Part shown: positions 1 to 64,000 of the stretch, piece by piece
Layout of the letters: every line of letters begins with the position of its first letter
How positions within the stretch are numbered: position 1 is the first letter of the stretch
IMG/VR virus record: IMGVR_UViG_3300026116_000002
Coordinates: 1-64,000 of that record
Direction: 5' to 3' (one strand)
DNA: 64,000 bases
From: a virus
Translations under genes and position numbers: made by a program
The notes under the pieces: model-generated
What the model was told of the DNA's origin: nothing
The model's input: the letters and a program-made list of their open reading frames with translations, nothing else
Database searches by the model: none

Positions 1-146
1 TGTTCGACGCCGAGCCACTGTAGCCGCTGTTCGACGCCGAGCCACTGTAGCCGCTGTTCGACGCCGAGCCACTGTAGCCGCTGTTCGACGCCGAGCCACG
101 TGAGCCGCTGTTCGACGCCGAGCCACTGTAGCCGCTGTTCGACGCC
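1..146. repeat. 27-bp direct tandem repeat, five copies plus a partial
   Basis: Units start at 1, 28, 55, 82 and 109, with a partial unit at 136-146. The fourth unit differs by a few bases. The period of 27 equals nine codons and keeps the leftward reading frame open. The array may continue beyond the left edge. Confidence 0.95.
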
Positions 147-394
147 ACCTGCCCAAAGTTATGCGCTATGCGCCATTCCTCAGAAAGTCCTGAGAATACG
201 TCATAGCCTCGCGCTACGGCCCATTGCCAATACTCAAAATGATCGTCGTACGCCTTCTCCATCCCTTTTGGGTCTTTTAGTAGGCGCTTTGCGACTTCAA
301 GTCCGTCGCCGCAGGCGTCATCAGCACGGAGATTTTTAAGCGTTAGCTTTTTTAACGCAACCTCTTTTGTTGTTGTTTCGGCTGAGTTGTCCAT
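1..394 (-). CDS. Phage protein with C-terminal 9-residue repeats (partial)
   Basis: The gene starts at the ATG at 392-394 behind a good ribosome site (AAGGAGATCACC) and runs off the left edge. The first ~85 residues are a charged globular region (begins MDNSAETTTKEVALKKL). After GQVASNS the protein becomes a repeat of nine residues, consensus GYSGSASNS, one copy reading GSRGSASNS. Such nonapeptide arrays follow a similar N-terminal domain in many phage proteins of unknown function. The DNA repeat is almost identical between units, so copy number probably varies. It is the last leftward gene visible. No function is assigned. Confidence 0.75.
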   Translation of the reverse strand, partial: MDNSAETTTKEVALKKLTLKNLRADDACGDGLEVAKRLLKDPKGMEKAYDDHFEYWQWAVARGYDVFSGLSEEWRIAHNFGQVASNSGYSGSASNSGSRGSASNSGYSGSASNSGYSGSASNSGYSGSASN

Positions 395-414
395 GGTGAT
401 CTCCTTATGCTCCG

Positions 415-636
415 TCACTTCTGTGCCGCCTCATACGCGGCATACGCACTTACTATTTTCTCGAAATCGGCATCGGGGCAAGGGATTTTCCCCGTCTCGT
501 AGGCCGTCAGTGTGTTCATGTGCACGCCGACAATCTTATAGGCTTCCTCCTGCAACAGCGCATTACCGCGCTGATCCCTGATCCGGTGACGAAGCATTCG
601 TAAATACTCACCTCTGGTCACCTCTATCTTTGGCAT
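415..636 (-). CDS. Small XRE-like helix-turn-helix protein
   Basis: 73 residues, start MPKIEVTRGEYL, with a GGAACAC leader upstream. Residues ~8-65 look like a compact HTH of the XRE type: EEAYKIVGVHMNTLTAYETGKIPCP has the helix-turn-helix spacing and the ...YE.G...P ending that XRE domains use before helix 4. It probably binds DNA as a small transcription regulator. It lies just upstream of the repeat protein in the leftward operon. Family assignment rests on the motif only. Confidence 0.7.
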   Translation of the reverse strand: MPKIEVTRGEYLRMLRHRIRDQRGNALLQEEAYKIVGVHMNTLTAYETGKIPCPDADFEKIVSAYAAYEAAQK

Positions 637-882
637 GTGTTCCTCTCCGAGATTGACACCGGACGCAGCGCACTACCACAGCGCCCGGTGCTTTTCTGTC
701 CACCTGTCCATATCCTCGCTATGCGGTCACAATGATTGCCAGCCGCGTGGCTTTCGTGTACACTTCAGCGCTTCTGTCAAAGCTTGACGGGATAGTCCTC
801 ACCTCCCATGGGCTGTGATGGTCAACGCCTGTAGCATAGTCTCCTCCGATCTTCCGTGGAAGTGTATTTTGAGCGTAACCAA
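637..882. other. Gene-poor stretch with hairpin and possible tiny leftward ORF
   Basis: No convincing gene. A hairpin with arms CACCGG/CCGGTG lies near 656-690, followed by TTTT on the + strand. On the - strand one frame is open from about 916 down to a TAG at 719-721 and reads like protein (ends EVYTKATRLAIIVTA) but has no good start; GTG at 800-802 is the only candidate. In another frame a strong GGAGGAG site precedes a 12-codon ORF (MLQALTITAHGR). Either could be a leader peptide; I would not call them genes. Confidence 0.3.
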
Positions 883-955
883 TGGACCGTGCTGGAGTCG
901 AACCAACATCTCCCCGTTATAGTGTAGGGGGCTTTACCAATTAAGCTACCGGTCC
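883..955 (-). tRNA. tRNA-like gene with irregular anticodon arm
   Basis: On the - strand a cloverleaf can be drawn: acceptor GGACCG with CGGTCC, D stem GCTT/AAGC with GG in the loop, T arm GTTGG-TTCGACT-CCAGC, discriminator A. CCA is not encoded. The anticodon arm is wrong: CCCC and GGGG pair, but the next pairs are mismatched and there is no U at position 33 in the canonical register. That register would put CTA at 34-36 (amber), while a 9-11 nt loop is also possible. It may be degenerate. Amino-acid identity cannot be assigned. Confidence 0.6.
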
Positions 956-1033
956 AAGTCTGACATGGGGCTGATCTCCACCCTAGCCCCGCCCTCCTCT
1001 CTTAGTTCGCTGTACTGTGTTTGATGAATAGCC

Positions 1034-1873
1034 CTAAGCCCCGGTCGCCGCTGTGCAAGATGTGCACATTGCCATGCGCTTAAGTTTAGCCGGATCGCTC
1101 TCGCCCCATCCGTTCTTTACACCCCATCGACAACGAACCCCTGCAGCGGCGGCTTCCCGCTCGATACTGACGATTTCACTATCAACATCAGGAAAATGCT
1201 GTTCGATTAAATCGCGCTCGCCAGCCTTAGCAAAGCATCCACAAAGGCATTCGCCGCTCAATCCAAGTAAATCCTTGACCGGGTTACGTGGTAGGCGTTT
1301 TGCGGTCATATAATTGTGCACGTCTTCTTCGGTCCAGTGCGCTAACGGTGCACACCAAACGCGCACCCCCTCGTGCTGCATTTCCTGAACGTTGCCCATG
1401 CGCCTCACACTCTCCTCTTGACGGCAGCCCGATATGAGTAGTATGTGGTCATGCCTGCCAGTCTTCATCTCGCGTATCATTCGACGCAAAGGGCGCTCCT
1501 TGAGACGCTGATACATTTTGTAGTGCATAGGCGGTCCAGGGAAGCCATGCTCGACAACCATATCACGATAAACCTGACCGCATTCTTTAGCCGAGTAAAC
1601 GCGAAGGTTCCAACCGTGAGCTTCGCAGCGCTCCTTAACAAAGTAACGAGACTGAGGTATACCGATGCCCGTGTCGATAGTAACCACATCAGGCCGCACC
1701 CCGCCAAGTACCCCCGGACCATTGACCTTTGGGTGATAGTTAGAGACGTGAGTTGCGCAATAGCTGTCATGCCCACCTGAAAACAGTGACACGATCACTG
1801 TCGGCTTGTACTTATCAATAGCCCGGTCAATAATCCCGAAAGATTCCTCCACTAAGTCTTTAATGCTTCTCAT
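1034..1873 (-). CDS. PAPS reductase/DndC-like PP-loop enzyme
   Basis: 279 residues. SLFSGGHDS (about residues 29-37) is the PP-loop of N-type ATP pyrophosphatases, the fold of PAPS reductase, DndC and tRNA thiolation enzymes. Further conserved-looking elements are VVTIDTGIGIPQSR, LISGCRQEESVRR, WTEEDVHNYM and a C-terminal cysteine cluster ECLCGCFAKAGERD, with CTSC near the end, which could hold an Fe-S cluster. The ATG at 1871-1873 follows GAGGAGATCACC. It is the first gene behind a consensus promoter (1909-1937) with an operator on its -35. Substrate is unknown; phage members are proposed to act in nucleotide or sulfur modification. Confidence 0.8.
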   Translation of the reverse strand: MRSIKDLVEESFGIIDRAIDKYKPTVIVSLFSGGHDSYCATHVSNYHPKVNGPGVLGGVRPDVVTIDTGIGIPQSRYFVKERCEAHGWNLRVYSAKECGQVYRDMVVEHGFPGPPMHYKMYQRLKERPLRRMIREMKTGRHDHILLISGCRQEESVRRMGNVQEMQHEGVRVWCAPLAHWTEEDVHNYMTAKRLPRNPVKDLLGLSGECLCGCFAKAGERDLIEQHFPDVDSEIVSIEREAAAAGVRCRWGVKNGWGESDPAKLKRMAMCTSCTAATGA

Positions 1874-1908
1874 GGTGATCTCCTCGCCCTCGCCGTGTTT
1901 GATGTCTT

Positions 1909-1937
1909 ATTATAGCACGCAGACTATTGATTGTCAA
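1909..1937 (-). promoter_or_regulatory. Leftward sigma70 promoter
   Basis: On the - strand TTGACA (1932-1937) and TATAAT (1909-1914) are both perfect and separated by 17 bp. It drives the PAPS reductase-like gene and probably the genes to its left. Confidence 0.85.
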
Positions 1938-1940
1938 TAG
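1924..1940. promoter_or_regulatory. Palindromic operator over the -35 box
   Basis: CTATTGATTGTCAATAG has perfect 7-bp half sites CTATTGA/TCAATAG around a 3-bp spacer. It covers the -35 hexamer of the 1909-1937 promoter and recurs at 12587-12603 (one mismatch) and 12658-12676 (5-bp spacer). This fits a repressor binding site; the repressor is not identified. Confidence 0.65.
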
Positions 1941-1977
1941 ATTTTAGGCAAAAACATTGGCTATTTTGCCGGTGGTA

Positions 1978-2289
1978 CTACAGGCTGCAAACGCGACACA
2001 TTATGCCTCGCTCCCTTGTGTCTTTAGGCACATATCCATTTTCAAACTTCACCCGAAGCTCGGCCAGCGCTGCCGGTTGACTATCGCGCCCTGGACTCCT
2101 GTAAGTGTGCCCACGCTCGATTTCCTCTGCCTCTGCATCCATATACATACGCCAGTACTCAATCATCTCAGGGAGTTCATCACCAGTTGGTGTGCATATG
2201 AACTCGTAGTCACGCGGCTCGTTTTGGACCAACCATAGCGCCATCGCCGTTGAGTCCTTGCCGCCCGAAAGCGCAACGATATGTTTCAT
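1978..2289 (-). CDS. Internally deleted PP-loop (PAPS reductase-like) protein
   Basis: 103 residues. The N terminus MKHIVALSGGKDSTAMALWL is a typical PP-loop start, followed by CTPTGDELPEM. The C terminus GHTYRSPGRDSQPAALAEL ... MCRVCSL is what I recall as the C-terminal end of ~200-250 residue phage PAPS-reductase-like proteins. The middle, normally with the CxxC/arginine region and the CAFC-type metal site, is absent: IEYWRM runs straight into YMDAEAEEIERGHTY. An in-frame internal deletion of roughly 100 residues is the simplest reading. It may be inactive or a regulatory remnant. Its stop is adjacent to the upstream gene start. Confidence 0.7.
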   Translation of the reverse strand: MKHIVALSGGKDSTAMALWLVQNEPRDYEFICTPTGDELPEMIEYWRMYMDAEAEEIERGHTYRSPGRDSQPAALAELRVKFENGYVPKDTRERGIMCRVCSL

Positions 2290-2547
2290 TTATTCAAACC
2301 TCACTGCTTCCGCCTCTTCCATAGCCACCTCCAGGCGCTCATATTCCGCGCGGCTCTCAATCTGCTCCTCAGATCGTACGAGCACCCCGTCCTCGTAGCA
2401 CAACAGATTACCGTACTCGCCGCATATCGGACACTGAGGGCAAATGCAATCGTCCACGCTCTTGCCGCACACATCGCACGGCCCATCATAGCCCGCAATC
2501 TCCGGTTCGTTGCCGGTGACGCCGGGAGGATAATTTGACAAGTTCAT
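2290..2547 (-). CDS. Widespread small phage zinc-binding protein
   Basis: 85 residues starting MNLSNYPPGVTGNEPEIAG, a beginning shared by many phage proteins of unknown function. CDVCGKSVDDCICPQCPICG gives six cysteines in CxxC-type pairs, a likely zinc knuckle; the C terminus is an acidic helix (EEAEAVRFE). It abuts the truncated PP-loop gene directly, so the two are probably translationally coupled. Function unknown. Confidence 0.75.
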   Translation of the reverse strand: MNLSNYPPGVTGNEPEIAGYDGPCDVCGKSVDDCICPQCPICGEYGNLLCYEDGVLVRSEEQIESRAEYERLEVAMEEAEAVRFE

Positions 2548-2551
2548 TGAT

Positions 2552-2773
2552 CTACTCCTCTCCGTATAACGACGCGTGCCACTTCAGGCAAGCCCCAAAA
2601 CCGAAACTACTGCGGTCAAGCAACGTCATTCCAAAGCCCTCGACCGTATACCTGTAAGCGATGCTCTCTAGAAGCACCGTGACCGCCGCAAGGTCTTCGC
2701 GGCTGTCGACGTACAGGTGACGCTCCTCGTGCATCGGGCCGGTTAGCCATCTAACTTTGAACAGTTCCATCAT
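2552..2773 (-). CDS. Hypothetical protein
   Basis: 73 residues, MMELFKVRWLTGPMHEERHL... No family recognised. It overlaps the upstream 176-residue gene by 22 bases and lies 4 bases before the zinc-binding protein, as expected in a tightly packed leftward operon. Compact, mixed alpha/beta composition, no membrane segment. Confidence 0.6.
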   Translation of the reverse strand: MMELFKVRWLTGPMHEERHLYVDSREDLAAVTVLLESIAYRYTVEGFGMTLLDRSSFGFGACLKWHASLYGEE

Positions 2774-3281
2774 TGGCCTCCCACCCCGGCGTCACCGCGT
2801 ACACCCCGCGCTTAGACCACGTCAGGTTCCCGCGATCAATCAAGATCGCAGTTAACTGCCTGACCGTCACAGTAGTGAACGGGTAAATGAACTCATCGGG
2901 GCGCTCCTCTTTAAGCTGCTGCACCTTGCTCGCAAGCCACTTCGTAGAGACGAAGCCGTAGTACCCAGTGTTAAGCTCCGACAGAAACGTTTCATCGTTG
3001 GCGACAGCCCAAGCGAGCGAACTCTTCTCCCTTGCCGGGTTGCCGACGTAGCGCAGGATGTTGCCGCCGTACTCCCGGCGCTCCCTCGTCTTCACCTCGA
3101 CCGGGATATCCCACGGCGCGACGACCTCTTCGTCCCACTCGAAATGTGCCTGATACTCCTTGTTAATCAGGTACGCGACCACCTGGTTGACGCGCACTCC
3201 CTTGAACCGCGCGACCTCTTGCAGTCGGTGCAGCACGTCATCGGGCACGCTCCACCGGACGCAGCGTTTTGTGTTACTCAT
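2751..3281 (-). CDS. Protein with N-terminal ribbon-helix-helix-like segment
   Basis: 176 residues. RCVRWSVPDDVLHRLQEVARFKGVRVNQVVAYLINKEYQ (residues ~6-45) has the beta-strand, helix, helix pattern of ribbon-helix-helix DNA-binding proteins. The C-terminal part (VTVRQLTAILIDRGNLTWSKRGVYAVTPGW) resembles a winged-helix-like fold. The ATG overlaps the stop of the TOPRIM gene at 3281. DNA binding is inferred; no target known. Confidence 0.6.
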   Translation of the reverse strand: MSNTKRCVRWSVPDDVLHRLQEVARFKGVRVNQVVAYLINKEYQAHFEWDEEVVAPWDIPVEVKTRERREYGGNILRYVGNPAREKSSLAWAVANDETFLSELNTGYYGFVSTKWLASKVQQLKEERPDEFIYPFTTVTVRQLTAILIDRGNLTWSKRGVYAVTPGWEANDGTVQS

Positions 3282-4291
3282 CAGTACCCCTCTTCATCCT
3301 GCTCAAGCTTTGCAGCAACATTCTTGATCTTCTCTCGCGCCTCATCCTGCCGTGTTAGCGCTTCGTCATACAAGTTATCGTCCCTGTACTGCTCCACTAG
3401 CTTTTCAACTAAGCCCGCAAGCACTGACGGCTCAAGGGCGTCAAGTTCCCACGACTCATTGCCGAACTTGCGAATGTAGCTTTCGGCTCGGCTATCAGTA
3501 ATCTTTGCTGGGTTAGGCGGCGGATTGTACTCGTCGATCTGGTCCATGTTGAGCGCGGCACGCTCCACTTTAAACTCAAGCCCATCGTACGCGTCGTTAA
3601 GATAGCGCGTGAAATACCGAGCGTTCAACGTCTCCTTAGCTTTGCGGTAGAACTCCGGGTCTTCATCTTCGTCTTTGGTCGGTGCCCAAAATCGGTAACC
3701 GGCAAAGATTTTCAGCCGGTCTTCAACGTCGCGGCTCATGTCAATACCGCTTGGGTCGTGGTCTCCAAGGTAAATCACGCAGATATTGCGGCCAGTGTCG
3801 AGCTTCGACTTCATCCGCTTCCCGGCTTCGTGCATGGCCGAGCTTGATGAGTAACCCTTGTTCGCCGTAAACGGGATGTCGAGCCTGCGACACACAGGCT
3901 CAAGCACCCCCTCAAGAGCCTGCTTTTCGACCATAACTTCAATGTGCCACGGTTGATCTTGCCAAGTGTCGAAGCGGAACTGATTGGCGCAAGCGTCGAC
4001 GATACTTGCGGGACTATCCCAATGGCTATTCTGCACGCATTCTCGCCCGCGATCCACGATCATCGACCAATCAACTAAGCCAGCCAGCCGCGCGTCCGAT
4101 AAGATTGAGCCTATACGCTTGTAGGATTTCTCTTCGTTCGTGATGATGTTACGACTAACAAGCTGATAGTAAAGCTGTCTCAGGGACAGGTCATATCCTT
4201 GGGACTGATAATTGCGCAAGATGCGGTTCATCGTCGTAACAAGCTCGCGCGACTCGCTCGACAATTGCGTTGGCTCAAAAAACTCTCTCAA
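3281..4291 (-). CDS. TOPRIM-domain protein related to topoisomerase VI A/Spo11
   Basis: 336 residues with a TTG start at 4289-4291 behind AGAGGAGTAACCAG. The N-terminal half (LSLRQLYYQLVSRNII, YKRIGSILSDARLAGLVDWSMI) resembles the winged-helix region of Topo VI A-like proteins. The TOPRIM motif follows: VEKQALEGVL with the conserved glutamate near residue ~120, then YLGDHDPSGIDMSRDV with the DxD metal site. Such stand-alone proteins occur in phages and plasmids; they may cut or nick DNA, but activity is unproven. No catalytic tyrosine is certain. Confidence 0.7.
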   Translation of the reverse strand: MREFFEPTQLSSESRELVTTMNRILRNYQSQGYDLSLRQLYYQLVSRNIITNEEKSYKRIGSILSDARLAGLVDWSMIVDRGRECVQNSHWDSPASIVDACANQFRFDTWQDQPWHIEVMVEKQALEGVLEPVCRRLDIPFTANKGYSSSSAMHEAGKRMKSKLDTGRNICVIYLGDHDPSGIDMSRDVEDRLKIFAGYRFWAPTKDEDEDPEFYRKAKETLNARYFTRYLNDAYDGLEFKVERAALNMDQIDEYNPPPNPAKITDSRAESYIRKFGNESWELDALEPSVLAGLVEKLVEQYRDDNLYDEALTRQDEAREKIKNVAAKLEQDEEGY

Positions 4292-4295
4292 CTGG

Positions 4296-4949
4296 TTACT
4301 CCTCTTCCCCTTCTATCTGCAATACCTGTCGGTCAGCGATCCCGCGCAGGTTCCTCAAAGTCTCCAGGCCGGTGGCATTCACGGCCTGCGTGATAAACCC
4401 ATCCACCGCCGCTTTAGCCTCACGCTCCAGCCGGTCCATAGCCTCCTTGTACTGCGTCTCGATAAACGGCAAATGCCCGCTAATCTGCCGCCGCGCCATC
4501 TCCACCGCTTTTGTAAGGCTCGTCTTTGCCTTGCCGCTCATAGGCGTTGCGTTGATCTCGTCAACCACAGCATCGAGGTAGCTCATCGCCGCCACGCACT
4601 GCTGCTCAAGCTCCTTGTTGATCTTGTCGCGCTCGTTAGCTGGCGGGGCTTCGTACTTCAGGTATCCGTGCTCGGGATGCTGCCGCACGGTGCACGGCAC
4701 GCCGCTGCCGACGTTCATCGTAGTCAGCAGTTCCGCAAACTGCATGTCGCTCAAGACCACCTCAATGAGAGGTTTGGCTTTGCCGTGGTACCATTGCTGG
4801 TTTAAGTCGCGGGCCACCTCGCATGGCGTAATTCTGAGAGATACCACCGTCTGATGCTGTAGGTCCGATCCGAACAGGTGGTGCCCGCCCGACTGCCGAT
4901 GAAATGATACCAACGCCCATCTTGGGTCTTCGGTAAACTCTTTGTTCAT
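4296..4949 (-). CDS. Conserved phage protein, coiled-coil C-terminal half
   Basis: 217 residues. The first ~90 residues (SFHRQSGGHHLFGSDLQHQ ... VVLSDMQFAELLTTMNVGSGVPC) match a family I recognise from many phages and prophages, with the FAELLTTMN...GVPCT signature. The remaining ~120 residues are highly helical and charged and probably form a coiled coil. Start ATG follows GGAGATCGC. Function unknown. Confidence 0.75.
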   Translation of the reverse strand: MNKEFTEDPRWALVSFHRQSGGHHLFGSDLQHQTVVSLRITPCEVARDLNQQWYHGKAKPLIEVVLSDMQFAELLTTMNVGSGVPCTVRQHPEHGYLKYEAPPANERDKINKELEQQCVAAMSYLDAVVDEINATPMSGKAKTSLTKAVEMARRQISGHLPFIETQYKEAMDRLEREAKAAVDGFITQAVNATGLETLRNLRGIADRQVLQIEGEEE

Positions 4950-4957
4950 GCGATCTC

Positions 4958-5335
4958 CTAGTGTAAGTCATCCGGGGGCACTCCGAACAAGTCCGCGATC
5001 GGTTCCCGCATGGCGTTCTTCAGGCTCTCGATTTTTGCCTCAAGTGTACTGATACGCGCCACCTCTTCACGAAGGGATGGGTCGGACGCCATAGCATGCG
5101 CGGCTTCGTATGAAGCATCGTCGACATACGGAAGTTCGCTGTAGCCACTGAGACTGTAGCCGGTGAGTTGAGCATACTGCTGCCAGTCCTCCACGCTAAA
5201 ACCCATGGTAATCATCTCGTTCATGTCGACGCCATGCTTTTTGGCTACTTCGCGTAAGTAGTTCACGATCGCATTTTCCTTAAAGCGCAAGACGCCCCTG
5301 TCGTCTAACGCCAATGGTTGTATCGGATTTCTCAT
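4958..5335 (-). CDS. Conserved phage protein (NPIQPL family)
   Basis: 125 residues. It starts MRNPIQPLALDDRGVLRFKE, then QQYAQLTGYSLSGYSELPYV and a helical C terminus ending EPIADLFGVPPDDLH; all three blocks recur in phage proteins of unknown function. The start is preceded by AAGGAGATCAT. Encoded in the leftward operon. Confidence 0.75.
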   Translation of the reverse strand: MRNPIQPLALDDRGVLRFKENAIVNYLREVAKKHGVDMNEMITMGFSVEDWQQYAQLTGYSLSGYSELPYVDDASYEAAHAMASDPSLREEVARISTLEAKIESLKNAMREPIADLFGVPPDDLH

Positions 5336-5478
5336 ATGATCTCCTTAGTGTTCAACTGCTCAATTGTGCCTCGCTTGTTTTTCACCCACTCGCGAACGAA
5401 CTCAATCGACTTCCCTGCTCCTCTATGCCGAATACGGCGTAACTCAGGACTATGCGGTACATCATGGCTTCGCCTCAC
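5332..5478 (-). CDS. Possible 48-residue protein with GTG start
   Basis: Between two clear genes one leftward frame is open and protein-like: HSPELRRIRHRGAGKSIEF followed by VREWVKNKRGTIEQLNT. The only in-frame start is GTG at 5476-5478, without a good ribosome site, and the stop overlaps the next start (ATATGA). It would overlap the upstream gene by 17 bases. Alternatively it is a remnant. Confidence 0.4.
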   Translation of the reverse strand: MRRSHDVPHSPELRRIRHRGAGKSIEFVREWVKNKRGTIEQLNTKEII

Positions 5479-5974
5479 ACGCGGCTATGTACGCCTGTGT
5501 GATCGCCTCGGCTGCGGTGTCGCAGAACTCCCCGAAATTGCCGATCACCTCACCGCTCGGATAGTGCGTTAGCATCACCCAAGACGGCTTTCCTTGTGAC
5601 GATAACCTGAGATTTTGATATACCGACAACCCGCCGTCAAGGTTATGGATATTCGGCCATAACAGCTTCATCGCCTCGCCAATGTCGCCTGCGTAGTCCG
5701 GGGCCGGTTCGCGGTAGGCTCGGACGTGTTCCTCGATATCGACTTGCCATGCTGAATCAAAACGAGCACACCAAGCAGAATGCCCGCGAGAATTTGTAGA
5801 CAATGCGTACTCGTGTGGGTATTTGCCTGCTGGCGACTCGTTTACCTTGCAAAACTCATAGCAGGCAGCAATTATTCGGCCGATGCGCTCCTTCCCATCT
5901 GCATCGAAGCACACGCCGTCGTCTCCGGTCAGGTAGAAATGCGCTTTTATATTAAGTTCAGTATGTGTTTCCAA
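5462..5974 (-). CDS. Phage protein with ABA-sandwich-like C terminus
   Basis: 170 residues. The C-terminal third (LRLSSQGKPSWVMLTHYP ... FCDTAAEAITQAYIAACEAK) resembles the phage ABA-sandwich (DUF2591-like) pattern: a beta hairpin, then TxxEAIxxAxLxA helix. The N-terminal ~100 residues are not recognised. It overlaps the upstream small gene by 17 bases. Function unknown. Confidence 0.6.
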   Translation of the reverse strand: METHTELNIKAHFYLTGDDGVCFDADGKERIGRIIAACYEFCKVNESPAGKYPHEYALSTNSRGHSAWCARFDSAWQVDIEEHVRAYREPAPDYAGDIGEAMKLLWPNIHNLDGGLSVYQNLRLSSQGKPSWVMLTHYPSGEVIGNFGEFCDTAAEAITQAYIAACEAKP

Positions 5975-6161
5975 GTTCTTTTCTCCGATATACTTTGTAC
6001 ATTCCTTGATGACACGCCGAACATTGATGCAATTTCTGCATCGCCTTCTCGATCTGCGCGAGTGTCGATTTCGTGACCATCTCGCCGTCGATGACGGCCT
6101 GGAACTTCCCGCTCGCGGCGAGTGTGATGTCGATGTCTTTAATTGTCTTTACGAGTGTCAT
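5958..6161 (-). CDS. Hypothetical small protein
   Basis: 67 residues from ATG 6159-6161, chosen because CAAGGAGACACC precedes it; an upstream ATG in the same frame has no ribosome site. MTLVKTIKDIDITLAASGKF then a helical segment STLAQIEKAMQKLHQ and a CSACHQ cysteine pair near the C terminus. No family recognised. Confidence 0.55.
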   Translation of the reverse strand: MTLVKTIKDIDITLAASGKFQAVIDGEMVTKSTLAQIEKAMQKLHQCSACHQGMYKVYRRKELGNTY

Positions 6162-6175
6162 GGTGTCTCCTTGTG

Positions 6176-6439
6176 TTATACGAACATGCCGCGCGCCCAA
6201 TGCTTCGGCAAGTTGCTGTCGATCCAATGAATCGCGGATAGCTTCAACCCCATCCACATGCCGACAAATAATATGTCGCCAGTCCCGTCAGGCCCATAGC
6301 CTTCCATGTTGTCGTCAGCGCGGCTGCGCATAGCAGCTCCCGTGTTCGACTCTAAATACTGAGCTATCACTTCTTGAGCCTGATGCTCGTCCAGTCCGTG
6401 CGCCTCAAGCTCTTGCTTTGCGCGGTCTCGAAATGTCAT
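6176..6439 (-). CDS. Conserved small phage protein
   Basis: 87 residues from ATG 6437-6439, preceded at the right distance by GGAGG; an ATG five codons earlier lies on that site and is less likely. The pattern MTFRDRAKQELEAHGL ... EVIAQYLES ... AIHWIDSNLPKHWARGMF is shared by phage proteins of unknown function. Leftward operon member. Confidence 0.7.
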   Translation of the reverse strand: MTFRDRAKQELEAHGLDEHQAQEVIAQYLESNTGAAMRSRADDNMEGYGPDGTGDILFVGMWMGLKLSAIHWIDSNLPKHWARGMFV

Positions 6440-6662
6440 GTCGGTGGCCTCCATTCATCATTCAGTTTATTGCAAACCATCTGCCCTCGGCAATTTTGCG
6501 TCAGGCACTTGTAGTCGCTACCTTGCCGTGGTGGTACTTGCGCCAGCGTATCCTGTCCGTCGCCTCGATCGTTCCTTCGGCCCCGCACACTTCGCATGTA
6601 GCGGTTATGCCGATGTACCACTTATCCGGCAACTGCGGCTCTCCGGGCTTTGTGAGGATCAA
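6436..6662 (-). pseudogene. Zinc-ribbon protein broken by a frameshift
   Basis: One frame reads well from a TTG at 6660-6662 (ILTKPGEPQLPDKWYIGITA, then CEVCGAEG) until a TGA at 6501-6503. From about 6518-6530 the -1 frame continues as protein with YKCLTQNCRGQMVCNKL and stops at 6436-6438. Together they give CxxC...CxxxxC spacing of a zinc ribbon, so I read a single gene with a frameshift at CACGGCAAGG. It could be a mutation, a sequencing error, or programmed slippage; no classical slippery heptamer is present. Confidence 0.5.
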
Positions 6663-6676
6663 GTGAGCCTTCTTCG

Positions 6677-6916
6677 TTAAGTCATCTTTGTCAGATCAGG
6701 CCATACTCCTGACAACAGGTACTCGGCAGGCTCCTCCGCAAGGCGCTCCACCACGCGAACCTCGACAGCCTTGGGGTTTGCGTCAAGAAACGCTACAGCG
6801 GCCCTCAGCGCCGTTGCACGAGGCGGTAAGTCGCTTTCGTCAGTAATGTACATAGTGCAGGTAAACGCGTTGCCGATCTTTTGATACAGATCGTAGCCGT
6901 GAGGTCTTCGTGCCAT
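6677..6916 (-). CDS. Hypothetical small protein
   Basis: 79 residues from ATG 6914-6916 (MARRPHGYDLYQKIG), preceded by GAGGATAAC; longer upstream starts would read arginine-rich shadow sequence of the neighbour and are rejected. Contains LRAAVAFLDANPKAVEVRVVERL, a helix-strand pattern. No family recognised. Confidence 0.6.
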   Translation of the reverse strand: MARRPHGYDLYQKIGNAFTCTMYITDESDLPPRATALRAAVAFLDANPKAVEVRVVERLAEEPAEYLLSGVWPDLTKMT

Positions 6917-6918
6917 TG

Positions 6919-7143
6919 TTATCCTCGCTTGCATTCGACGGTATAGGTGTCGGTTCCGTACTCGGCCCCGCCTCGCGCCGGGAACACGGCGACGGCTTTC
7001 ACTCGCACCGCGCCGGTTTCGCCTGCGCGGTATTCGGCGTCGGCTTCCTCTTCGGCAAGAAGCATGACGCCCTCGATATCGTCGACCTCGCGAATACCAA
7101 TCAATCCCAGACGACTCGATGTCACCCTGCAACCTACTGCCAT
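6919..7143 (-). CDS. Hypothetical small protein
   Basis: 74 residues, MAVGCRVTSSRLGLIGIREV..., beta-rich and acidic. Preceded by AAAAAGGAGATCAAACC. It is the first gene left of the 7144-7897 control region and so probably the first gene of the transcript from the promoter at 7410-7438. Confidence 0.6.
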   Translation of the reverse strand: MAVGCRVTSSRLGLIGIREVDDIEGVMLLAEEEADAEYRAGETGAVRVKAVAVFPARGGAEYGTDTYTVECKRG

Positions 7144-7897
7144 GGTTTGATCTCCTTTTTGAATTTACGCGTCACTTCGTCCCATTTTGGGCTGAAGTGT
7201 GAAATTACGTTAAATTTCGTCCCGTGCTATTAAATTCGTATTCTGAGCGCTTTTAGGCGCTGTTTTTGCTGACCGGGGCGAATGTCCCGTGGCCTGATCT
7301 GTGGCCCCTGTGCGCCTCTGTTGGGCGGTTTTCGTGCTGTTCTGTGGCGTTATTGCTGTTCGATCGACGTTCTGTTTCTGTTTTGATCACGATTCCTGTA
7401 CGCTTTTACAGTATAACATTTAAGTTCAGGCTTGTCAAGCGAAATTAGCGTAAATTCAGGCTGAAATGACCCGATACACGTAATTTCAACGCGATTTCCC
7501 GGAATATTTCTCAAAAAAGTTTACCATCCATCTAAGATCGGGTGTTCGGTAGCTGTTTTTGCCCCAATATACTAGTTTTGATATGGCTGTAAAGTGGCAT
7601 ATGGCCGTAAATTGCATTTATCGTCCCTTTTTACATGAAGCCTGAACATGTAAGTTATACATTTGCGTATGGATAGTACCCATAACTTGCAATTATCGGC
7701 TATGGGTTTTTAAACCCCCTTAATTACACTTTTTACAACTATATATATATATATTATACTAAAGGCACTTGAGTGTAGTACACTCACTCGTTCTTACAAG
7801 TGTATACCAGAATCACCGCATATACCCCTTGTGCATATTTTTAGAGAAATACCCCGGCGCAAGGGGCTTGAAATTGCGGGTTTGCCTCGGAGTTTGG
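7144..7897. other. AT-rich non-coding control region
   Basis: About 750 bases with no believable gene and clearly higher AT than its surroundings. It contains the leftward promoter at 7410-7438, an AT alternation (ATATATATATATATTATACT, ~7742-7761), a perfect hairpin TGAGTGT-AGT-ACACTCA (~7771-7787), a hairpin GGGTTT/AAACCC (~7703-7720), AGCGC/GGCGCT with T-run (~7238-7265), and near-repeats of GAAATTA-C/G-GTAAATT (~7201, ~7440). It may be an origin or a regulatory hub; this is inference. Confidence 0.5.
7410..7438 (-). promoter_or_regulatory. Leftward sigma70 promoter
   Basis: On the - strand TTGACA (7433-7438), a 17-bp spacer and TATACT (7410-7415). It lies ~270 bases upstream of the gene starting at 7143, giving a long leader. 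Confidence 0.8.
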
Positions 7898-8185
7898 CTA
7901 TTGCGATATTAAGTTGCAGTTGTCGTCCCGTTTTAGTGCTCTGAACAGTGTCTCACGTACGGCTGATATCTGCCTGAGCGCCCAACATCTCCTGCATGTC
8001 ACCATGTGCTTTGGCGCTCTCGGTCCACGGCATGCCCAAAAGCAACACGGGGTGTCTGCGAGGTCTGAAATTGCCTGATCGAGTTCGGCTATCTCGCGCT
8101 TTAGATTAAGAATTTTGCGGCCCTTCATTACTGGAACATCGACAGAAGATGGTAATCTGCCTATGCCATCGTGGAATGTATTCAT
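7898..8185 (-). CDS. Hypothetical cysteine-containing protein
   Basis: 95 residues starting MNTFHDGIGRLPSSVDVP, with AGGAGACACCGAC upstream of the ATG. A helical segment (LNLKREIAELDQAISDLA) precedes four cysteines (CCFWAC ... CRRC), a possible zinc site, and a basic C-terminal helix. Last gene before the AT-rich control region. No family recognised. Confidence 0.6.
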   Translation of the reverse strand: MNTFHDGIGRLPSSVDVPVMKGRKILNLKREIAELDQAISDLADTPCCFWACRGPRAPKHMVTCRRCWALRQISAVRETLFRALKRDDNCNLISQ

Positions 8186-8238
8186 GTCGGTGTCTCCTCT
8201 GCGCCTCGCTGGCGCGGTCTGTAGCGGTCGGTGAGCGT

Positions 8239-8418
8239 CTAGCGCTCCTCAGTTCTTCCGGGGCTGTGCGGCCCGTGTGGGGTCACTGCGGCCTGTTCCG
8301 GCCGGGTCGCCTGCACGAACGGCATCACGATCGGGAACTCTACCGGCTCAGGCATGCCGGTGAACCTGGCTCTTGCCATGCGGATCGCTTGACGGGTGTT
8401 TCGCTGTGGCTCTGTCAT
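8239..8418 (-). CDS. 59-residue hypothetical protein
   Basis: ATG at 8416-8418 touches the stop of the upstream gene (TAAATG), a coupling arrangement. The product begins MTEPQRNTRQAIRMARARF, then EFPIVMPFVQATRPEQ and ends GRTEER. It fills an otherwise empty stretch in the operon. No family recognised. Confidence 0.6.
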   Translation of the reverse strand: MTEPQRNTRQAIRMARARFTGMPEPVEFPIVMPFVQATRPEQAAVTPHGPHSPGRTEER

Positions 8419-8607
8419 TTACTTGCGCTCACTTTCTCGTTTGGCCGCGACGGCCTTCTGCATCGCGTTGTAGGCGTTGTCCCACTGCCTGACGTGTTCC
8501 GGGTCGTTAGGGTCCAGTCCCGCGTCCGACATGTCGCCTACCGTGTAGAATTGGAGAGCTTCTATCACGGCGTCAAGCTCCTCCTTCGTGAACTTCGGTT
8601 GTCTCAC
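8419..8607 (-). CDS. Small helical phage protein with GTG start
   Basis: GTG at 8605-8607 is chosen because GGAAGGAG lies seven bases before it; ATGs further upstream have no site. 62 residues: MRQPKFTKEELDAVIEAL followed by DAGLDPNDPEHVRQWDNAYNAMQKAV, a helix-rich pattern seen in small phage proteins. Function unknown. Its stop touches the next start. Confidence 0.65.
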   Translation of the reverse strand: MRQPKFTKEELDAVIEALQFYTVGDMSDAGLDPNDPEHVRQWDNAYNAMQKAVAAKRESERK

Positions 8608-8660
8608 TTGCTTACTCCTTCCTATGGCTCTACGCGCCACTACGCGGGGCTGTGAGCGCG

Positions 8661-8948
8661 TTACCTGTGCTTGATGACCTTGAGGTCATAGTGGTACGGC
8701 GCGGACTCTAGCTCGGCTCTCAGGGGCGCGTACTCGACTTCGGTGGCGGGGTCGCTTCGCATTATGCATGTCAGGTAGTCTGCGGCCCCGTGCTGGCCTA
8801 TGTGAGCGAAGCATTGTATTAGCCCATCTCGCCCTTCTTGTATATCCGGGAACAGTGCGAGTATCTCGCCGTCGCTGCTCTCACCTTTACTACGCCACTT
8901 GCGGAACACTACGCGGGTTTTGATTTCGGTTGCCTTTTCGGTCGTCAT
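8661..8948 (-). CDS. Conserved small phage protein (RVVFRKW family)
   Basis: 95 residues. RVVFRKW ... GEILALFPDIQEGRDGLIQCFAHIGQHGAADY and the end PLRAELE...YDLKVIKHR follow a family I recognise in many phage and some bacterial genomes; function unknown. Start ATG follows GGAAGGATCACAGAGCC. Confidence 0.75.
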   Translation of the reverse strand: MTTEKATEIKTRVVFRKWRSKGESSDGEILALFPDIQEGRDGLIQCFAHIGQHGAADYLTCIMRSDPATEVEYAPLRAELESAPYHYDLKVIKHR

Positions 8949-8966
8949 GGCTCTGTGATCCTTCCT

Positions 8967-9233
8967 TTATTGGCTGTCCCTGGCGCACGCTAGCGCCGTT
9001 CCGGCTTGAAGCTTGGCTATGCGCTCGTCGACCTCTCGCCGGTGGCGCTCGTGTTGCCTGACTCGCTTGGCATGTTCTATGCTCGTACGGTAGTCCGATA
9101 TCCGAAACAGCATGTCATACGGGGCGTATCGGCTATCGTCGTTGTGCTGGCGCTGGCGGCGTATTTTGCGCCTGACCTTATAATTGGCGTAGGTCAGCAA
9201 CTTGAGCAGGTTTTCGAGGTCTTCCTTTGACAT
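8967..9233 (-). CDS. Basic helical hypothetical protein
   Basis: 88 residues, MSKEDLENLLKLLTYANYKV then strongly basic helices (RRKIRRQRQH, KRVRQHERHRREVDERI). It probably binds nucleic acid or a partner through its charged helices, but no family is recognised. Start is preceded by AGGAGCACAATCAC. Confidence 0.6.
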   Translation of the reverse strand: MSKEDLENLLKLLTYANYKVRRKIRRQRQHNDDSRYAPYDMLFRISDYRTSIEHAKRVRQHERHRREVDERIAKLQAGTALACARDSQ

Positions 9234-9245
9234 GTGATTGTGCTC

Positions 9246-9473
9246 CTATATGTATCGGTCGGCTGTTTCGGCCTCGTGCCCTGGCTTGAACGATTGGGGA
9301 CAAAGCGTTAAGCAGTGCACCCCAACGGCGAACGGTACGTTGTTTATGTCAACGCCGTAATTGGCGCATGTGAACAAGTCGTCTCGTGTAAACGGTCTCG
9401 GGTAATGCTCGCATGGTCGACCGCTTGCACGATCCGCCATTACCATGCCGTTGACTACTATCACGGTTTTCAT
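9246..9473 (-). CDS. Hypothetical small protein
   Basis: 75 residues, MKTVIVVNGMVMADRASGRP, with five scattered cysteine/histidine residues (CEHYP, CANYG, HCLTLC). The start overlaps the stop of the upstream HTH gene by four bases. No family recognised. Confidence 0.55.
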   Translation of the reverse strand: MKTVIVVNGMVMADRASGRPCEHYPRPFTRDDLFTCANYGVDINNVPFAVGVHCLTLCPQSFKPGHEAETADRYI

Positions 9474-9661
9474 TGTGTGCGCTCCTTCCTCGGCCTGCCC
9501 TGCGTGCGTTCCTTCAGGTACCGCTTGACCTCGCTTTCGGATATGGCTCTGTCGCGGCCGTGCATCGTGTACCGGAGTTTCCTGTTGGCACAGAGTTTGT
9601 CGACCTGGCTTTTCGAGAGACCTAGCGCGTCGGCGGCTAGTTTGGTTGTGTAGTCTTTCAT
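9470..9661 (-). CDS. Small excisionase-like helix-turn-helix protein
   Basis: 63 residues from ATG 9659-9661 behind AAAGGAACGC. TTKLAADALGLSKSQVDKL then RKLRYTMHGRDRAISESEVKRYLKER is the helix-turn-helix plus wing of MerR-type helix_turn_helix_17/excisionase domains. Likely a DNA-binding regulator. It overlaps its upstream and downstream neighbours by four bases on each side. Confidence 0.7.
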   Translation of the reverse strand: MKDYTTKLAADALGLSKSQVDKLCANRKLRYTMHGRDRAISESEVKRYLKERTQGRPRKERTQ

Positions 9662-9870
9662 TGGCCTTGCGTTCCTTTCTGCCTTGGCTCTATGCATTCG
9701 CGCTTTTTGACAATGCGGAACGGTATACCGGGTTCGTTCTGGCGGTAGTCTTTCAGGTAGCCTTGAGCCTCTTTGCGCGTGTCTGCGGCAGTGACGCATT
9801 CGTAGCTGTCGCCGTATCCGTAGTTGCCCTGGACTTCCCAGTAATCCTTGGTCTTGCGTACGTATGGCAT
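9658..9870 (-). CDS. Small phage protein
   Basis: 70 residues, MPYVRKTKDYWEVQGNYGYG then TRKEAQGYLKDYRQNEPGIPFRIVKKRE. The pattern (beta strands, then a helix with YRENxPxxPFR) is shared by small phage proteins of unknown function. GGAAGGATTGAACGGCC precedes the ATG. Confidence 0.7.
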   Translation of the reverse strand: MPYVRKTKDYWEVQGNYGYGDSYECVTAADTRKEAQGYLKDYRQNEPGIPFRIVKKRECIEPRQKGTQGQ

Positions 9871-9896
9871 GGCCGTTCAATCCTTCCTGCTATGGC

Positions 9897-10295
9897 TCAC
9901 AACCAACGCTGTGTCAGTGCGTACCCGCCGTCATTGTCCCAACCGGACGTATTGCCATTGCGGCCGCAATACTCATGTTTCCATGGCGTTTCCGGCGATA
10001 TTGTTCTTGGCCTGTTTAGGCTTGTGCATAATCCGTTGCCGGTCGCCGTGCTATCATCGTCTTGCTTGACGCATCGACGTAAGCCGCACTTCGTGCAAAC
10101 TTCGCCAAACCCATTGGGGAACAGTGCACGGCTCAATTCGTAAACCAGTGCGAAGCCCATGTCCATACCCGATCCACCAACCTTGACGGCCTCTTGCCTA
10201 TCGTCAAAGCCGCTCTGTGTAGCCTTCGCCACTAGTCGCGATATCCAACGTGGCTCATTGTTTTTGATTACGTAGCACGAGATTGTCCGACTCAT
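9897..10295 (-). CDS. Main part of a split conserved phage protein
   Basis: 132 residues from ATG 10293-10295. MSRTISCYVIKNNEPRWIS, MDMGFALVYELSRALFPNGF and the end DGGYALTQRWL are hallmarks of a widespread phage family of unknown function. In that family about 30 residues ending GDTVYT(V/I)...(S/A)RSGM precede this point. Here the same frame upstream encodes exactly that segment, but a TGA at 10302-10304 stands where the conserved arginine codon should be. There is no ribosome site for this ATG other than coupling to the stop six bases upstream, so re-initiation or loss of function is expected. Confidence 0.65.
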   Translation of the reverse strand: MSRTISCYVIKNNEPRWISRLVAKATQSGFDDRQEAVKVGGSGMDMGFALVYELSRALFPNGFGEVCTKCGLRRCVKQDDDSTATGNGLCTSLNRPRTISPETPWKHEYCGRNGNTSGWDNDGGYALTQRWL

Positions 10296-10301
10296 GCCGC
10301 T

Positions 10302-10403
10302 TCATGCCACTGACTTGACGATTGTGTACACGGTGTCTCCTGGTTGCAGTAGTTCCTTCAGTGATGCGATTGCTTCGGCTGTCTCGGTCTTTGTCCATGC
10401 CAT
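10302..10403 (-). CDS. N-terminal piece of the split conserved phage protein
   Basis: 33 residues from ATG 10401-10403 with a strong AGGAGACTACCACC leader: MAWTKTETAEAIASLKELL then QPGDTVYTIVKSVA and TGA. It is in frame with the downstream 132-residue product; together they form one family member of ~167 residues. The TGA most simply derives from CGA (arginine). Either the protein is made in two parts by stop-restart, or the gene is inactive. Confidence 0.65.
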   Translation of the reverse strand: MAWTKTETAEAIASLKELLQPGDTVYTIVKSVA

Positions 10404-10456
10404 GGTGGTAGTCTCCTGTGTCTGCTTGATTGTTGGTGCTTGTCTGCACTCCGCTA

Positions 10457-10482
10457 GATCCTGCCCGTGTGGTGACAGGATC
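10457..10482. promoter_or_regulatory. Perfect 7-bp hairpin between genes
   Basis: GATCCTG (10457-10463) and CAGGATC (10476-10482) pair around a 12-base loop, just upstream of the ribosome site of the 10403 start. No T-run follows, so it is more likely an mRNA processing or stability element than a terminator. Confidence 0.4.
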
Positions 10483-10496
10483 ATGCGCAGGGTAGA

Positions 10497-10727
10497 TTAT
10501 TTCTTCCAGCCGAATGCTAACTCGTGAGCTTCGGTACGTCTTGTAACGTCAAGCGCGTTTGCGACGTTTGACTGGGCTAATTCGAGCGCATCGCGCTCAT
10601 TGTCAGGCAAGGTGCTTCGAGTGCCGTTTGGACATGCTTTTTCGTATAGCTCAAAGAATGATCGATATTCATTCTCATACGCTTGAAACTCTGGAGAGTC
10701 CCAATACGCTTGCAATGCTTCGCTCAT
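10497..10727 (-). CDS. Hypothetical helical protein
   Basis: 76 residues from ATG 10725-10727, preceded by GAAGGAACCGAC. MSEALQAYWDSPEFQAYENE ... ERDALELAQSNVANALDV is entirely helical and acidic. No family recognised. A longer in-frame start at 10820 would overlap the upstream gene and has no site. Confidence 0.6.
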   Translation of the reverse strand: MSEALQAYWDSPEFQAYENEYRSFFELYEKACPNGTRSTLPDNERDALELAQSNVANALDVTRRTEAHELAFGWKK

Positions 10728-10746
10728 TGTCGGTTCCTTCCTTCGG

Positions 10747-11040
10747 TTAGTGGCTAATGTAAACTGTGCAAGGAGCTTGCTCCTTGTTGTAGATGGCATC
10801 TTGCGCGTTACCTGCCGCAATCCACAACAGTCGCACGCGGTTCATTTCGTCATCGGCCAATTCTTGCTCATCCCACGCGCCGTACTCGCTCAGGTAGGCT
10901 CGAATGTGCTCTTTGGGTATGGTGTTCATCTGCCGCTTGATAGTCGGCAATTCGAGATACTGGCGACATGCCGGTTCTGCATCTTGACCGGGTTGTGTGC
11001 AGTCGTCAATCAGTCCGCGTGTGAGCTTCAATGTGTACAT
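10747..11040 (-). CDS. Conserved phage protein
   Basis: 97 residues. The C-terminal half, IRAYLSEYGAWDEQELADDE ... LLWIAAGNAQDAI, is a pattern I recognise from many phage proteins of unknown function; the N-terminal third (MYTLKLTRGLIDDCTQPG) is less familiar. Preceded by AGGAGCATGCGATC. Confidence 0.7.
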   Translation of the reverse strand: MYTLKLTRGLIDDCTQPGQDAEPACRQYLELPTIKRQMNTIPKEHIRAYLSEYGAWDEQELADDEMNRVRLLWIAAGNAQDAIYNKEQAPCTVYISH

Positions 11041-11052
11041 GATCGCATGCTC

Positions 11053-11388
11053 CTACTTGATTAGTCCGGCCAGTTTGTAAATGCGTGCTAGCCGTCGACC
11101 GGATATTTCACGGCCCATCATGGTAATGTGTACCGACTCATTACGTTCGGTGCACGTGCTGTAATCGTCGATAGAAAAGCCGGTTGACGCCCATGTGTGG
11201 GGTGAGCAGTTCTGCATGGTGCAAGGTGAGCAGGATAGTTCGGAACAGTCCTCAAGCTCACGGAGAACGTCGTACAGGTCCATAGCGCTATCCTCGAATA
11301 CAAACCCGTTGTCCGAAAAATCGCCATTCTCTGCACTCTCGGGTGTCACCTCGTCATATGTCCGACTAACCTTGTAATGTGCCTTCAT
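11053..11388 (-). CDS. Conserved phage protein
   Basis: 111 residues. YDEVTPESAENGDFSDNGFV and a cysteine-rich middle (CSELSCSPCTMQNCSPHTW) followed by ISGRRLARIYKLAGLIK. The 'SAENGDxxDNGF' block recurs in phage proteins of unknown function. The ATG follows AGGAGCATACGACC. The cysteines may bind metal. Confidence 0.7.
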   Translation of the reverse strand: MKAHYKVSRTYDEVTPESAENGDFSDNGFVFEDSAMDLYDVLRELEDCSELSCSPCTMQNCSPHTWASTGFSIDDYSTCTERNESVHITMMGREISGRRLARIYKLAGLIK

Positions 11389-11465
11389 GGTCGTATGCTC
11401 CTTTTTGATTGCTAATTCGTTCCGTCAATCCCTACTCATGAGCGAATAGAGATTGCCGCAAGGGA

Positions 11466-11903
11466 CTATTCAGTATCGTCGTCAAGCTCTTCGTCTTCGT
11501 CGTCTTCAATGTCGATATCATCACCCGGCCAATACCAGGTTTCGCCGTGTGAGCCGTCCTCATCAAACTCCATCCCGACAGGGACTAACCAGCAATCGCC
11601 ATCCTGCCATACGAAGTATTCGACGGCTTTACCGTGCCGCATGATCGTGCTATCGTAATTGTCGACGAGTCGGGCATTGCCTACAACATCGTTCCAAACA
11701 TCCCAATATGCCTCTCCAGTTTCGGCATGGTCGGGACCGTTCTCTAAGCACGTCCATTCATCCTCACTGACACCGGTAACGTCCCTGTTACGGTCGGCAA
11801 AGCTAGTAGCGAAGTCACGCGGGATATAAATGCCTCGCGAGTCCGATAGCCAGAGTATCGGTTGCGGGTTGATTTTGTATGTGGTTGTTTCGGTAGTTAG
11901 CAT
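11466..11903 (-). CDS. Conserved phage protein with acidic tail
   Basis: 145 residues. PQPILWLSDSRGIYIPRDFA, then VSEDEWTCLENGPDHAETGEAYWDVW, and VWQDGDCWLVPVGMEF are blocks seen in related phage proteins. The C-terminal ~20 residues are almost only D and E. AGGAGACAAACAC precedes the ATG. Function unknown. Confidence 0.7.
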   Translation of the reverse strand: MLTTETTTYKINPQPILWLSDSRGIYIPRDFATSFADRNRDVTGVSEDEWTCLENGPDHAETGEAYWDVWNDVVGNARLVDNYDSTIMRHGKAVEYFVWQDGDCWLVPVGMEFDEDGSHGETWYWPGDDIDIEDDEDEELDDDTE

Positions 11904-11985
11904 GTGTTTGTCTCCTTATAGCCATCATCAGCGTACGCATTACGTACGGACCCACCCGAATGTTGGAGTTCAGGGAGGTTTCGGC

Positions 11986-12159
11986 TTAGTGTGCGGGAAT
12001 GATGATAAAGTACTTTACGGTCTTATAGATGTAAAAGCACTTGCGAACCGGACTGTCGTGACCGCAAGGTTTGGTTTCGCGGTAGCACTTGCCGTGATTC
12101 ATTACCTCGCGCAATTTATCGTTAGTATCCTTCGATAGATCGTAGATCGGCTGCTTCAT
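11986..12159 (-). CDS. Hypothetical small protein
   Basis: 57 residues from ATG 12157-12159 behind AAGGAGACACCGACC; the longer frame upstream overlaps the next gene and is rejected. MKQPIYDLSKDTNDKLREVM, then CYRETKPCGHD and an aromatic, hydrophobic C terminus (KCFYIYKTVKYFIIIPAH). Unrecognised. Confidence 0.55.
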   Translation of the reverse strand: MKQPIYDLSKDTNDKLREVMNHGKCYRETKPCGHDSPVRKCFYIYKTVKYFIIIPAH

Positions 12160-12209
12160 GGTCGGTGTCTCCTTGCGGTTGGTATTTAAGTTGCTTACGA
12201 AAGTATGAT

Positions 12210-12332
12210 CTAGCGAATAACCCATGCTCCCTGACCGTCGTAATACTTGATTCCGCACGGTAGGATGCAGATTGAATGCTTGAATGATATGGATTTGCCG
12301 ATTGATCGACGCGTCTTGATTACCTTTTTCAT
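12210..12332 (-). CDS. 40-residue hypothetical protein
   Basis: ATG 12330-12332 follows CTGGAGCAACTAAGC. The product MKKVIKTRRSIGKSISFKHS ... IKYYDGQGAWVIR is basic and stops with TAG. It is the first gene of the leftward transcript from 12572-12600. Unrecognised, but start, site and position support it. Confidence 0.6.
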   Translation of the reverse strand: MKKVIKTRRSIGKSISFKHSICILPCGIKYYDGQGAWVIR

Positions 12333-12571
12333 GCTTAGTTGCTCCAGTGATTGATTTTTAAGTGTAAGCGGTTCACAATCCCGTTTCAGAGTTGAATAGC
12401 ACGAGTACTAACTATCCATATCACCCTGTTAGACAATGTGCGCGTTCGGTATAGAGATAGTGGACTACGATTACCGTTTCCGGCGGTCTCGTTAACCTGT
12501 CAAACACTGCGCGCCCTTAATGCGGGTCATTGCTTCATCTCGCCGCGCTTCCCTGAACCGCTTACGAAAGT

Positions 12572-12600
12572 ATGATACCATGATATCTATTGACTGTCAA
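12572..12600 (-). promoter_or_regulatory. Leftward sigma70 promoter under operator control
   Basis: On the - strand TTGACA (12595-12600), 17-bp spacer, TATCAT (12572-12577). The operator palindrome 12587-12603 overlaps its -35. Confidence 0.75.
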
Positions 12601-12603
12601 TAC
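12587..12603. promoter_or_regulatory. Palindromic operator, second copy
   Basis: CTATTGACTGTCAATAC; inner 15 bp TATTGAC-T-GTCAATA are a perfect palindrome. Same half site as at 1924-1940. Confidence 0.65.
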
Positions 12604-12653
12604 TTTTGTGAAAATAAGTTAGAGGGAATTAGACGGAGTGGGTTGAATGGGGA

Positions 12654-12676
12654 TTGACTATTGATGTAGTCAATAG
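12654..12676. promoter_or_regulatory. Palindromic operator, third copy
   Basis: CTATTGA (12658-12664), 5-bp spacer, TCAATAG (12670-12676). The flanks also pair as TTGACTA (12654-12660) and TAGTCAA (12667-12673). About 70-90 bases upstream of the small terminase gene, where it could control rightward transcription. Confidence 0.6.
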
Positions 12677-12745
12677 TTGGGTGTGGTAAGATGGGATTAT
12701 CACGAATAGTCTTGATTAAACATATCTATAGGTATTGAACTGTTA

Positions 12746-13756
12746 ATGTCTAGTGCACTGGCAACCATTGGGGAACGTGGGGTAAGTGAGCGATGGACCG
12801 ACAAACTAGAACGGTTTGTTGGGTTCTATTGCGGTGATGCTCGGTTCAATGCAACCATAGCTGCGGAGATGGCCGGTTACGCCGTGCCTACTACCTCCGG
12901 CTGGGAGTGCATGCAGCGGAACGACGTCAAGCAAGCCATCAAACAGCGATGTGCTGCATCGGCGATGCACTCCGAGGAACTACTCATGCTCTTAGGGCAT
13001 GAAGCAAGGGGGCCGGGTGATTACATCGACGTGGTCACGGAAGAGGTATGGGAAGGTGAGGGCGATGAGGCAAGGCTAGTCAAGCGAGACCGTATAGTAG
13101 TAGACGTGAAGGCGATGCGCCGGGATGGCAAGCGTTCTCTTATAAAGAAGGTGACACGCGGGCCGCATGGCGATAGCGTTGAGTTTGTTGACCCGCTAGC
13201 GGCGCAGGCAATACTAGTCAAGGTCCATAACCTGGACACGGGTAGTAAGGCCGATGAAGCTGCCGGACTTACAGAGGCACGGAATGCCGCGTTAGCTGCG
13301 ATGGCAGGGCTAGCGGGTATGGCGTTTGCGGCAGGGCAGGCATCGGCAGGAGTACCGCCGAATACATCGGGTTATTCGTCGACGAATACGACAGATGTCG
13401 TCATAGCTGCGAGCGATGCCCAGGCGACTGCGGAGTATGGGCCGAACGCGACGGCTATGATAGTCGACGTTCAACGCGGACTAAGCGAGTTAGCGGTTAC
13501 GCCGGTTGCGCCGAACGAGAACGGCTACTTACCAGGGGATGCGCAGGAACAGACAGGCAGGAGTACCACCGGTCAAGCTCAGACGGTCGCGGGGGCGCGT
13601 TTGGAGAGTGCCGCGACTGATGGCCCACCTGGGGAATTGGGCGCGTCAGCGGACGTTGTAGAGGCAAGCATGGGCATGTGTATGCTGTGCGGGGAGCAAC
13701 CGGCGAGCAAGCAGATGAGAGGAGGCGCGAAAGTCTGCGAAAATTGCGTTCCGTAA
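12746..13756 (+). CDS. terS: Terminase small subunit-like protein
   Basis: 336 residues. The N-terminal ~60 residues, DKLERFVGFYCGDARFNATI then AAEMAGYAVPTTSGWECMQRNDVKQAI, match the helix-turn-helix DNA-recognition region of phage small terminases (family Terminase_2-like). A middle block (VDPLAAQAILVKVHNLDTG) is also typical. The ~150 C-terminal residues are low complexity (A, G, T, P) and end in two CxxC pairs (MCMLCGEQP, KVCENC), an unusual zinc-like tail. Its role is to recognise packaging sites and hand DNA to the large subunit. It stands ~7.5 kb from the large subunit gene, which is unusual. No clear ribosome site precedes the ATG. Confidence 0.7.
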   Translation: MSSALATIGERGVSERWTDKLERFVGFYCGDARFNATIAAEMAGYAVPTTSGWECMQRNDVKQAIKQRCAASAMHSEELLMLLGHEARGPGDYIDVVTEEVWEGEGDEARLVKRDRIVVDVKAMRRDGKRSLIKKVTRGPHGDSVEFVDPLAAQAILVKVHNLDTGSKADEAAGLTEARNAALAAMAGLAGMAFAAGQASAGVPPNTSGYSSTNTTDVVIAASDAQATAEYGPNATAMIVDVQRGLSELAVTPVAPNENGYLPGDAQEQTGRSTTGQAQTVAGARLESAATDGPPGELGASADVVEASMGMCMLCGEQPASKQMRGGAKVCENCVP

Positions 13757-13759
13757 GGC

Positions 13760-13788
13760 TTGACATAGCGTTGAGACTGTGATATACT
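13760..13788 (+). promoter_or_regulatory. Rightward sigma70 promoter
   Basis: TTGACA (13760-13765), 17-bp spacer, TATACT (13783-13788). It starts just after the small terminase stop and drives the small membrane protein gene. Confidence 0.85.
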
Positions 13789-13820
13789 TAATGTATCAAA
13801 CGAACATATGGAGTAGCGCA

Positions 13821-14027
13821 ATGGACCTATTTAAGCACAGGGATATACTAGCGGCGGCGGTAGTGTTAGGGATATCGGTAGGCTATATGATCGTGCAAGG
13901 TGGCGTTCCTGCGGAACCTGAACCGACAGTACGCGAGATTTGGCTGTTACCGTCGATGCTCGCGACGTTTGTATGTGCGCCGTACATACTAGGCCGCATG
14001 GGCACGAAGGATATGCCGATGCCGTAA
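13821..14027 (+). CDS. Small membrane protein with two transmembrane segments
   Basis: 68 residues from ATG 13821, six bases after GGAGTAGCGCA; ATGs further upstream fall in the promoter leader. MDLFKHRDILAAAVVLGISV...VGYMIVQ and IWLLPSMLATFVCAPYILG are two hydrophobic helices. It sits alone behind its own consensus promoter. Possibly a superinfection or host-membrane factor, or holin-like; no family recognised. Confidence 0.65.
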   Translation: MDLFKHRDILAAAVVLGISVGYMIVQGGVPAEPEPTVREIWLLPSMLATFVCAPYILGRMGTKDMPMP

Positions 14028-14227
14028 GGCGCGTTTGTGCGTAGGCTGAAATAGGGGTCCCAATTCTCGGATGGGGCGGGTAGATTGCACGGTGGAGTAA
14101 GTACCTGCCCCCGAGAGAAGGGGGTGGGGTGTTGTGGGTGTGCGTCTCCCACCATCCCCGACTACCCACTCAAACCCAACTCTAAAACTTAACCCAACCC
14201 CAACCAAAACCCACCTACCCAAAACCC

Positions 14228-14264
14228 CAAAAATTTTTTAAAAAAATTTTGCCCCGAAAATAAA
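14228..14264 (+). repeat. 37-bp AT element upstream of a promoter, copy 1
   Basis: CAAAAATTTTT-N-AAAAAA...TTTT, then a C-rich bit and GAAAATAAA. It is close to identical to 15908-15944, also just upstream of a promoter. It may act as an UP element or bent-DNA site. Confidence 0.7.
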
Positions 14265-14265
14265 T

Positions 14266-14310
14266 TACTATACATTTCAACTTGACACAACCTGCCCACA
14301 GCGATATACT
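14266..14310 (+). promoter_or_regulatory. Rightward sigma70 promoter with conserved upstream box
   Basis: TTGACA (14282-14287), 17-bp spacer, TATACT (14305-14310). The box TACTATACATTT (14266-14277) four bases before the -35 is repeated exactly at 18178-18189 before another consensus promoter. Confidence 0.85.
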
Positions 14311-14345
14311 AATCCCAAGACGAAAACACTACGGAGGATTAGACA

Positions 14346-14813
14346 ATGGGCAATTTCAAGATCGAGATCGAGGCAGTCGGCGGGCACGGCGTGGCCCGAG
14401 ATATCAAGCAGGGAGAGGCGATCCCTTACGAGGACGAGACGATCGTCCAGCAGGACTCGCCTGACGTGATGGTCTACGACTTCTTGGCCGAGCTTCACAA
14501 GGCTGGTAACAGCGTGGTCAGTGCCCGCCTCATCCACTGGCCGGATACCACCCCTATCATCGACAACCTGCTTACCTCGACGCGTGAGCACGGCGACTTC
14601 CAGGAGAAGTGGGAAGGCGACAAGTTGCTGGCGTATTTCCAGTTCAGCCACCTGCCGGAAGGCCCGCTGCGCGAGACGAGCCGCCTCTTTTGCCATATGG
14701 CCTATCGCATAGCACGGACGATCCCGAGCAGCGCCGAGCGCACCGTAGCCCTGCGCAAGTTGCTCGAAGGCAAGGACGCGGCGGTACGAGCGATGCTCCC
14801 TGTCAACCGATAG
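14346..14813 (+). CDS. Phage protein with Acb2/Tad1-hairpin-like C terminus
   Basis: 155 residues, ATG after GGAGGATTAGACA. Residues ~45-85 (VYDFLAELHKAGNSVVSARL, HWPDTTPIIDNLL) form a domain common in phage proteins of unknown role. The last ~55 residues, FSHLPEGPLRETSRLFCHM then RTIPSSAERTVALRKLLEGK and DAAVRAML, follow the helical hairpin pattern (ERTxALRKLLExKDxAVRA) that databases now call the Acb2/Tad1 hairpin; members bind cyclic nucleotide signals and block CBASS or Thoeris defence. First gene behind a consensus promoter, fitting early expression. Sponge activity is inferred only. Confidence 0.6.
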   Translation: MGNFKIEIEAVGGHGVARDIKQGEAIPYEDETIVQQDSPDVMVYDFLAELHKAGNSVVSARLIHWPDTTPIIDNLLTSTREHGDFQEKWEGDKLLAYFQFSHLPEGPLRETSRLFCHMAYRIARTIPSSAERTVALRKLLEGKDAAVRAMLPVNR

Positions 14814-14822
14814 GAGGACATC

Positions 14823-15353
14823 ATGACATCTCAATTCAAAAAAGGCGACAAGGTTCGAATTAAGGATAACCTACCCGAAGTCCTTACTGAACTTGGATTT
14901 GACTGTCCGCATGCTACAGACCCGCTTATCGGGACGATGCAAACGGTTTACGACGTATGGTTCGACGGTGAACAGCCGTATTTGACAGTTGACCTGTGCG
15001 TGGAAATCCCTGAGCAATGCTGCGAGTTGCATGATTCATTAAGACTAAGCAGCGGCATAGCTCTTCATCTTCTTGAAGAGCCGAAAGTTACCACCCACAT
15101 CGTAGGCGTTGAGATCGTCGTTCAAGGGCGCTGGCTGCGCCAAGTATGCTCGTGGTGCGGCAAAGTTCTGACTGACTACGACCTCGCTAATATGGCGAGT
15201 TCAGATGGCAAGTCTATCAATGGCTGGCAGGTTGGAGTGCTCGTAGATGTGTCCGGGATTAACCCGGTTTGCATGTCGGTCAACGATCACGAGGACGGCA
15301 AATTGCCGGATACATTCTGCGGAGCGATGGAGACATTTGGGAAGCGCTTATGA
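14823..15353 (+). CDS. Two-domain phage protein (KOW-like plus zinc-site domain)
   Basis: 176 residues. Residues 1-~85 start TSQFKKGDKVRIKDNLPEV, a KOW/SH3-like beta barrel pattern seen in small phage proteins. Residues ~100-176 (VVQGRWLRQVCSWCGKVLTD then YDLANMA and NDHEDGKLPDTFC) match a different widespread phage domain with CxxC. It looks like a fusion of two usually separate proteins. Start is after AGGAGGACATC; the stop overlaps the next ATG (ATGA). Confidence 0.65.
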   Translation: MTSQFKKGDKVRIKDNLPEVLTELGFDCPHATDPLIGTMQTVYDVWFDGEQPYLTVDLCVEIPEQCCELHDSLRLSSGIALHLLEEPKVTTHIVGVEIVVQGRWLRQVCSWCGKVLTDYDLANMASSDGKSINGWQVGVLVDVSGINPVCMSVNDHEDGKLPDTFCGAMETFGKRL

Positions 15354-15688
15354 TAAACGCGCAGTTTGATCCTGACAGTATACACGGTCGCCTTACGGCT
15401 TTCCTTGACGAGTGGAGCATCAGGCACTTCGAATGGCGCGAGCGCATTGGGTTCAAGCGGCCGATCACTTCACACCTCGGCATTCTTCACTCGAAAGTCT
15501 ACACGCGGATCGTTGATGTGGAAGACGGAGATTATAAGAGCGTAAATGCGTTTGTAGACATGTCCACTGGTGATATCTACTATCCTGCAGGATGGTGCAA
15601 GCCCGCGAAGCACGTCAGGGGCAACCTGTTCTCGGAATGCGGCGGGCTAGAGGCGCTTGATGGGCATCATATACGCACTCTGAGCTAA
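15350..15688 (+). CDS. Conserved phage protein
   Basis: 112 residues from ATG 15350-15352, overlapping the previous stop as ATGA. MINAQFDPDSIHGRLTAFL, then SKVYTRIVDVEDGDYKSVNA, FVDMSTGDIYYPAGW and CKPAKHVRGNLFSECGG are a pattern shared by many phage proteins of unknown function (beta-sheet, 'TRIV...FVD..TGDI...A.W..PAK..RGN'). Confidence 0.75.
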   Translation: MINAQFDPDSIHGRLTAFLDEWSIRHFEWRERIGFKRPITSHLGILHSKVYTRIVDVEDGDYKSVNAFVDMSTGDIYYPAGWCKPAKHVRGNLFSECGGLEALDGHHIRTLS

Positions 15689-15907
15689 GGAGGTGATGTC
15701 ACATATACCCGTACCATGGACAATTCATTCCGGGCAACGTATAGATCAGCGGTCGGCCTCTACAGTGGGCCGCTGCTCTCAAGCCTGACCCGTGGCCCCT
15801 AACGCCTAACACCAAACACCAAAACTCTTACCAGCCCAAACTCTTAGTAAGGCTTCAGCCCCGAACTCTAACTACACCGCCAACTTTTCATAATTTGCAG
15901 TAACCCG

Positions 15908-15944
15908 CAAAAATTTTTCAAAAAATTTTCCGCCCGAAACTAAA
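15908..15944 (+). repeat. 37-bp AT element upstream of a promoter, copy 2
   Basis: Near-identical to 14228-14264 over 37 bp, and again immediately upstream of a promoter. Confidence 0.7.
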
Positions 15945-15950
15945 ATGTGA

Positions 15951-15988
15951 TTACCAGTAGTGTCTACCTGTGGTATACTTACTACTGG
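15951..15988 (+). promoter_or_regulatory. Rightward promoter framed by an inverted repeat
   Basis: TTACCA (15951-15956), 17-bp spacer, TATACT (15974-15979) with an extended -10 (TGG before it). Arms CCAGTAGT (15954-15961) and ACTACTGG (15981-15988) are a perfect 8-bp inverted repeat enclosing the core, so a regulator could bind here, or the 5' end may fold. Confidence 0.65.
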
Positions 15989-15998
15989 AGGATCACGC

Positions 15999-16325
15999 AT
16001 GACAATCATCGAACTCGCCGCGGACATACGCGCATCAGGCATAAGCAAGATTGAACTGTCGAAGCTCTCGGGGTGTATCAGTAAGGGCATCCTTACTCAG
16101 CGCCCCGATGCGACGTTTCTAGCCAGCCCGCAGACGCACCACGCGCTAAAGCATGCCACCAAACTCGACCTGGATGGGTTCTGGCGGGCATCCGGGTTTC
16201 ACGCGTTCATACCGAGGCTCATTGCTAATGACCACGTGCCGGACAACGAGATACGTGTGATGGACAACGGCGAGCACGTCGCATCGACCCGTACCACCGG
16301 CTACGAGGGGCCGCAGGATGCCTGA
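15999..16325 (+). CDS. Hypothetical protein, possible HTH
   Basis: 108 residues from ATG 15999, with GGAGGATCACGC upstream. MTIIELAADIRASGISKIEL and SKLSGCISKGILTQRP have helix-turn-helix-like spacing, but the match is weak. The rest (FWRASGFHAFIPRLIANDHV) is unrecognised. First gene of the operon that continues to 18124. Confidence 0.6.
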   Translation: MTIIELAADIRASGISKIELSKLSGCISKGILTQRPDATFLASPQTHHALKHATKLDLDGFWRASGFHAFIPRLIANDHVPDNEIRVMDNGEHVASTRTTGYEGPQDA

Positions 16326-16554
16326 CAAGTACCAGAAGCAGAAGAACTACCGCGCCCGTACCATCGCGGTCGTCAAGGCCGTCCACGCGGCCCTGCCCCG
16401 CATGATCGCGGCCTACAACGCCCTCCCTGACGACCTGAAGCGCCCCGAGGACACGCAGTTAACGACTGACAAAGCCGTGCTCGTCAGCGTCACGCTCGAT
16501 GCGGTGTGTCAGGTGCTGGAGCGGATGGCAAATAACACAGGAGATCACGTATGA
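16318..16554 (+). CDS. Hypothetical helical protein
   Basis: 78 residues, MPDKYQKQKNYRARTIAVVK ... ALPDDLKRPEDTQLTTDKAV, basic N terminus and helical C terminus. It overlaps both neighbours by 8 and 4 bases. No family recognised. Confidence 0.6.
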   Translation: MPDKYQKQKNYRARTIAVVKAVHAALPRMIAAYNALPDDLKRPEDTQLTTDKAVLVSVTLDAVCQVLERMANNTGDHV

Positions 16555-17000
16555 AAGCCTTAACATTAACTCAGCCGTGGGCGACACTCGTCGCGATCGG
16601 TGCCAAGCAGGTAGAAACGCGCAGTTGGAACACTAACCATCGTGGAATCATTGCGATCCACGCGGCTAAGGGTTTTCCGAACAAGGCGAAGCGTCTCGTT
16701 GAGACCAAGCCGGTTACCGAGGCGCTAAGTCACAGCCCGGAATACCTACGGCCAGGAGTATGCCTCGGTCGGATCATCGCCATCGCGGAAATAGACGGCG
16801 TTTTTTCGACCAACTACGCTAGCGAGGTCTATAAACTCAGCGAGCAAGAGAGGGCGTTCGGGGATTATTCTCCGGGGCGGTTCGGCTGGAAACTAAAGAA
16901 TGTGCGTAGGCTGAAGGTTCCGATTGAGGTGAAGGGGGCGCTCCAACTTTGGAATTGGCAGCCTCCGCTTGATCTCGATGAGTTGCTGGAGGGTGCTTAA
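16551..17000 (+). CDS. ASCH/PUA-like domain protein
   Basis: 149 residues. It starts MKALTLTQPWATLVAIGAKQ and VETRSW, the hallmark of ASCH-domain proteins (PUA-like fold), followed by GIIAIHAAK, VCLGRIIAIAEI, and FGWKLKNVRRLKVPIEVKG. ASCH proteins bind RNA or hydrolyse modified nucleosides (YqfB acts on acetylcytidine). The GxKxxExR-type motif GAKQVETR and lysine are present. Overlaps the previous stop (ATGA). Substrate unknown. Confidence 0.8.
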   Translation: MKALTLTQPWATLVAIGAKQVETRSWNTNHRGIIAIHAAKGFPNKAKRLVETKPVTEALSHSPEYLRPGVCLGRIIAIAEIDGVFSTNYASEVYKLSEQERAFGDYSPGRFGWKLKNVRRLKVPIEVKGALQLWNWQPPLDLDELLEGA

Positions 17001-17399
17001 ATGTCCAGCAGCAACATGGCCGGGACAATTATCAAGGAAATCCGCACCAGCCGTAGCGAGTCTCAAGCCGATCTCGCCAAGGTGGTCGGCACGACACCGA
17101 ACACGGTATCGCGGTGGGAAACCGGGCAGTACAAGCCATCTGTAGAAGACCTTTGGAAGATATCCGAGCACTACAAGGTCTCGGTAGCGAGGTTCTTCCC
17201 GAGGAACACGGCCCCACGCGGCCTGAACCTCGTCAGCAATGTGCACATCTGCGATCAGTGCCTTGACGGCGCGGGTGGCGAGTGCCATACCCCCGGATGC
17301 ATCCTGTTCCTCAATCGCGGGCCTGACATTCCGATCAGGGACTCAGTGCTCTTAACGAGCGGGACGATCGAGCCGTTAGGCAGCATGAGTGAGGAGTGA
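17001..17399 (+). CDS. XRE-family regulator with cysteine-rich tail
   Basis: 132 residues. Residues ~8-62, IIKEIRTSRSESQADLAKVV then GTTPNTVSRWETGQYKPSVE and DLWKISEHYKVSVARFF, form a clear XRE helix-turn-helix. The C-terminal half has CDQCLDGAGGECHTPGC then ILFLNRGPDIPIRDS, a small cysteine/histidine module found in other phage proteins. A plausible candidate for the repressor that binds the CTATTGA palindromes, by inference. Immediately follows the ASCH gene. Confidence 0.8.
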   Translation: MSSSNMAGTIIKEIRTSRSESQADLAKVVGTTPNTVSRWETGQYKPSVEDLWKISEHYKVSVARFFPRNTAPRGLNLVSNVHICDQCLDGAGGECHTPGCILFLNRGPDIPIRDSVLLTSGTIEPLGSMSEE

Positions 17400-17402
17400 A
17401 CA

Positions 17403-17597
17403 ATGGCAAGGCGAAAGTCACTGAGCACACTACTGACTGAGAAGTGTGCCGAGCCGGTTGATGGCACTGTCTTAGTCGAGGAGTGGCCATTCACGGTGTC
17501 AAATCACTTCCATGACATTAGCCAGTGCTACATGGTGGAGTTGTCATGGGCGCTTAAAGTCATGAGGCTTGTCGAGGCACAACCTAAAACTCAGTAA
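17403..17597 (+). CDS. Hypothetical small protein
   Basis: 64 residues, MARRKSLSTLLTEKCAEPVD ... HDISQCYMVELSWALKVMRL. Three bases after the XRE gene; GAGTGAGGAGTGAACA precedes the ATG. No family recognised. Confidence 0.55.
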   Translation: MARRKSLSTLLTEKCAEPVDGTVLVEEWPFTVSNHFHDISQCYMVELSWALKVMRLVEAQPKTQ

Positions 17598-17603
17598 CAG
17601 CTA

Positions 17604-17890
17604 GCGCACCCCCAAGGCCGCACACCCGGAGAGGGGTGCAGCGATCCCGAGCAGCAGTACCTATTGGGGAATTCTGATCGGATAGTGAGCAGGCCGAGGA
17701 GCTATCCTTGGGGTTGCGCGAAAGGCTGTCCGAGGACGCCGTAGCGGACAGGTAACCGGGCATTTAGTATCAGGCATTCAAAGTCCTGCACCCGAGACAA
17801 AAGACCAAACAGGCGTGATATCGTAGAGACGGAAATCTAGGTCTAGTTCATGGAACTTCATCCGGTGGACGCCGGTACGGTCTAGTACAC
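17604..17890 (+). ncRNA. Structured non-coding RNA candidate (multi-branched)
   Basis: A 305-base gap with no believable ORF contains strong nested pairing. GCGCACCCCCAAGG (17604-17617) pairs with CCTTGGGGTTGCGC (17706-17719), 13 of 14 bases. Inside are hairpins GCACACCC/GGGGTGC (17620-17639), TCCC/GGGGA (~17645-17670) and GGATAG/CTATCC (17680-17707), a four-way-junction-like layout. Downstream, CTGTCCG/CGGACAG (17726-17751) is another hairpin. No own promoter is obvious; it would be processed from the operon RNA. It does not match the tmRNA, RNase P, or group I cores I could look for. The 3' limit is approximate. Confidence 0.55.
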
Positions 17891-17902
17891 TAAGGAGGCA
17901 CT

Positions 17903-18124
17903 ATGAGCACTGAGCTAAAACAAGAAGTTCAGCCGATAAACTGGTACTTATACTCAGGGTATCGAGCTTCACTCATTGAAACAAGGCGAGACGCAGAGTT
18001 AACAAAGCTTGACAAGTACCTAAGCGCCCGAGTCTCTTGGGCCGATGATCCAGAGGTAGAACGCGCCGAACTTGAGCGCGTAATGAACAACCCGGACCTT
18101 CTCCGTAGGATATACGGGGATTAG
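17903..18124 (+). CDS. Hypothetical helical protein
   Basis: 73 residues after AAGGAGGCACT. MSTELKQEVQPINWYLYSGY then RRDAELTKLDKYLSARVSWA and an acidic helix. It lies between the structured RNA and a terminator, so it ends the operon. No family recognised. Confidence 0.6.
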   Translation: MSTELKQEVQPINWYLYSGYRASLIETRRDAELTKLDKYLSARVSWADDPEVERAELERVMNNPDLLRRIYGD

Positions 18125-18137
18125 TACCACCGGCATC

Positions 18138-18170
18138 AAGCCGCCCGCACCACAGGGCGGCTTTTGTTTA
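18138..18170 (+). terminator. Rho-independent terminator
   Basis: AAGCCGCCC (18138-18146) pairs with GGGCGGCTT (18155-18163) around an 8-base loop, followed by TTGTTT. Confidence 0.85.
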
Positions 18171-18177
18171 CACGAAA

Positions 18178-18222
18178 TACTATACATTTTAGCTTGACAT
18201 GATCACTCGGCAGTGCTATAAT
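18178..18222 (+). promoter_or_regulatory. Rightward consensus sigma70 promoter
   Basis: TTGACA (18194-18199), 17-bp spacer, TATAAT (18217-18222), both perfect; box TACTATACATTT at 18178-18189 as at 14266. Confidence 0.9.
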
Positions 18223-18252
18223 ATAGTAAGTAAACGAGCAAGGAGATCGCAC

Positions 18253-18729
18253 ATGAGCAGATCAGGCTTAAACGAAGCCGATTTTGACAGTACCGAAGAT
18301 GTTTTGCAGTACGGCAGATTTCGCGGGCAGGTGAGCAGCGCTATCAAAGGTAAGCGTGGTCAGCAGTTCTTCAGGGCCGTCATCGAGGCGCTGGATGCCA
18401 TGCCGGAAAAGCGGTTGATCAGAAATCCGATGAATACGGCTGACGCAGGACCAGACGGTGATGTCGAGTACGACAGTCTAGGAGACGCTGACGGCAACGT
18501 TTGCGTGCTCGGTGCGCTGGCGAAGCATCGCGGGTTACCAGTGCTTGAGTTTGACGCCGAAGACCATGACAAGCTTGCTGAAACGTTCAACGTCGCGCCA
18601 CAACTTGCTCAGGAGGTCATGTGGATGAATGACGAATATTTCGACCGAGGCTTTACCCCTGAAGCTCGCTGGAAGAATATGAGGGAGTGGGCCGAGAAGC
18701 AGTTAAAAAAGGAGGCGGTATCAATATGA
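18253..18729 (+). CDS. Conserved phage protein
   Basis: 158 residues from ATG 18253, after AAGGAGATCGCAC; the frame is open further upstream but runs into the promoter. RGQVSSAIKGKRGQQFFRAV, IEALDAMPEKRLI, DGNVCVLGALAKHRGL, WMNDEYFDRGFTPEARWKNM are blocks of a family widespread in phages, function unknown. First gene behind one of the best promoters in the window, so probably strongly early-expressed. Confidence 0.75.
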   Translation: MSRSGLNEADFDSTEDVLQYGRFRGQVSSAIKGKRGQQFFRAVIEALDAMPEKRLIRNPMNTADAGPDGDVEYDSLGDADGNVCVLGALAKHRGLPVLEFDAEDHDKLAETFNVAPQLAQEVMWMNDEYFDRGFTPEARWKNMREWAEKQLKKEAVSI

Positions 18730-18941
18730 GCGCATTGACTAACATCATCGAAGCCGACATCCGCGCAGTATTCGAGCCTGTACCCGACAGGCTAACCAGA
18801 CTGAAACCCGGCACGCGGTATGTCTGGATCAACGCATTGCCGGTCCCTGTCGACGTGTTCGACGTGTGCACGATCAAGAGGACTGACGGCCTTGAGACGA
18901 TCAGGCTCAGTGGTAGGGTTCTGCCGGTGCAAGTGAGGTAA
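18726..18941 (+). CDS. Hypothetical small protein
   Basis: 71 residues from ATG 18726 (overlapping the previous TGA), with AAAAGGAGGCGGTATCAAT before it. MSALTNIIEADIRAVFEPVP ... LKPGTRYVWINALPVPVDVF: helix then beta strands. No family recognised. Confidence 0.6.
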   Translation: MSALTNIIEADIRAVFEPVPDRLTRLKPGTRYVWINALPVPVDVFDVCTIKRTDGLETIRLSGRVLPVQVR

Positions 18942-18943
18942 AC

Positions 18944-19150
18944 ATGGAATTAGTGGTAAGCAGACAGCTTAGTGATAAGATTAAGGCCGGTTTGCCGATC
19001 AGTGGCCTAGCTTTTCCTGATAGCCTGATTGGCATACCAGTAAAAGTTTATGCTTTTCTTGCGGAAGATCAATGGATAGCGCTTGAGGACGGCCAGGTGG
19101 TTGGACTTGGGGGTTTTGGCGATCATGAAGGAGTAAAAGATGCCGAATAA
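18944..19150 (+). CDS. Hypothetical small protein
   Basis: 68 residues, MELVVSRQLSDKIKAGLPIS ... KVYAFLAEDQWIALEDG, mixed alpha/beta. Codon use is more AT-rich than in the neighbours. Overlaps the next gene by 11 bases. No family recognised. Confidence 0.55.
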   Translation: MELVVSRQLSDKIKAGLPISGLAFPDSLIGIPVKVYAFLAEDQWIALEDGQVVGLGGFGDHEGVKDAE

Positions 19151-19418
19151 CCAGCAACCCAAGCCGCTAGTGCTGATCGCGGCATGTGTCCGCGAAGGGC
19201 AACACCATCTTCGTAATGTGCAGCAATCGGGCACCCCTGAGACCAAGGTGACGATCATCACGCCGAGTTATGGCTATGACAGACTGCGCGGGCTGAAACC
19301 AGCCGACTTTGATGTGCAGTACGTCGACGGCTGGAGCAGAACAGTCGGTCAGGGTGCGGCGTACAAGGCGAAGGTGCACGATCTGACCGACTACCTCAAA
19401 GCATACGGCTGGATGTAA
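19140..19418 (+). CDS. Hypothetical protein, Rossmann-like pattern
   Basis: 92 residues. LVLIAACVREGQHHLRNVQQ, VTIITPSYGYDRLRGLKPAD, FDVQYVDGW resembles small phage proteins with strand-helix-strand order ending in VxVDGW, as if a stripped-down nucleotide-binding fold, but no P-loop is seen. Function unknown. Confidence 0.6.
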   Translation: MPNNQQPKPLVLIAACVREGQHHLRNVQQSGTPETKVTIITPSYGYDRLRGLKPADFDVQYVDGWSRTVGQGAAYKAKVHDLTDYLKAYGWM

Positions 19419-19423
19419 AACAC

Positions 19424-19771
19424 ATGGCATTTATAGACCTATCAGGGCGAACGTTTGGGCAATTCAAAGTGGTCAAGCGCGTCATGAAGCCGGAAGGCAT
19501 CAAGAGCCGTTCGGCGCGGTGGCTGTGCCGCTGCAACGCATGCGGCAAGTCCAAGTCGATCTCGGCTGATTGCCTGACGCGCGGGCACTTTGAATGCTCG
19601 TGTGCTCGTACGAAAAGAGGGCGATCAAGAGACCCGCTGCGGCATCCTAGCGTCTCGTCGCAGCTTTATCACCAGCGCATCGCAAAGCTCGGATGGAGCG
19701 AGCAGGACGCGCTCACGTTGCCTTGTGGGCAGAGGCGCGGGCGGAAACCGAAAGGAGTTAACCATGAGTGA
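19424..19771 (+). CDS. HNH-homing-endonuclease relative lacking the HNH domain
   Basis: 115 residues. The N-terminal ~60 residues, DLSGRTFGQFKVVKR, WLCRCNACGKSKSISADCL and HFECSC, match the zinc-binding N-terminal domain of the HNH protein at 39141-39971. The C-terminal piece LYHQRIAKLGWSEQDALTLP resembles that protein's C-terminal IFKLGWTVEEAVNTPP module. The catalytic middle is missing. It may be a degenerate homing endonuclease or a DNA-binding protein made from one. Confidence 0.65.
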   Translation: MAFIDLSGRTFGQFKVVKRVMKPEGIKSRSARWLCRCNACGKSKSISADCLTRGHFECSCARTKRGRSRDPLRHPSVSSQLYHQRIAKLGWSEQDALTLPCGQRRGRKPKGVNHE

Positions 19772-19976
19772 CGCGCAGTATCTTGCCGCTATTAAAGCGG
19801 CAAAGGAGTTTATCGACGCGGCTGAGGCCGCGCAGTGTATTAGGTCCGAGATTAAGGTTGGTGAACGATCAACGATTGAGCATATGACGACCGGCACTAA
19901 GGAGTGTGGGGAGGCCAAGCGTCGATCGATGACGCTGACCCGGCAGTTAGCACGGTTCAGGAAAGGGCTGGCGTGA
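19764..19976 (+). CDS. Conserved small phage protein
   Basis: 70 residues from ATG 19764, after GAAAGGAGTTAACC. MSDAQYLAAIKAAKEFIDAA ... TGTKECGEAKRRSMTLTRQL is a pattern shared by phage proteins of unknown function (helical, 'RRxSMDLTRxL' near the C terminus). Overlaps the previous gene by eight bases. Confidence 0.7.
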   Translation: MSDAQYLAAIKAAKEFIDAAEAAQCIRSEIKVGERSTIEHMTTGTKECGEAKRRSMTLTRQLARFRKGLA

Positions 19977-19977
19977 C

Positions 19978-20190
19978 ATGCCTCGACGCAAAGGCCCGCA
20001 CAACGTTGTTCTTAATCCGTTCCCGGCCACAGCAAGGGCCGAGGGACGCACTGAGCAGGTGAGGATCAACGGAGCCATCTCGAAGTTTGCCAAGGCGAGA
20101 CTCGATGAAGCTCCAGGCGAGAGCAACACGCAAAAGCTTGACTCGTGCTTGCTTGCTCTGTTAGAATTGGAGCAGAAGCTACGGTCATGA
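19978..20190 (+). CDS. Hypothetical basic protein
   Basis: 70 residues, MPRRKGPHNVVLNPFPATAR ... RINGAISKFAKARLDEAPGE, basic with a C-terminal helix LLALLELEQKLRS. Possibly DNA-binding; no family recognised. Confidence 0.55.
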   Translation: MPRRKGPHNVVLNPFPATARAEGRTEQVRINGAISKFAKARLDEAPGESNTQKLDSCLLALLELEQKLRS

Positions 20191-20205
20191 TACAGGAGGC
20201 TTACT

Positions 20206-20319
20206 ATGTGGCAATGGGTTTGCCTGCACCCAAGGGAGGTGTCGGGCGCAATCACAGTGTTCGTGTGCGTCATGATATTGCTGTTCATCGGGTGGGCGCT
20301 GGCGAGTAAGGCGGGTTGA
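20206..20319 (+). CDS. 37-residue single-pass membrane peptide
   Basis: ATG 20206 six bases after AGGAGG. The product MWQWVCLHPREVSGAI then TVFVCVMILLFIGWALASKAG has one hydrophobic helix and a short basic end. Strong ribosome site and clean spacing support it. Function unknown. Confidence 0.6.
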   Translation: MWQWVCLHPREVSGAITVFVCVMILLFIGWALASKAG

Positions 20320-20320
20320 C

Positions 20321-20572
20321 ATGAGAAACGCCAAGTTGACACACTGTGTTCGCTGCGGCAAGCCAGTGCAGAATGATAATACTGCGCATATATGCCTCGG
20401 CAATGGCAACTGGATTGACGTGGAGCGTATCAAGCGCGAGAACGGAGTACTTAATGAGAAAACTGAGCAAGACGATACTGCTGGCGGTCGTGCTGATGGC
20501 CGCAGGGTGCGAGCCGCAGGAGCCGACACCGGCTGCGCCAGCGTTAGCGCAGGCGACCGCGCAGTATCCTGA
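20321..20572 (+). CDS. Hypothetical zinc-knuckle protein overlapping the next gene
   Basis: 83 residues. The first ~50 (MRNAKLTHCVRCGKPVQNDN, TAHICLGNGNWIDVERIKRE) look real, with CxxC and a further H/C. The last ~40 residues overlap the lipoprotein gene in another frame and look like shadow sequence, so either the overlap is real or the original C terminus was overwritten. Confidence 0.45.
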   Translation: MRNAKLTHCVRCGKPVQNDNTAHICLGNGNWIDVERIKRENGVLNEKTEQDDTAGGRADGRRVRAAGADTGCASVSAGDRAVS

Positions 20573-20984
20573 CGAGCCGAACTCCAAGCTGACGCCGGGG
20601 GATGTCAGGACGACTGACCTGAACGAGATACTGAACGTTAAGACGAGCACAGTCAGGAATGTGCCGGAGAGCGAGAAGGCGGCGGTGTGGGCCTCTTACG
20701 CGAAGGCGTATCCGGGGGTGTTCGGTGATCGATCGCGCTGGAAAGACGTAGAGTTCGATCATGTAATCTCCCTTACGCTTGGTGGGAGTAATAGCCCAAA
20801 AAACCTGTGGCCCGAGCATTACTCTCAGCCGTGGGGCGCTCATCAAAAGGACGCCTTAGAAGATCACCTGAGAGCGCTGTTGGCCCATGGGGTGATTTCG
20901 GTACCAGAGGCCCAACACGCGATTGCTACTGACTGGATCGCGGCCTACAAGAAGTACATGTCGGTGTCGGCTACTAAGCAATAA
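20454..20984 (+). CDS. Lipoprotein with HNH nuclease-like domain
   Basis: 176 residues from ATG 20454, after CGGAGTACTTA. MRKLSKTILLAVVLMAAGC is a lipoprotein signal: charged start, hydrophobic core, lipobox MAAGC. A proline/alanine linker (EPQEPTPAAPALAQA) follows, then KLTPGDVRTTDLNEIL and FDHVISLTLGGSNSPKNLWP, the 'DHxIxLxLGGSNxPxNLWP' pattern of secreted HNH-type nucleases. It would be anchored outside the cytoplasm, where it could degrade incoming DNA (superinfection) or host DNA after lysis; both are inference. Confidence 0.7.
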   Translation: MRKLSKTILLAVVLMAAGCEPQEPTPAAPALAQATAQYPDEPNSKLTPGDVRTTDLNEILNVKTSTVRNVPESEKAAVWASYAKAYPGVFGDRSRWKDVEFDHVISLTLGGSNSPKNLWPEHYSQPWGAHQKDALEDHLRALLAHGVISVPEAQHAIATDWIAAYKKYMSVSATKQ

Positions 20985-21001
20985 CTGGGTACAGTATCAG
21001 T

Positions 21002-21181
21002 ATGATAACCATTCTCATCGAACTCTTGATAGCCGCGCTCGTGATTGCGTTGTTCGTAATCGGTCTAAATGCGATACCGGGGTTGCCTGCATGGGTCAAG
21101 CCGGTGTTCTGCATCATCGCCGCGATCGTTGTACTGCTTTACCTGCTCGGCGGCGGGACGCACATACCAGCCATACGGTAA
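21002..21181 (+). CDS. 59-residue membrane protein
   Basis: MITILIELLIAALVIALFVI then a short polar turn (NAIPGLPAWVKP) and VFCIIAAIVVLLYLLGGG: two transmembrane helices in a hairpin. Ends IPAIR. The size and topology would suit a holin-like or small membrane effector; there is no strong ribosome site, so expression may be low. Lies between the lipoprotein nuclease and the large terminase promoter. Confidence 0.6.
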   Translation: MITILIELLIAALVIALFVIGLNAIPGLPAWVKPVFCIIAAIVVLLYLLGGGTHIPAIR

Positions 21182-21189
21182 GATTTCTC

Positions 21190-21218
21190 TTGCCAAGCGA
21201 AATGATCTGTGCTATTAT
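21190..21218 (+). promoter_or_regulatory. Promoter ahead of the large terminase
   Basis: TTGCCA (21190-21195), 17-bp spacer, TATTAT (21213-21218); close to sigma70 consensus. A GCCGACGCCCG/CGGGCGTCGGC hairpin (~21262-21291) lies in the leader. Confidence 0.65.
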
Positions 21219-21322
21219 AGAGTTGTTCGGTTGATAGTTACTCTAACGGTGATCTCCTTGCGGGCGTCGGCTGTCATGGGCCGACGCCCGTGCTCACGTC
21301 AGGTGTGTGGTAGACTGTCAGT

Positions 21323-24106
21323 ATGGTGTACGTACCGAGAAAAACCGCAGCGCCCCCTCCGATAGTGCTCGATGACGAACTCATAAGTCAGATCAAGACG
21401 ATTGCGACTGGCTACATCCAGACCGAAGCAACCCCCGAGGCGGCGTACGCCAAACTCCTCAAAACGTTCCACATGCTGCCTGAGAAGGTGATTATCGAGG
21501 CGCTGACGCCGAAGGTACTCCCTCCGATTCCCGCGAGGCCAATACTCCATGAAGGCCAGATCGATATCAAGTCTCATGCCAAACGCTTCAACGTTATCAA
21601 CTGCGGCAGGCGCTTCGGTAAAGATATCCTTTGTATCGACCTCGCGATTGACATATTGGAGAAGGGCGGCAAGTGCGGCTGGTATCAGCCAACGTACAAG
21701 TCTCTCATGGAGGTATGGCGTGCCTGTAAGCGCATTCTCGCCCCGATCATCCCAAAGAATGGCATCAATGTCCTCGATAAGCGCATCGAGGTAACCACTG
21801 GGGGCTTGATAGAGTTTTGGTCTCTTGACGGTGACCCGGAAGCCAGCCGAGGCCGAGACTACGACCGAGTAATCATCAACGAGGCGGCTAAGGCGCGTCA
21901 GCTTCAGACGGCATGGGACTTGGCGATCAGGCCAACACTCATGGACCGCCGTGGTGACGCGTGGTTCCCGTCGACCCCGAGAGGCCGTGATTACTACTTC
22001 GATCTATTCCAGCGCGGCCAGGTTGGCAGTCTTGATTATGACCCGAACTGGGTGTCGTGGCAGAAACCGACGCATGACAACCCTCACATCCCCAAGGAAG
22101 AATTGGTCGACGCCGAGAAATCTATGCCGGTCACCGTCTACCGTCAGGAAATCTTGGCTGAGTTTCTGGACGTTGCGGGGCGGTTCTTCGACGAGTGGGA
22201 ACCTGCGCAGTGGGTCACGTTCATCGACGCAAGCGGCAAGATAAGTCAGCGCGAAGAGGCTTGGCATGTCGTGGAGCCATTCCCGATCCCGGACCACTGG
22301 CAGGTGTGGGCATCGGTCGACCCAGGCACAAGCAAGCACGCTAGAACTCACGCGGTGTTGTTCTTTGCCTCTGATCCAGAGGGCGGGGTTGTAATATTTG
22401 ACGAAATCTATGAAAAGGGGAAGCAGTCAGCAGAGCAAGCAGAGTTATTGCTACTGAAACTTGAGACGTATAAAAGGGCTTGCCCTGTTGACCCTGCTCG
22501 CCGTAATGGACTATGGCGGCTTAATACAGGGCCAATCCCGTGCGATTACGCCAACTTCTTTCCCCCGCCTATCAGTCATACAAGTAATGCGGTGTCGTTG
22601 GCAAGTGCGGAGCGAATCGGTAAATGGCCCGTTGAATATTATCATGAGCGTGGTATTCGAGCCGTAAGAGCCGTAAAAGATCGCATTGCTGGTTGGCGAG
22701 AAATGAAACAATGGCTTCATGACACTCTCCCTATTAAGCCAGATTCTGCCCGACTTTCTAAGGTTGACGGAGAAGACAGTCGCCCTAAGCTTCGCGTCTT
22801 CAGGGGAAGGTGCGCAAATTTAATTCGCACGATACCCCTGATGATACGTGACGAGCGAAAACCCGAGGATATTGAAGAGGACACTCTTGGGGTTGGTGAT
22901 AACGCCGGTCACCTGGAGCAGCATCTCGTTGACTGCTGCTTTATTGCCGGGACATTAATATCAACTAGCTTGGGAGACCGCCCGATCGAGGATATTAAAT
23001 ACGGTGATATGGTGTGGACACGTAAAGGTTTGAGACGTGTAATCGCTTGCGGCCCTACCACACCGCGCGTCGTAGGTAAATTGATGATCGAAAGCGCGGA
23101 AATAGTAGGTACGCTGGACCACCCTGTATGGGTTGACGGGCAGGGGTTTACTGCCTTGGGTGCGATACGGTATAATGACAAGGTCGTTACCGTTAACCCC
23201 AAGGAGTTAGGCAAATGCCAGAGGTACAAGTCTTCGAAGGTGTCACATACCGCCGCTACCCGGAGTCAAAGCAAGAGTGCCATCGCAGGTATTTCTTCAG
23301 TAATAAGGACAGTTTGCATCGGGCTATATGGCGATCGGCTAATGGGGAAATCCCTAAAGGATATCATGTCCACCATAAAGACGAAGACTACTCGAATAAC
23401 ACGCTGGATAACCTTGAATGCCTGTCGCCCGACGAACACCGAAAGCGACATCCGTACAAGGGCAGTGGTAACATTATTTGGTGCAATTTCTGCGGTAAAG
23501 AGTTCAGCGCCAATACTCGGAATGACCGAGATCGATTTTGCTCTAACAGGTGCAAGTCAGCTTGGCGCAGGGCTAGTGGGGCTGACAATGAGCAACGCAT
23601 ATGCTCATGCGGGAAAGCCTTTGTTGTCAACCGCTACGAGGACACTGTTCACTGCTCTCGGCAGTGCGCTAGGCCGGGTGGCTACGAACGTCCTAAAATC
23701 GCTACGACTTGCAGGCAATGCTGGAAGGTTTTTGTTGCACGCAGTCAGAAGGCCATTTACTGCTCTACGGCCTGTCGTAAGCGATGGGATAGAAATCATA
23801 GGGGTAAGGACAGTCTACAACCTAACGGTTGAGGGTTGCCCCGAATACTTTGCAAATGGGGTCCTGGTCCATAATTGCAGGTATGGCCTCATGTCTCGGC
23901 CCGGAGTATCACCGGATGAGCCGGAAGCCGAGATGACGCCGCAGGAAGTGTACGTAAGCACGAACCAGGCGAGGGATGACGCGGCCCTCGACTATCGCAA
24001 CGCCCGCATGGGCCTCAAGCGCGATGGCTTCCACGAAGACGGCTCTGTGAAGTGGGTTGCATCAAAGCGTATCAAGCCCAAGTCAAGGCGACCGATGGGC
24101 GTCTAA
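21323..24106 (+). CDS. terL: Terminase large subunit, interrupted by an intein
   Basis: 927 residues as encoded; about 614 after removal of the intein (residues 539-851). NCGRRFGKD (~93-101) is the Walker A variant of large terminases and RVIINEAAK (~182-190) the Walker B with catalytic glutamate. The nuclease half begins near ASVDPGTSKH (~328). After splicing, ...HLVDC joins CRYGLMSRP, the DxxRYGLMSRP region near the end of the nuclease domain. The enzyme pumps and cuts DNA into the procapsid through the portal. Sequence flanking the intein (about 22380-22930) uses more A/T-ending codons than the ends of the gene, as if converted with the intein. No strong ribosome site is seen. Confidence 0.85.
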   Translation: MVYVPRKTAAPPPIVLDDELISQIKTIATGYIQTEATPEAAYAKLLKTFHMLPEKVIIEALTPKVLPPIPARPILHEGQIDIKSHAKRFNVINCGRRFGKDILCIDLAIDILEKGGKCGWYQPTYKSLMEVWRACKRILAPIIPKNGINVLDKRIEVTTGGLIEFWSLDGDPEASRGRDYDRVIINEAAKARQLQTAWDLAIRPTLMDRRGDAWFPSTPRGRDYYFDLFQRGQVGSLDYDPNWVSWQKPTHDNPHIPKEELVDAEKSMPVTVYRQEILAEFLDVAGRFFDEWEPAQWVTFIDASGKISQREEAWHVVEPFPIPDHWQVWASVDPGTSKHARTHAVLFFASDPEGGVVIFDEIYEKGKQSAEQAELLLLKLETYKRACPVDPARRNGLWRLNTGPIPCDYANFFPPPISHTSNAVSLASAERIGKWPVEYYHERGIRAVRAVKDRIAGWREMKQWLHDTLPIKPDSARLSKVDGEDSRPKLRVFRGRCANLIRTIPLMIRDERKPEDIEEDTLGVGDNAGHLEQHLVDCCFIAGTLISTSLGDRPIEDIKYGDMVWTRKGLRRVIACGPTTPRVVGKLMIESAEIVGTLDHPVWVDGQGFTALGAIRYNDKVVTVNPKELGKCQRYKSSKVSHTAATRSQSKSAIAGISSVIRTVCIGLYGDRLMGKSLKDIMSTIKTKTTRITRWITLNACRPTNTESDIRTRAVVTLFGAISAVKSSAPILGMTEIDFALTGASQLGAGLVGLTMSNAYAHAGKPLLSTATRTLFTALGSALGRVATNVLKSLRLAGNAGRFLLHAVRRPFTALRPVVSDGIEIIGVRTVYNLTVEGCPEYFANGVLVHNCRYGLMSRPGVSPDEPEAEMTPQEVYVSTNQARDDAALDYRNARMGLKRDGFHEDGSVKWVASKRIKPKSRRPMGV
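23171..23206 (+). promoter_or_regulatory. Internal -10 box and Shine-Dalgarno of the nested HNH gene
   Basis: Inside the intein coding sequence a perfect TATAAT (23171-23176) is followed by AAGGAG (23201-23206), eight bases before the HNH ATG at 23215. No good -35 is visible at 17 bp. Confidence 0.6.
23215..23832 (+). CDS. HNH homing endonuclease nested out of frame in the intein
   Basis: 205 residues, +2 frame relative to the terminase. Residues ~47-75, GYHVHHKDEDYSNNTLDNLE then CLSPDEHRKRH, are an HNH nuclease of the type found in phage homing endonucleases (HH...N...N...H). Three cysteine clusters follow: CNFCGKEF...FCSNRC, CSCGKAF...HCSRQC, CRQCWKVF...YCSTAC, likely zinc fingers for DNA binding. 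It has its own AAGGAG ribosome site. It begins directly after the intein N-terminal splicing domain and ends inside block F, so the two proteins share ~618 bases in two frames, both open. It presumably cuts inteinless terminase genes and spreads the intein. Confidence 0.85.
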   Translation: MPEVQVFEGVTYRRYPESKQECHRRYFFSNKDSLHRAIWRSANGEIPKGYHVHHKDEDYSNNTLDNLECLSPDEHRKRHPYKGSGNIIWCNFCGKEFSANTRNDRDRFCSNRCKSAWRRASGADNEQRICSCGKAFVVNRYEDTVHCSRQCARPGGYERPKIATTCRQCWKVFVARSQKAIYCSTACRKRWDRNHRGKDSLQPNG

Positions 24107-24117
24107 TTGCTGAGTTA

Positions 24118-24146
24118 TTGCAAAACAAAGTGACTAGTGGTATATT
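24118..24146 (+). promoter_or_regulatory. Promoter downstream of the large terminase
   Basis: TTGCAA (24118-24123), 17-bp spacer, TATATT (24141-24146), then AAGGAAAC ahead of the ATG at 24170. Confidence 0.6.
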
Positions 24147-24169
24147 AAGCACAAGGAAACGGGTTTTAT

Positions 24170-25288
24170 ATGAACATGCGAGGACGACGCGGCAGGGGTA
24201 TGAAGGCTGAGATTTCACCTGCCACTAAAATCGGTGTTGTAATCGAGAAGGACAAGTCTTGGACGACTGAGACCCCTGAGTTGCCCGAGGGGCAGTTTCT
24301 CACGACTGAAGTGGCTGACGCGATTGACGAACTGGAAGGTATAGAGATCGTTGAGGTCGAGCCTGAACCCGACGTTGCAACTGTGTACCGGTGGGAGATT
24401 CCCGGCGCGGACGGCTACGCGCTCAGGATCGAGTTTGAAGCTCAGAACGCGGACGAAGCGCGTGAGTTCGCTAAGGTCGTGTCAGTTGGCGATGAAGGCA
24501 ATAGCCGGTCGCTCACGTCGCTTGAGCGCAACTGGATCACCACTACCGAGCCGCAAGTCGTCCGCGCCACTGAGGCAATCACGCTTGATCTTGACAGCGC
24601 CCTGCTCGTGAACGACAGGCTCTGGCGCGAGAACGAGACCTATCGGCAGGCAGTAGCGTTATTCGAGCAGCACGGCATCGACATCAACGACCCAATGGCA
24701 TGGGCCGAGTCACAGCAAACAGCCGCGCAGCACAAGATCGACCGCGCCGATCGTGTACGCGCTGGCAAAATGCGCGAGCTTGTGCAGGCGTTGCAGAACG
24801 TCGACCGAGCGCTGCATGACGCGATTGAACTGGACGAAGAGTTCGCCCCGCCGAAGCCCGCAGTTCCGCAGGAGCCTGACTACTCAAAGCTCGTCATTGT
24901 CACGGACGGATCAGTGGAGGACATGCCGCACCTCTACCCAAGACTGGCAAACGCCAAGTTCACAAAGGTGTCTCCAGCCGACCCTTTGACCGATGAAGAG
25001 CGCCATGGCTACAGTATCATCTTCGAGAATGGCGACGGGCTGATCGAGGACTACCGTATCCGTCGTGCTGGACCCGGCGAACAGGAGCCGCTTCGGGCCA
25101 TCAGCCGACGCATTCAGGCGCTTGTTGGCTTGACCGCTGAGAAGGCTGTCGAGGCTGCGCCCCCTGTCAAGACCGGGCCTACCGGCATCCCTGGCTCGCT
25201 CGTCATTCCAAAGGACAATGGAGATATGGACTTTGTATCGACGATCAGTGATGGAGTGCAGCCGAGCGGCTGGAAGGTGCAGTCGTAA
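24170..25288 (+). CDS. Unidentified protein between terminase and portal
   Basis: 372 residues, basic N terminus (MNMRGRRGRGMKAEISPATK) then mostly acidic. A beta-rich region (VYRWEIPGADGYALRIEFEA, ~70-110) is followed by helices (~150-230) and a Pro-rich linker. The position between terL and portal suggests a packaging or head-assembly accessory protein, but no family is recognised. Its own promoter and AAGGAAAC leader precede it. Confidence 0.55.
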   Translation: MNMRGRRGRGMKAEISPATKIGVVIEKDKSWTTETPELPEGQFLTTEVADAIDELEGIEIVEVEPEPDVATVYRWEIPGADGYALRIEFEAQNADEAREFAKVVSVGDEGNSRSLTSLERNWITTTEPQVVRATEAITLDLDSALLVNDRLWRENETYRQAVALFEQHGIDINDPMAWAESQQTAAQHKIDRADRVRAGKMRELVQALQNVDRALHDAIELDEEFAPPKPAVPQEPDYSKLVIVTDGSVEDMPHLYPRLANAKFTKVSPADPLTDEERHGYSIIFENGDGLIEDYRIRRAGPGEQEPLRAISRRIQALVGLTAEKAVEAAPPVKTGPTGIPGSLVIPKDNGDMDFVSTISDGVQPSGWKVQS

Positions 25289-25291
25289 TCA

Positions 25292-25474
25292 GTGCTTATT
25301 GCCGCGATCATACTGCTTACTGTCTGTGCGATCTCCTGCACTGTATGCGCCGTGATACTCAGCCTGCTTGCCCTGCGTCTTCAGGGTGTGAACCTGCCGA
25401 GGGTGCGCTTTGAGATAGCGCAGCTTTGGAAGCGCCGGAATAGGCCAAGCCAGAAGAGGCCGCGAGGAGTTTGA
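25292..25474 (+). CDS. Small single-pass membrane protein, GTG start
   Basis: 60 residues from GTG 25292. MLIAAIILLTVCAISCTVCA and VILSLLALRLQGV form a long hydrophobic helix, then a basic tail (EIAQLWKRRNRPSQKRPRG). No strong ribosome site except AAGGTG ~14 bases upstream. Function unknown. Confidence 0.5.
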   Translation: MLIAAIILLTVCAISCTVCAVILSLLALRLQGVNLPRVRFEIAQLWKRRNRPSQKRPRGV

Positions 25475-25475
25475 T

Positions 25476-25757
25476 ATGCCATTCAATCAAGCTAAAGGGA
25501 AGATGGTAGCCAATACCACGGCGAGTAAGCAGGCTCGGTCGAAGACTGCGGGGCCAAACTCCTCGTTTCCGATCGGGGATGCAAAACATGCCAGGTTGGC
25601 CGTGGGCGCAGCGCAGCGATCTGCCAACGCCGGGAATATCTCACAGTCGACGGCCGACAGTATCAAGGCAAAGGCTCGGGCAGCGCTCAAGTGCAGCGGT
25701 TGCAAGAAACCCGGCTTCGGTAACTACTGTCAGTCATGCGGAAAACCGATGAAATGA
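25476..25757 (+). CDS. Conserved phage protein with zinc-ribbon tail
   Basis: 93 residues after GAGGAGTTTGAT. SSFPIGDAKHARLAVGAAQR then SANAGNISQSTADSIKAKAR is a block I recognise from several phage proteins usually located near head genes. It ends with a zinc ribbon, CSGCKKPGFGNYCQSCGKPM. Function unknown. Confidence 0.7.
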   Translation: MPFNQAKGKMVANTTASKQARSKTAGPNSSFPIGDAKHARLAVGAAQRSANAGNISQSTADSIKAKARAALKCSGCKKPGFGNYCQSCGKPMK

Positions 25758-25909
25758 GTGACGGTAACATTCGCGAGATAGTACGCGCCGAGATCAAAGC
25801 CGAGCTTGACGAGCGTGCTAAGTCGCACAAGAAGCATGGGTTAGTTCTACTCCGTGCGTTCGAGATGATGATAGCCGAACTCAGGAAGATGCTCGGCGTA
25901 GAGAAGTAG
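25754..25909 (+). CDS. 51-residue helical protein
   Basis: ATG 25754 overlaps the previous stop (ATGA). MSDGNIREIVRAEIKAELDE then SHKKHGLVLLRAFEMMIAEL, entirely helical and charged, ends GVEK. Translational coupling and codon use support it. Function unknown. Confidence 0.6.
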   Translation: MSDGNIREIVRAEIKAELDERAKSHKKHGLVLLRAFEMMIAELRKMLGVEK

Positions 25910-25951
25910 TACTGACAATTTTATACAGGCCGCATGCGCGAAAGCGTACCC

Positions 25952-26001
25952 GCCGCAATCGACGACTACTGATGGTAGCCGTAGGTTGCGGCTTTTGTCT
26001 T
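25952..26001 (+). terminator. Probable terminator or attenuator before the portal gene
   Basis: GCCGCAA (25952-25958) pairs with TTGCGGC (25986-25992), followed by TTTTGTCTT. The 27-base loop is long, so partial read-through into the portal gene is likely. Confidence 0.5.
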
Positions 26002-26020
26002 ATCAGGCCAATCAAACTAA

Positions 26021-28366
26021 ATGCCTAGTGTGATCGAAAACGTAAAGAACGGGATCAAGTCAGCCTTTAGCCCAAAAGTACTGCCGTCGCTGACTGAAGG
26101 CACGATGAAGCTTGCCGATCCCGACAATGTATCGTCGATGATCGGCTATGGCGACCTGGATGAGCAGGAGCAGGCAAAGCTCCGTGGGTACCTCGCCGGG
26201 ACCGAGGCTGGCATCAGCTTCAAAGACATGGCCGACGCGCTGATGGACCTTGGCGAAGAGTGGTACATGGAGTCGCGCCAGGGACGCTGGAAGCACCACG
26301 AGGACTTCTTCAGTGGGCTTGCGGCGTTCGCCGGTGAGTACAACCTGTATTGGAACCAGGAAGCTAACAGTGGCAACGGCATGATGCAGGGCTTTCCGAA
26401 CGCGGAAGGCAACACGGACTTCGATGAGAAGTTCGCGCAGAAGTACGAGAACGTTTTTCGTGTCATGATCGAGCGGGCGCAGGCCCGCATCACGGCGGCT
26501 TACCCTGACGCGTGGGCCGCTCCGCTCAACGACACTGACAAGGACAAGCTCGCCGCGCAGGTGCTCCGCTCGATAAATGGGCACTGTTCCCGCGAGACAA
26601 ACCGTGAGCAGTTGATGGAGGATATATGCCTCTACATGCTCATTACAACGACAACGTTCATCGAAGTTGGGTGGAACCCGAAGGCGTACGCGGATTTAGG
26701 GATACCGCAGCCTGATGGCAGTGTGGAGTACCACCGGGAACAGATCGGAGATGTTGTCAATCGCCTCGTTATGGCGATCGACGCTTACCCGGACCCGAAT
26801 GCCGCGCTGAATGGCGGCGACATTCATGGCGGGGCGTACTTTATCAAGCGCCACCTGATGAATGTACAGGATGTCTCGGAGAAGTGGGGCAGGCCGGTTA
26901 CACCCACCTCGCCGGGATCGACGTTCGGCTTCTTGCAGGCAAGGATGGAGTTGATCGCGGGGGATCACTCCCGCATATTGTCCAAGATCAAGAACTCGAC
27001 CGAGATCACTGAGGTTTGGAACAAACCCTCGAAGCAGTATCCCAGGGGTCGATTTTGGGTTTATAGCGCTGACCGCACGCTGCTTTGGGCCGGTGAGTGG
27101 CCGTACGAGAAGAACGATGAGTACCCGTTCGTCGAGTTCGGCTTCAAGAAGAATGCAGGCTCGGTGTGGGCGCTCAATATGGGGCGTGATCTACTGCCGA
27201 CGCAGCGCACACTGAACCGTCTCGCGACCTACCTTGCGGCCCGCCTTGAGTGGGACAGACCAACGATTTTAGCGCCGAGCAACTGCGATATTGCGCCGGA
27301 TGATTTCCTCAATCCGACGCTCTACAAGGTAATAGCTTTTGAAGGCCCGAGCACCGGCGGGTCGATGCCGATCTATCAGCAGCCGCCGCAGCCGGGGGAG
27401 TTCTACTTCAAGTACGAGCAGTCGTTGCTTGCGAAGATGGAGATGCTGGCGGGCGTTCGTGACCTCAATGGCGACAACGCACAGCCGATCAACAGTGGCA
27501 TCGAGTACGGCCTGCGGCTCAAGACCGACAAGGAGCGCCTAGCGCCTGCGATCAAAATGATGGGGCGGGGCAGGGCCAAGCTGTATGAATGGGACGGCGC
27601 ACTCTATCGACAGTTCGGAGCTTCGTTCCCGAGATTGCTTGGGATTGACGACATGGCGATCCCCGGCAAAGACCTTGAGGGGGCAGCGCCAACCGCCGCC
27701 ACCAAGCTCGTGGACTTGCAGGCACTTAAAGACGGCAACACTCGCGTGTTCCTCGAAGCTGGATCGGGCGAAGCGAGACTGCCGGAAGCACAGGAAGCAC
27801 AGCTACAGGAAGTCACGAAACTGCTCACTCAGGCGATGGCGCAGCCGGGAGGGGCAGCTATTGTCGAATGGTACCTCGGGCAGTCTCAGGCAATCCGCTC
27901 CGACCAAGAGACCGACCGCCTGGTAGTTGGTGTCAAGCAGCTTGTAGCCGAGCAGGCCGAGCGCGAGGCGCAGACTGCCATGAATGTCCAGCAAGCCAAG
28001 GGCGGGCAGTCTCAGCAGGCGCAGCAGGCCAAGCAGCAGGCAGACCTACAGGCGATGCAACTCAAGCACGAGCAGGATCAGGCCAAGGCCGCGATCGACG
28101 TGCATTCTCAGGCGCTTGTCGAGCAGTTCCGTGGACAGACGGACATGGCAGTGAACTCGCAGAAGTTCCAGCAGGCCATGATGCTCCTGCACACGAAGAA
28201 CGCCGTTCCGTCCGTCACTCTCACTGGTACCCTCGACCCCGCAGGCGAGTCGAGCGCACAGGAGAAGGCGGGTCTCAGCGCTGGCGACATGGACACGCTC
28301 AAGAAAATGCTTATCAAGCCTGCCCCGACGAAAGGAAGCTCTAATGGCTCGTCAGCCACGAAATAA
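26021..28366 (+). CDS. Portal protein
   Basis: 781 residues. Position after the terminase, size, and sequence (RVMIERAQARITAAYPDAWA, NRLATYLAARLEWDRPTILA, GVRDLNGDNAQPINSGIEYG) fit the dodecameric portal of short-tailed phages. The C-terminal ~130 residues are glutamine/alanine-rich coiled coil (QQAKGGQSQQAQQAKQQAD), compatible with a long barrel. It forms the DNA channel at one capsid vertex and docks the terminase and connectors. No ribosome site precedes the ATG. The last 23 bases overlap the next gene. Confidence 0.75.
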   Translation: MPSVIENVKNGIKSAFSPKVLPSLTEGTMKLADPDNVSSMIGYGDLDEQEQAKLRGYLAGTEAGISFKDMADALMDLGEEWYMESRQGRWKHHEDFFSGLAAFAGEYNLYWNQEANSGNGMMQGFPNAEGNTDFDEKFAQKYENVFRVMIERAQARITAAYPDAWAAPLNDTDKDKLAAQVLRSINGHCSRETNREQLMEDICLYMLITTTTFIEVGWNPKAYADLGIPQPDGSVEYHREQIGDVVNRLVMAIDAYPDPNAALNGGDIHGGAYFIKRHLMNVQDVSEKWGRPVTPTSPGSTFGFLQARMELIAGDHSRILSKIKNSTEITEVWNKPSKQYPRGRFWVYSADRTLLWAGEWPYEKNDEYPFVEFGFKKNAGSVWALNMGRDLLPTQRTLNRLATYLAARLEWDRPTILAPSNCDIAPDDFLNPTLYKVIAFEGPSTGGSMPIYQQPPQPGEFYFKYEQSLLAKMEMLAGVRDLNGDNAQPINSGIEYGLRLKTDKERLAPAIKMMGRGRAKLYEWDGALYRQFGASFPRLLGIDDMAIPGKDLEGAAPTAATKLVDLQALKDGNTRVFLEAGSGEARLPEAQEAQLQEVTKLLTQAMAQPGGAAIVEWYLGQSQAIRSDQETDRLVVGVKQLVAEQAEREAQTAMNVQQAKGGQSQQAQQAKQQADLQAMQLKHEQDQAKAAIDVHSQALVEQFRGQTDMAVNSQKFQQAMMLLHTKNAVPSVTLTGTLDPAGESSAQEKAGLSAGDMDTLKKMLIKPAPTKGSSNGSSATK

Positions 28367-28673
28367 GGCAGCTAAACCGGCAAAGCCCACAAAGGTCAAG
28401 GCGATCATCGCGGTAGCGGTTAAGCCAAAGCCTCACGGCATGAGTCTCGCTGCCAAGCCCGAGCGCATTCCGCACCCGGCCATACCGGGCCGCGATGTCG
28501 CAGGGCGTATCATGCCCGGTGCAGCACTGCCGGGAGCCGCCCCGCCGTTCACGGCGCAGCCGCCCCGTATGCCGCCCGCGCCCGCAGTCAACTCTGCCGG
28601 TGCAGGCATGGGCAACATGCCATCCGGCCCGGTCTCAACCGGTATCCCGCCGTCTTTGCCGCCGAGGAGATAG
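28344..28673 (+). CDS. Proline/alanine-rich small protein
   Basis: 109 residues. Basic start (MARQPRNKAAKPAKPTKVKA), then low-complexity P/A/G/M sequence. GAAAGGAAGCTCTA lies before the ATG, inside the portal gene. It may be a disordered head-assembly factor; no family recognised. Confidence 0.55.
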   Translation: MARQPRNKAAKPAKPTKVKAIIAVAVKPKPHGMSLAAKPERIPHPAIPGRDVAGRIMPGAALPGAAPPFTAQPPRMPPAPAVNSAGAGMGNMPSGPVSTGIPPSLPPRR

Positions 28674-28674
28674 C

Positions 28675-29118
28675 ATGGCCGATAACAACAAAACCCTGCG
28701 AGATTATCTCGAAGCTCGCCGTGACAACTTTGCGCTAAAGACGATTATGGAAGCATGGGACAAGAAGGCACCGGGGTTTCTTGATGCCCCGCTTACTCGT
28801 ACTGAAATGCTGTCTGACGGAGACTATCTACTAAGAGATGTCTTCGTGCCTAACGATGATCTTGAAGCCAACCTGACCGAGTGGGCATCTAAGGTGCTCG
28901 ATCATCCTGATATGGTCGAGTTCTTTACAAGTGACGAAAAATTCTTCGTCCGGATGCTTGGTAGCATGTGGGCCGAACGATCCGGCGATGTAGTAATGGT
29001 GGATTTTGCGTTTTCGCTTCACAAGATGGGACTTAACTTCAAACAGGGTTATGGTTTGAGACAACCAGGCGAAGACGTTCCGGTGTTCGTTAGCGAACGC
29101 GAGTTGGCAAAGGTTTAA
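28675..29118 (+). CDS. Hypothetical head-region protein
   Basis: 147 residues from ATG 28675 behind GAGGAGATAGC. MADNNKTLRDYLEARRDNFA, then GDYLLRDVFVPNDDLEANL and FFTSDEKFFVRMLGSMWAE; helical and acidic. More AT-rich in codon use than the neighbours. Located between portal and scaffold; no family recognised. Confidence 0.6.
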   Translation: MADNNKTLRDYLEARRDNFALKTIMEAWDKKAPGFLDAPLTRTEMLSDGDYLLRDVFVPNDDLEANLTEWASKVLDHPDMVEFFTSDEKFFVRMLGSMWAERSGDVVMVDFAFSLHKMGLNFKQGYGLRQPGEDVPVFVSERELAKV

Positions 29119-29124
29119 CAACAT

Positions 29125-30318
29125 ATGAAAATCAACGAGATAATCTTCTATCGCAGAAATGACGAAGGCGGCAGTGGAGGGACTGGTATTCCCGCTGCGC
29201 CTGCGGTCACGGAAGCCCCGACAGGGAGTACCACCGACACTGGCATTCCGGCCTCGCTGCCGGTCTCCGAATCTGATGTCGCCGCGTCCACCGAGGAAGG
29301 TCAGTACAAGTTCAGCGTCAACGACGAAAAGACGATGGGCTATGACGACATTCCGATGCATGTGGATGACGATGAGGAAGCCGCTGCCGATGCTGCGACG
29401 GCGGCACCCGCCGCTGACGAAGAGGTAGTCGCTGACGACGCGACCGGCGAGGATGTAGTCACCGAGGAGCCTACTACTACGGCTCCGGTCGTATCTGAGG
29501 CCGCAGTCAAGGCGCTCAAAGCCGCCGCCGACGCCATGGGCATCACCGAGACCGACCCGGACAAGATGCTCGCCGCGATCGAGGCGCGTCAGGCCGAGGT
29601 TGCCGCAGAGCAGCAGCGGGTGCGGGAGACTGCCGAAGCTGCGTTTGAGCAGCAGGCGATCGTACGACTTCAGGACGCCGCCAATCAGGAAGTCATCGCG
29701 CTCATCAATCCGCTGGTGCGTGCGCAGCTTATTCAGGAAGACTTCCCTCTCGACGAAGCTCCTGACGGCTGGTGGGACACGGCTTCTCCAAATTATGACT
29801 CGGCCATGACGAGCCGGTACAACCAGATTTACAATGAATTGCGTGCGCAGCCTCGTTATCAGTCTGCGTACGACAATGCGTTCAAGGGCCATAAGGCGAC
29901 GTACGAAGGTGAGAAGGCGGCGATTGCCGAGTTTGCCACCAAGTACCCGAACCATGCCGTTGAGCTAGTGAGCGATCTTCGTCAGGCCGGGGCTACTGTC
30001 GGCTTTATGGAGAGGATCGCGCACGTGACCGATCAAGCGGTCACCAAGGCTATCGCGATGTCACATTCCGCGATTGCCGCTAAAGACGCCGAGCTTGAAA
30101 CGCTCCGCGCACAAGTTACCGGCCATGCCGACGCCATTGCTAAAGCGAAGGCGGAAGGATTAGCTGAAGGGCGTAAAGCCGCACTCGTTTTGGCTAAGGG
30201 GGCGTCCGTTCCAAACACGGTCGGGGTGGGGGCCATCGCGCCCGCACCGTACAAGTACAACCCGAACCGTGAATTGACGTGGGACGATATCCCGATAGCT
30301 CGTAAGGACAGCTTTTAA
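29125..30318 (+). CDS. Probable capsid scaffolding protein
   Basis: 397 residues directly upstream of the capsid gene. Residues ~15-130 are acidic, alanine/threonine-rich and disordered-looking; ~130-330 are long helices likely to form coiled coils (MLAAIEARQAEVAAEQQRVR, AIAAKDAELETLRAQVTGHA); the end is PYKYNPNRELTWDDIPIARK. Acidic, helical proteins in this slot usually act as internal scaffolds. No protease domain is seen. AACAACAT leader, weak ribosome site. Confidence 0.7.
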   Translation: MKINEIIFYRRNDEGGSGGTGIPAAPAVTEAPTGSTTDTGIPASLPVSESDVAASTEEGQYKFSVNDEKTMGYDDIPMHVDDDEEAAADAATAAPAADEEVVADDATGEDVVTEEPTTTAPVVSEAAVKALKAAADAMGITETDPDKMLAAIEARQAEVAAEQQRVRETAEAAFEQQAIVRLQDAANQEVIALINPLVRAQLIQEDFPLDEAPDGWWDTASPNYDSAMTSRYNQIYNELRAQPRYQSAYDNAFKGHKATYEGEKAAIAEFATKYPNHAVELVSDLRQAGATVGFMERIAHVTDQAVTKAIAMSHSAIAAKDAELETLRAQVTGHADAIAKAKAEGLAEGRKAALVLAKGASVPNTVGVGAIAPAPYKYNPNRELTWDDIPIARKDSF

Positions 30319-30365
30319 CTAGCCGGTCAGGCGCTCGGCGCTAAACTGGCGGGAAGGTTTATCAT

Positions 30366-31463
30366 ATGGCAAGCACTTCAACATTGACCGGGCCATTGTC
30401 ATTTACGCAGTACATGCAGCGTATCAATGAGCCGCGCGTTACTACGTTCTGGGAAAGCTTCATCAAGCAGAAGTCGATCCCCACATACCTGTCGATCCAG
30501 ACCGAGGGGGCGCTCATTAAGCGCGGTCGCCGTGTCATCGACAAGCTCCCGAAGGTCACGGCCCTGCCGATTGGCGCGGAGCCGACCAATCCGTTCACGA
30601 CCACCAGTCAGCCGTTCCAAGAGACGCTGATGCTGAACCGTGACAACAACGACATCGACCGGAACTTCCGCAAGGATAAGAACTACATCGACAACGATCC
30701 GGTCATGATCGACATCAACCTGTACGTGCAAGCGAGAAATATGTTCGTCAACAACTATTTCTTCAACAACAGCACGTACCAGGGACCGACCTCCGACCCG
30801 AACGGCTTCATCGGTGTTCGCTATCGAGCGCTCGACGCCATCAACGGGAACACTGGCAACTACGGTGTTAACTCGGGATGCGTCTTTGCGGCGACCGGCA
30901 AGATCAACCAGTCGAATTGGTCCAGCACCAACGCGATTGCGATTGAGCGCGACTTCGACCGCATGTTCCAGCACATGGATGCCGAGAACGGCGAAGGACT
31001 TGTCGCCTTCTGCTCGCCTCAGTTCATGTGGCTGTTCGACGCGATCCTGAAGTCGGCCAGCACCTCGGGCGGTCTCAAGATCACGGTCGACGCGTTCGAC
31101 CGCAAAATCCGCAAGTACGGCGAGTGCGAGCTTGTTTCCTGTGGACTGCTCCCCCCGCTCGACGGCGGCTTGCAGACCGCGCCGAACCTGTCGAGCGCTC
31201 AGGACATAAATGGGTGGCAGGCTGGTGACAACCTGTTCGTGCAGAACGGTAGCAACTACTACACCTCGGTCGTCTTCATCAGCAAGAACCCGAAGAAGTT
31301 CACTTGCTGGCAGCAGGAAGACCCGTGGATGGAGCGAGAGCGCATCACCGGTACGCGCAAGATGCGGACCATGCTCGACCAGACCCTTGGTATCTTCATG
31401 GAAGACACAAGGGGAATGGGTATGCTTTACGGCATCCAGATCGACGGCCCGACTGCCGACTAA
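30366..31463 (+). CDS. Major capsid protein
   Basis: 365 residues. Position after the scaffold, the size, and the sequence style (NDIDRNFRKDKNYIDNDPVM, RNMFVNNYFFNNS, QEDPWMERERITGTRKMRTM, DQTLGIFMEDTRGMGMLYGI) fit an HK97-fold coat protein. The middle is rich in Asn/Gly/Ser, as in surface loops. GGGAAGGTTTATCAT precedes the ATG. Confidence 0.8.
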   Translation: MASTSTLTGPLSFTQYMQRINEPRVTTFWESFIKQKSIPTYLSIQTEGALIKRGRRVIDKLPKVTALPIGAEPTNPFTTTSQPFQETLMLNRDNNDIDRNFRKDKNYIDNDPVMIDINLYVQARNMFVNNYFFNNSTYQGPTSDPNGFIGVRYRALDAINGNTGNYGVNSGCVFAATGKINQSNWSSTNAIAIERDFDRMFQHMDAENGEGLVAFCSPQFMWLFDAILKSASTSGGLKITVDAFDRKIRKYGECELVSCGLLPPLDGGLQTAPNLSSAQDINGWQAGDNLFVQNGSNYYTSVVFISKNPKKFTCWQQEDPWMERERITGTRKMRTMLDQTLGIFMEDTRGMGMLYGIQIDGPTAD

Positions 31464-31484
31464 CCCTATAGAAAGGAGTCAATC

Positions 31485-31967
31485 ATGTACGATAATGAAG
31501 TATTGATCAATCCGCAGACTATTACGTCGGCAACTTCAACGGGCACCCTGAGCTACACCAATACCGCTACTGGTGTCACTCAGGCGTTCCTCGATCATGG
31601 CGACGGTGGACCGGACACCAACTACTACCTGAACCTGGTTGCACTGTCGAGCAACTACATCGGCGGCAACCCGAACCTGATCTTTAAGGTTCAGCAGGCC
31701 GGTGACAATGGCAGTGGCGCTCCCGGCACATGGATCGACAGCACGCAGCAGCAGCAGCCTGCACTGAACACCCCTGGCATGATCGCGATCGGCTGGAAGC
31801 AGGTGCATCGCTTTAGCCGCGTTGTGTGGACATGGCGCGGGGCGCTGGCATGGGGCCAAAGCGGCAACTCATCCAGTCTCTCGGCTCAGACGTTCTCGTC
31901 GAGCAGCAGCGGCGGCTTCGAGTTCCTGACCATACAGGGCGGTCTCACTCCGACCTATACGAACTAA
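31485..31967 (+). CDS. Hypothetical structural protein, possible capsid decoration
   Basis: 160 residues after AAAGGAGTCAATC. Beta-rich (TGTLSYTNTATGVTQAFLDH, NPNLIFKVQQAGDNGSG, RFSRVVWTWRGALAW), with a poly-serine tract AQTFSSSSSGG near the end. Immediately after the coat protein and before a terminator, so likely co-expressed with it; decoration or head-completion is a guess. Confidence 0.55.
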   Translation: MYDNEVLINPQTITSATSTGTLSYTNTATGVTQAFLDHGDGGPDTNYYLNLVALSSNYIGGNPNLIFKVQQAGDNGSGAPGTWIDSTQQQQPALNTPGMIAIGWKQVHRFSRVVWTWRGALAWGQSGNSSSLSAQTFSSSSSGGFEFLTIQGGLTPTYTN

Positions 31968-31990
31968 CCACTGTGCACCCCACGCACAAC

Positions 31991-32020
31991 CTCCCGGCAC
32001 CCCTGCCGGGAGGTTTTTCT
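31991..32020 (+). terminator. Rho-independent terminator after the capsid genes
   Basis: CTCCCGGCA (31991-31999) and TGCCGGGAG (32004-32012) form a 9-bp stem with a 4-base loop, followed by GTTTTTCT. Confidence 0.9.
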
Positions 32021-32028
32021 GTCACTCC

Positions 32029-32059
32029 TTGCTATTAAAACCGGTTTTTGGTGTATACT
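32029..32059 (+). promoter_or_regulatory. Promoter ahead of the structured RNA
   Basis: TATACT (32054-32059) with TTGCTA (32029-32034) at a long 19-bp spacing. Predicted start ~32066, just before the 5' arm of the RNA at 32073. Confidence 0.5.
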
Positions 32060-32072
32060 TGAGTTGTAATAT

Positions 32073-32242
32073 GCCGCATCGCCGCTATGGGCGGGGTCAG
32101 AAGCAGGGAGCGGTTAGAGTCCGTAAGTCAGCCAGGGATGCGATTGATTACCAAGTCTCATGGCGAGCAGTGCACTAATCAAGCAATGTGACGCATTTAG
32201 CGACTGCTTCTCGTGGGCTGGTTCGAATCCAGCCGTGTGGCC
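32073..32242 (+). ncRNA. Structured RNA closed by a tRNA-like acceptor and T-arm
   Basis: GCCGCAT (32073-32079) pairs with GTGTGGC (32235-32241) as an acceptor-like stem. GGCTGG-TTCGAAT-CCAGCC (32216-32234) is a canonical T-arm with the exact TTCGAAT loop. A D-arm-like hairpin CCGC/GCGG follows the 5' arm. AGAAGCAG (32099-32106) pairs with CTGCTTCT (32204-32211). Inside, ATGCG/CGCAT (32138/32192) and TTGATTA/TAATCAA (32144/32176) nest. At ~170 nt it is too long for a tRNA and shorter than tmRNAs I know; the helix linking D-like and T parts is tmRNA-like. Own promoter and upstream terminator suggest a separate transcript. Confidence 0.6.
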
Positions 32243-32249
32243 TTAAACT

Positions 32250-32891
32250 ATGAAACCTCTATTTCTTCAGTACGCCAACAATGAAATCCTCAAAGGCATG
32301 ATCGAGGATCATGCCGAGCGCCACATTCACTACTGCGAACGTCATGACTACCATTACTTCCCCGTCATTCGCTTGGGCGAGCACTTCGATTGGTTTGATA
32401 AGATCAGGCTAATCTTGGAGGCTGTGAAGTCGGGCAATTATTCGCACGTGTTTTGGATCGATGCGGATTGCTTCGTAGTTGATGGGACGCAGGATATGAG
32501 GGATACGCTGCCTTATTGGGCATCATATGCGTTCTGTATACACCCCAAACCATGGCAGGGCCAATCATTTCATTTTAACGCAGGTGTTCAGTACTATGAT
32601 GCTGGGACCGATGCGAGAGATTTCCTTGGTGCAGTAAAAGGTATGGAAGGTCAGTGCACTGATGAGTATGATCAGACCGCTATTAATGATCTATTGATAC
32701 TTAATAACATAGGGTATCGTACGTGGCAAATGGGCTTGAGTATACTCCCCGACAAATGGAACTGCACGCTAGGCGTGCACGACCTGTCGCCGGATAACCC
32801 GCCAGTGCTCGCCGCGTTCCACGGCCACGAGTTCCCGGTGCGACGGCGCGAGGTCATGCGCGAGTGGGCGGAAAGGCTGCCGTATCGATGA
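32250..32891 (+). CDS. GT-A fold glycosyltransferase (galactosyltransferase-like)
   Basis: 213 residues. MKPLFLQYANNEILKGMIED then DKIRLILEAVKSGNYSHVFW and WIDADCFVVDG, which holds the DxD metal motif, then FNAGVQYY and NDLLILNN. This is the pattern of GT34-type glycosyltransferases. It starts the cassette of six sugar/methyl genes. Acceptor unknown, possibly a virion protein. Overlaps the next gene by four bases. Confidence 0.7.
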   Translation: MKPLFLQYANNEILKGMIEDHAERHIHYCERHDYHYFPVIRLGEHFDWFDKIRLILEAVKSGNYSHVFWIDADCFVVDGTQDMRDTLPYWASYAFCIHPKPWQGQSFHFNAGVQYYDAGTDARDFLGAVKGMEGQCTDEYDQTAINDLLILNNIGYRTWQMGLSILPDKWNCTLGVHDLSPDNPPVLAAFHGHEFPVRRREVMREWAERLPYR

Positions 32892-33451
32892 TCGAGATCG
32901 ACAAGTGCCACATCAGACTCATCGGCGCGATGCTCGGAGCGGCCAAGCCAAAGCAGATACTTGAGCTTGGATTTGGCACAGGGAGTACCACAGTCGAAAT
33001 ACTTCAGCACTTGGGGGTTGCTAGTGATGGCAACGATCAAGACTATAAGTGCAAGCACACTTCCCTGACACTAGTCGACAACTGGCTCGATTTTGGCGGC
33101 GTGAAGCCTACGAACACTCAGAGGCTTCAGCTTTACGGAGTTAATGTCGTCACTTCCGACGAGAGCGAGTTCCTGAACTCGGTTGCCGACAACACTTACG
33201 ACTTCTTGGTCAGCGATGCTGATCATCGAGGCGACTGGTGCGAGGAGCATTTCAGGGTGACGAAGCCGGGATCGTGGTGCTTCTTCCATGACACCAATCA
33301 GCCGCATGTTTATCCCGGCCTAGCTCGTACGGTGCAGTACGTCAAGGATCGCGGTTGGACGCATTACCACTTTACGAAGTCGACACTGCCGGGGGAGGAA
33401 TGTCATCGCGGCCTCCTGATGTGTTTAAACGAAAAGGACAGTAAACCTTGA
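32888..33451 (+). CDS. SAM-dependent methyltransferase
   Basis: 187 residues from ATG 32888 (ATGA overlap). ILELGFGTGSTTVEILQHL is the class I motif I (ExGxGxG); TLVDNWLDFGG and YDFLVSDADHRGDWCEEHF supply later strands with acidic residues, then KPGSWCFFHDT. Similar to small methyltransferases found in glycan clusters. It may methylate the sugars or proteins modified by the cassette. Confidence 0.7.
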   Translation: MIEIDKCHIRLIGAMLGAAKPKQILELGFGTGSTTVEILQHLGVASDGNDQDYKCKHTSLTLVDNWLDFGGVKPTNTQRLQLYGVNVVTSDESEFLNSVADNTYDFLVSDADHRGDWCEEHFRVTKPGSWCFFHDTNQPHVYPGLARTVQYVKDRGWTHYHFTKSTLPGEECHRGLLMCLNEKDSKP

Positions 33452-34266
33452 AGGTGATCCCGGCAGAAGCTAAAATCGGCGTTGTCATCGGCACGTATGC
33501 GTCAAAACCGTTCGTCGAGCTTGGGCTTGCGGCCTTGCAGTACAGCACTTGTGGTAGTGTATCGATATTGGTGCATGACGATGGAAGCGATGATTTTCCT
33601 GATATATCGCGGACGGCGAGGCGGTATGGGGCGGAAGCGTGTACCCCCGGTAGACGCATTGGCAAGCCGGGACAAAGCATGCTAGGTGACATGTCAGCCT
33701 TCGCTATGGGCCTCGAATGGGCGTCGGTCAACAATATCGATATACTCGTCAAGTTCTCTCGTCGCTGGATCGTAGCTCGTGACTGGGTGTCAGGGCTACA
33801 GGAACTCGCCCACAACACCCAGTACGCCACGTACAGCGCCACTGACATGATGTGCGGGCTTGGCTTCAGGGCTGAGTGCTGCGCCCTCCACGTGCCATCG
33901 TGGATGGAAAGTGGTGGCTATGACATGCTCAGGGCGCAGATTGCCACGGGCGAACAGCCGGTCCATGGCCTCGTCGGAGGCGCTGAGGGCTGGTATCACA
34001 ATATCGTGCGACATGTCCACAAGTGGGCACATCCTGATCCTACAGACCGATTGGACTTGTGTGCCTACTCCGAAAGCCACTTTCCAAAATCAGTGACATG
34101 CGACAGCTACGGCTTTTGGCCGATGATGGGTCTGTCTCGGGCGCAGAAGCTCCCCGGCATCCTGTGGCATCACTCGTGCCCGATATCCGATTACGTCGCG
34201 CTGGCACAGTCGCTCGGCCTGTCGTATACTGAAGCTGACTTTGAGCTTAGTGGAGAGGCGCAATGA
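33448..34266 (+). CDS. GT2-like glycosyltransferase, TTG start
   Basis: 272 residues; TTG at 33448 overlaps the previous stop (TTGA) with AAAAGGACAGTAAACC before it. KIGVVIGTYASKPFVELGLA, SILVHDDGSDD and ILVKFSRRWIVARDW are the nucleotide-sugar region of a GT-A enzyme. It is a clear paralogue of the 443-residue protein at 35241. Confidence 0.7.
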   Translation: MKVIPAEAKIGVVIGTYASKPFVELGLAALQYSTCGSVSILVHDDGSDDFPDISRTARRYGAEACTPGRRIGKPGQSMLGDMSAFAMGLEWASVNNIDILVKFSRRWIVARDWVSGLQELAHNTQYATYSATDMMCGLGFRAECCALHVPSWMESGGYDMLRAQIATGEQPVHGLVGGAEGWYHNIVRHVHKWAHPDPTDRLDLCAYSESHFPKSVTCDSYGFWPMMGLSRAQKLPGILWHHSCPISDYVALAQSLGLSYTEADFELSGEAQ

Positions 34267-34496
34267 ACGATACAAACGCATTAGTCCCTGTAGTCAAGAG
34301 TTACTATGAACAGTGGGAGATGCCAAGCTCCAAGCGTCCTCGTGGCCGACGCATCGAGGCAGTGGATCGGTATGTTTTCGGCTGGAGGGTTGCGTCGGAA
34401 TTAATCAGTGTTGACGACTTCGTATCAGGCGGCGAAAAGTTTGATCGGCCATTCACAATGATAGGGTTTAATAAGGCTGATAATGACCACATTTAA
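34263..34496 (+). CDS. Hypothetical small protein in the glycosylation cassette
   Basis: 77 residues, MNDTNALVPVVKSYYEQWEM ... RIEAVDRYVFGWRVASELIS. Overlaps both neighbours (4 and 14 bases), starts with a GGAGAGGCGCA leader. Unrecognised; perhaps a partner of the glycosyltransferases. Confidence 0.55.
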   Translation: MNDTNALVPVVKSYYEQWEMPSSKRPRGRRIEAVDRYVFGWRVASELISVDDFVSGGEKFDRPFTMIGFNKADNDHI

Positions 34497-35244
34497 GACA
34501 TTCGGCCACCTTGGAGACATGTTCTGCCTCACCTCTGCCGCGCACACCTACGCTCGCCTGACCAAGCTGCCGACGTACATCGACGATAGTTCGTGGGGTC
34601 ACGAGATCGCGGCCATGTATGACGACGGGCTGCTCAAGATCGGCAGCGATGGCGACGAGTTTGACATGCATGGCGTGATGGCGCTGCATCGCAGTCCCGA
34701 AGGCGTCATGCCGAACTACCTCGGGTGCTACCAGTACCACATTCTCAAGGATGTGCCAAAGCTGCTCGGAACCACCATGGAGAAGTTCGGCAAGCTGATA
34801 GACGGCTTCGAGCCGCCGCCTCAAGGGCCGAACTCAGGCCGCTACTTGATCCAGCCTTATTCGCGCAATGCGCCGAACCCGCCTGAGCGAGCACTGCAAG
34901 AGATCGTTGACGGGTTTCACCTGTGGATGCCGGATAAGCCACTGTATGCGATCGGCAGGACGGACACCCCGCGAGCGCTCAAAGGTGTCGACTACTCGAT
35001 GCTTGAGGACAGTGCGGCGGCGTTCGTGAAGAACGTCGCGGAGGCTAAGATGGTGTTCACGCCTCACAGTGCGGCGGCTCACATCGCGGCGGCGTACAAC
35101 ACGCAGGCGTTTGTCTGGTGCCCCGACTGGGACGAGAACTGGCAACTCAGCTATCCCGGATGGGACGCTGAGTTTATTACGTTTCACGACAAGGCGAGCG
35201 ATCTAATACTGCCGCCGAACAATGGAAGGATTGCGAGCGCATGA
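34483..35244 (+). CDS. Heptosyltransferase-like (GT9/GT-B) protein
   Basis: 253 residues. MTTFKTFGHLGDMFCLTSAA is the start of GT9-type folds (GDxxxxxPA-like), and AKMVFTPHSAAAHIAAAYNT then QAFVWCPDW is the conserved C-terminal donor-site region (xxPHSGxxHIAxAx). The protein is shorter than cellular heptosyltransferases (~320-350). Overlaps the next gene by four bases. Confidence 0.65.
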   Translation: MTTFKTFGHLGDMFCLTSAAHTYARLTKLPTYIDDSSWGHEIAAMYDDGLLKIGSDGDEFDMHGVMALHRSPEGVMPNYLGCYQYHILKDVPKLLGTTMEKFGKLIDGFEPPPQGPNSGRYLIQPYSRNAPNPPERALQEIVDGFHLWMPDKPLYAIGRTDTPRALKGVDYSMLEDSAAAFVKNVAEAKMVFTPHSAAAHIAAAYNTQAFVWCPDWDENWQLSYPGWDAEFITFHDKASDLILPPNNGRIASA

Positions 35245-36572
35245 GCGAATCGATCGAAGTGTTGCAGGCGAGGATTGCCAACTGGCAGAAGTTTTTGGAA
35301 ACGCTCCCCGCGCGGCCTGACGGAAGAGTGTTGCGCGAGTCGATACAGAGGTCGATCGAGCGGGCAGATGCGGAGATTGCCAAGCAGATCGAGACTGCCC
35401 CGCCAGTCAACGAACCAGGGCCGGGAGAAGGTCCGATCGCATGGCCGACTGACAAGATCGTAATCCCGGCCATCGCAAAGGCGGTTGGCGAAGTGGTCAA
35501 CAAAGGGCTGTTGCCGGAAGTTGAGCGGCAGAAGGTGACTGCGAGCGGGCCGAAAGCGTTCTTTGGGCCGCAGGATGGCAATCTTATGTGGGCGCGTCCA
35601 ACGATCGTACAAGCTCAGGATCAGCGGCAGGATAGCATGTTCGGTATCGACTCCCTTATGGCCGCGCTCAAAGAGAAGCACCAAGCCGAGATCGAGGCGA
35701 TCAAGGCTCAGTACGCTGCTCAAGTTGCCATGGCGACAGTCCCGCCTGTTCGTCGAACTAAGATACCGGCTAATCCGAAGATCGGAGTTGCCATCTGTAC
35801 GTACGGTTCTGTGCCTTATGTCCATCTCGGACTGGAATGCCTTAAACGACATGAGCCGGGGGTACCTGTTCTGATACATGACGACAGTTCACCGGACCAG
35901 GAGAAGCTGCGGCAACTCGCGGCTATGTACGGGGCTGATTTTGTGTCGACTGACTATCGCAAAGCGCCGACTGTGGGCGACTTGTCCGGGTTTGTTGAAG
36001 GTCTCCGATGGGGGGCTGACAGGCTTGATATCGTCATAAAGCTGTCGAGACGGTTTATTATTGACAAACCGTGGGCCTCGGACCTTGGGGCACTATTCCA
36101 TAATACGCAGTATGGCACAGCTTGCGCGCCTGATTCTGCATGGCAATGGGGCATGAGGAGCGAAGCGACCGGGCTTCATGTTAGCTCATGGATTAATAGC
36201 GGTATGATGGCACGCATGGAAGAAGCTGTTCGGTCGAACGTCCAGCCTCATTCGCTGCCCGAGGCTTTTATCCATGAGTGCGCTCGCGAGGTTCATAAGT
36301 GGCTTCACCCCGAAGACGAGTCAATCTCTCGCTGGAATGAGCGCGACCACCCTGATTGCGACTGGACGGTCAGAAGTGAAAAGACCTTTAACCGCCCCGT
36401 CAATTACGACAGCTACGTATGGTGGGTCAGTGTTATGGGCCTAGCACGAACGCAGCTTATTCCGAATGTCTATTGGCATGACTCGTGGAGCAATCGAGAA
36501 TACGGTGCGTTTGCGAGGTCGATCGGATTGAACTATACCGATGATGACTTTTACGTCCAACCCGGCAACTAA
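35241..36572 (+). CDS. GT2-like glycosyltransferase with N-terminal helical extension
   Basis: 443 residues. Residues 1-~165 are a charged helical extension (SIEVLQARIANWQKFLETLP, LMAALKEKHQAEIEAIKAQY) that may anchor it to a partner or to virions. From ~175, KIGVAICTYGSVPYVHLGLE, PVLIHDDSSPD, and IVIKLSRRFIIDKPWASDLG align with the 33448 protein, followed by shared FHNTQYG and SSWINSG regions. The two are paralogues from a duplication, the extension being unique to this one. Confidence 0.7.
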   Translation: MSESIEVLQARIANWQKFLETLPARPDGRVLRESIQRSIERADAEIAKQIETAPPVNEPGPGEGPIAWPTDKIVIPAIAKAVGEVVNKGLLPEVERQKVTASGPKAFFGPQDGNLMWARPTIVQAQDQRQDSMFGIDSLMAALKEKHQAEIEAIKAQYAAQVAMATVPPVRRTKIPANPKIGVAICTYGSVPYVHLGLECLKRHEPGVPVLIHDDSSPDQEKLRQLAAMYGADFVSTDYRKAPTVGDLSGFVEGLRWGADRLDIVIKLSRRFIIDKPWASDLGALFHNTQYGTACAPDSAWQWGMRSEATGLHVSSWINSGMMARMEEAVRSNVQPHSLPEAFIHECAREVHKWLHPEDESISRWNERDHPDCDWTVRSEKTFNRPVNYDSYVWWVSVMGLARTQLIPNVYWHDSWSNREYGAFARSIGLNYTDDDFYVQPGN

Positions 36573-36577
36573 TTAGT

Positions 36578-37636
36578 ATGACCTACCCACGCGAAATCGC
36601 CATTATTTCAAGGCAATGCCCTGGAGACACAACGATGGTGTCAGCCGCTATCAAGGCATTGCATCAGTGCCACCCTGGAATGTTCAGAACTCAGTTCATA
36701 GGCCATTACGGCTCAGGGTCCGATACGCCTCCGGGTAATAATTTATTTGCTGGAAACCCTCATGATAGTCGCATTGACTTAGCACGTGCGCAGCACATTA
36801 CGATAGACTATGGGCCAGCCATCCAACAATGCGGCAGACCGTATCATTTCTTGGAAGGCCCAAAGGAAGATATGGAGCGCAAGCTCGGCGTCAAGATCGA
36901 CATCAAGGAGTTTCGCGGCGACATCTATTTGTCTGACGAAGAGATGAAACCTTGGCCGGGGCTGGCCGAGCGCTATGCGCTTATCAATGCGGGCTACAAG
37001 AACGACTTCACGGCAAAGATGTGGAGTCACTACCGGTACCAAGAAGTAGTCAATGCCACCAAGGATGAAATCCAGTGGGTACAGGTCGGCAGCGCTAACG
37101 ACAATCACCGTCCGCTCGAAAACGTTATTAACCTCGTAGGTCAAACCAACATTCGTCAAATGTGCCAGGTGATGTACCGCGCGGCGTTCGTGGTATGCCC
37201 CGTGACATTTCATATGCACTTAGCAGCAGCCGTGCCTACGCCAGAGGACGGACCTCGTGAAATGCCATTGACTATCGGGCAGTTGCATGAGCGCTATTGG
37301 CATGAGCGACAAGCACAGCTTAGTAAAGGGCCGGGGCCACAACCGTTACCGGGCGGTCAACGGAAAGTCAGGCCGTGTATCGTTTTGGCAGGGCAAAGGG
37401 AGCCTGTGCACTACGATGCTGGCTATCCCGGCAATATCGTGTTAGGTGCGACTGGCAAGCTTAAATGTGGCGTCGGAGTCGGGCAGTCCTGCTGGCGCAA
37501 CAAGACTGTGCCAGTCGACAGCGATATGAACCTGTGCATGAAGCCTTTGCCTGACGAAGAGGGGTTTGCTGTGCCAGAATGCCTTCATCGTGTCAATAGT
37601 TCGGACGTAATAGCAGCCGTTCGCACGTTGTTATAG
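36578..37636 (+). CDS. Heptosyltransferase-like (GT9) protein
   Basis: 352 residues. ISRQCPGDTTMVSAAIKALH is the GT9 N-terminal motif (GDxxxxxxAIxxL), then YALINAGYKNDFTAKMW for the second Rossmann domain and MYRAAFVVCPVTFHMHLAAA for the donor site. A C-terminal ~90 residues contain six cysteines (CIVLAG, KCGVGVGQSCWRNK, CMKPL, ECLHR), reminiscent of metal binding. Last gene of the cassette. Confidence 0.65.
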   Translation: MTYPREIAIISRQCPGDTTMVSAAIKALHQCHPGMFRTQFIGHYGSGSDTPPGNNLFAGNPHDSRIDLARAQHITIDYGPAIQQCGRPYHFLEGPKEDMERKLGVKIDIKEFRGDIYLSDEEMKPWPGLAERYALINAGYKNDFTAKMWSHYRYQEVVNATKDEIQWVQVGSANDNHRPLENVINLVGQTNIRQMCQVMYRAAFVVCPVTFHMHLAAAVPTPEDGPREMPLTIGQLHERYWHERQAQLSKGPGPQPLPGGQRKVRPCIVLAGQREPVHYDAGYPGNIVLGATGKLKCGVGVGQSCWRNKTVPVDSDMNLCMKPLPDEEGFAVPECLHRVNSSDVIAAVRTLL

Positions 37637-37655
37637 TTATGCGGTACAATGAGGC

Positions 37656-38408
37656 ATGGCTACTGGACTATATTACGCGGAAGAATCCCGCGTTAGGCTC
37701 GGGGAATCGCTTTCGACAGCCGCAGCGCAGCAGTCGATGTTGTATTCAGCGCACGCTCGCCGCGTAGCCAACCGCATTGCAAAAAAGACCTACTGCCTCT
37801 ATCTGACCTCGACCGTCGACATCATCAACGGCCAAGCCTTCTACCCGATCCCGCATCGCCCGTTCCGCCTTGACACCGTTTGTGTCAACGACGGCAATGG
37901 CAACATCTTCCCGGTTTCCGGCTTGACCTACGCGCAGGCTGACAGTATGTACTACAACTGGCGCAGTCAGACGGTAGCCCCGCTCAATCAGGCAGGCAAC
38001 CTGCCGGTCTATCAAGGTGTCCCGGTCAACTACATTGACGACGGAGCCAAGACACTGATCCTGCTACCCGTACCTAACTACAATGCGCAGGCGGGCTTGC
38101 TCGTCACCGGCTACTTTGGTGTCGACAAATGGTGGGACATGTCCGACGAATGCCCGCTGCCGCAGGACGAGCAGTACGGCGAGGTGCTTGTCTACGGTAT
38201 CTGTGCCGAGCGAGCGCTTGAGCTAAAGAAGATCGACTCGTCCTATGCGTCCGTGCAGGCCGACTACGAGTCAAAATACAAGCGTGGGATACTTGACCTC
38301 TACAAGCAAGCGCTCGGGGCGAATGAGGCGAGGCGCAGCGCTATTCCGACGCTCGGGAAGAGGCTCGGATACTGTGACGGTGTGGCCGTATGGGGAGGCA
38401 CTGAGTAA
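37656..38408 (+). CDS. Head-tail connector (adaptor)-like protein
   Basis: 250 residues. MATGLYYAEESRVRLGESLS at the start, LTSTVDIINGQAFYPIPHRP, AKTLILLPVPNYNAQAGLLV, and a helical C-terminal part (YGICAERALELKKIDSSYAS). Proteins with this beta core plus long helices follow the capsid genes in podoviruses as portal adaptors. The TACAATG before the start may be a -10 box. Adjoins the next gene without a gap. Confidence 0.6.
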   Translation: MATGLYYAEESRVRLGESLSTAAAQQSMLYSAHARRVANRIAKKTYCLYLTSTVDIINGQAFYPIPHRPFRLDTVCVNDGNGNIFPVSGLTYAQADSMYYNWRSQTVAPLNQAGNLPVYQGVPVNYIDDGAKTLILLPVPNYNAQAGLLVTGYFGVDKWWDMSDECPLPQDEQYGEVLVYGICAERALELKKIDSSYASVQADYESKYKRGILDLYKQALGANEARRSAIPTLGKRLGYCDGVAVWGGTE

Positions 38409-39166
38409 TGGGGCAAACCGGCCAGGACATATTCAACCAAGTAGCCACCTTTCTCAGCTTAACCGCGAAGTCTCTGCCTGTTGCCGCGCAGATGTCCGAT
38501 GGCACAGGAGAGAGCACCACCCCGGTCATTGATGGAACGACACAGGTGTGTCTATGGATCACGGAAGGCATGGAGCGCCTTGCTCGGTTGTGTGTGCCGA
38601 TTACCGACACTGCGATCTCCACAGCCACGACTGCGGGGCCAAACGGCATTGTCGGCCCGTTCACGAATATCCAGAGTACATCGTCGAGAACGCTATACGT
38701 CCCGACGTTCGTCAGTATAGGGTCCAATCTGCTGGCGCAGACTAACCTTGGCTTCCTAAATAATATGATCTGGTTTCCTCCTACGCCAGACGGAGACCCG
38801 ATAGCTTGGACTGACACCACGACTTATATCGACCTGTCATACTTTACTACTCAGCCGACGTTCAATATCCAGGGCTATTTCTTGCCAATACCCGTTAACT
38901 CTTTGACTGATCCGATTGACCCGTTTTTTGACGATAACGTAAGACTGGCCACTGCGTACTACGTAGCATGGAGAGTGTGTGCGAAAAATCGAGATAACGC
39001 AGTCTTGCAAGCTCGGGAAATGCCATGCTTAATAGAGTTTGCAAAGTTAGTTAAAGAGACCTATGACCGGTTAGTTTTAACTGATAGCACCCTGTCTCCA
39101 ATTTGGCCCCCTGTTGAAATGGATTCAATCATTCAGTTAACTAAACAATCGGTTCCGAGGACCTGA
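38408..39166 (+). CDS. Second connector-like protein, 3' end recoded by an HNH insertion
   Basis: 252 residues, same overall plan as its neighbour (IDLSYFTTQPTFNIQGYFLP, RLATAYYVAWRVCAKNRDNA). It ends QLTKQSVPRT-stop. Beyond the antisense HNH gene, 40016-40048 encodes QLMKQSVPRT-stop in different codons; this looks like the original end of the gene. The last ~200 bases of the present gene are AT-rich and codon-shifted, as expected if brought in with the HNH element. Likely tail-tube or stopper role. Confidence 0.6.
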   Translation: MGQTGQDIFNQVATFLSLTAKSLPVAAQMSDGTGESTTPVIDGTTQVCLWITEGMERLARLCVPITDTAISTATTAGPNGIVGPFTNIQSTSSRTLYVPTFVSIGSNLLAQTNLGFLNNMIWFPPTPDGDPIAWTDTTTYIDLSYFTTQPTFNIQGYFLPIPVNSLTDPIDPFFDDNVRLATAYYVAWRVCAKNRDNAVLQAREMPCLIEFAKLVKETYDRLVLTDSTLSPIWPPVEMDSIIQLTKQSVPRT

Positions 39167-39971
39167 CCCGTCTCAGAGGAGGTGTATTAACTGCTTCTTC
39201 CACAGTCCATCCGAGCTTAAATATACGATTCCACATCATACCAGCAGGGAGATTAGTATCAGCTTCTAGTGTTACCAATGGGACTCGCTTGCCTTTATAT
39301 GATACAATAACCGTAGACCTCTTATTTGCATCTTGTTCAACACGCGTTGCCCATTTAACATTACCGGAAGCATAGTTGCCGTCATTGTCGATACGCTCTA
39401 TACTGTGGCGCTTTGTTGGCCTAACTCCGACCTCGGCAAAAAAGTCGGCAAACGATGTAAACTCGCACTTAATACCGCGCCCCCCATAATACTTAAATGC
39501 AGGTGTCTTAGGATCGCGACATCGCTGTTTTAAGGATTGAAATACATTGTATTCTGCTGGGTGTAATGTCCGAAGCGGAGAAATCCTAGCTTTATTAAAC
39601 TCAAGGAGCACGCAACCGCAAGACTGGCTATGTCCGCGCCTTAGATTTTTGCCACAAACGGATTTTTCTTTACCGCAGCTGCATCGGCACAGCCAATACT
39701 TTTGATTGCCACGTTTCTCGTCAAAAGCAATAACTGTCCATCGTGAAAACTGAAGACCTAACATGTCTGTTGTGTTGACTGTATGTAATTGCTTCGCAAG
39801 ACAACCGCATGACTTTGTGCTGCCGTTTCTTAAATACGGCAACGCTGCCACAACAGTAGAACCACACGAGCAGTTGCAAATCCACCATGATTTAGCACGT
39901 TCGTTATGGGAATATTTTATAGCTGTAAGGTTACCGTAGGTTCGGCCGGTAATATCTATTTTATTTCTCAT
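39141..39971 (-). CDS. HNH/AP2-type homing endonuclease
   Basis: 276 residues on the opposite strand to all neighbours and AT-rich. Two N-terminal zinc modules, WICNCSCGSTVV...SCGC and LCRCSCGKEKS...SCGC, then KQRCRDPKTPAFKYYGGRGI and GVRPTKRHSIERIDNDGNYA, SGNVKWAT, the typical phage HNH-like core (H..ER.D..G.Y..GN..W). The C terminus IFKLGWTVEEAV is a NUMOD-like repeat. It should cut related phages lacking it. The stop overlaps 26 bases of the + strand connector gene. Start ATG 39969-39971 lacks a ribosome site. Confidence 0.85.
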   Translation of the reverse strand: MRNKIDITGRTYGNLTAIKYSHNERAKSWWICNCSCGSTVVAALPYLRNGSTKSCGCLAKQLHTVNTTDMLGLQFSRWTVIAFDEKRGNQKYWLCRCSCGKEKSVCGKNLRRGHSQSCGCVLLEFNKARISPLRTLHPAEYNVFQSLKQRCRDPKTPAFKYYGGRGIKCEFTSFADFFAEVGVRPTKRHSIERIDNDGNYASGNVKWATRVEQDANKRSTVIVSYKGKRVPLVTLEADTNLPAGMMWNRIFKLGWTVEEAVNTPPLRRVRSSEPIV

Positions 39972-39977
39972 GAATAA

Positions 39978-39983
39978 AGTATA
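39978..39983 (-). promoter_or_regulatory. Extended -10 promoter of the HNH gene, leaderless transcript
   Basis: On the - strand TGG-TATACT; seven bases separate the hexamer from ATG, so transcription should start at or next to the A of the start codon. No -35 match and no Shine-Dalgarno. Confidence 0.6.
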
Positions 39984-40015
39984 CCATAAAAATCAAACCC
40001 ATTTACTCAGCTATG

Positions 40016-40048
40016 CAACTTATGAAGCAGTCAGTGCCGAGGACGTAG
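40016..40048 (+). pseudogene. Stranded original 3' end of the connector gene
   Basis: Encodes QLMKQSVPRT and TAG. It matches the present C terminus (QLTKQSVPRT, 39137-39166) at nine of ten residues but in other codons. It is the remnant left by the HNH insertion. Confidence 0.75.
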
Positions 40049-40049
40049 C

Positions 40050-41273
40050 ATGATCCAGAAGCGCATAGTTTTAGTTCAGGGAAGTCCTAGCCCATTTGTT
40101 GTCCCGAGTGACTTTGGATCGTTGGTTTCCATCGAGTGCCTCGGAAGCGGCGGCACTGCCGGTACCGGCTCTGGCGCATACCTTGGCGGTGGGTCGGGCG
40201 GCGGGGCATACGCTAAGATTACCACTCTGTCAGCGATTGCGGCAGGGAATACTTACGCATTTAACATAGCCCCTGCGACTGATACGTGGTTTGATACTGT
40301 AGGGACTGTATTGGCTAAGTGCGGAAGCAGCACAAGTAGCATCGCGGGGGCGACCGGAGGTCAGGCGTCGTCTTCGATTGGCACTACCAAGTTCAGCGGC
40401 GGCAACGGCGGCAATGGCTTTGCTGGCGGGTCATTGTCTGCGGGAGGTGGCGGCGGTGGCGCGGCTGGTCCGAACGGCGCAGGCGTAAATGGCACCAATG
40501 CGTCATCTGGTGTCGGCGGCACCGGGGGCGCAGGAGACAACGGTTTCGGCGGGGCAGGCGGGGCAGGCGGTGTCACTTTTGGCCCTTCGTTCCCGCCAGT
40601 GACCGGAGTGTCAGGCAGTCATGGTACGGAGTACAGTTCGACACTAGGCTGTGGCGGCGGCGGCGGCGGTGCAGTTGGCGGGCTTGGCAGCGGTTCCTAT
40701 GGCGGATCAGGCGGCTACTACGGGGCAGGTGCGGGCTATGGGTATCCTGGCGATCAAGGATTACCCGGTTTCATCATATTCACGTATAACAGTGCACTGA
40801 CACCAATCATGTGCAGAAAGTGCGTACGACTTGCCGAGCCAAATGACACGACTATAGAGCAGAGCTATCCGTCACCGTACTTCTTACAAGTCACCGTGAA
40901 CATGCCGCTCAGTCTCGTGCAGCAGTACGCGGCGTTAATTCCTACCACCGGCCCTGACACACTGGTTATCAACTACTTCGACAGCCTTGGTCAGCCGCAA
41001 CAATTAACGCGCAGTCTTACCCTCTGGATGTCGGAGAACGGGTACTGCTTCATCGGAAGCGATAGCGCTTCTCAGTTCCTGATTGCCTCGGTTAACCCGA
41101 CGTTCTGGCAAGCTAATGCGGCGACGATTAATGCCCGCAATAGCGGTGCAAACGCGACAGCGCTCTTGCCATGCTGCAACGTAGATCGCTACGGTGCTAA
41201 CACCTTGCTCGATGGTCAGGCGATCCCGCCGCTATTCGTGTACGATGGGGTCGTTATTCCTACTCCTAACTAA
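40050..41273 (+). CDS. Glycine-rich tail/fibre protein
   Basis: 407 residues. FVVPSDFGSLVSIECLGSGG followed by ~170 residues of glycine-rich sequence (GGNGGNGF, AGGGGGGAAG, CGGGGGGAVGG) matches the glycine-rich domain found in many phage tail proteins (polyglycine helix lattice). Residues ~250-407 form a separate beta domain (YFLQVTVNMPLSLVQQYAAL, SLTLWMSENGYCF) with CRKCVR. Likely a tail or adhesion component. Start overlaps the remnant 3' end; ATG lacks a strong site. Confidence 0.65.
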   Translation: MIQKRIVLVQGSPSPFVVPSDFGSLVSIECLGSGGTAGTGSGAYLGGGSGGGAYAKITTLSAIAAGNTYAFNIAPATDTWFDTVGTVLAKCGSSTSSIAGATGGQASSSIGTTKFSGGNGGNGFAGGSLSAGGGGGGAAGPNGAGVNGTNASSGVGGTGGAGDNGFGGAGGAGGVTFGPSFPPVTGVSGSHGTEYSSTLGCGGGGGGAVGGLGSGSYGGSGGYYGAGAGYGYPGDQGLPGFIIFTYNSALTPIMCRKCVRLAEPNDTTIEQSYPSPYFLQVTVNMPLSLVQQYAALIPTTGPDTLVINYFDSLGQPQQLTRSLTLWMSENGYCFIGSDSASQFLIASVNPTFWQANAATINARNSGANATALLPCCNVDRYGANTLLDGQAIPPLFVYDGVVIPTPN

Positions 41274-44200
41274 TGTCAAACCAGAATGACAATCCGTATC
41301 GACCTAGCGGGGCCACGTCAATGGACGAGGCCCGCCCCCTTGTCGGGATCGACCTTTATTCAGACCCTCAGAGCATGTCTGGAGAGATGCTGCTCGACGC
41401 ACAGAACTTCGTCAACCTCGACGGCAGGCTGTTCGTGCGTCCGGGTCTCATGGGGTTGTTCGGCGGAAATCCGCCATCGTCAAGCTCGTCGATGTCGGGC
41501 GCTAGTTCGTCATCGTCTAATGGCTGGTACGACGTAGGCAATACCCTCTACTCGGTCCCGAGCGGCGGGCCGTCGTACGGCCTCGATTACCTCGAAGACG
41601 GCAACGGAAACGCGTGGATTATCTTCGTCAACGGCGGGAAAATCTACAAGACTCAAGAGGGTTCAGGTGGGTACACCGAACTCCTCGACACGAGCCGACA
41701 GTCGTACAACTTCAACGGGCCGCTCACCGATAGCTCGAAGTTCGGCAACTTCCTCTACCTTGCGGACGGCGCTCATCCGACAACGCGTATCACGCTAAAC
41801 GGAGGGTTCCCTGCGTATGAAATGTATGCGCCAGGAGCAGTACCCCCAGATAACAATCCGAAGGTATCTCCGCTCGTCACCCTGACCAACACCCCGCTCT
41901 GGGCGGCCAACAACGCGGCCAACTGGAGTTTTGACGGTCAGGCGACTCCGTACTCTAACATTGCCCCCAACGCGGGGCAGGACTTATCCGGCAACACCCA
42001 GGTCATCAACGGAAGCAACCTGCGCGGTAACGGGTGGGTCGTCACTGGAGAGGAAGGCCCGCGCAGAGGCGGATACCCCGACGAGGTAAATGTCATCGGG
42101 GCCGGGGTGAACATCTGCGTTGCCGGCACTCCTCCTGGCGGGGCGTCTACGGGTCAGGGCGGCTTGATTAATGTCCAGGCGCTATCCGGGAATAGCTCGC
42201 TCTACCCGTCAAGGTTTCACATACTACTGTACTGCGTCAAGAATGACTTTGGCAGCAATCCGAACTCGTACAGTGCCAACTGCTTCATCACGCCCTACGA
42301 CGCGGGAGGGAACCGGCTAGGGGCCGCATTCGCGATTGCGATCAACCCACCGGGCAACACAGGGCTTGTCATAGACACCGTGGCTGACTTTAGCGGGTTT
42401 GGCCCATCGGTGGCTGGCATCACCGTGCAGATCGTAGCCAACAATACCAACAGTGTTGGCAACCTGTACGTAGGGCCGATTTCCATCACTCCGGTCAGCG
42501 TTCAGACCACGTTTGTGACCGGCACTAGCGCGGTGAACATTTACCCGAGCTTGAGCGGAAGCCAGATCATCGCGAGCAGTTCGTCTTCGGTCGCAGGGTC
42601 TAGCTCATCATCGATGTCGGGCACGGGGGTTACAATATCCAATCCGCCGTCCGATCTTGGCACCACGCTAGATTATCAGGGCACCAGCCTGATATTCACG
42701 TTCCCGATTGGCAGTTCTTCGTCGTCTATGTCCGGGGCGTCAAGCAGTAGTTCCGGCACGCCAGAGGGAGGATCAGACCTCTCACGTGTCAACCAATTGG
42801 TGATAACACTCGGGCCAACTGGCGTTGTGAACTCATGGGCTAACCTGTCGTTCTCGCTATCGCTCAGGCAGGCGACAGGCGGCAGCGGGTCGCGGTACAT
42901 CCTGGCTGACAACGGCGTCTCCGTCTCGTCCGATGGAACCGCATTGGTTTGCGACATCTCAACACTACCCACGAGCGACCTCACGAACATCATCGGCTTC
43001 AAGCTCACGTTTCTGTCGAATGTTGTCTGGAACTCGCCGTTCTACGCGCTCCAGCTTGGCCCGGTAATCACCCCTGGCAACCTGTCTGAAAACGATGCGG
43101 GCTACGTGTACTACACAACCGAGACTGCGGTGATCGACAGCCAGAACCGTGTCGAGTCGAACCCGTCGCTGCCTTCCGAGACGTTGAACCCATCATTTAG
43201 CGCGGCGGAAGTTCTGCTGACGATTCCGACAGGAAGCCCGTGGAATGCGCCGACGAACCAGTACAACATCTACCGGCTAGGCGGCGTCGACACGTACCCG
43301 ATACTGGTGGCATCGGTCAGCAAGACGGTGAGTGTAGCCTACGGCGCGGACCCGACAAACCCATATTACTCGTGGAATGCGATCACAGGGCAATTCCTCG
43401 ACAACACGCCCGATCTCTTCCTGTCGACCGCGCCCTTGCTCTCGTTCTCGAAAGACCCGATGCCGCCCAACGCGCAGGCGATCGAGGTGTGGCAGGGACG
43501 GCTGTGGGTCGCTGTCGGCAACCGTATCTATGCGTCGTGGCTCGCCAATAGCGACAACAGCGCCCCGCTGATGACGACGTACATCCAGAACACGGATGAC
43601 CCGAACATCGAGATCGAGGGGGCCAACTTCCCGATTGACCCCGACTCGTCTAACCCGGTCGTACGACTTGTCAAGATCGGAACGCCAATCGCATCGGGCA
43701 ATCAGTTCGGAGGCGTACTGATAGCGTTCAACAAGCGCAGTGTCTACTTTGTGCAGGGTGAGCAGGCGACCGACTTCACTTGCAAGCCCTATCCGTATGC
43801 GGCCGGTATTGGGCTTGTGGCGTTTCGCGGGGTGGCCGTAGTATCGGCCAGTCAAGCGTACTTCATGGGGCCGGATCGTATACACGTCTGCCCGCCACAG
43901 GGCTATGAGTACTACACGACCGGCGTCGAGGCCGACAACCCGCAGCAGGACATCGGACTGCTTATCAAGCCAGCGCTCTATCCGTCGCCGCCGAATACGC
44001 CTCTGCAAAACTCGATCGCCTTTGCGCAATCATTCCTGATGTGGCATAGCTCGCGGCTTTACCTCGGATGCCCGAACCCCGGCGATACGAGCAACGACGT
44101 GCTCTGGATATACGACTTCCTCACTCCGGGATGGCTCAGGTGGACCGGCCCGACATCGTTCGGTAGCAGCAGTAGCTCGTCGCCTGGAAGCAGTAGCTCG

Positions 44201-44749
44201 TCGAGTGGTGGCGGGTTGGCCGTCTCCGGTATCCCGATGGCATTCGGCAATGCACTCAGCTTGCCGCCTATCCCCGGCACTACGGGGGCGGCGTACAACC
44301 TGTACCTATTCGGATTAAACGGGCAAGTCTACCAAAATATTGGGGCAGTGGACATCGCGACACCGCTATCTGCTGCCACTAATATCCCTTGGTTGGCACT
44401 TATTCACGCCATGCGACCCGGTTTCTTTGTCAGATATCGCAAACGTCCGCTATACTATATGAGAGCGCGGTTGGAATGGTACTTGATTGACCTCGTATTT
44501 ACGGGCACGGTGACCATGGTCGCGCAAGCTTATACGGCGGGCATTCAGTCGCCGGTTCCGATCGCAGGGGCAGTCAACACGCAGTACTACCAGCTAGCAA
44601 GCCTCGGTAGGCCATTCACGGTGTACGTACCACCGGGACTGATCGAAGGCGACATGGTAACGATACAGATTTCGGGGCAGGCTAACGCGCCAGCATACCT
44701 TCGTGGCGTGAGAGGCATGATCTCTCAGACCAATTACGAGCATACCTGA
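41273..44749 (+). CDS. Large tail protein with poly-serine inserts (nozzle/propeller-like)
   Basis: 1158 residues. The start (ARPLVGIDLYSDPQSMSGEM, LDAQNFVNLDGRLFVRPGLM) resembles N termini of podoviral stabilisation/nozzle proteins, which form beta propellers below the adaptor; YNIYRLGG and AFNKRSVYFVQGEQ fit propeller blades. Four serine tracts interrupt it (~66-82, ~438-449, ~481-493, ~963-977), all built from SSSSS(M/V/P)(S/A)G units. These look like inserted linkers and could be O-glycosylation targets. Codon-level repetition is partial (TCGTCG, AGCAGT mixes). Confidence 0.6.
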   Translation: MSNQNDNPYRPSGATSMDEARPLVGIDLYSDPQSMSGEMLLDAQNFVNLDGRLFVRPGLMGLFGGNPPSSSSSMSGASSSSSNGWYDVGNTLYSVPSGGPSYGLDYLEDGNGNAWIIFVNGGKIYKTQEGSGGYTELLDTSRQSYNFNGPLTDSSKFGNFLYLADGAHPTTRITLNGGFPAYEMYAPGAVPPDNNPKVSPLVTLTNTPLWAANNAANWSFDGQATPYSNIAPNAGQDLSGNTQVINGSNLRGNGWVVTGEEGPRRGGYPDEVNVIGAGVNICVAGTPPGGASTGQGGLINVQALSGNSSLYPSRFHILLYCVKNDFGSNPNSYSANCFITPYDAGGNRLGAAFAIAINPPGNTGLVIDTVADFSGFGPSVAGITVQIVANNTNSVGNLYVGPISITPVSVQTTFVTGTSAVNIYPSLSGSQIIASSSSSVAGSSSSSMSGTGVTISNPPSDLGTTLDYQGTSLIFTFPIGSSSSSMSGASSSSSGTPEGGSDLSRVNQLVITLGPTGVVNSWANLSFSLSLRQATGGSGSRYILADNGVSVSSDGTALVCDISTLPTSDLTNIIGFKLTFLSNVVWNSPFYALQLGPVITPGNLSENDAGYVYYTTETAVIDSQNRVESNPSLPSETLNPSFSAAEVLLTIPTGSPWNAPTNQYNIYRLGGVDTYPILVASVSKTVSVAYGADPTNPYYSWNAITGQFLDNTPDLFLSTAPLLSFSKDPMPPNAQAIEVWQGRLWVAVGNRIYASWLANSDNSAPLMTTYIQNTDDPNIEIEGANFPIDPDSSNPVVRLVKIGTPIASGNQFGGVLIAFNKRSVYFVQGEQATDFTCKPYPYAAGIGLVAFRGVAVVSASQAYFMGPDRIHVCPPQGYEYYTTGVEADNPQQDIGLLIKPALYPSPPNTPLQNSIAFAQSFLMWHSSRLYLGCPNPGDTSNDVLWIYDFLTPGWLRWTGPTSFGSSSSSSPGSSSSSSGGGLAVSGIPMAFGNALSLPPIPGTTGAAYNLYLFGLNGQVYQNIGAVDIATPLSAATNIPWLALIHAMRPGFFVRYRKRPLYYMRARLEWYLIDLVFTGTVTMVAQAYTAGIQSPVPIAGAVNTQYYQLASLGRPFTVYVPPGLIEGDMVTIQISGQANAPAYLRGVRGMISQTNYEHT

Positions 44750-44775
44750 TCTATAAACAAAGGCGGTGATATTCA

Positions 44776-45186
44776 ATGGGAATGGGTGAACACGGCGGCA
44801 ATCCAACATTCGGCGGCTTGCCAACACCGTATTATCAGCAGATTACGGCGGCTTGGCAGCAGATCAATTTCCCGAGCGTTGCGCCGAAGACAGGCCGCAA
44901 TCCGGTACAGGGCAGCGCCAACGGGCGGCGTCGGTTTATCTACGTCACACAGCCGATCTTCCTGTCGGGCAGTCCGACAGGGGCAGACGCTTTCCCGATC
45001 GACGTAGGCATCTACTGGGAATGTACCACCAGGGCACCGATGTACTTCGCGGCGGCGACCGCGCCGTTCAATGTGGCTACGCAGTCAAGTTCGTCGTCAG
45101 TCAACACGGTCTATTCGTCAAGCTCATCGTCGAACGGCATAATTACCACGTTCGGGTTCCTGTTCGCTTGCGAAGAAGGGACGTAA
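44776..45186 (+). CDS. Small structural protein with poly-serine tracts
   Basis: 136 residues after AAAGGCGGTGATATTCA. GGLPTPYYQQITAAWQQINF, RRFIYVTQPIFLSGSPTGAD, then VATQSSSSSVNTVYSSSSSS. Beta-rich middle. Unrecognised; probably virion-associated through its place in the tail operon. Confidence 0.55.
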   Translation: MGMGEHGGNPTFGGLPTPYYQQITAAWQQINFPSVAPKTGRNPVQGSANGRRRFIYVTQPIFLSGSPTGADAFPIDVGIYWECTTRAPMYFAAATAPFNVATQSSSSSVNTVYSSSSSSNGIITTFGFLFACEEGT

Positions 45187-45190
45187 TCTC

Positions 45191-45967
45191 ATGGGATTGT
45201 TTGGCGGATTATTCGGTGGATCGCCCACCTTAAATACCGGGTCGACGCAGCCTTATACCTCGGCGCTTAACAGTATTGCCAACAACTTCGGAAGTCAGGG
45301 TAAGGCCGCGCAGGATCAGTACGGTCAGTTCAACACGAACGACACGAACGCCCTGAACGCCCTGTCGAGCTACTACACGACCAACCCGGCAACTCAGCAG
45401 TACAACGCGGAGCAGACCGCCAATGCGTCCGAAGCGGCTCGTGTTGGTGCGGAACGGGCCAAGGCCGGTCTCAGTATGGACCTTGCCAATCGCGGGATCG
45501 ACCCGAACAGCAGTGCAGGTGTCGGGGGGCTGACGGCTATCGCCAATCAGCAGGCGTCGACGAACGCGAACATCCAGGCGCAGCAGGCGCAGGAGAATGA
45601 GCGTCAGCACGCCCAGAACCTTGCCGACAACGCGAACTTGTGGAACGGTGCGGCGAGCACTGCGTTCGGACGCACGAACACCCTGCAAAATCAGCAGGCT
45701 GGACTGGAGCAGCAAGGCTTCTCCAACGCAGATCAGCTTGCCATGCAGCAGTACCAGCAGAAGTTGCAGCAGCAGCAGGCCGAAGAGGGGCTGGCAAGCG
45801 GTTTGTTCAACACAGCGGCGAACATCTTCGCGCCAGGATCAGGGGCAATCCCCGCGCCACGGGCTGCAACGTCCGCATTCCAAACTCCCGCGCCTGCGCC
45901 TACTGTTTCGTCCGTCGCAAACGGCGACCCATGGTCGGCCTACATGAAGCAATACGGTATAGTCTAA
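45191..45967 (+). CDS. Internal virion (ejection) protein-like
   Basis: 258 residues. It starts with glycine-rich MGLFGGLFGGSP, then almost entirely helical A/N/Q-rich sequence (QQYNAEQTANASEAARVGAE, QQAQENERQHAQNLADNANL, QYQQKLQQQQAEEGLASGLF). Small, helical, Ala/Gln-rich proteins in this location (after tail, before two very large proteins) are internal core proteins that exit with DNA and build a channel. ATG after GTAATCTC, no strong site. Confidence 0.65.
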   Translation: MGLFGGLFGGSPTLNTGSTQPYTSALNSIANNFGSQGKAAQDQYGQFNTNDTNALNALSSYYTTNPATQQYNAEQTANASEAARVGAERAKAGLSMDLANRGIDPNSSAGVGGLTAIANQQASTNANIQAQQAQENERQHAQNLADNANLWNGAASTAFGRTNTLQNQQAGLEQQGFSNADQLAMQQYQQKLQQQQAEEGLASGLFNTAANIFAPGSGAIPAPRAATSAFQTPAPAPTVSSVANGDPWSAYMKQYGIV

Positions 45968-45968
45968 T

Positions 45969-48005
45969 ATGTCAGCATCAGCGTTTTACAACCCAACTGG
46001 CACTCCGGGACCGTGGATCGACCCGATGCCGATCTCGGCAGCTAATATGCCGCCAGGGCCGGTAGCGACCTCGCCTACTCCCGCCGCCACGCCTATGCCG
46101 CAAGGCCCGGTGAATGTAAACACGCCGCTGCATGCCGCCGTACGCGCTAATCCCTCGATCACGCCTGCGCAGATTGTCGATCTTCACAGTCAGCTTGTGC
46201 CCAAGGGCGCTCCCCTACTGTCCGCGCAAGGCGCGGCTATCGTCAAGCAGCAGGCGCTTAGTCCATCAGCCGGGGCGAACATCGCGGCCTCGGCTCCGAT
46301 GAGCACAGTTCAGGGACCGTTTAACGCTGGAGGTCCAGCGCCAAACGCCCTCGGGCCGAACATGGCAGCGGCGAACGCCAACAGGCTCGGGACTACTCAG
46401 ACGGCCATTGATGGACCAGCGCCCACGCCTCAACCCGCAGGACCGATGCCCATGACGCCGCCTGCACCGGCAACTGCACCAGCAGCAGCGATTGCGCCTG
46501 TCACGGCAGGAAGTACCCCCGAGGCCGGGAGTTTTACGCAGGCGCAGCCGGTCTCGCCCGCTGCGATCGCGAACGCGAAGCCGCCGTCGACCGCACCGGG
46601 AGCGCAGCCAAGCCATCCGTCATGGCTACAGAGCCTCGGTAACACGCTCGTTAAGGCCGCACCGCTGATCGCAGGGGCCGTCATAGGCGGCAGCAATCCC
46701 GGAGCGGGCGCAGCAGCACTTAACGGCTGGCAACAAGGCACACAGCAGGCTCAGCAGCGTCAGGCGCAGCAGCAGGCCGTGGCCCGCGACACCGCGCAGC
46801 AGACGCTTGAGAACCAGCGGCAGGCCGCACACGACACTGCCGCGACTACGCAGCAGGAGCTTGAGAACCAGCAGAAAGCCGACGAAGATCGTACTGCGTT
46901 CTATGACTCGCTCAAGGGGCTTAGTTCGGCGTCTCAGGAGGAGCGCGTTAAGGCGCTCACTCCCGAAGAGGCAAAGCGCATTGGTGTCGACCCGGCGACG
47001 TTCTACGACAAAGACGGCAAGTTCGTGCCGCAGACCGCGCAGGACACCGCCAAGGGACTTCACGCCATCTTTAGCACGTTCAAGACCGTCAAGGACGCCT
47101 ACGACTACGGGCTTGCAAGCGGACTGACCGCCGACACGAACCCGGATATGGCCGTGCTCGCCTCAAAGCTCGGAAGCGCCGATGCCGACCCGAACGAAAT
47201 CAACCCGTTCTGGAATAAGCAGCAGACCGGCAACAATGCCGCCAACAACGACATCAAGGCCGATACAGCAGAGATTGCCGCTAGACGTGCGTTTTCTCAG
47301 TTTGCCGATCAGCAGAGTATCCTCGACAAGTACAAGGATGACCCGGAAGGCTTCAAGGCCGAATACCACTTCGACAAGCCGGATCAACCTCTCAAGAAGG
47401 AAAGCGACGTACTGCACGAGCAGGGGCTAACCGAGACAGCGCGGCACCACGGCGTTAATGAGCAGCAGGGCAATCGCAGGCTTACGCTAGGTGAAGCCGC
47501 GTTAAAGGTCAAGGCCAGTCACGACAAAGCAATGGAGCTTATCGGGCAGTCAAACGCTCGGTCCCATGCGATTAGTGCCAACGCAGGACAGGCCCGTGCT
47601 GACAACCAGAAGATTTACGAAGCGTGGAAGATGAACGGCGGGGCAACGGCAGATCAGAAGTCGAAGTCGATGTACAATAGCCCATGGGGCACTGTCTTTG
47701 ACAAGGCGCAGAACGCCCTCGACGCGGCAAACAATAAGCTTCAAGCTTGGAAGGATCAGCAGGCGCTCCTGAAGTTGCCAACGACTAATCCGCCAGCGGC
47801 TCTTGTTGATCCAGTCGTGAGACTCAACGCGCAAGTACAGCGCATGAATACCACCAAGCCCCCGAGCGTGCGATCCCAAGCGTATGCCGGAAAACAAGTC
47901 TACAAACCGAGCGACATGAAGACGATCGGCGGCGTCACTCAGTCAATAGCCGCGTGGCGTCAGTACTATAGGGATAATCGACCAGGGCAAAAGCTACCTT
48001 TCTAA
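45969..48005 (+). CDS. Second internal virion protein-like
   Basis: 678 residues. Residues 1-~240 are proline/alanine-rich and disordered (PMPMTPPAPATAPAAAIAPV), with a hydrophobic helix ~ LVKAAPLIAGAVIGGSNPGA (~220-240). The rest is charged and helical (QQAVARDTAQQTLENQRQAA, KALTPEEAKRIGVDPATFYD). Resembles middle-size ejection proteins by position and composition only. Ends with a basic segment (RQYYRDNRPGQKLPF). Confidence 0.6.
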   Translation: MSASAFYNPTGTPGPWIDPMPISAANMPPGPVATSPTPAATPMPQGPVNVNTPLHAAVRANPSITPAQIVDLHSQLVPKGAPLLSAQGAAIVKQQALSPSAGANIAASAPMSTVQGPFNAGGPAPNALGPNMAAANANRLGTTQTAIDGPAPTPQPAGPMPMTPPAPATAPAAAIAPVTAGSTPEAGSFTQAQPVSPAAIANAKPPSTAPGAQPSHPSWLQSLGNTLVKAAPLIAGAVIGGSNPGAGAAALNGWQQGTQQAQQRQAQQQAVARDTAQQTLENQRQAAHDTAATTQQELENQQKADEDRTAFYDSLKGLSSASQEERVKALTPEEAKRIGVDPATFYDKDGKFVPQTAQDTAKGLHAIFSTFKTVKDAYDYGLASGLTADTNPDMAVLASKLGSADADPNEINPFWNKQQTGNNAANNDIKADTAEIAARRAFSQFADQQSILDKYKDDPEGFKAEYHFDKPDQPLKKESDVLHEQGLTETARHHGVNEQQGNRRLTLGEAALKVKASHDKAMELIGQSNARSHAISANAGQARADNQKIYEAWKMNGGATADQKSKSMYNSPWGTVFDKAQNALDAANNKLQAWKDQQALLKLPTTNPPAALVDPVVRLNAQVQRMNTTKPPSVRSQAYAGKQVYKPSDMKTIGGVTQSIAAWRQYYRDNRPGQKLPF

Positions 48006-48008
48006 AAC

Positions 48009-51000
48009 ATGCCAGCAACAATGCCATCCCCGGACGAAGTAGCAGCAGCGTTTGCTTCGTCCGGTTATTCTCCAGCCCCGACAACACCTGCGCCTGCACC
48101 TGTTGACAACCCCTCAACGCCTACCCCAAAGATGCCTTCGCCCGACGAGGTTGCAGCCGCGTTCTCGTCTTCGGGAATGAAGCCTGCGCCGACGCCGACA
48201 GGGCTTGGCGGTTCCATCGCACAGGCCGCAGAGTCGTTTCAGCCTAAGCGCACGGACTATAGCGGGTATTGCGAGCGACTGACTGCGGACACCGTGCAGC
48301 ATGCCACCGGCTCCGATGTTATCCACGGCGTCAATCTCAGGCAGAACGCGATAGACACGCTACGTCAGGCACAGCGCAACGGCGTTGGCTTCAAGTACAC
48401 TCCTGGCACTCCGCTACTACCGGGAGACATCGCTTTGTCCAGCCGTATGGGCGGGGGCTTTGGTCACTCTATGGTTGTCGGCGCTGACGGCACTGTGCGT
48501 AGCGACTTAGCTCCCGGCGTCGGGCAGAACAAGATCGATTGGATAATCAGGCCAAGCGCATCGCCAAGCGATATGCCGTCGCCCGACGAAGTAGCCAAAG
48601 CATTTAAGGCCGGTGGTGCTCCTCCCGCCTCTCCAAAGTTACGCCCAGCACCAGTCCCGAGCGCTCATCCCGGCGATGTACCTAACAGCCTGCTAGGTGC
48701 TGACACAGCAGCTCTCGGCGGCTATGACCCGGCCAACCGGTCCTACGATCCACAGAGCGACATCACGACAGTCAAGTTCAAGAGCGGGGCTATTGGGCAG
48801 TACGGTGGGCACGGTATGCAGCGCGTGTCGCTGTCGATACCGCAAGGCACTCCTCCGTCGTCACCTATCTACCAGTACGTGCGACCCCGCGCGGCCCTGA
48901 TTACTCCGCAAAGCAACACCGGGTCAAGTCTTGGCAAAGAATTGCCCATGTCGCCACTGGCAAAGGCGAAGACCGCCATCGAGCGCGGCAACCTGGCGAT
49001 GCAACCTGCCGTTAACGCTGTGGGAGACTTGACGCAAAACATCGTATCCGGGGTAGCAAACGCATCGCTTCAGCCTTATTCGATCGCCGAGCACGCGGCT
49101 GCACAGGGTATCTACAACGCGAAAGCGGCGGCGTCTAAAAACCCTGCGGAAAAACAGGCGCTTCTTGCCAAGGCGAAGCAGCACGCCGACGCTGCCGAGC
49201 AGGCGCGTCAGGCCATGGCTCAGGGCGCGGCTAACCTTTTACCTGCCGGTAACCTTACGCTGCATTCGATGCAGGGCACTGCAACGCCTCAAGACTATGG
49301 CGGGGCGCTCCTAGACTTAGGGCTTATTGCGGCTGGTGGGGCGCACGGACTAAAGATCGGAGAGCCTGTCCCGGAACCACTGCCGCCCGATGTTGCCGAG
49401 GCTCTAAGCAACTCACGAGCGGTTCAGCAGGCAGGGCACACTCAGGTGCGCCCGAGCACGACTGAAGCGACCGCCCCGCGATACACGCCCAAAGCCATCA
49501 CGAACGGCAAACCTGTCGTCCGCGTATCCGCGCCGAGGCCGTTCGTCGCGCCGTCAATCGACGCGATCAAGAGCGAGATCAATGGCGCGGGCGCACCGGA
49601 CATCATGTCGCTCATCGATCAGCACGAGGCCGCGCCTGCCGAGCCTGCTACAGCCGCACCTGCTGAACCTGACGACATTATGTCGCTCATGGATCGACAA
49701 CTTCGACCAGCAGGCCCGACACTGCGCGACCACCCGGAATTGCCACACGACTTGTCTGACCATGTTCCGTCGCCTGCGGCTCAGGCGATAGGTTCAGGGG
49801 CGCTTCCTGCCGAGCCTGCCGCCCCCGTTGCCGAACCTGCTCCGAAGCCGATTGCCCCGCCGCTGACCGAATGGAAGCCGATCGGCAACGATACCTACTC
49901 CGCGCCGGGAGGCTTCCACGTGTCTCCGCAGGAAGGTGGAGGCTACGAGGCATTCGGGCCGCAAGGCAAGATCGGCGGCGATTTCAAGTCTCCTGGCGAG
50001 GCTATCGCGGGCGCTGCCGAGCCAGTGCCGACACCTGACGAGGCCGGTGGAGCGAAGCGAGCTAAGGCGACCTACGACGGCCCGACGAACCTTGACCGCA
50101 TGCCGGAAGAGGCGCGTCAACGGGCGATCGATACAGCCAAAGAGTTCAACCTGAACAAAGGTGATGTGAAGTCGCACGCCGAGACACTTGAGGCGGCGAA
50201 GACTGGCGGGTTGACGCTGGATGATCTACGCGGTGTTGACCGAGGCAAGCGACCTCCCGGCTTCGAGCACGTTCCGACCGAAGACTACGACACTATGGTT
50301 CGCAGGTTGTCGCTGCATTACAACGGCCTCGTACGAGAGGCCGCTGACGCGCACGCCGAAGACCCGACGCCCGAGACGCTGGACGCCTACAAGAAGGCCA
50401 ATCAGGACTACGCACTTGCGCTCGATCACGAGAAGGCGGTCGACACAAGCGCTGGACGCGCCCTGAACTCGCGCCTCATCAACCGCGAGAGCGCCACTGC
50501 CGATCAGGTGAGTCGCATCCTGCAAGATACACCTACGATTAAGGAGGCCGTCGAAGGCAAACCAGAACCTACCGTCGAGCCTCGCAATGCGCAGGGCGAA
50601 GGCCCGAAAGTGCCTGATGTGCCGCGTCCGAAATCGTCGCGGTTCCGTACTGTCACGGATGAGGACTACAACGCGGCGGCGAGCCGCCTCAAGTCCAGCG
50701 TGCAGGGCTTCGGTAAAGCGTTCATCAAGGAAGAGGGCGGCTACTTCGACCCCGAGGCATTCAAAGACAACTTCGAGGATTTGAAGACGTTCGGAGCGTA
50801 CCACATCGAGAAGGGGCTGCGCATGGCGGCAGATGCCACCGGCAAGTGGGCTGACAAGATGCGCGAAGCCATGCCCGGTATCTCGAAGGGGCAGTTGTCG
50901 GCGCTCTACGAGGGGTCGAGAGGATTGATCGCGCAGAAGGCGCAAGAAGCCGCTGACGCGCGAGCGCAGAAGGCTGGTAAGCAGAATGTAGCCGCCACTA

Positions 51001-53597
51001 AAGTTGCGCTCGGGAGTCCACTCAGGCCATTGTTCACGCGTAAGAACTTCGACAAGTTCATCGCGCATATCGACCAAGGGACCGGCACCCACGATATCTT
51101 TGACAAGCTCAACCATGGGCAAGGCCACTTGCTCACGCCCGAACAGAAGGCACTCGTCAACGAGGCGTACCACCTGTACAAGAAAACTACCGGTAAGGGC
51201 GCTGGTAACGCAGCCAGCAAAAGCCTACGCAAGATTATTCAGGACTTGGCCGCATCGAAGACTAAGCCTCAAGTGGCAGGCCCGCCAACAGCCGAACAGG
51301 CTTTACGTACGGCAGTTGGCAACAAACTTGGCGACACGCCGATGTCTAAAGCTGCCGCCGCGAAACAGGCCGCAGGCGAGGGTTTCACAAAAGGTACCGT
51401 CGACTTCGATAAGCGTGTTGAAGCTTTGCAGAATGCGCCTACGAAGACTCAGTTGTTCTACGACCGCATGAGCGCGATCGCTCAAGGCAGGGACATTCTC
51501 GATCGCATGGCGCACGCCGGTGAGCCGGGAGTGAAACCCCTGACGATCGCCGAGGAGCGCTTTGCCGCCGAGCGCTTGCAGGCGCTCAAAGATGCGTCGA
51601 ACCCGAAGATCGCCAACGCGACCGCCGACATGCTCACGACGATGCTGCGTGACGCACGAGCCGGAAAGCTCGGCTACTCCGACCCGATGGAGCATCTGCG
51701 CACAGAGATGCTGAGTAACGTCGACCCAAAGGACAAGGCGGCAGTCGACGAGGTTACGAACAAGCTGGCAGCGCTCAAACCCGACGATATCGTTGGTATG
51801 GCAGAGTTGTGGAACCATTACTCATCGACGCCGGTGTCCAACCTGCTCAACTACGTCATGTCCAACGCACTGTCAGGACCAGGGACCTACGGCAAGATCG
51901 GCATCGCTCACCTCTTGATGCTGACGATGGACGACCTCGCGGAAAGCATAGGGTCACACGTATCCGGTGGTACCCTGCGCCCTGGCGGCATCTCCAAGGC
52001 GATAACCACCGGCAAAGCGGCTCTCCCTGGCGCACTAACAGAAGCTGGCTTAACGCCCTCACAGATTTACCAAGCCGCGCAGCACGTCGCAGGGCAGGCT
52101 CCTAAGCCGCACGGCATCATTCACGAAGGCTCAGTCGTATCAGCCCTCCGTGGACACGATCGATCGCTTGAAGTAGGCGCTCGACTACCTACCGAGTTCA
52201 CGGTAAAGGCTCCTGCGGTTATTCAGAAGTACTTCCCGGATCTTGCCGAAAAGGTCGACAACAGTCGGGCGGCTAAGGGCGTCAACGCGTTCGTACGCCA
52301 GAACCTGCGCAACCACTCCGCGATGTATCACGTGATGCAGTCGTACGCTTTACAGAAGGGACTCGTCAATGAGGCCGAACTTCAAGCCATTCAAGAGGGA
52401 GCGAAACCGGGCAGTACTGAGTTTAAGTCACGCGTTCAAGAGATTTCGAGCGCACCATCTAAGGAACAATTTCAGAAGGCTGTCGACTACGCGAAGCAGC
52501 AGACGATCATTAATGATAACTATTGGAGTGATCTTGCCAAGGCCGCTGCACAGGACGCAGAACGCCGCCATCAGCCGTTCATGAAGGTGTTTCTCAAGCT
52601 CGGCTACAGTTTGTTCAGCAAGGTACCATCGAACATCGTTGGCCGAGCAGTGGAGACCTCGCCCCTTGGGCTGTCGGGCTACTCTCGCGTGATGATCGAC
52701 GGCAAGCCGCACACCGGCAACATCATCAAGAACCAGCTTACGAAACTGAGCGGCGGGACTGTTCCGCCTGAGGTGGCCGCACAGACGGCTCGCGTATTCG
52801 GCAGGGGCGTGATCGGAACGGCTCAGATGCTCGCTTCGGCGTACGCAGTCTACAAGTACCTGTACAATGCCCCCGACAAGGATAAGCACGAGTACGGCAG
52901 TATCAATGCGCCTAACGGCAGAAAGTACGAGACCGGTGGGGTTGCTCCGCTCGGCATTGACCTCAACGTCGGAGCCGCGATCGCGCAGCACATCAAAGAC
53001 GGAAAATCGTTCGACCCGGCTAGCCCTGAAGGGTTGCAGTTCTGGCAGGACATGGCACACAGCGAGGCCAGAGACCTTCCGTACATCAACGCGTCGGAGA
53101 CGGCTCAGAACTTACTCGACGGGAAGCCGAAAGACTTCAACACATTAGCGTCCAACACGGGCGAACTCTTTGTGCCCGCAGGCGTAGCGTTGCACCAGAT
53201 AGCCGCACAGCAGTCACCGTACATGCGGCAGGCTACATCGATACCTGACCGCATGGCGCGAGGTATACCGAGCATCCCCGGAGTACCAACCAAGATCGGT
53301 AACCATGCTATCTCGGCAGCGGGCCTGCCGTTCATGAAGACACCCGGAGGCGAATTGGTTCCGCAGGGCGGCGGCATCTCTCCGATTCGCAACGAGCCGA
53401 GTACGCCGCCAAGTCCGATGGACAGCCTGATATCGCAGTACTACGGGCTACTCGACAAGGCCCGAGACCCGAGCAATTCACCTGCGGCCAAGGCCGCGTA
53501 CGACCATCAGGCCCAGAAGTTACGCCGCGCAGTCCCGGCCATGGACACGATGCTCAAGGCTAACGCTTGGGATCGCTACCGGAGCAACAACCCGTAA
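48009..53597 (+). CDS. Giant internal virion protein with N-terminal peptidase-like domain
   Basis: 1862 residues, the largest gene. A motif MPSPDEVAAAF(x)SSG occurs three times (residues ~5, ~42 and ~193). Between the second and third lies a CHAP/NlpC-P60-like domain: DYSGYCERLTADTVQHAT with the candidate catalytic Cys (~87), GDIALSSRMGGGFGHSMVVG with the His (~156). It may cut peptidoglycan during DNA entry. The middle is Pro/Ala-rich; the C-terminal ~1000 residues are helical (TVKAPAVIQKYFPDLAEKVD, KSLRKIIQDLAAS), with a hydrophobic stretch near GVIGTAQMLASAYAVYKYLY (~1605). Together with the two preceding genes it should form the ejection apparatus. Confidence 0.65.
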   Translation: MPATMPSPDEVAAAFASSGYSPAPTTPAPAPVDNPSTPTPKMPSPDEVAAAFSSSGMKPAPTPTGLGGSIAQAAESFQPKRTDYSGYCERLTADTVQHATGSDVIHGVNLRQNAIDTLRQAQRNGVGFKYTPGTPLLPGDIALSSRMGGGFGHSMVVGADGTVRSDLAPGVGQNKIDWIIRPSASPSDMPSPDEVAKAFKAGGAPPASPKLRPAPVPSAHPGDVPNSLLGADTAALGGYDPANRSYDPQSDITTVKFKSGAIGQYGGHGMQRVSLSIPQGTPPSSPIYQYVRPRAALITPQSNTGSSLGKELPMSPLAKAKTAIERGNLAMQPAVNAVGDLTQNIVSGVANASLQPYSIAEHAAAQGIYNAKAAASKNPAEKQALLAKAKQHADAAEQARQAMAQGAANLLPAGNLTLHSMQGTATPQDYGGALLDLGLIAAGGAHGLKIGEPVPEPLPPDVAEALSNSRAVQQAGHTQVRPSTTEATAPRYTPKAITNGKPVVRVSAPRPFVAPSIDAIKSEINGAGAPDIMSLIDQHEAAPAEPATAAPAEPDDIMSLMDRQLRPAGPTLRDHPELPHDLSDHVPSPAAQAIGSGALPAEPAAPVAEPAPKPIAPPLTEWKPIGNDTYSAPGGFHVSPQEGGGYEAFGPQGKIGGDFKSPGEAIAGAAEPVPTPDEAGGAKRAKATYDGPTNLDRMPEEARQRAIDTAKEFNLNKGDVKSHAETLEAAKTGGLTLDDLRGVDRGKRPPGFEHVPTEDYDTMVRRLSLHYNGLVREAADAHAEDPTPETLDAYKKANQDYALALDHEKAVDTSAGRALNSRLINRESATADQVSRILQDTPTIKEAVEGKPEPTVEPRNAQGEGPKVPDVPRPKSSRFRTVTDEDYNAAASRLKSSVQGFGKAFIKEEGGYFDPEAFKDNFEDLKTFGAYHIEKGLRMAADATGKWADKMREAMPGISKGQLSALYEGSRGLIAQKAQEAADARAQKAGKQNVAATKVALGSPLRPLFTRKNFDKFIAHIDQGTGTHDIFDKLNHGQGHLLTPEQKALVNEAYHLYKKTTGKGAGNAASKSLRKIIQDLAASKTKPQVAGPPTAEQALRTAVGNKLGDTPMSKAAAAKQAAGEGFTKGTVDFDKRVEALQNAPTKTQLFYDRMSAIAQGRDILDRMAHAGEPGVKPLTIAEERFAAERLQALKDASNPKIANATADMLTTMLRDARAGKLGYSDPMEHLRTEMLSNVDPKDKAAVDEVTNKLAALKPDDIVGMAELWNHYSSTPVSNLLNYVMSNALSGPGTYGKIGIAHLLMLTMDDLAESIGSHVSGGTLRPGGISKAITTGKAALPGALTEAGLTPSQIYQAAQHVAGQAPKPHGIIHEGSVVSALRGHDRSLEVGARLPTEFTVKAPAVIQKYFPDLAEKVDNSRAAKGVNAFVRQNLRNHSAMYHVMQSYALQKGLVNEAELQAIQEGAKPGSTEFKSRVQEISSAPSKEQFQKAVDYAKQQTIINDNYWSDLAKAAAQDAERRHQPFMKVFLKLGYSLFSKVPSNIVGRAVETSPLGLSGYSRVMIDGKPHTGNIIKNQLTKLSGGTVPPEVAAQTARVFGRGVIGTAQMLASAYAVYKYLYNAPDKDKHEYGSINAPNGRKYETGGVAPLGIDLNVGAAIAQHIKDGKSFDPASPEGLQFWQDMAHSEARDLPYINASETAQNLLDGKPKDFNTLASNTGELFVPAGVALHQIAAQQSPYMRQATSIPDRMARGIPSIPGVPTKIGNHAISAAGLPFMKTPGGELVPQGGGISPIRNEPSTPPSPMDSLISQYYGLLDKARDPSNSPAAKAAYDHQAQKLRRAVPAMDTMLKANAWDRYRSNNP

Positions 53598-55165
53598 TGT
53601 CGATCACTCCGCAAAAATCGTTCTTGCCCAAGCAGCCTTCCGCGTCTGCGGGGGCTACCGGCACGTTCGACAACCCAAGCGCCTTGACCGTAAAAGATGG
53701 CCTGGTAGTTAGCGTGACTGCGGGCGCGAGCAACGACCCTTTCAGCGGTGGCGGAAGCGGCGGCTCGTCGTCCAGTGGAATTGAGGTAGCCGGGAGCGTC
53801 AATTCGTTCAGCGGGATCACACTGCTACGATTTTTGGCGGGGATCGTCACGAACCCGCAGAACGGCGAGGCAGACTTTCAGTTCCCAGCAGGTACCAACG
53901 ACATTTCAGGGACTTACCCCGCGATCACTGTGGTCGCAGTGCAGGGCATCTCGTGGGCCGCTGGAACGCCGTCAGACGCCCAGATACCGCTGTACAATAC
54001 CGGACTAGCTCAGTGGACGCATGTCGGCGTCTCTGGCGACTCGACGATCACGAACCTCGGGGCCATGACCAACGTCGCGATACAGGGTCAGCCAATCGCG
54101 GTGACGGCCCCGAGCAGCGGCGACGTACTTCAGTTCATCAGCGGAGCCTGGACACCTTCTTCGGTGACCGGCAGCGGAGCTTCGGTGTACCTTGGCACCG
54201 CTACAGTCGCCTCGCTGACGAACATTGCGCTCACAGGCACCCCGACAGTAGACGGAGTAGGTACCGCCGCAGGATCGGTCATTCATTGCGTTGGGCAGAC
54301 CAATCCCGTCGAAAACGGCCCGTGGACTGTAGTTGGTATCGGTATGGCGTTCACGCGCCCAACCTGGTATCCAACCGGCGCTCACGTATCGTACGGTCGC
54401 TTGATCTTTGTCGACCAGGGCACCTCAATCACCGGTCAGCTTCAGACGACGTGGGAGATGACTACGGGCGGCGGGCCTATCATCGACACGAACGCGACGG
54501 CATGGACGAAGGTTACCGTGTCGCTGCAAGGCGGCGTAGTCGGCATCCTTCCCGGAAGTGGCGGGGGAACAGGGGCATCCAACACCGGAGCGTCCTCTAA
54601 AGTCTTGATCGGGCAAGGCTCCACATTTACAGAGCAAACTGTCAGTGGAGATGGTACGCTATCAAGCGCTGGTGCGCTTGTGGTTACCAAGACTAATGGC
54701 ACCAGTTTCGCAGCTTCGGCGACCACTGATACCACCAACGCCTCCAATATTTCGTCCGGTACCTTAGCTACAGCGAGGCTTGCCGCGACCACTAATTATC
54801 GGTACGTGTCTTTCCAGTTCAACAACGGCGGTTCTACGCTGGCGACAGGGCTTGTGAATACCACGGTGGTACTTGACGGCCCTGCGGCCCTAGTGGCTGT
54901 GTACCTGACCAGTCCTGACTCTACCAGCGGATCGGCAACTGTCGATATACTTAGGGCCAACGCAGCCGTACCAACCTCGGGCAATTCAATAGTCGGAGGC
55001 GGCGGAACTAAACCATCTATCTCTAGTGCGACCTACGGAAAAACTACAAGTTTTACGGGCTGGACGGCCACCACATTCGTCGCGGACGATGTTATATCCT
55101 TGAACCTAACGTCAGTAACGTCGCTCAAGTACTTGACCGCCGAACTAGTATTGCAGGTGACCTAA
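53597..55165 (+). CDS. Tail fibre-like protein
   Basis: 522 residues from ATG 53597 (TAATG overlap). FDNPSALTVKDGLVVSVTAG, GGGSGGSSSSGIEVAGSVNS, DISGTYPAITVVAVQGISWA and PSSGDVLQFISGAWTPS follow the repeated beta, 'L.W.sG.W...' layout of trimeric fibre shafts. The C-terminal ~130 residues (FQFNNGGSTLATGLVNTTVV, LDGPAALVAVYLTSPDS) look like a beta-sandwich tip. Virion surface, likely host contact. Confidence 0.65.
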   Translation: MSITPQKSFLPKQPSASAGATGTFDNPSALTVKDGLVVSVTAGASNDPFSGGGSGGSSSSGIEVAGSVNSFSGITLLRFLAGIVTNPQNGEADFQFPAGTNDISGTYPAITVVAVQGISWAAGTPSDAQIPLYNTGLAQWTHVGVSGDSTITNLGAMTNVAIQGQPIAVTAPSSGDVLQFISGAWTPSSVTGSGASVYLGTATVASLTNIALTGTPTVDGVGTAAGSVIHCVGQTNPVENGPWTVVGIGMAFTRPTWYPTGAHVSYGRLIFVDQGTSITGQLQTTWEMTTGGGPIIDTNATAWTKVTVSLQGGVVGILPGSGGGTGASNTGASSKVLIGQGSTFTEQTVSGDGTLSSAGALVVTKTNGTSFAASATTDTTNASNISSGTLATARLAATTNYRYVSFQFNNGGSTLATGLVNTTVVLDGPAALVAVYLTSPDSTSGSATVDILRANAAVPTSGNSIVGGGGTKPSISSATYGKTTSFTGWTATTFVADDVISLNLTSVTSLKYLTAELVLQVT

Positions 55166-55818
55166 TGGCCTACGCGGTACTGCAAACAAAAACTAATACC
55201 TCGACACTATCAACAACGCTTGCCATCACCATGACTTCGACTGCCGCAGGAAGCGCGATCAAGGTGATGGCCGGTTCAACATCGTCGACTGCGGGAATCA
55301 CCTGCACCGACAACAAAGGCAATACTTACACCGCGCAGAGCACTGGAGGAGCTACCAGTACATTCGGAACCTTGTTTACTTGCTACGGAGCTACATCAGG
55401 TGTCACGACGATCACCTTGACTTACCCTGACACGACAATCCATGCGGCCATGGCGCGAGAGTATAGCGGCGTATCGGCACTAGACCAGAAAGCCGCAGCA
55501 ACTACTACCGGGACAAATCCGACATCGGGGAATACAAGTACTACGTCTCAGGCTAATGAGCTTGTATTCGGGGCGCTCGTCGTCAATAGAAGTCCCGGAC
55601 TGACAGCCCCTACAGTTGGGGCTGGCTTTGGTAACTTTTCGGTGGTGACATCTGGTTCTGCGGCATTCGCCGTAGCGATGGAAGACAAAGCGGTCGCTGT
55701 GACAGGGACTTATGCGGCGGTGTTTGCGGATACAAACTCAACTCAGTACTTCTGCGCTGTTAATGCTGATACGTTAACATCAACGACCGTAGCCAATAAC
55801 AGTGTGATTAGCTTCTAG
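55165..55818 (+). CDS. Beta-sandwich surface protein
   Basis: 217 residues. AYAVLQTKTNTSTLSTTLAI, ITCTDNKGNTYTAQSTGG, ELVFGALVVNRSPGLTAPTV: a beta-sandwich pattern common in phage-encoded adhesins and in bacterial surface repeats, Thr/Ser/Ala-rich. The same pattern (TMSLTTSTANEEAVIAINVS ... NTFKGVFAVTPIEANTAANL) reappears in the N-terminal part of the esterase protein at 56919. Likely fibre tip or accessory fibre protein. Confidence 0.6.
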   Translation: MAYAVLQTKTNTSTLSTTLAITMTSTAAGSAIKVMAGSTSSTAGITCTDNKGNTYTAQSTGGATSTFGTLFTCYGATSGVTTITLTYPDTTIHAAMAREYSGVSALDQKAAATTTGTNPTSGNTSTTSQANELVFGALVVNRSPGLTAPTVGAGFGNFSVVTSGSAAFAVAMEDKAVAVTGTYAAVFADTNSTQYFCAVNADTLTSTTVANNSVISF

Positions 55819-55826
55819 GAGTTATA

Positions 55827-56129
55827 ATGATAATACCGTTAGAACCAGTGCCAACGAACTTCGGAGACACTTGCACGATCGGAGCCTACAAGCAGTTGTC
55901 GTGGTCGAGGAATGTGGACGGAACTATCACAGTTCAGCTTGACGCCTTTACCGATCAAAAGTCTGCGCTTGACGGAAGCCGCTCAGTGCCGGATTGCGGA
56001 GGAAGCTTAACGCTGGACCCGACACAATTGCCACAGCTTGCGCAGGCCATAGCTGCTGTTGACTCGATCATAGCAGGTATGAGCGGGCCATGGGGCGGTG
56101 GCAAGGTGGTGTCCGATCAGTCTCAGTGA
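55827..56129 (+). CDS. Hypothetical small protein in the fibre region
   Basis: 100 residues after TAGGAGTTATA. MIIPLEPVPTNFGDTCTIGA then YKQLSWSRNVDGTITVQLDA, a beta domain, and a helical end. No family recognised. Confidence 0.55.
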   Translation: MIIPLEPVPTNFGDTCTIGAYKQLSWSRNVDGTITVQLDAFTDQKSALDGSRSVPDCGGSLTLDPTQLPQLAQAIAAVDSIIAGMSGPWGGGKVVSDQSQ

Positions 56130-56305
56130 AAATGAATAACATTGCCACGAGCGTCTGTGATCGTCTGCATACACGCAGGCAAACTGTGGTTTTGATAAAC
56201 CACTTTTGGCCCGATCGGATGGTAATTACCGACAAACGCCGGGAAAGCCACTAAGCAAAACACGAACGCCGTGGCAGTGATTGCTATCAAGGTTTTAAGT
56301 TTCAT
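56123..56305 (-). CDS. Small leftward secreted protein candidate
   Basis: 60 residues from ATG 56303-56305: MKLKTLIAITATAFVFCLVA is a signal peptide, then GNYHPIGPKVVYQNHSLPAC and ITDARGNVIHFH. It fills an otherwise empty gap on the opposite strand to the fibre genes. No ribosome site is visible. The product is plausible but not recognised. Confidence 0.45.
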   Translation of the reverse strand: MKLKTLIAITATAFVFCLVAFPAFVGNYHPIGPKVVYQNHSLPACMQTITDARGNVIHFH

Positions 56306-56332
56306 AGTCAAGCATACCCATGGAGGTATAGA

Positions 56333-56917
56333 ATGCATCGCTTTAAGTTGTTTTTAGTTTTCTTCGCAGTAATGCTTTACTGCGTTACACCAGTTACGGC
56401 GCAGACATCGACGCATGGGCCTGTCCCTCCTGGCTATGCTAACCCGCTTACACCATGGGGCTACCCGCTTATCATGGGCGGGGTAGATCCGTCTGGTATT
56501 GTGCAGTATTTTCCAATCAGCGCGGGCGGCAAGATCATTGTTACAGAGCCGTATTCTCCGCTCTATAGTTATGCCTTGGCGGCAACATCTGGCACTGCCA
56601 CAGTGGTTGGCTTTTTCGTCAATTACAATGGGGTTGAAACCGGCCCAAATAAGGTAGCGACTCAGTACACGTTTTCAGTTGGCACTGGTGGTTCTACATT
56701 TACAAACCTCTACAACACCGCTGCCTCCATCTCAGCTAACACGCCGCTTCCAGCAGACTTCGCCGGATTCAAGTGCGTTGTAAGCGTGGCAGCTATGTAC
56801 TTCAACAACTCAGCGAATACCACCGGCACTATCGGGGTTGTCCCGGCATCTGGTCCAGGCGTGCCGATCACTAACACGACCACCACCGCGTACTTCGTGT
56901 TCGGAGACGCTAAGTAA
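56333..56917 (+). CDS. Signal-peptide protein in the fibre region
   Basis: 194 residues after GGAGGTATAGA. MHRFKLFLVFFAVMLYCVTP then VTAQ looks like a Sec signal peptide with an AxA-type site (TAQ/TST). The mature part is beta-rich (YFPISAGGKIIVTEPYSPLY, TYAATSG-like VATQYTFSVGTGGSTFTN). Proteins of virion tails normally lack signal peptides, so this may be secreted during infection. Confidence 0.6.
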   Translation: MHRFKLFLVFFAVMLYCVTPVTAQTSTHGPVPPGYANPLTPWGYPLIMGGVDPSGIVQYFPISAGGKIIVTEPYSPLYSYALAATSGTATVVGFFVNYNGVETGPNKVATQYTFSVGTGGSTFTNLYNTAASISANTPLPADFAGFKCVVSVAAMYFNNSANTTGTIGVVPASGPGVPITNTTTTAYFVFGDAK

Positions 56918-56918
56918 T

Positions 56919-59282
56919 ATGAAAAACATTAAACTATTCCTTATTGCCTCGCTCATGTTTCTGTGCGTGTCTACAACAAATGCTCAAACAATCGTCTCTA
57001 CCAACTTTGACGGCGGGTTATCGACACCGGCTATAGATACTCAAACACAAGGGAACGTATCTGCCGGTACGTCTTTCACGATGTCGCTCACAACCTCGAC
57101 AGCCAACGAAGAGGCAGTAATAGCGATCAACGTGTCCGGGTCTACAGTGTCTTCAGTCGTCAATACAACAGGCACTGCCGGGGCTTGGTCGCTCGTCAAA
57201 GCGCAGGTTAATGGCACTGACGAAGAAATCTGGAAGTCGGATGTTGCCACGACTCAGGCGGCAGTGACCATAACCGTCAACCTTGCCGGATCGTCCACGG
57301 CAGCAGCCGTCATGAACACCTTCAAGGGTGTTTTCGCAGTCACCCCGATCGAGGCTAACACAGCAGCTAACCTGTCAGCTACGACGGCATGGACCGCATC
57401 AGTTACCACGGCTCAGGCCGGGTCACTGGTAGCGGCGTACATGGGCAGCGCCACCTCCAACACAATGACAGCGGGCAGCGGTTATACCGCTGTCACCTCT
57501 TCTGCTCCGTCAGCTACGGCGACGGAGTTTGGTGAGGTCAAGAACGCGGTGGTGGCGACCGGGGCGGCGACGGCGGCAGCGGCGACCATGAGCGGCAATA
57601 GCACGGGTGTTGAGATAGCGATCTCACTCAAGGCTTACTCCCCGGCTAACTTTGTACAACCAAACAATTTTGCGGTATCCTCGGCTCATTCACAGTCAGG
57701 CTCTAACTCTCTAAGCTGTAACTCGGCGTCAGGCTCAGACTTGATGGTGTCGACTTCGGACAGCAATACAACGGCGTCGGACTACTCTTCGTGGAATGTG
57801 TTTTTCACAAGTGTTGGTGCTGGCGTTGCGGTTGGGGCTACGGTGCGGTGCAACTCGTCGGCGTCGAACGCGAACGGGTACATGTTCCTCATCACGACGA
57901 ACACGGGCGTGTCTATCTCCAAACGCGTTACCAGTGCCAACACGCAGATTTCCGTCAACGTCGGCAGCGGCTCGACATTCTCAACCAACACGTGGTACAC
58001 GATGACGTGTCTCGCTACGGGCAACCATATTGTGGGGCGCGTGCAGCGGGTATCGGACGGATTCTGGCTCAACTCGGCGGGTACCTTTGCCGCGCCGTAT
58101 GCGGAATGCTCGTCCGTTATAGATTACACCTGGCAACCAGCTAGCGGGTACTTCTCGGGGCTACGCAATAGCTCGGCGGCTAACAGCGTATACTTCGACG
58201 ATCAAAACTACTCACAGACAAACATCTTAGTATCGTCGCCGGTGCAGTATCAAACGCTTCAGCGATCGGCAGGAGGCACAGCTTCAATTGCGATTACCGG
58301 CACCTACTTCGGCAGCCCCACCTCCATTGTCGCCTCGTGGAATGGCAATCCGCAGGCAACTATCGTCGCTAGTCCATCGGCCGGATCGTACACCGGCACC
58401 TTGACTGCGCAGCCATACGGGCAGGGTAACCTGACGATCACATCGTCAAGCGATGCGTCGAGCTACTGCGAAGTCCCAATACTCTCGATAGGCGACGTGT
58501 GGATCATAGCAGGGCAAAGTAATGGGTCGGGGCGGTGCGCCACCTCGCAGACGCCCCTGCAAGGGCTTTTGCCCACCATGTTTGGGAATGATTATCTGTG
58601 GAAGCTGTGCACAGATAACACGGACAGTTCAACCAATCAGGTTGACACCGTATCTTCTGACCCGCAAGCGGCAGGGTCCGTATGGCCCATTGTCGCGTCT
58701 TCGCTGGCAGCAGATACCGGCGTCCCGCAGGCCATTATTCAGACATGTCTCGGGGGTACACTGATCTCACAGTGGCAACCGGGCGGTTCTGGCAACTGGG
58801 ACCGTACCACCCTGTTTGGCAGTATGGCATACCGAGCCTCAAGTCAGACCGCCTCGCCGGTCACTGGCACGTGTAAGGCCGTACTGTGGTGGCAAGGGGA
58901 GAGCGACCAGCAAGCAGGCACATCACAGGCCACTTACACTGCGTCTATGGCGTCTCTGGCAAGCGCCATTAAGACGGACCTCGGGGTAAACTTAGTACCG
59001 TGCAAGCTTACCACGGCGGGCCTGTCTTGGGCCTCTGCCGCCAACCAGCAGCACATACAGGACGCGATCGGAGCCGAGTGGGCCAGCGATACAAATGTTA
59101 CAACAGGCCCGGACCTATCAGGGATCAATACCAACGATGAGGACTCAGGCTTCGGCGGAAGCCCTGCTCATGTCCACATCATCTACCAGCCACACGAGTC
59201 ACAAGCGGCTCTACTGTGGGTAAGGGCTATTGAGGCCGCGTTCTACCCGGTATCTAGCGGGTCGCAACGGATGCATTACTAG
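56919..59282 (+). CDS. Secreted-type protein with SGNH (sialate O-acetylesterase-like) domain
   Basis: 787 residues from ATG 56919. MKNIKLFLIASLMFLCVSTT then NAQ is a Sec signal peptide. Residues ~25-250 are beta-sandwich (shared with the 55165 protein), ~260-450 a concanavalin-like region (FVQPNNFAVSSAHSQSGSNS), ~455-525 an IPT-like domain. From ~525, IGDVWIIAGQSNGSGR has the GQSN block, AVLWWQGESDQQAGTSQATY the WWQGESD block, and SPAHVHIIYQPHESQAALLW the C-terminal His region of the carbohydrate-esterase SASA family. It would deacetylate host glycans. Virion location versus secretion is open. Confidence 0.7.
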   Translation: MKNIKLFLIASLMFLCVSTTNAQTIVSTNFDGGLSTPAIDTQTQGNVSAGTSFTMSLTTSTANEEAVIAINVSGSTVSSVVNTTGTAGAWSLVKAQVNGTDEEIWKSDVATTQAAVTITVNLAGSSTAAAVMNTFKGVFAVTPIEANTAANLSATTAWTASVTTAQAGSLVAAYMGSATSNTMTAGSGYTAVTSSAPSATATEFGEVKNAVVATGAATAAAATMSGNSTGVEIAISLKAYSPANFVQPNNFAVSSAHSQSGSNSLSCNSASGSDLMVSTSDSNTTASDYSSWNVFFTSVGAGVAVGATVRCNSSASNANGYMFLITTNTGVSISKRVTSANTQISVNVGSGSTFSTNTWYTMTCLATGNHIVGRVQRVSDGFWLNSAGTFAAPYAECSSVIDYTWQPASGYFSGLRNSSAANSVYFDDQNYSQTNILVSSPVQYQTLQRSAGGTASIAITGTYFGSPTSIVASWNGNPQATIVASPSAGSYTGTLTAQPYGQGNLTITSSSDASSYCEVPILSIGDVWIIAGQSNGSGRCATSQTPLQGLLPTMFGNDYLWKLCTDNTDSSTNQVDTVSSDPQAAGSVWPIVASSLAADTGVPQAIIQTCLGGTLISQWQPGGSGNWDRTTLFGSMAYRASSQTASPVTGTCKAVLWWQGESDQQAGTSQATYTASMASLASAIKTDLGVNLVPCKLTTAGLSWASAANQQHIQDAIGAEWASDTNVTTGPDLSGINTNDEDSGFGGSPAHVHIIYQPHESQAALLWVRAIEAAFYPVSSGSQRMHY

Positions 59283-59289
59283 TGAGTGT

Positions 59290-59317
59290 TTGCCTGCTAC
59301 GTCAATTGTGATATAAT
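59290..59317 (+). promoter_or_regulatory. Promoter of the lysis module
   Basis: TTGCCT (59290-59295), 16-bp spacer, perfect TATAAT (59312-59317). It starts right after the esterase stop. Confidence 0.75.
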
Positions 59318-59330
59318 GAACGAAAGGTGC

Positions 59331-59981
59331 GTGACCACAGCTATGTACGGCACCGCGACACAACCTGTCAGGACGGTTCATTTGCACCCTGCCGCTAAAT
59401 CGATCTTCGCTGTCACCAGCCTATCTGCCTTGATCGACATGCTCCACCAGGCCCCAAGCGCAGTGCATGTGCTGGCGTTCCTGATTGCTACCTCGATCAT
59501 CATAGACGGCCTGCTCGGGATCGTTGTGGCAGGGCTAAGAAGCAAGATCAAGTCCAAGCACATGCGCGACCTTGCCGTAGCCAAGGTCACCGGCTACGCC
59601 TACATCCTTGCGTTCGCGACGGTCATCACGATCGTCGCGAACTCGTGGTACGTGCTCGAAGCCTTCGAAGCTATGATCGTTCTCAATGAGCTTGGGTCGT
59701 ACATCGAGAACTTAAACCACTTGACCAAGTTCGGTGTCAACTTTGGAGAGAAGATCAATAACGCAATCCGTGCCGCTGGCGGATTGTTCGACGTACCGGA
59801 AACCACCAAGCGCGTCGAGATGTCAGCGATCTTCGACAGCGACGATAGCAGTCCGACCGTGACCGCCGTCGCCATGGAGCAGACTACCACGCACCCTACC
59901 CCAAACGCTACGACCGAGCAAGGGCGTAAGGGCGGTTCTACTAGGGAGCGCAATATTCCGGTTAATTCCGGGCCTCAGTAA
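59331..59981 (+). CDS. Holin, phage_holin_4-like
   Basis: GTG 59331 is preferred (AAAGGTGC just before; predicted transcript start ~59325); ATG 59343 is possible; longer reading overlaps the -10 box. VHVLAFLIATSIIIDGLLGI and YAYILAFATVITIVANSWYV are membrane helices with a basic stretch between (RSKIKSKHMRD), then LNELGSYIENLNHLTKFGV, the conserved region of the phage_holin_4 family. The C-terminal ~70 residues are polar and disordered, longer than usual. It forms holes in the inner membrane at lysis. Confidence 0.75.
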   Translation: MTTAMYGTATQPVRTVHLHPAAKSIFAVTSLSALIDMLHQAPSAVHVLAFLIATSIIIDGLLGIVVAGLRSKIKSKHMRDLAVAKVTGYAYILAFATVITIVANSWYVLEAFEAMIVLNELGSYIENLNHLTKFGVNFGEKINNAIRAAGGLFDVPETTKRVEMSAIFDSDDSSPTVTAVAMEQTTTHPTPNATTEQGRKGGSTRERNIPVNSGPQ

Positions 59982-59992
59982 AGGAAACTATC

Positions 59993-60244
59993 ATGAACAT
60001 CGTAAGCATTTTCAAGTCAGTGCTACAGCCCGTCGTCGACGCCGCTGTAACCGTCGAAAAGCCGCAGGCCGAAGCTCTCGCGGCCACTGTTGGCGCTAAG
60101 GTCGAAGCCGCCATTGAGACAGCAGTCACAAAGCATGTCGACGCTCCAACCGCCGCGCTAATCATGGCTGAGGTCGACGCTCAGTTGAACACGATCGAAG
60201 CGGAAGTCAACACCGACATCGAGAACTTCCGCGTCAAGCTGTAG
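59993..60244 (+). CDS. Small helical protein of the lysis module
   Basis: 83 residues after AAAGGAAACTATC. MNIVSIFKSVLQPVVDAAVT then Ala-rich helices (KPQAEALAATVGAKVEAAIE) and an acidic C terminus. Amphipathic rather than transmembrane. Possibly a lysis regulator; unrecognised. Confidence 0.55.
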   Translation: MNIVSIFKSVLQPVVDAAVTVEKPQAEALAATVGAKVEAAIETAVTKHVDAPTAALIMAEVDAQLNTIEAEVNTDIENFRVKL

Positions 60245-60252
60245 GAGGGCAT

Positions 60253-60489
60253 ATGCCCATAGTGAACTCGGACAACATCGTATCGCTCATCACAGCCGTA
60301 ACTGCACTGGTAACGGCTGTCGGCGCGATCATCAACGGGTATCGGAACCATCAGGAGACGAAGGCTAACATTGCCCGCATCGACGCCCATAACGACACCG
60401 TAGGGGCGACGGCGATTTCAGCCCTCGCTGACTCTGTACCGATCTCTGCGATACCGGCGCTGGCGGCTACTACAAGGGAGACTCAGTAA
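60253..60489 (+). CDS. Small membrane protein of the lysis module
   Basis: 78 residues after TAGGAGGGCAT. NIVSLITAVTALVTAVGAII is a hydrophobic helix near the N terminus, then a charged periplasmic- or cytoplasmic-type helix (NGYRNHQETKANIARIDAHN). The topology would fit an i-spanin-like or antiholin protein, but it lacks a recognisable spanin partner. Confidence 0.55.
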   Translation: MPIVNSDNIVSLITAVTALVTAVGAIINGYRNHQETKANIARIDAHNDTVGATAISALADSVPISAIPALAATTRETQ

Positions 60490-61097
60490 TGCCGAAAGGA
60501 TTTGACGCCTACGCGTCGATGAAGCACGGAATGGCTGAGAAGTTCGCAGCGGACGGATACCAGTTCAGCGCTGGCTATCTCTTTGTGTCAAGTGGCTTCA
60601 AGGTGCTTCGTGATCGTTCGGAGTGCGAAGCTGTAACTGATGCTGGCATGTCCAATGTACTGATCTTCGAGAACGGCAGACCGATCAACGACGCCTACTT
60701 TAACGCTGCCAAGGGCGAATACGATCACGTACATGCTATCCCGCTCGCAATAGCCACTGGCGCGGTACGAAACGGCACAGTTGGCCTCTACTACGCCGTC
60801 GATGGCGATGCAAGCTCAGACCCAAACGGGCCGGTCGCCAACTACTTCCGGCATGTGCATGGTCCAACCCGTGACGCAGGTTTCCTGACGGGGGTTTACG
60901 GCTCAGGCGCGGTATGCAAAATGCTCGTCGAACTCGGCCTCGTGACTAAGACTTGGCTTTCACAGTCTACAGGCTTCCCCGGATACCACGACTGGCTAGC
61001 GAAGGCCGATATCGTACAAGGCCATTCGGCCAACGTGCACGGGATCGACATAGACTACGATATTAGCGATGGACACGCTGGCGGGTTCAAGGTATAA
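60489..61097 (+). CDS. Endolysin, DUF1906 glycoside hydrolase-like
   Basis: 202 residues. PKGFDAYASMKHGMAEKFAA then YQFSAGYLFVSSGFKVLRDR, EAVTDAGMSNVLIFEN, YYAVDGDASSDPNGPVANYF and FLTGVYGSGAVCKMLVEL follow the DUF1906 (Rv2525c-like) barrel: GFD at strand 1, acidic YYAVDGD at strand 4, GVYGSG at strand 6. Members act as phage endolysins. No signal peptide, so export through the holin is expected. Coupled to the previous gene (TAATG). Contains the promoter of the downstream RNA in its last 30 bases. Confidence 0.7.
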   Translation: MPKGFDAYASMKHGMAEKFAADGYQFSAGYLFVSSGFKVLRDRSECEAVTDAGMSNVLIFENGRPINDAYFNAAKGEYDHVHAIPLAIATGAVRNGTVGLYYAVDGDASSDPNGPVANYFRHVHGPTRDAGFLTGVYGSGAVCKMLVELGLVTKTWLSQSTGFPGYHDWLAKADIVQGHSANVHGIDIDYDISDGHAGGFKV

Positions 61098-61098
61098 T
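61070..61098 (+). promoter_or_regulatory. Promoter of the 61105 RNA
   Basis: TGGACA (61070-61075), 17-bp spacer, perfect TATAAT (61093-61098), inside the end of the endolysin gene. Confidence 0.75.
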
Positions 61099-61104
61099 GA
61101 ACCA

Positions 61105-61298
61105 AATCAAGGCACGTGCTTAATTGTCCACGACCTTTTAAAACGGCTGGCAGAAACGCGCGATGCGGAGGACGATTAAAAACCGGCACCGTCTGAGCTT
61201 AATAAAGAGCGGTTCTAGCCAACCTCGGATGCCTGCATAGTCCACCGATCAAAGGGCTTGCTAGAACGCCCCTCCCCGCTTATGCAGGGAGGGGCGTT
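61105..61298 (+). ncRNA. Stand-alone structured small RNA candidate
   Basis: Own promoter at 61070-61098, no ORF, and a strong hairpin at the end. AATTGTCC (~61132) pairs with GGACGATT (~61171) over eight bases with one G-U; GTTCTAGC (~61213) pairs with GCTAGAAC (~61260) over eight; TCGG/CCGA is nested in the latter. GCACGTGC is self-complementary near the 5' end. About 190 nt in size. It lies between lysis genes and the convergent leftward operon, whose 3' ends it might also affect. No known family recognised. Confidence 0.6.
61265..61298. terminator. Strong hairpin between convergent genes
   Basis: AACGCCCCTCCC (61265-61276) and GGGAGGGGCGTT (61287-61298) pair perfectly over 12 bp with a 10-base loop. 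It lacks a clear T-run but sits between convergent transcripts and probably serves both. Confidence 0.75.
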
Positions 61299-61334
61299 GC
61301 TATATCAAGCGACCAGTTTCATCACGCTTGGCGT

Positions 61335-61775
61335 TTATGTCTGGAATGAAGCATCACCTCCTGCATCATCTGAAATATCCGCTGCAAACTCGGGGTGCTG
61401 AGTAATCATGTGCCTGCCTAAGTCGGTAAAAGTTCGATTACAGCACGGGCACACGCCATTTGCTATACGGTTCCTGATTTTTGTCACTTGCCCCCTAAGA
61501 GCAGACCGACTTCGCTCCACCACCATGCACCTATCTCGTTCACGTCGGGCTTGCGTTTCAGCTATCTCCAAGTTTTTTGCAGCGCGGGCTAACTCTTGCT
61601 TGAGGCGATCAGTCTCCGTAACACGGTAAACTCGTGGATGACCATTCGGGCAGTAAAAGTTTCCGCCCGACTCTCTGCGTTGTTCATCGAACCTCTCAGG
61701 TACGCCAAAGTTGACGCCGCACTCTCCGCATTCGATGACCACAAGACTGAATTCGCGCGTTATCGCAACCTTCAT
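61335..61775 (-). CDS. Zinc-finger phage protein
   Basis: 146 residues. CGECGVNFGVPERFDEQRRE, YCPNGHPRVY give a first zinc site; a coiled coil follows (LKQELARAAKNLEIAETQAR); then GVCPCCNRTFTDLGRHMITQ gives a C2H2-like finger. The same three-part arrangement occurs in many phage proteins of unknown function. Overlaps the upstream HTH gene by four bases. Confidence 0.75.
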   Translation of the reverse strand: MKVAITREFSLVVIECGECGVNFGVPERFDEQRRESGGNFYCPNGHPRVYRVTETDRLKQELARAAKNLEIAETQARRERDRCMVVERSRSALRGQVTKIRNRIANGVCPCCNRTFTDLGRHMITQHPEFAADISDDAGGDASFQT

Positions 61776-62368
61776 GACTTATTCATCCTCGCTTCCAAGT
61801 CGATCATCCTTACTCTTGGGGCACGATCATTGCCAAACATTTTCCCTGTAAACCTGCCCATGTTGACGAGTTGCCTTACGCGCTCCCGGCTAATACCAAG
61901 CACTTCAGCGGCCTGTGTCTGCGTCACCCATTCGATGCCGTCATCGTCAGTGTGACTTCGGTCTTGGCTATTGACCGGCTCAGGCGGTAAAGCTGCAAGT
62001 TCCGCCGCGATTTCTTCGGGTGTTTTTGGTAACGGCCTCATGTTGCCTGTGGACCGATGGTAATTGTAGCAATTTTTGCAAAGCCGCCTTGCGTATACCG
62101 AGCCATGCCCGCAATGGCTGCACATTTCGCCTAGCAGACGTCTCTGCGTGATACCGTGACATTGTGGGTCATACGTGGTAAACCACTCTTGTACGTCCCG
62201 CAAAAGAAATTGCAATCGCCCTGTATCCCAAAAACCACTCCTACTAGACCGCTTACGGGTAACCGGCACGCGTCCTTGGCGTGCCGCTTGCATTAAGACC
62301 GCGACCGGCACGCCGACCGCAGCAGCAGCCTCCTCTGTCGACATAACACCACCAAGTTCTGCTTCCAT
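61772..62368 (-). CDS. Protein with two HTH segments around a zinc finger
   Basis: 198 residues starting right after the previous stop (TAGATG). MSTEEAAAAVGVPVAVLMQA is HTH-like; CSHCGHGSVYARRLCKNCYN is a zinc finger; TQTQAAEVLGISRERVRQLV is a clear MerR/excisionase-type HTH. A DNA-binding role in replication or regulation is likely. It lies downstream of, and is probably co-transcribed with, the DUF3987 gene. Confidence 0.7.
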   Translation of the reverse strand: MEAELGGVMSTEEAAAAVGVPVAVLMQAARQGRVPVTRKRSSRSGFWDTGRLQFLLRDVQEWFTTYDPQCHGITQRRLLGEMCSHCGHGSVYARRLCKNCYNYHRSTGNMRPLPKTPEEIAAELAALPPEPVNSQDRSHTDDDGIEWVTQTQAAEVLGISRERVRQLVNMGRFTGKMFGNDRAPRVRMIDLEARMNKS

Positions 62369-64000
62369 CTACTTCTTCTCCTTTTGCTCTACTAACACGT
62401 CCGGGTGGACTTCGAAGTATCCGTTTTGACCCTGAGCCTCGCGGATGTAGCCTACCTGAATAAGCGCTGTCATGACCTTTAGTTGCTCATCAGGCGCGAC
62501 GTTGGGCATCTGCTCCCATATCTGCGGAGCGGTGATTACGGATTGGCCGAGACCGGCGATTACGTTGAGCGCCCGCTTGACGCCGGGATCGCGCTCCTGA
62601 ATGCTCCCTGCCTGCAAGGCCGCGAGCATCTGCGGTATGGCGTACTCAGCGATTGCGACGGCCTCGCGCATGGTATCTGCGGAGATGGGGGTACTTGCCG
62701 CCGTCTCCTCAAAGTAAGCGGTCCCGCCCATCCCGTACACGCTGTCTGTCGCATGTTTGACGAGGTGGAGTACCCCCGCGATCCTGGCTGCCCTGCCAGC
62801 GTGCTTCGCGGCCCACTCGTCGAACGGGGCGAGGTCGGTTCGGCGGCGGGCGTTCATATTCTTGTAGAACTCCTTCCATACTTCAAGGCCGGGACCGTCG
62901 AGGTTGATTTCGTAGCACTTCTCAGGCTCCTCTTCGGTGGCGAGCGGCTTGATGTTCAGGAGTTGACTGAGCATCATTTCGTACGAGTGCGCAATGAATG
63001 GGTCGATGGGTACATCCTCGTACTCATCTCCGATCTCGGGCGTCGGGTGATACACGAAGGTACACCGGCCTATAAACCCTAATTCTCGAAAGGCGCGTAT
63101 CTGCAACATGTCCCGCAGGATTGCGGGCTGAACAATCGTGACGAAGTTCAGGTTGGGGCGCTTGATCGAGACTTCCCCTGCGTCCCTGCCGGTGTCATCG
63201 GCCTGCGATGCCTGCCCTTTGCGGTTGATGATAATACGCTCGCCGTCGTAGGACTGCAAACAGATATCGAGGTTTGGCTTGCCGCTGTTGTAGATGCCGC
63301 TGATGTTGGCGAAGAACCGCCCCTCGGCTGAGACTACGCACATCGCGTTTCCCTCGGCCTGAGCCATCTTGACCGCGAGGCTTTCGGGGGTGATGTCACC
63401 CGCGATCAATTGCGGCTTTGGGATGATCTTGGGCATGTGTTCTTCGAGCTTGTCGATATCAGCTTCAAGGCTTTCGCGTAGCAGCTTGTCTCCATGCGCC
63501 TTCTTGATATCAAGCTCCTTGCGTGCGATCTCGCGCTTGTACTGCCTGATCTTCGACGCGAGCTTTTTGTTCTCCGCGAGGTTGCCCTGCTCCAGCCCAT
63601 CCTGAAAGTTGTAGATCGGCCTCGACAACTTCCTCAAGGCTTGACTCTTGCGATAGCCGGAAGGCATAAGCGGGAGCATGAAGAAGCACAGTTCCTCTTC
63701 GTGGGTACTGCCGACCTTGACGTAGGCTTTACCTCGTATCGAGGCGCTGCACACCCCGATCGCGCTGATTGCCACAAGGTCAACCGGGACTTCGGTGGTT
63801 TCCGCGACGGCTTCGACATATTCGCGAAGTACCCCCGGCAAAGCATCCAGAGGGAATGGGATCGTCGCCACGCCGCTCGGCAGGGGCTTCCAGCCGCCTG
63901 TCATGGGACTTATGACCTGCACGGGCTTTGCCGCCGCTGTACGCGCCTGCGGGGGCGCTCCAAAGCCGTCTTTGCCTAGCGCCCTGGCTGACGCGCGATA
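62369..64000 (-). CDS. DUF3987-family replication protein (partial, runs off right edge)
   Basis: At least 543 residues are open to the window edge; an in-frame GTG at 63920-63922 is possible, but the frame continues upstream without a stop. FPLDALPGVLREYVEAVAET, PVDLVAISAIGVCSASIRGK, LMPSGYRKSQALRKLSRPIY are the family start, with a P-loop-like PSGYRKSQ in place of the usual PS..KS. VVSAEGRFFANISG is the second conserved block (Walker B-like region), PAILRDML and ARIAGVLHLVKHA later ones. Phage members sit next to primase domains and act as helicase/primase-type ATPases. The C-terminal ~70 residues resemble a winged helix. Confidence 0.8.
   Translation of the reverse strand, partial: YRASARALGKDGFGAPPQARTAAAKPVQVISPMTGGWKPLPSGVATIPFPLDALPGVLREYVEAVAETTEVPVDLVAISAIGVCSASIRGKAYVKVGSTHEEELCFFMLPLMPSGYRKSQALRKLSRPIYNFQDGLEQGNLAENKKLASKIRQYKREIARKELDIKKAHGDKLLRESLEADIDKLEEHMPKIIPKPQLIAGDITPESLAVKMAQAEGNAMCVVSAEGRFFANISGIYNSGKPNLDICLQSYDGERIIINRKGQASQADDTGRDAGEVSIKRPNLNFVTIVQPAILRDMLQIRAFRELGFIGRCTFVYHPTPEIGDEYEDVPIDPFIAHSYEMMLSQLLNIKPLATEEEPEKCYEINLDGPGLEVWKEFYKNMNARRRTDLAPFDEWAAKHAGRAARIAGVLHLVKHATDSVYGMGGTAYFEETAASTPISADTMREAVAIAEYAIPQMLAALQAGSIQERDPGVKRALNVIAGLGQSVITAPQIWEQMPNVAPDEQLKVMTALIQVGYIREAQGQNGYFEVHPDVLVEQKEKK

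Follow-up and report, generated by a model that had tools for sequence, protein, structure and literature searches.

The window analysed here covers the first 64,000 bases of a virus record 74,887 bases long and contains a 305-nt gap (17598-17902) flanked by the ORFs 17403-17597 and 17903-18124 (Table 1). Gap calling in the window gave 16 gaps of 120 nt or more (6338 nt together), of which this is one. Further along the same stretch, the terminase large subunit is encoded at 21323-24106 and a portal-like protein at 26021-28366. The protein of 30366-31463, which we take from where it lies to be the major capsid protein, had no family match, and searches of phages, viral contigs and genome contigs found no relative. 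On the + strand upstream of the gap, promoter-like sites scoring 11/12 are present at 13760-13788 and 14282-14310, and weaker sites reach up to 15979, those nearest to the gap ending at 15946 and 15979, such that no promoter-like site on this strand occurs within 1.6 kb upstream of the stem domain (17604-17720). Given these upstream sites, the terminator-like hairpin that closes the region and the 12/12 promoter that follows it at 18194, we infer that the gap is probably a spacer just ahead of a transcription unit's final gene. Placement in an early operon, as proposed in a preliminary description of this locus, is plausible from position because the gap lies upstream of the terminase gene and downstream of strong sigma70-like promoters.

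Table 1. Features in and around the gap, with their coordinates in the window.
Feature	Coordinates	Strand	Basis
Upstream 64-aa ORF	17403-17597	+	Family matches: none known
Untranslated spacer, 305 nt	17598-17902	+	Codon scores, gap calling
Stem 5′ arm, 14 bases	17604-17617	+	Arm search, ensemble probabilities
Internal hairpin 1	17620-17639	+	Minimum-energy fold
Internal hairpin 2, interrupted stem	17647-17681	+	Minimum-energy fold
Internal hairpin 3, competing with inner arm pairs	17696-17709	+	Minimum-energy fold
Stem 3′ arm, 14 bases	17706-17719	+	Arm search
7-bp hairpin, 12-nt loop	17726-17751 (17726-17732 / 17745-17751)	+	Repeat present in sequence
Ribosome-binding site AAGGAGG serving ORF 17903-18124	17893-17899	+	Sequence
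Downstream 73-aa ORF	17903-18124	+	Family matches: none known
Intrinsic-terminator-like hairpin and T-rich tail, likely transcription unit end	18138-18163	+	
Sigma70-like promoter, 12/12, for next unit	18194-18222	+	

The gap had been described as free of ORFs, and our analysis bears this out: it holds only mechanically called short ORFs, with stop-free pieces of at most 59 codons, and positive codon scores do not span it in any of the six frames. A gap of gene size with stop-free pieces of this length might represent a decayed gene or some other remnant that is presently functionless, but we regard this as improbable, as the codon signal is absent and a PHROG scan of eight frame pieces left seven without a match at E ≤ 1 and gave the eighth a single match at E 0.52. 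DNA comparisons likewise argue against a remnant: homologues of the gap were not found among phages, in searches from which records very near the window may have been excluded, and the one piece obtained from plasmids, 31 nt at E 0.3, falls within a gene for an ABC transporter. Two other gaps in the same region (14028-14345 and 15689-15998), each of about 310 nt, have similar C-rich and A-rich stretches followed by AAAATTTTT-type runs, and also carry promoter-like sites. When folded and judged by eye, these two gaps and a further one (19419-19763) showed no design in common with the gap studied here, and the latter has no match longer than 16 bases to the rest of the window.

The stem itself is real sequence. 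Its 14-base arms form Watson-Crick pairs at 13 of 14 positions and enclose an 88-nt inner region in which the minimum-energy fold places three hairpins, just as the preliminary description had them. In that fold the outer nine arm pairs are formed, while the inner part gives way to a GGCC helix (17616-17619 / 17692-17695) and the third hairpin (17696-17709). Pair probabilities taken from the ensemble of 17400-18125 follow the same division: the outer five arm pairs reach 0.90-0.97, the next four 0.87 and the inner four 0.24-0.60. The further 7-bp hairpin that had been noted downstream is present as a repeat, but its pair probability in context is only 0.08-0.09 and 143 of 1000 shuffled sequences were at least as stable.

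As a generic criterion for a structured RNA we used a folding energy below that of dinucleotide-shuffled sequence. The preliminary description had held that pairing of this extent, over 17604-17890, is not expected by chance; on the + strand, however, its folding energy is -98.4 kcal/mol where the shuffles average -93.7 (z -0.92), and 32 of 200 of them equal or exceed its stability; on the - strand it is less distinctive still (z -0.22; 78 of 200). The entire gap behaves in the same way (173 of 400 shuffles at least as stable), as does its later part, 17757-17890 (393 of 1000). What survives of the claim is the domain 17604-17720, for which 15 of 1000 shuffles were at least as stable, a borderline value that rises to 40 of 1000 when the segment is extended to 17755. 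A test corrected for the selection of this segment gave a comparable result, in that two of 150 shuffled gaps reached -52.1 kcal/mol in their best 117-nt sub-window. The ‘multi-branched structured RNA’ originally proposed is thus reduced to one domain of borderline stability, and a multi-domain structure lacks support from folding energy. Energy like that of shuffled sequence is also one half of the outcome which the preliminary description had named as refuting it, and over the coordinates given there this half was observed. The window was further scanned coarsely in 120-nt segments at a step of 100, 639 in all and each set against 40 shuffles. The one at 17601 scored z -2.71 on the + strand and -2.72 on the - strand; 17 segments scored better on the + strand and one tied with it.

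The frequency of such arms leads to a similar assessment. The window has four arms in which 13 or all 14 positions pair over a distance of up to 200 nt, compared with an average of 2.35 over 20 window shuffles, so that more than two are to be expected in any case in 64 kb. Within the gap they are scarcer: only 4 of 2000 shuffles of 17598-17902 contained such an arm, and chance yields the arm, and likewise the best sub-window (2/150), only at roughly the 1% level. Among the 16 gaps that measure 120 nt or more, only 17598-17902 has such an arm with a span of 60-200, and when all 16 were reshuffled together at least one appeared in eight of 200 sets. From the shuffles, the scan and the arm counts, among spacers the long stem is mildly unusual, in the window as a whole it is ordinary, and folding after 17720 is at background level. 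A lone good inverted repeat in a long spacer may, by eye, pass for a multi-domain RNA.

That the structure belongs to no recognised RNA class, as had been stated, still holds, and matches of Rfam models to the gap do not rise above chance. At gathering score the only match in the whole window is a tRNA (883-955, - strand), outside the gap. At E ≤ 10, the region 17500-18200 gave three matches, all below gathering score, the best of which (E 0.36) falls outside the gap; the only one that overlaps it is to the lncRNA model UCA1 (10.9 bits, E 6.6). Intron families, including the group I core, are absent from these three matches up to E 10, which weighs against a small self-splicing intron joining both short ORFs. 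Such an intron would suit the size of the gap, its position between two very short ORFs and the presence of other HNH and intein elements in this phage, but both ORFs have separate starts and stops, a dedicated ribosome-binding site precedes the downstream one, and we give the idea hardly any credence. A trans-acting phage small RNA excised from the operon transcript is very improbable as well: a non-coding gap with one compact domain could in principle release one, but neither promoter-like nor terminator-like sites were found in the gap interior on either strand, no Rfam family matches and conservation was not found.

Pattern searches and neighbouring genes were also used to look for relatives. 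Exact gap patterns, that of the arm included, had no matches in viral contigs, and the arm pattern had eight in genome contigs. These eight were dropped as chance or coding matches, as on reading the alignment they showed no similarity to the remaining gap; among the four of them that were listed, two lie antisense to what we take to be biotin synthase and two in what is presumably an O-acetylhomoserine sulfhydrylase-like gene, and two further arm-pattern matches, L011 and L012, align with the two at biotin synthase. Relatives of neighbouring proteins came one gene at a time: 18253-18729 in L002, 16551-17000 in L003, the terminase in L004 and L005, and the C-terminal part of 17001-17399 in L006 and L007, which also match an overlapping antisense frame. 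These six viral loci and one phage record (L016) each have one gene in common with the window, L016 having the nested HNH frame described below in addition, and none of the seven conserves neighbouring gene order with the window. Compared with L002-L007, the gap DNA gave a best match of only E 0.22.

Because the rest of the gap folds like random sequence and no relatives were found in which the structure might be conserved, the gap can probably be regarded as an untranslated spacer of the ordinary intercistronic kind, with one borderline, GC-rich, imperfect stem domain. Phage polycistronic mRNAs carry untranslated intercistronic spacers with stem-loops, and the gap resembles these in lying between small ORFs, in having a ribosome-binding site downstream and in containing one local stem. 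It differs from them in its length, as 305 nt of non-coding sequence is long for a compact phage operon and counts against the spacer reading, and in that its stem closes around 88 nt of inner sequence instead of a short loop. We envisage a polycistronic phage mRNA that would end at the terminator 18138-18163, with the gap as a spacer within it if the flanking genes are co-transcribed, and with the strong ribosome-binding site of 17903-18124 itself serving for its translation. Everything beyond the stem 17604-17720, the 7-bp hairpin included, would then be background folding, and the gap would have no dedicated RNA function. If the stem has any role, the likeliest would be a passive one in cis, as local structure past the stop codon of 17403-17597 that would slow RNases or ribosomes; the GC-rich stem is possibly such a passive cis element.

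The main rival to an ordinary spacer is a functional cis element, made up of 17604-17720 and the hairpin, that controls the stability, processing or translation of 17903-18124. The borderline stability of the first domain and its location ahead of a cistron that has a strong ribosome-binding site and is followed by a terminator speak for such an element, but we consider it unlikely on several grounds. The start site of 17903-18124 has a predicted mean unpaired probability of 0.38 with the gap and 0.49 in a short fragment, which is little difference, such that the ribosome-binding site does not appear from the model to be clearly sequestered by the gap. Further, about 170 nt of background-level folding separates the domain from the start codon, and homologues were not found in the searches run. 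A bolder version makes 17604-17755 a phage RNA domain that is restricted to this lineage, belongs to a class not yet described and acts in cis on its own operon (through stability, read-through or translation of 17903-18124). This seems quite improbable to us, and a lineage-specific functional RNA in the gap is at present unsupported. Were the domain conserved as an RNA, it would count as a new regulatory element of phages.

Two kinds of known phage RNA offer a comparison. GOLLD and ROOL are large, ornate structured non-coding RNAs linked to phages or prophages, and the gap is like them in being non-coding, in its phage context and in having had structure claimed for it. Unlike them, it is far shorter, folds at background energy and has no match to those families at E ≤ 10. 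The second comparison, with a put-like RNA that would act on RNA polymerase in cis and bring about read-through of the terminator at 18138, was considered since that terminator lies downstream. The HK022 put RNA antiterminates without protein factors, through the beta' zinc-binding domain. Put elements are about 70 nt long, with two stem-loops, near early promoters (PMC9378689); like the HK022 put RNA, the gap would place a cis RNA structure in a phage operon ahead of a terminator, and it does have a structured stretch and a further hairpin upstream of a terminator-like site. The domain here is instead 116 nt, branched and thousands of bases from strong promoters (the nearest 11/12 site being that at 14282), and thus unlike that description of put (PMC9378689) in size, form and position alike, so that we attach very little probability to this reading.

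Several other features of the window were observed in the course of this work. The terminase ORF (21323-24106, + strand) contains an intein-type Hint domain (Pfam Hint_2, amino acids 538-575, E 5.5e-7), and nested inside the terminase insert, in a different frame, is a 205-aa HNH endonuclease ORF (23215-23832, + strand) that matches HNH_3 (E 3.9e-15) and phrog_15471 (E 2.8e-30). The same layout occurs in the terminase ORF of a distant phage, Acinetobacter phage Highwayman (L016 1298-3589, nested ORF 2800-3447). Over 206 aligned positions the two HNH proteins share 34% identity (E 4e-30), and codon scores there are mixed in both frames. A 2025 paper describes HNH insertions that lie out of frame and lack splicing domains (PMC11855218); the terminase insert here has a Hint domain, and the combination of a Hint domain with an out-of-frame HNH gene merits separate study.

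Among the remaining observations, the tRNA gene at 882-956 (- strand) has a CTA anticodon, which would read UAG; ARAGORN calls it tRNA-Pyl and the Rfam tRNA model scores it at 42.9 bits, and a suppressor tRNA in a phage is a possible explanation. A repressor-like HTH protein carries a C-terminal Cys-rich motif, CDQC...CHTPGC (17255-17399, + strand), that two viral contigs (L006 and L007) also have, in other contexts. Lastly, a 276-aa ORF (39141-39971, - strand) without a Pfam match lies on the opposite strand inside the + strand structural gene block, and by eye it looks like a free-standing endonuclease-type insertion.

Follow-up and report, generated by a model that had tools for sequence, protein, structure and literature searches.

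Inteins in their canonical form carry an in-frame nested homing endonuclease, LAGLIDADG or more rarely HNH, so that splicing domain and nuclease are made as one polypeptide. Fractured genes, which Dassa et al. are said to have described in 2009 (NAR 37:2560), are reportedly inteins split in two, with an endonuclease gene standing free between the parts. HNH_3 proteins are also found among the free HNH homing endonucleases of phages and in I-HmuI of the SPO1 intron. These are ordinary genes, located in or near introns or in intergenic positions, and they share no DNA with a splicing domain. The closest published case to the locus described here is the ShiLan domain/Pacc40 gp60, an out-of-frame HNH in an insertion of a phage DNA methylase (Arsenault, Gosselin and Gogarten 2025, PMC11855218). 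That insertion is not an intein and was argued never to be removed from the methylase, and the translation of its HNH was left open by the authors (PMC11855218).

No endonuclease in a second frame of an intein was found in full-text literature searches, whose reach did not extend to a 2025 preprint on actinobacteriophage inteins, and priority is uncertain. This preprint (Gosselin et al. 2025, bioRxiv 10.1101/2025.01.02.630785, on the 'non-canonical architecture' of inteins) is cited by the authors of the ShiLan study, as their own work, for overlapping actinobacteriophage frames (PMC11855218). Inteins of the present kind may already be described in it. The title names actinobacteriophages, whereas the present family is found in several phyla and in an archaeon. 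A TerL intein was reported in the paper on Acinetobacter phage TaPaz, which makes no mention of a nuclease in another frame of it.

The locus is located in a virus record of 74,887 bases, IMGVR_UViG_3300026116_000002. The stretch that was analysed, called the window, is positions 1-64,000 of this record. The terL gene of this virus very probably contains a mobile intein that carries the gene for its homing endonuclease inside its own DNA, in a different reading frame.

Anatomy of the terL intein and the nested HNH gene

The features of the locus are as follows, in window positions.

21323-24106, + strand: terL ORF, 927 codons in one uninterrupted frame, terminase large subunit (phrog_2, E 2e-33)
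21323..22936, + strand: terL N-extein, 538 codons (phrog_2 match; intein-free TerL 75% identical in L120)
22937..23875, + strand: intein, 313 codons, Cys1 to Asn313, with class 1-type splicing residues (Hint_2, TIGR01443, invariant residues, Foldseek)
22937..23212, + strand: N-terminal Hint splicing block, single-coding (AlphaFold2 pLDDT ~96 for intein residues 1-80)
23171..23176, + strand: TATAAT, the Tyr-Asn codons of the Hint motif RYND, 38 nt 5' of the HNH ATG
23201..23206, + strand: AAGGAG, putative Shine-Dalgarno site of the HNH ORF, 8 nt 5' of its ATG (-7.8 kcal/mol)
23215..23832, + strand: nested HNH endonuclease gene, 205 aa, ATG to TGA, in the +2 frame relative to the intein; the dual-coding region (HNH_3, E 4e-15)
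23314..23442, + strand: HNH catalytic motif LHRAIW...YHVHHKDEDYSNNTLDNLE...EHRKRH in the HNH frame (PF13392 match; invariant His/Asn columns in alignments)
23482..23775, + strand: three Cys-pair zinc-finger/treble-clef modules in the HNH frame (conserved Cys pairs)
23215..23764, + strand: the overlap read in the intein frame, intein residues 93-276, predicted to be a disordered, unconstrained linker (pLDDT 38-65; pN/pS ~1 or more in relatives)
23765..23875, + strand: C-terminal Hint splicing block, intein residues 277-313, the first 68 nt of which double as the HNH C-terminal tail (pLDDT 92-98 for residues 281-313; Intein_splicing and TIGR01443 matches)
23876..24106, + strand: terL C-extein CRYGLMSRPG..., which completes the TerL nuclease motif (collinear with intein-free L120, ..LEQHPCDTARYGLMTRPG..)

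A first-pass annotation, made from the letters of the window, had claimed an intein at 22937-23875 with all of its splicing residues and with no in-frame endonuclease between its splicing domains. Both parts of this claim were upheld. The intein begins with Cys1 at 22937, has a block B TxxH motif (GTLDHP, Thr59-x-x-His62), and ends with Asn313 at 23875, followed by Cys+1 (VHN/C). Pfam Hint_2 (E 4e-7) and TIGR01443, the C-terminal splicing region of inteins, both matched above their curated cut-offs. Cys1, Gly13, Thr28, His62, and Asn313 are invariant across 30 aligned inteins. The splicing residues, the Hint fold, the in-frame insertion, and a predicted spliced product that is collinear with an intein-free homologue (L120) are those of a class 1 Hint intein. 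It shares with canonical inteins the Hint domain, a nuclease located between the Hint halves, empty sites, and mini-inteins. It differs from them in that the HNH is in the +2 frame and would be a separate protein, not a domain of the spliced-out intein. No group I intron or other known RNA was matched in terL by Rfam within 21000-25500.

The 205-codon ORF at 23215-23832 had been described as an HNH/zinc-finger gene in another frame, and its coordinates were found to be right. In profile searches the intein gave Hint_2 and TIGR01443 and the ORF gave HNH_3 and the phrog_15471 HNH endonuclease (E 3e-30). The ORF is the sole HNH_3 gene in the virus record. Its catalytic motif and DNA-binding module (HNH_3, His/Asn, Cys pairs) are those expected of an HNH homing endonuclease. 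In the HNH protein C90, C93, C109, and C113 are invariant, and C130, C132, C147, and C151 are nearly so. Two of the three forward frames are open over all 618 bases, as claimed, and the third has 22 stops. The probability of a random open frame of 205 codons at this base composition is ~3e-5. Stop-codon recoding was considered as something that could weaken this argument and was rejected; TAG ends 10 of the 47 long ORFs, and neither of the overlapping frames has an internal TAG. A tRNA with a CUA anticodon is present.

The alignments for AlphaFold2 were made of the window's own proteins and those from IMG/VR or genome contigs. In the intein model the Hint halves are confident (residues 1-80 and 281-313, pLDDT 92-98). 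The pLDDT falls after residue 90 and is 38-65 over most of residues 98-275. The top Foldseek matches of this model are solved inteins. The HNH model has a mean pLDDT of 88, and its nearest solved structure is I-HmuI (1u3e), at a Foldseek E of 0.05, which is not significant. The confident HNH model, together with the low pLDDT of the overlap in the intein, suggests that the overlap encodes a real protein in the HNH frame and a disordered linker in the intein frame.

Distribution of the nesting among relatives

The first survey used an alignment of nested HNH proteins as the query and gave 80 viral and 10 genome loci. Profile-based classification of the 101 distinct loci of the first survey identified 61 complete nests in the +2 frame, six partial nests, and two nests in the +1 frame. 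The others were 13 split-like loci, 16 free-standing genes, two in-frame genes, and one that was cut off. An in-frame HNH in the conventional layout was seen in L021 and L023. A total of at least 173 distinct nested loci were found, in the same +2 frame and nearly all in terL, and this recurrence excludes the idea that a frameshift or a sequencing error has disrupted what was an in-frame endonuclease. Among 173 nested inteins, Cys is first in 172 and Asn is last in 171, the intein frame contains no stops, and the median length is 320 codons. The same offset was found by tblastn in Acinetobacter phage Highwayman, Rhodobacteraceae phage MD07, and Tetrasphaera phage TJE1. The nuclease is unannotated in these three phages. 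Nests are carried by phages of several bacterial phyla, in terL of a plasmid of the archaeon Halobacterium, and in terL of a Streptomyces plasmid. In the Streptomyces plasmid the nuclease is annotated, and the terminase is annotated as truncated in exchange. One nest lies inside a portal gene (L103), and one terL (L038) is interrupted at two sites by inteins that both contain a +2 HNH of their own.

A search by the C-terminal motif of the intein gave an intact +2 HNH in 80 of 80 loci; these were ranked by a full-length query and are hence biased. The least biased sample was obtained with the N-terminal Hint block alone as the query, which has no overlap with the HNH. This sample is the best 80 of more than 500 matches to a single Hint and is perhaps not representative of phage inteins as a whole. 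It contains 70 distinct inteins, 61 with an intact +2 HNH and nine mini-inteins of 121-137 residues without an HNH. None of these 70 distinct inteins, drawn from the best 80 of more than 500 matches, has an HNH of this family that is interrupted or in frame. The first-pass annotation had pointed to relatives with an intact intein and an HNH frame full of stops as evidence against the nesting. There are none among the 70, and elsewhere one locus (L098) has a single stop in the HNH frame.

Selection on the two frames and probable translation of the HNH

In 13 pairs of related nests pN/pS was 0.15-0.46 in the HNH frame, 0.8-6.7 in the overlapping intein frame, and 0.15-0.75 in the Hint-N block, a test that rests on relatives, the window's intein having no close intein-bearing relative in the set. 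The fastest-changing sites are the third codon positions of the HNH, which are second positions in the intein frame. The comparison of synonymous and non-synonymous change per frame, one of the checks put forward earlier, thus identifies the HNH frame as the selected one. Since purifying selection is seen in the HNH frame and not in the intein frame, the shared DNA is held to the HNH protein, with the intein frame free apart from stops.

Stops are strongly avoided in the intein frame, through a bias in codon choice. There are none in 67 nested genes, whereas homologues have 3.1 per 100 codons in this frame when free and 3.65 when split. Of the Leu, Ile, and Val codons that precede an A, 0 of 276 have A or G as their last base in nested genes, compared with 53% in free genes. 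The +1 frame of the nests shows no stop avoidance (8.5 observed, 8.9 expected), and the two +1 nests show its mirror image. In free-standing homologues the +2 frame has 3.1 stops per 100 codons and the +1 frame has 9.0. The constant +2 frame of the nests can be explained by this threefold difference, and frameshifting is not needed.

A single mRNA would give two products. Ribosomes from the terL start would read the intein frame to make TerL-intein-TerL, and the intein would splice itself out to leave an intact terminase. The sequence between the Hint halves would serve as a disordered linker for which no particular sequence is needed. Ribosomes from the internal AAGGAG/ATG (23201/23215) would make a free HNH zinc-finger endonuclease. 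The AAGGAG had been reported eight bases 5' of the HNH ATG, and it is present, well placed, and has an anti-Shine-Dalgarno energy of -7.8 kcal/mol. The best start near the HNH reaches -6 kcal/mol or lower in 43% of nested loci. In the controls, starts of the N-extein that are out of frame, the figure is 9%, or 14% when the best of an equal number is taken. This enrichment favours independent translation of the HNH by internal initiation. A good Shine-Dalgarno site is missing at approximately one third of the nested starts. Leaderless or coupled starts are possible at such loci, and initiation may differ among hosts.

The first-pass annotation also listed a perfect TATAAT 39 bases upstream. The hexamer is indeed present, 38 nt before the ATG, and only its use as evidence for a promoter has to be given up. 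TATAAT is found near this position in seven loci, and in five of these it is in the same phase and spells the Tyr-Asn of the conserved Hint motif RYND. A promoter scan was not above chance, with two sites compared with 1.7 in shuffles. A promoter at 23171 was therefore rejected as independent evidence, the hexamer being mostly a by-product of coding. In L051 and L061 TATAAT is in another phase at that place.

It is unlikely that the HNH is made without internal initiation, as a Hint-N and HNH fusion produced by -1 ribosomal frameshifting. The HNH is nearly always in the same -1 (+2) frame, as frameshifting would predict, and a -1 slippery heptamer is found near the head of the HNH in six of 61 loci. 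However, these heptamers are barely above the rate in exteins (1.1 compared with 0.67 per kb), and the window's own nest is not among the loci with one. A median of only 51 nt separates the opening of the HNH frame from the start of homology, Shine-Dalgarno sites are enriched at the nested starts, and two loci are nested in +1. The frame bias itself is sufficiently explained by the stop rates in free homologues. Slippery sites are not general, and programmed -1 frameshifting was rejected as a general route.

Empty site, probable mobility, and related architectures

The HNH endonuclease made by internal initiation would cut intein-free terL at the site of the intein, in the codons of the TerL nuclease motif (...D/xRYG...). 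Repair off the intein-bearing copy would then install the intein and the nuclease jointly. A matching empty site is present in L120 (..LEQHPCDTARYGLM..). Its TerL is 75% identical to that of the window over residues 67-537, has no intein, and is continuous across the site (..SHLEQHPCDTARYGLMTRPG.. in L120 and ..GHLEQHLVDC/intein/CRYGLMSRPG.. in the window). An HNH of this family is absent from the 24-kb L120 record, which may be partial. In Acinetobacter phage BP10 a free HNH gene adjoins terS, and the TerL is a different one without an intein. The BP10 free HNH and the Highwayman nested HNH are 51% identical over 209 residues. In the HNH tree the nested, free, and split genes are intermixed, with 16 changes, and many branches are weakly supported, a pattern compatible with a single origin of the nest as well as with several. 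The HNH, Hint, and extein similarities are loosely correlated (rho 0.16-0.31), as expected for a moving element with some vertical descent.

A role in packaging has to be weighed against homing, in that the nested HNH could be a cofactor of the terminase, like HK97 gp74 in cos cleavage. The host gene of the nest is almost always terL, and HNH proteins adjoining the terminase act in HK97 packaging (PMC10448857). Such a role is nevertheless quite improbable here. The L120 TerL does without intein and HNH alike (in a record that is perhaps incomplete), a portal gene also hosts a nest, and in one TerL there are two inteins that both contain an HNH. In addition, the HNH moves together with the intein, and mini-inteins have none.

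It is extremely improbable that the HNH ORF is a functionless relic or a chance open frame, an idea that the stop in L098 could favour and that was rejected in view of the purifying selection on the HNH frame in the 13 pairs, the fast third positions, the stop avoidance, and the intact HNH in 61 of 61 HNH-bearing inteins of the Hint-only sample (best 80 of more than 500 matches).

The central claim of the first-pass annotation, a dual-coding intein with a nested HNH, is thus supported by the same nesting in 173 loci, by selection on the HNH frame, by stop avoidance in the intein frame, and by an exact empty site. Both frames are intact and the layout is conserved. The anatomy and selection give good support for an element that works like a homing intein. 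Internal initiation, the target of the HNH, its cutting, and homing are inferred.

The nest resembles the ShiLan insertion in that the inserted DNA can be read through in the host frame and encodes an HNH with zinc fingers in its third frame. The distribution is disjunct in both, and in other phages a free-standing relative adjoins the same gene. The ShiLan insertion has been described in mycobacteriophages, has a GTG start and no Shine-Dalgarno site, and is not an intein, whereas the host frame here appears to be that of a true, self-splicing intein. The ShiLan HNH gives a weak match in permuted order to the profile of this family (E 8e-6). The locus also resembles fractured genes, since a Hint intein interrupts a phage gene and an independently translated endonuclease would lie in its middle. 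The intein of a fractured gene is on two polypeptides, and that of the window is in a single continuous ORF of 927 codons.

The split-like loci suggest a connection between these two forms. In 10 of the 13, both intein halves are in one shared frame, where chance would give about four. The binomial P is ~0.002 (1/3 expected, calculated by hand), with loci treated as independent that in some cases are not. This suggests that dual-frame nests are the ancestors of split ('fractured') inteins, with stops arising in the unconstrained frame together with a new start.

The chances appear even that, in a large class of viral TerL inteins of bacteria and archaea, dual-frame coding is a standing and possibly the predominant architecture, with the endonuclease and the splicing domain separate as proteins and inseparable as DNA, and that phage split inteins arise from such nests by stops in the intein frame. 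The two functions would share DNA and not protein. The nuclease would need no fold that is compatible with splicing and could use its own ribosome site, and its loss would touch the DNA that spaces the splicing halves. This would give free-standing nucleases a simple way into an intein, and it may also be a path to split inteins. The dual-frame layout would also explain a class of annotation errors, as in Highwayman, TJE1, MD07, and the Streptomyces plasmid. The family yields many new candidate inteins with paired nucleases. Because one of its frames is nearly unconstrained in sequence, it may serve as a natural test of overlapping genes on the same strand.

Frame and promoter-like signal in related nests

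In nests, an HNH endonuclease open reading frame (ORF) lies out of frame inside the DNA of an intein, usually in the +2 frame relative to the intein. Two of the related loci collected in the survey, L010 and L084, both carry their nests in the other frame, +1. In these loci the +1 frame is without stops and the +2 frame contains them, and the two pair in the HNH tree. L051 and L061 each have a TATAAT approximately 50 nt upstream of the start of HNH homology, as positioned elsewhere, and it is out of phase with codons of the type found in RYND, a conserved Hint motif. At L098 (1785-2525, in the locus's own coordinates, as for the loci below), the HNH frame is interrupted by one stop and the intein is open. 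This may be a decaying nest.

Host genes and database annotation

A single terL, at L038 (222-3164), is interrupted by inteins at two separate sites. Both inteins carry an out-of-frame HNH, and the two HNHs differ from each other. The host gene of the nest at L103 (726-3464) encodes a phage portal protein rather than the terminase.

The nest of L126 (2398-4764), on Streptomyces plasmid NZ_CP041606, is annotated in its record as an HNH gene and a truncated terminase. That of L125, on Halobacterium plasmid NZ_CP070376, is annotated as a Hint protein and the HNH is omitted. Automatic annotation of these nests has thus retained one frame and lost the other.

Other features of the window

Features outside the window's terL:
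882-956, minus strand, tRNA with anticodon CUA, labelled tRNA-Pyl by ARAGORN
19424-19771, plus strand, 115-codon ORF upstream of terL, partial match to phrog_374
20346-20984, plus strand, 212-codon ORF upstream of terL, HNH-like motif FDHVISLTLGGSNSPKNLWPEH

No family match was found for the 212-codon ORF in Pfam or PHROG. The 115-codon ORF matches phrog_374, a phage HNH family, over family positions 192-258 only (E 2e-12), and no HNH domain was found within it with Pfam. This ORF may be what is left of a further homing nuclease. Despite the CUA tRNA, general recoding of TAG is not evident in the window because this codon is commonly used there as a stop, ending 10 of the 47 ORFs of at least 200 codons.

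Follow-up and report, generated by a model that had tools for sequence, protein, structure and literature searches.

What occupies the non-coding gap of 234 nt that follows the head-gene terminator of a tailed phage, directly ahead of a putative glycosylation module? The phage is represented by a 74,887-bp IMG/VR virus record (IMGVR_UViG_3300026116_000002), and the window, i.e. the whole stretch of DNA analysed here, comprises its positions 1 to 64,000. A first-pass annotation placed in this gap an RNA of about 170 nt, closed by an acceptor stem and a T-arm, and offered three readings of it: a minimal tmRNA-like RNA, a tRNA with an insert or a tRNA mimic. Our preferred reading, adopted tentatively, is that a phage tRNA locus here carries the gene of a structured, tRNA-derived RNA that does not decode.

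The phage and its relatives

Against 50,697 phage records, MCP and portal gave no tblastn match at all, and every terminase match was below 60% identity. The phage is unclassified and belongs to a tailed-phage group without close kin in the phage collection. Searches with terminase, portal and MCP recovered five related viral contigs (L003/L008, L007, L028/L034, L033 and L032). The terminase of L003/L008 is 76% identical to that of our phage in its best segment, and L003 is regarded here as the sister phage; its MCP is about 39% identical. The same searches found no closer relative. From roughly residue 538 on, the terminase ORF of our phage (window 21323-24106) contains a Hint (intein-like) domain, which is missing from the L003 terminase. 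A recombination-directionality-factor-like protein (PF18897; L002 10399-11220 on the minus strand, corresponding to record 70398-71219) hints at a temperate phage.

The candidate locus

The terminator and the -10 box that the first-pass annotation had noted ahead of the RNA are both there (Table 1). TATACT recurs as the -10 of TTGACA-17-TATACT sites at 7438 (minus strand), 13760 and 14282. The -35 element of the candidate, TTGCTA, is poor and lies 19 nt upstream. The -10 of the candidate hence fits the style of the phage, whose other sites read TTGACA-17-TATACT or TTGACA-17-TATAAT, whereas its -35 does not. As to promoters elsewhere in the window, two early ones (14262-14310 and 18178-18222) have the upstream sequence ACTATACATTTYARCTTGACA in common, and the promoter-like sites near 14282 and 15951 are preceded by C/A-rich low-complexity stretches with terminal AAAATTTTT blocks.

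Downstream, the first ORF of the putative glycosylation module begins 8 nt past the acceptor stem. It has no Shine-Dalgarno sequence, and no terminator was found between the candidate RNA and this ORF.

Table 1. Features of the candidate locus in window coordinates
Feature	Positions	Strand	Basis or remark
Intrinsic terminator ending the head-gene operon	31988..32015	+	12-bp stem, T run
Promoter-like site TTGCTA-19-TATACT	32029..32059	+	9/12 matches; -10 at 32054-32059
Core of the tRNA-like RNA candidate, ~169 nt	32073..32241	+	sequence elements, pair probabilities
Acceptor-like stem, 5' strand GCCGCAU	32073..32079	+	pairs with 32235-32241, mean probability 0.95
D-like hairpin CCGC-UAUGG-GCGG	32082..32094	+	mean probability 0.69
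8-bp helix, 5' strand AGAAGCAG	32099..32106	+	probability 0.90; position of anticodon stem or tmRNA helix 2
Hairpin GCGG-UUAGAGU-CCGU, alternatively D-loop-like sequence GCGGTTAGAG	32110..32124	+	probability 0.72
Hairpin GCCAGGGA/UCUC(A)UGGC within the insert	32131..32164	+	outer four pairs 0.89; first stem of a possible pseudoknot
UUGAUUA (32144-32150)/UAAUCAA (32176-32182)	32144..32182	+	7 Watson-Crick pairs; second stem of a possible H-type pseudoknot
8-bp helix, 3' strand CUGCUUCU	32204..32211	+	pairs with 32099-32106, probability 0.90
T-arm GGCUGG-UUCGAAU-CCAGCC	32216..32234	+	strict T-arm, probability 0.99
Acceptor-like stem, 3' strand GUGUGGC	32235..32241	+	pairs with 32073-32079
First ORF of the putative glycosylation module	32250..32891	+	213 aa, no family match

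Elements of the predicted RNA

Ensemble folding recovers the 7-bp acceptor-like stem, the canonical T-arm with its TTCGAAT loop, the D-like hairpin and the 8-bp helix joining the two halves, all of which had been claimed in the first-pass annotation. Two of the seven acceptor pairs are G-U (G-C, C-G, C-G, G-U, C-G, A-U, U-G). C32242 stands in the putative discriminator position, and CCA is not encoded. The 8-bp helix consists of Watson-Crick pairs throughout, ends 4 nt before the T-stem and encloses about 97 nt.

A further helix, UUGAUUA/UAAUCAA, had been described as nested within these. Its strands are indeed complementary, but its probability in the nested ensemble is near 0, as it competes with a better hairpin (32131-32164). 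Since one strand lies inside this hairpin and the other beyond it, the helix is possible only as a stem of an H-type pseudoknot. With loops of about 5, 5 and 11 nt, such a pseudoknot would be sterically reasonable.

Membership of the tRNA and tmRNA families

The candidate resembles a tRNA (RF00005) in its TTCGAAT T-arm, its acceptor-type stem and its D-like hairpin. It differs in its length of 169 nt, in the 8-bp helix enclosing about 97 nt and in a T-stem and acceptor of 6+7 pairs as compared to 5+7 in tRNA. An anticodon arm with a 7-nt loop is absent, both directly and after removal of the insert. Covariance-model searches with tRNA and tmRNA models, proposed in the first-pass annotation as a check, did not place the RNA: RF00005, RF00023 and the tRNA-like-domain model RF04321 had no match at the candidate at E up to 10. 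Across the whole record, these tRNA and tmRNA models found the known tRNA only. No family was assigned at either gathering or permissive Rfam thresholds; the best match, to tRNA-Sec, reached 15.4 bits against a cut-off of 47 and was carried by the T-arm.

ARAGORN at default settings called neither a tRNA nor, with -m, a tmRNA at the candidate. The idea of a tRNA with an insert is not supported: an intron-aware ARAGORN run (introns up to 300 nt, default threshold) was empty, and none of 889 excisions, each leaving 68-95 nt and scored by ARAGORN, yielded a tRNA. Relaxed settings (-ps60/-ps70) produced several mutually overlapping models within the same 500 nt, which we took as noise. The sole tRNA called in the window lies at 882-956 on the minus strand (ARAGORN Pyl, anticodon cta). 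Its anticodon arm has 3-4 pairs and an 11-12 nt loop without a clear U33, and its identity is therefore doubtful.

The outline of the candidate also resembles that of a tmRNA: a longer helix connects its tRNA-like ends and may enclose a pseudoknot. The order of its parts, i.e. acceptor, D-like hairpin, helix, pseudoknot candidate, helix and T-arm, is that of a reduced tmRNA. A minimal, tag-less tmRNA-like RNA composed of tRNA-like domain, helix 2 and one pseudoknot could by analogy titrate SmpB. Precedent exists. Tag-less tmRNAs and tmRNAs with a two-codon tag are known (PMC11915505), and an RNA made of the tRNA-like domain only, from mycobacteriophage DS6A, inhibits tmRNA (PMC4131195, citing Mao et al. 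2009); titration of SmpB has been proposed for this RNA. The tag-less tmRNA-like RNAs of DS6A, of jakobid mitochondria and of some plastids (PMC4131195, PMC11915505) are likewise non-decoding and tRNA-like, and one of them is phage-borne. They are recognisable by homology to tmRNA, however, and the candidate is not; with DS6A the comparison is one of published descriptions.

Against a tmRNA-like RNA speak the missing matches to RF00023 and RF04321, the missing ARAGORN call and a length of less than half that of a tmRNA. The tmRNA D-loop motif is absent as well, and the G-U of the acceptor is the fourth pair, not the third (no G3-U70); the terminal pair is G-C, in line with the rule for tmRNA given in PMC4131195. 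There is no convincing resume codon or tag. GCA-AUG-UGA lies directly 3' of the putative pseudoknot, and inspection revealed no tag-like peptide; a two-codon tag of this sequence was judged weak, as it would directly adjoin the pseudoknot. Altogether, we regard the minimal tmRNA as highly improbable. The candidate is therefore filed under neither family, though its outline is like that of a reduced tmRNA.

The corresponding locus in related phages

In the sister phage L003, MCP and a small head gene are followed by a terminator, a reverse-strand ORF, a TTGACA/TATAAT promoter and a tRNA array (16343-16570) encoding tRNA-Thr(TGT), tRNA-Trp(CCA) and tRNA-Ile(GAT). After the array come about 330-335 nt of non-coding DNA, a terminator, a further promoter and then the next operon. 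Our phage has the candidate in the matching gap, likewise behind the corresponding small head gene and a terminator, and CCA is unencoded in both. Because tRNA genes stand at the same place in a related phage, the candidate is most likely derived from a tRNA. The best DNA match among the relatives aligns the 3' ends of the candidate and of the L003 tRNA-Ile; it is weak (77% over 31 nt, E 0.13) and falls at the same place. No tRNA-like gene occupies the equivalent position in L007, L028 or L033. The simplest account would be that this lineage has a slot for RNA genes between the head genes and the next module, holding tRNAs in L003, a tRNA-derived RNA here and nothing in other relatives.

A homologue of the whole RNA was not found in DNA searches of phages and related viral records. 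A pattern requiring the D-loop-like GGTTAGAGTCCG together with a T-arm had three matches in viral and genome collections, none of them a homologue of the candidate; they are ordinary tRNA genes or partial tRNA copies. Tandem partial 5' copies, with TCCGCC...GGCGGATT in place of the anticodon part, precede an intact tRNA in two unrelated bacterial MAGs (L036 2130-2300 and L037 200-330). The stretch between tRNA-Ile and the terminator in L003 (16570-16905, ~335 nt) is itself fairly structured; it had no phage match, nor any significant one in Rfam.

The arrangement in L003 also bears on the possibility that the gap holds a cis-acting structured 5' leader of the glycosylation operon, its fold controlling translation of ORF 32250 or its cleavage setting the 5' end of the mRNA. 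The short distance from acceptor stem to ATG, the missing Shine-Dalgarno sequence and the missing terminator would suit a leader, and the first gene of the operon following in L003 is likewise preceded by a leader, of some 90 nt. In L003, however, the tRNAs are set apart from that operon by the ~330 nt, the terminator and the further promoter. Several late genes of our phage also lack a Shine-Dalgarno sequence, so its absence is not special, and a leader would not need a canonical T-loop. We hold a leader to be unlikely.

Chance, decay or an RNA gene

The folding energy of the whole RNA is no better than that of shuffled sequences (z -0.19), and the claim therefore depends on specific elements. 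These were assessed by tests picked after the sequence had been seen. Keeping the T-arm fixed, we dinucleotide-shuffled the 201 nt upstream (n=4000). A 7-bp acceptor partner arose in 3004 of the shuffles (75%), because GUGUGGC pairs freely via G-U. Acceptor and 8-bp helix occurred together in 511 when G-U was allowed, and in 15 when the helix had to be Watson-Crick. On average, a Markov copy of the 74.9-kb record contains 0.43 strict T-arms, counting both strands, which by proportion comes to about 7e-4 in the 234-nt gap. Two are present in the real record, that of the candidate and that of the called tRNA. Of 20 Markov copies of the window, 2 matched a descriptor of the whole architecture. 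Support is thus strong for the T-arm, moderate for the 8-bp helix and hardly any for the acceptor stem.

A chance line-up of tRNA-like parts in an ordinary intergenic stretch would agree with the folding energy, the frequent acceptor stem, the two descriptor matches and the lack of a homologue. It would leave as coincidence that T-arm and 8-bp helix come together in the one gap that holds tRNA genes in the sister phage, and we consider it quite improbable.

Decay has more in its favour. The gap may contain a functionless tRNA remnant, of which the T-arm and the 3' acceptor strand survive and the rest has drifted. This is consistent with the syntenic tRNA array in L003, with the 3' 31 nt being the only part that matches this array, if weakly, and with an acceptor pairing expected by chance in an RNA of ordinary folding energy. 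Moreover, the locus is missing altogether in three other relatives and is therefore dispensable. A remnant does not readily explain a perfect 8-bp helix 4 nt before the T-stem, rare in the shuffles, nor a T-arm and 13-bp stack that are both intact. A remnant might also take the form of an attP copy of the 3' end of a host tRNA; no integrase was found among the subset of the phage's proteins scanned. Taken by itself a remnant is somewhat unlikely, and it is nearly as likely as the RNA gene; the odd anticodon arm of the called tRNA favours decay.

For an RNA gene speak the only strict T-arm of the record outside the called tRNA, the rare Watson-Crick helix beside it, a non-coding gap with a -10 box following a terminator, and, at the equivalent place in L003, a strong promoter with three tRNA genes, to one of which the 3' end is weakly similar. 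A tRNA-like RNA gene is plausible here, and the syntenic array supports it independently. On the other side stand the lack of a homologue, the ordinary folding energy, an acceptor stem not significant alone, the poor -35, the missing terminator after the RNA and the called tRNA, whose odd arm would fit decay of tRNA genes.

Discussion

For the RNA gene that we tentatively prefer, we infer transcription, processing, stability and function from the arrangement of its elements. Transcription would begin right after the head-gene terminator and continue into the glycosylation operon. The stack of acceptor and T-arm (7+6 pairs) would be recognised as pre-tRNA, RNase P would cleave in front of G32073, RNase Z or its equivalent would cleave close to C32242, and CCA would be added. 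This would free a stable RNA of some 170 nt from the downstream mRNA and release the mRNA of ORF 32250 7-8 nt upstream of its start. With the anticodon arm replaced by the 8-bp helix and about 97 nt of other structure, such an RNA could not decode. Any activity would lie in the tRNA-like end, which might mimic a tRNA or titrate a host factor that binds tRNA. In the complete picture, the phage would encode a non-decoding tRNA-like RNA, about 170 nt long and pseudoknotted in its insert, that belongs to neither the tRNA nor the tmRNA families known, is matured by RNase P and titrates or redirects such a factor; this is decidedly unlikely to hold in every part.

The tRNA cluster of phage T4 encodes stable RNAs that are not tRNAs, RNA C and D, for which we know of no function. 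Compared by description, they are likewise phage RNAs somewhat longer than a tRNA and located at a tRNA locus. Experiments in PhiKZ revealed a noncoding RNA of about 100 nt (PMC8545117). To the extent that it could be tested, the candidate has no sequence kinship to the PhiKZ RNA or to the published tmRNA-like RNAs cited above.

If the gap holds a remnant, it represents ordinary loss of a tRNA gene. If the RNA gene is real, a phage RNA has retained the end that directs tRNA processing and given up decoding. It would be akin in idea to the tmRNA-inhibiting tRNA-like RNA of DS6A and yet stand outside the known families. It would then mark a route from phage tRNA loci to regulatory or decoy RNAs.
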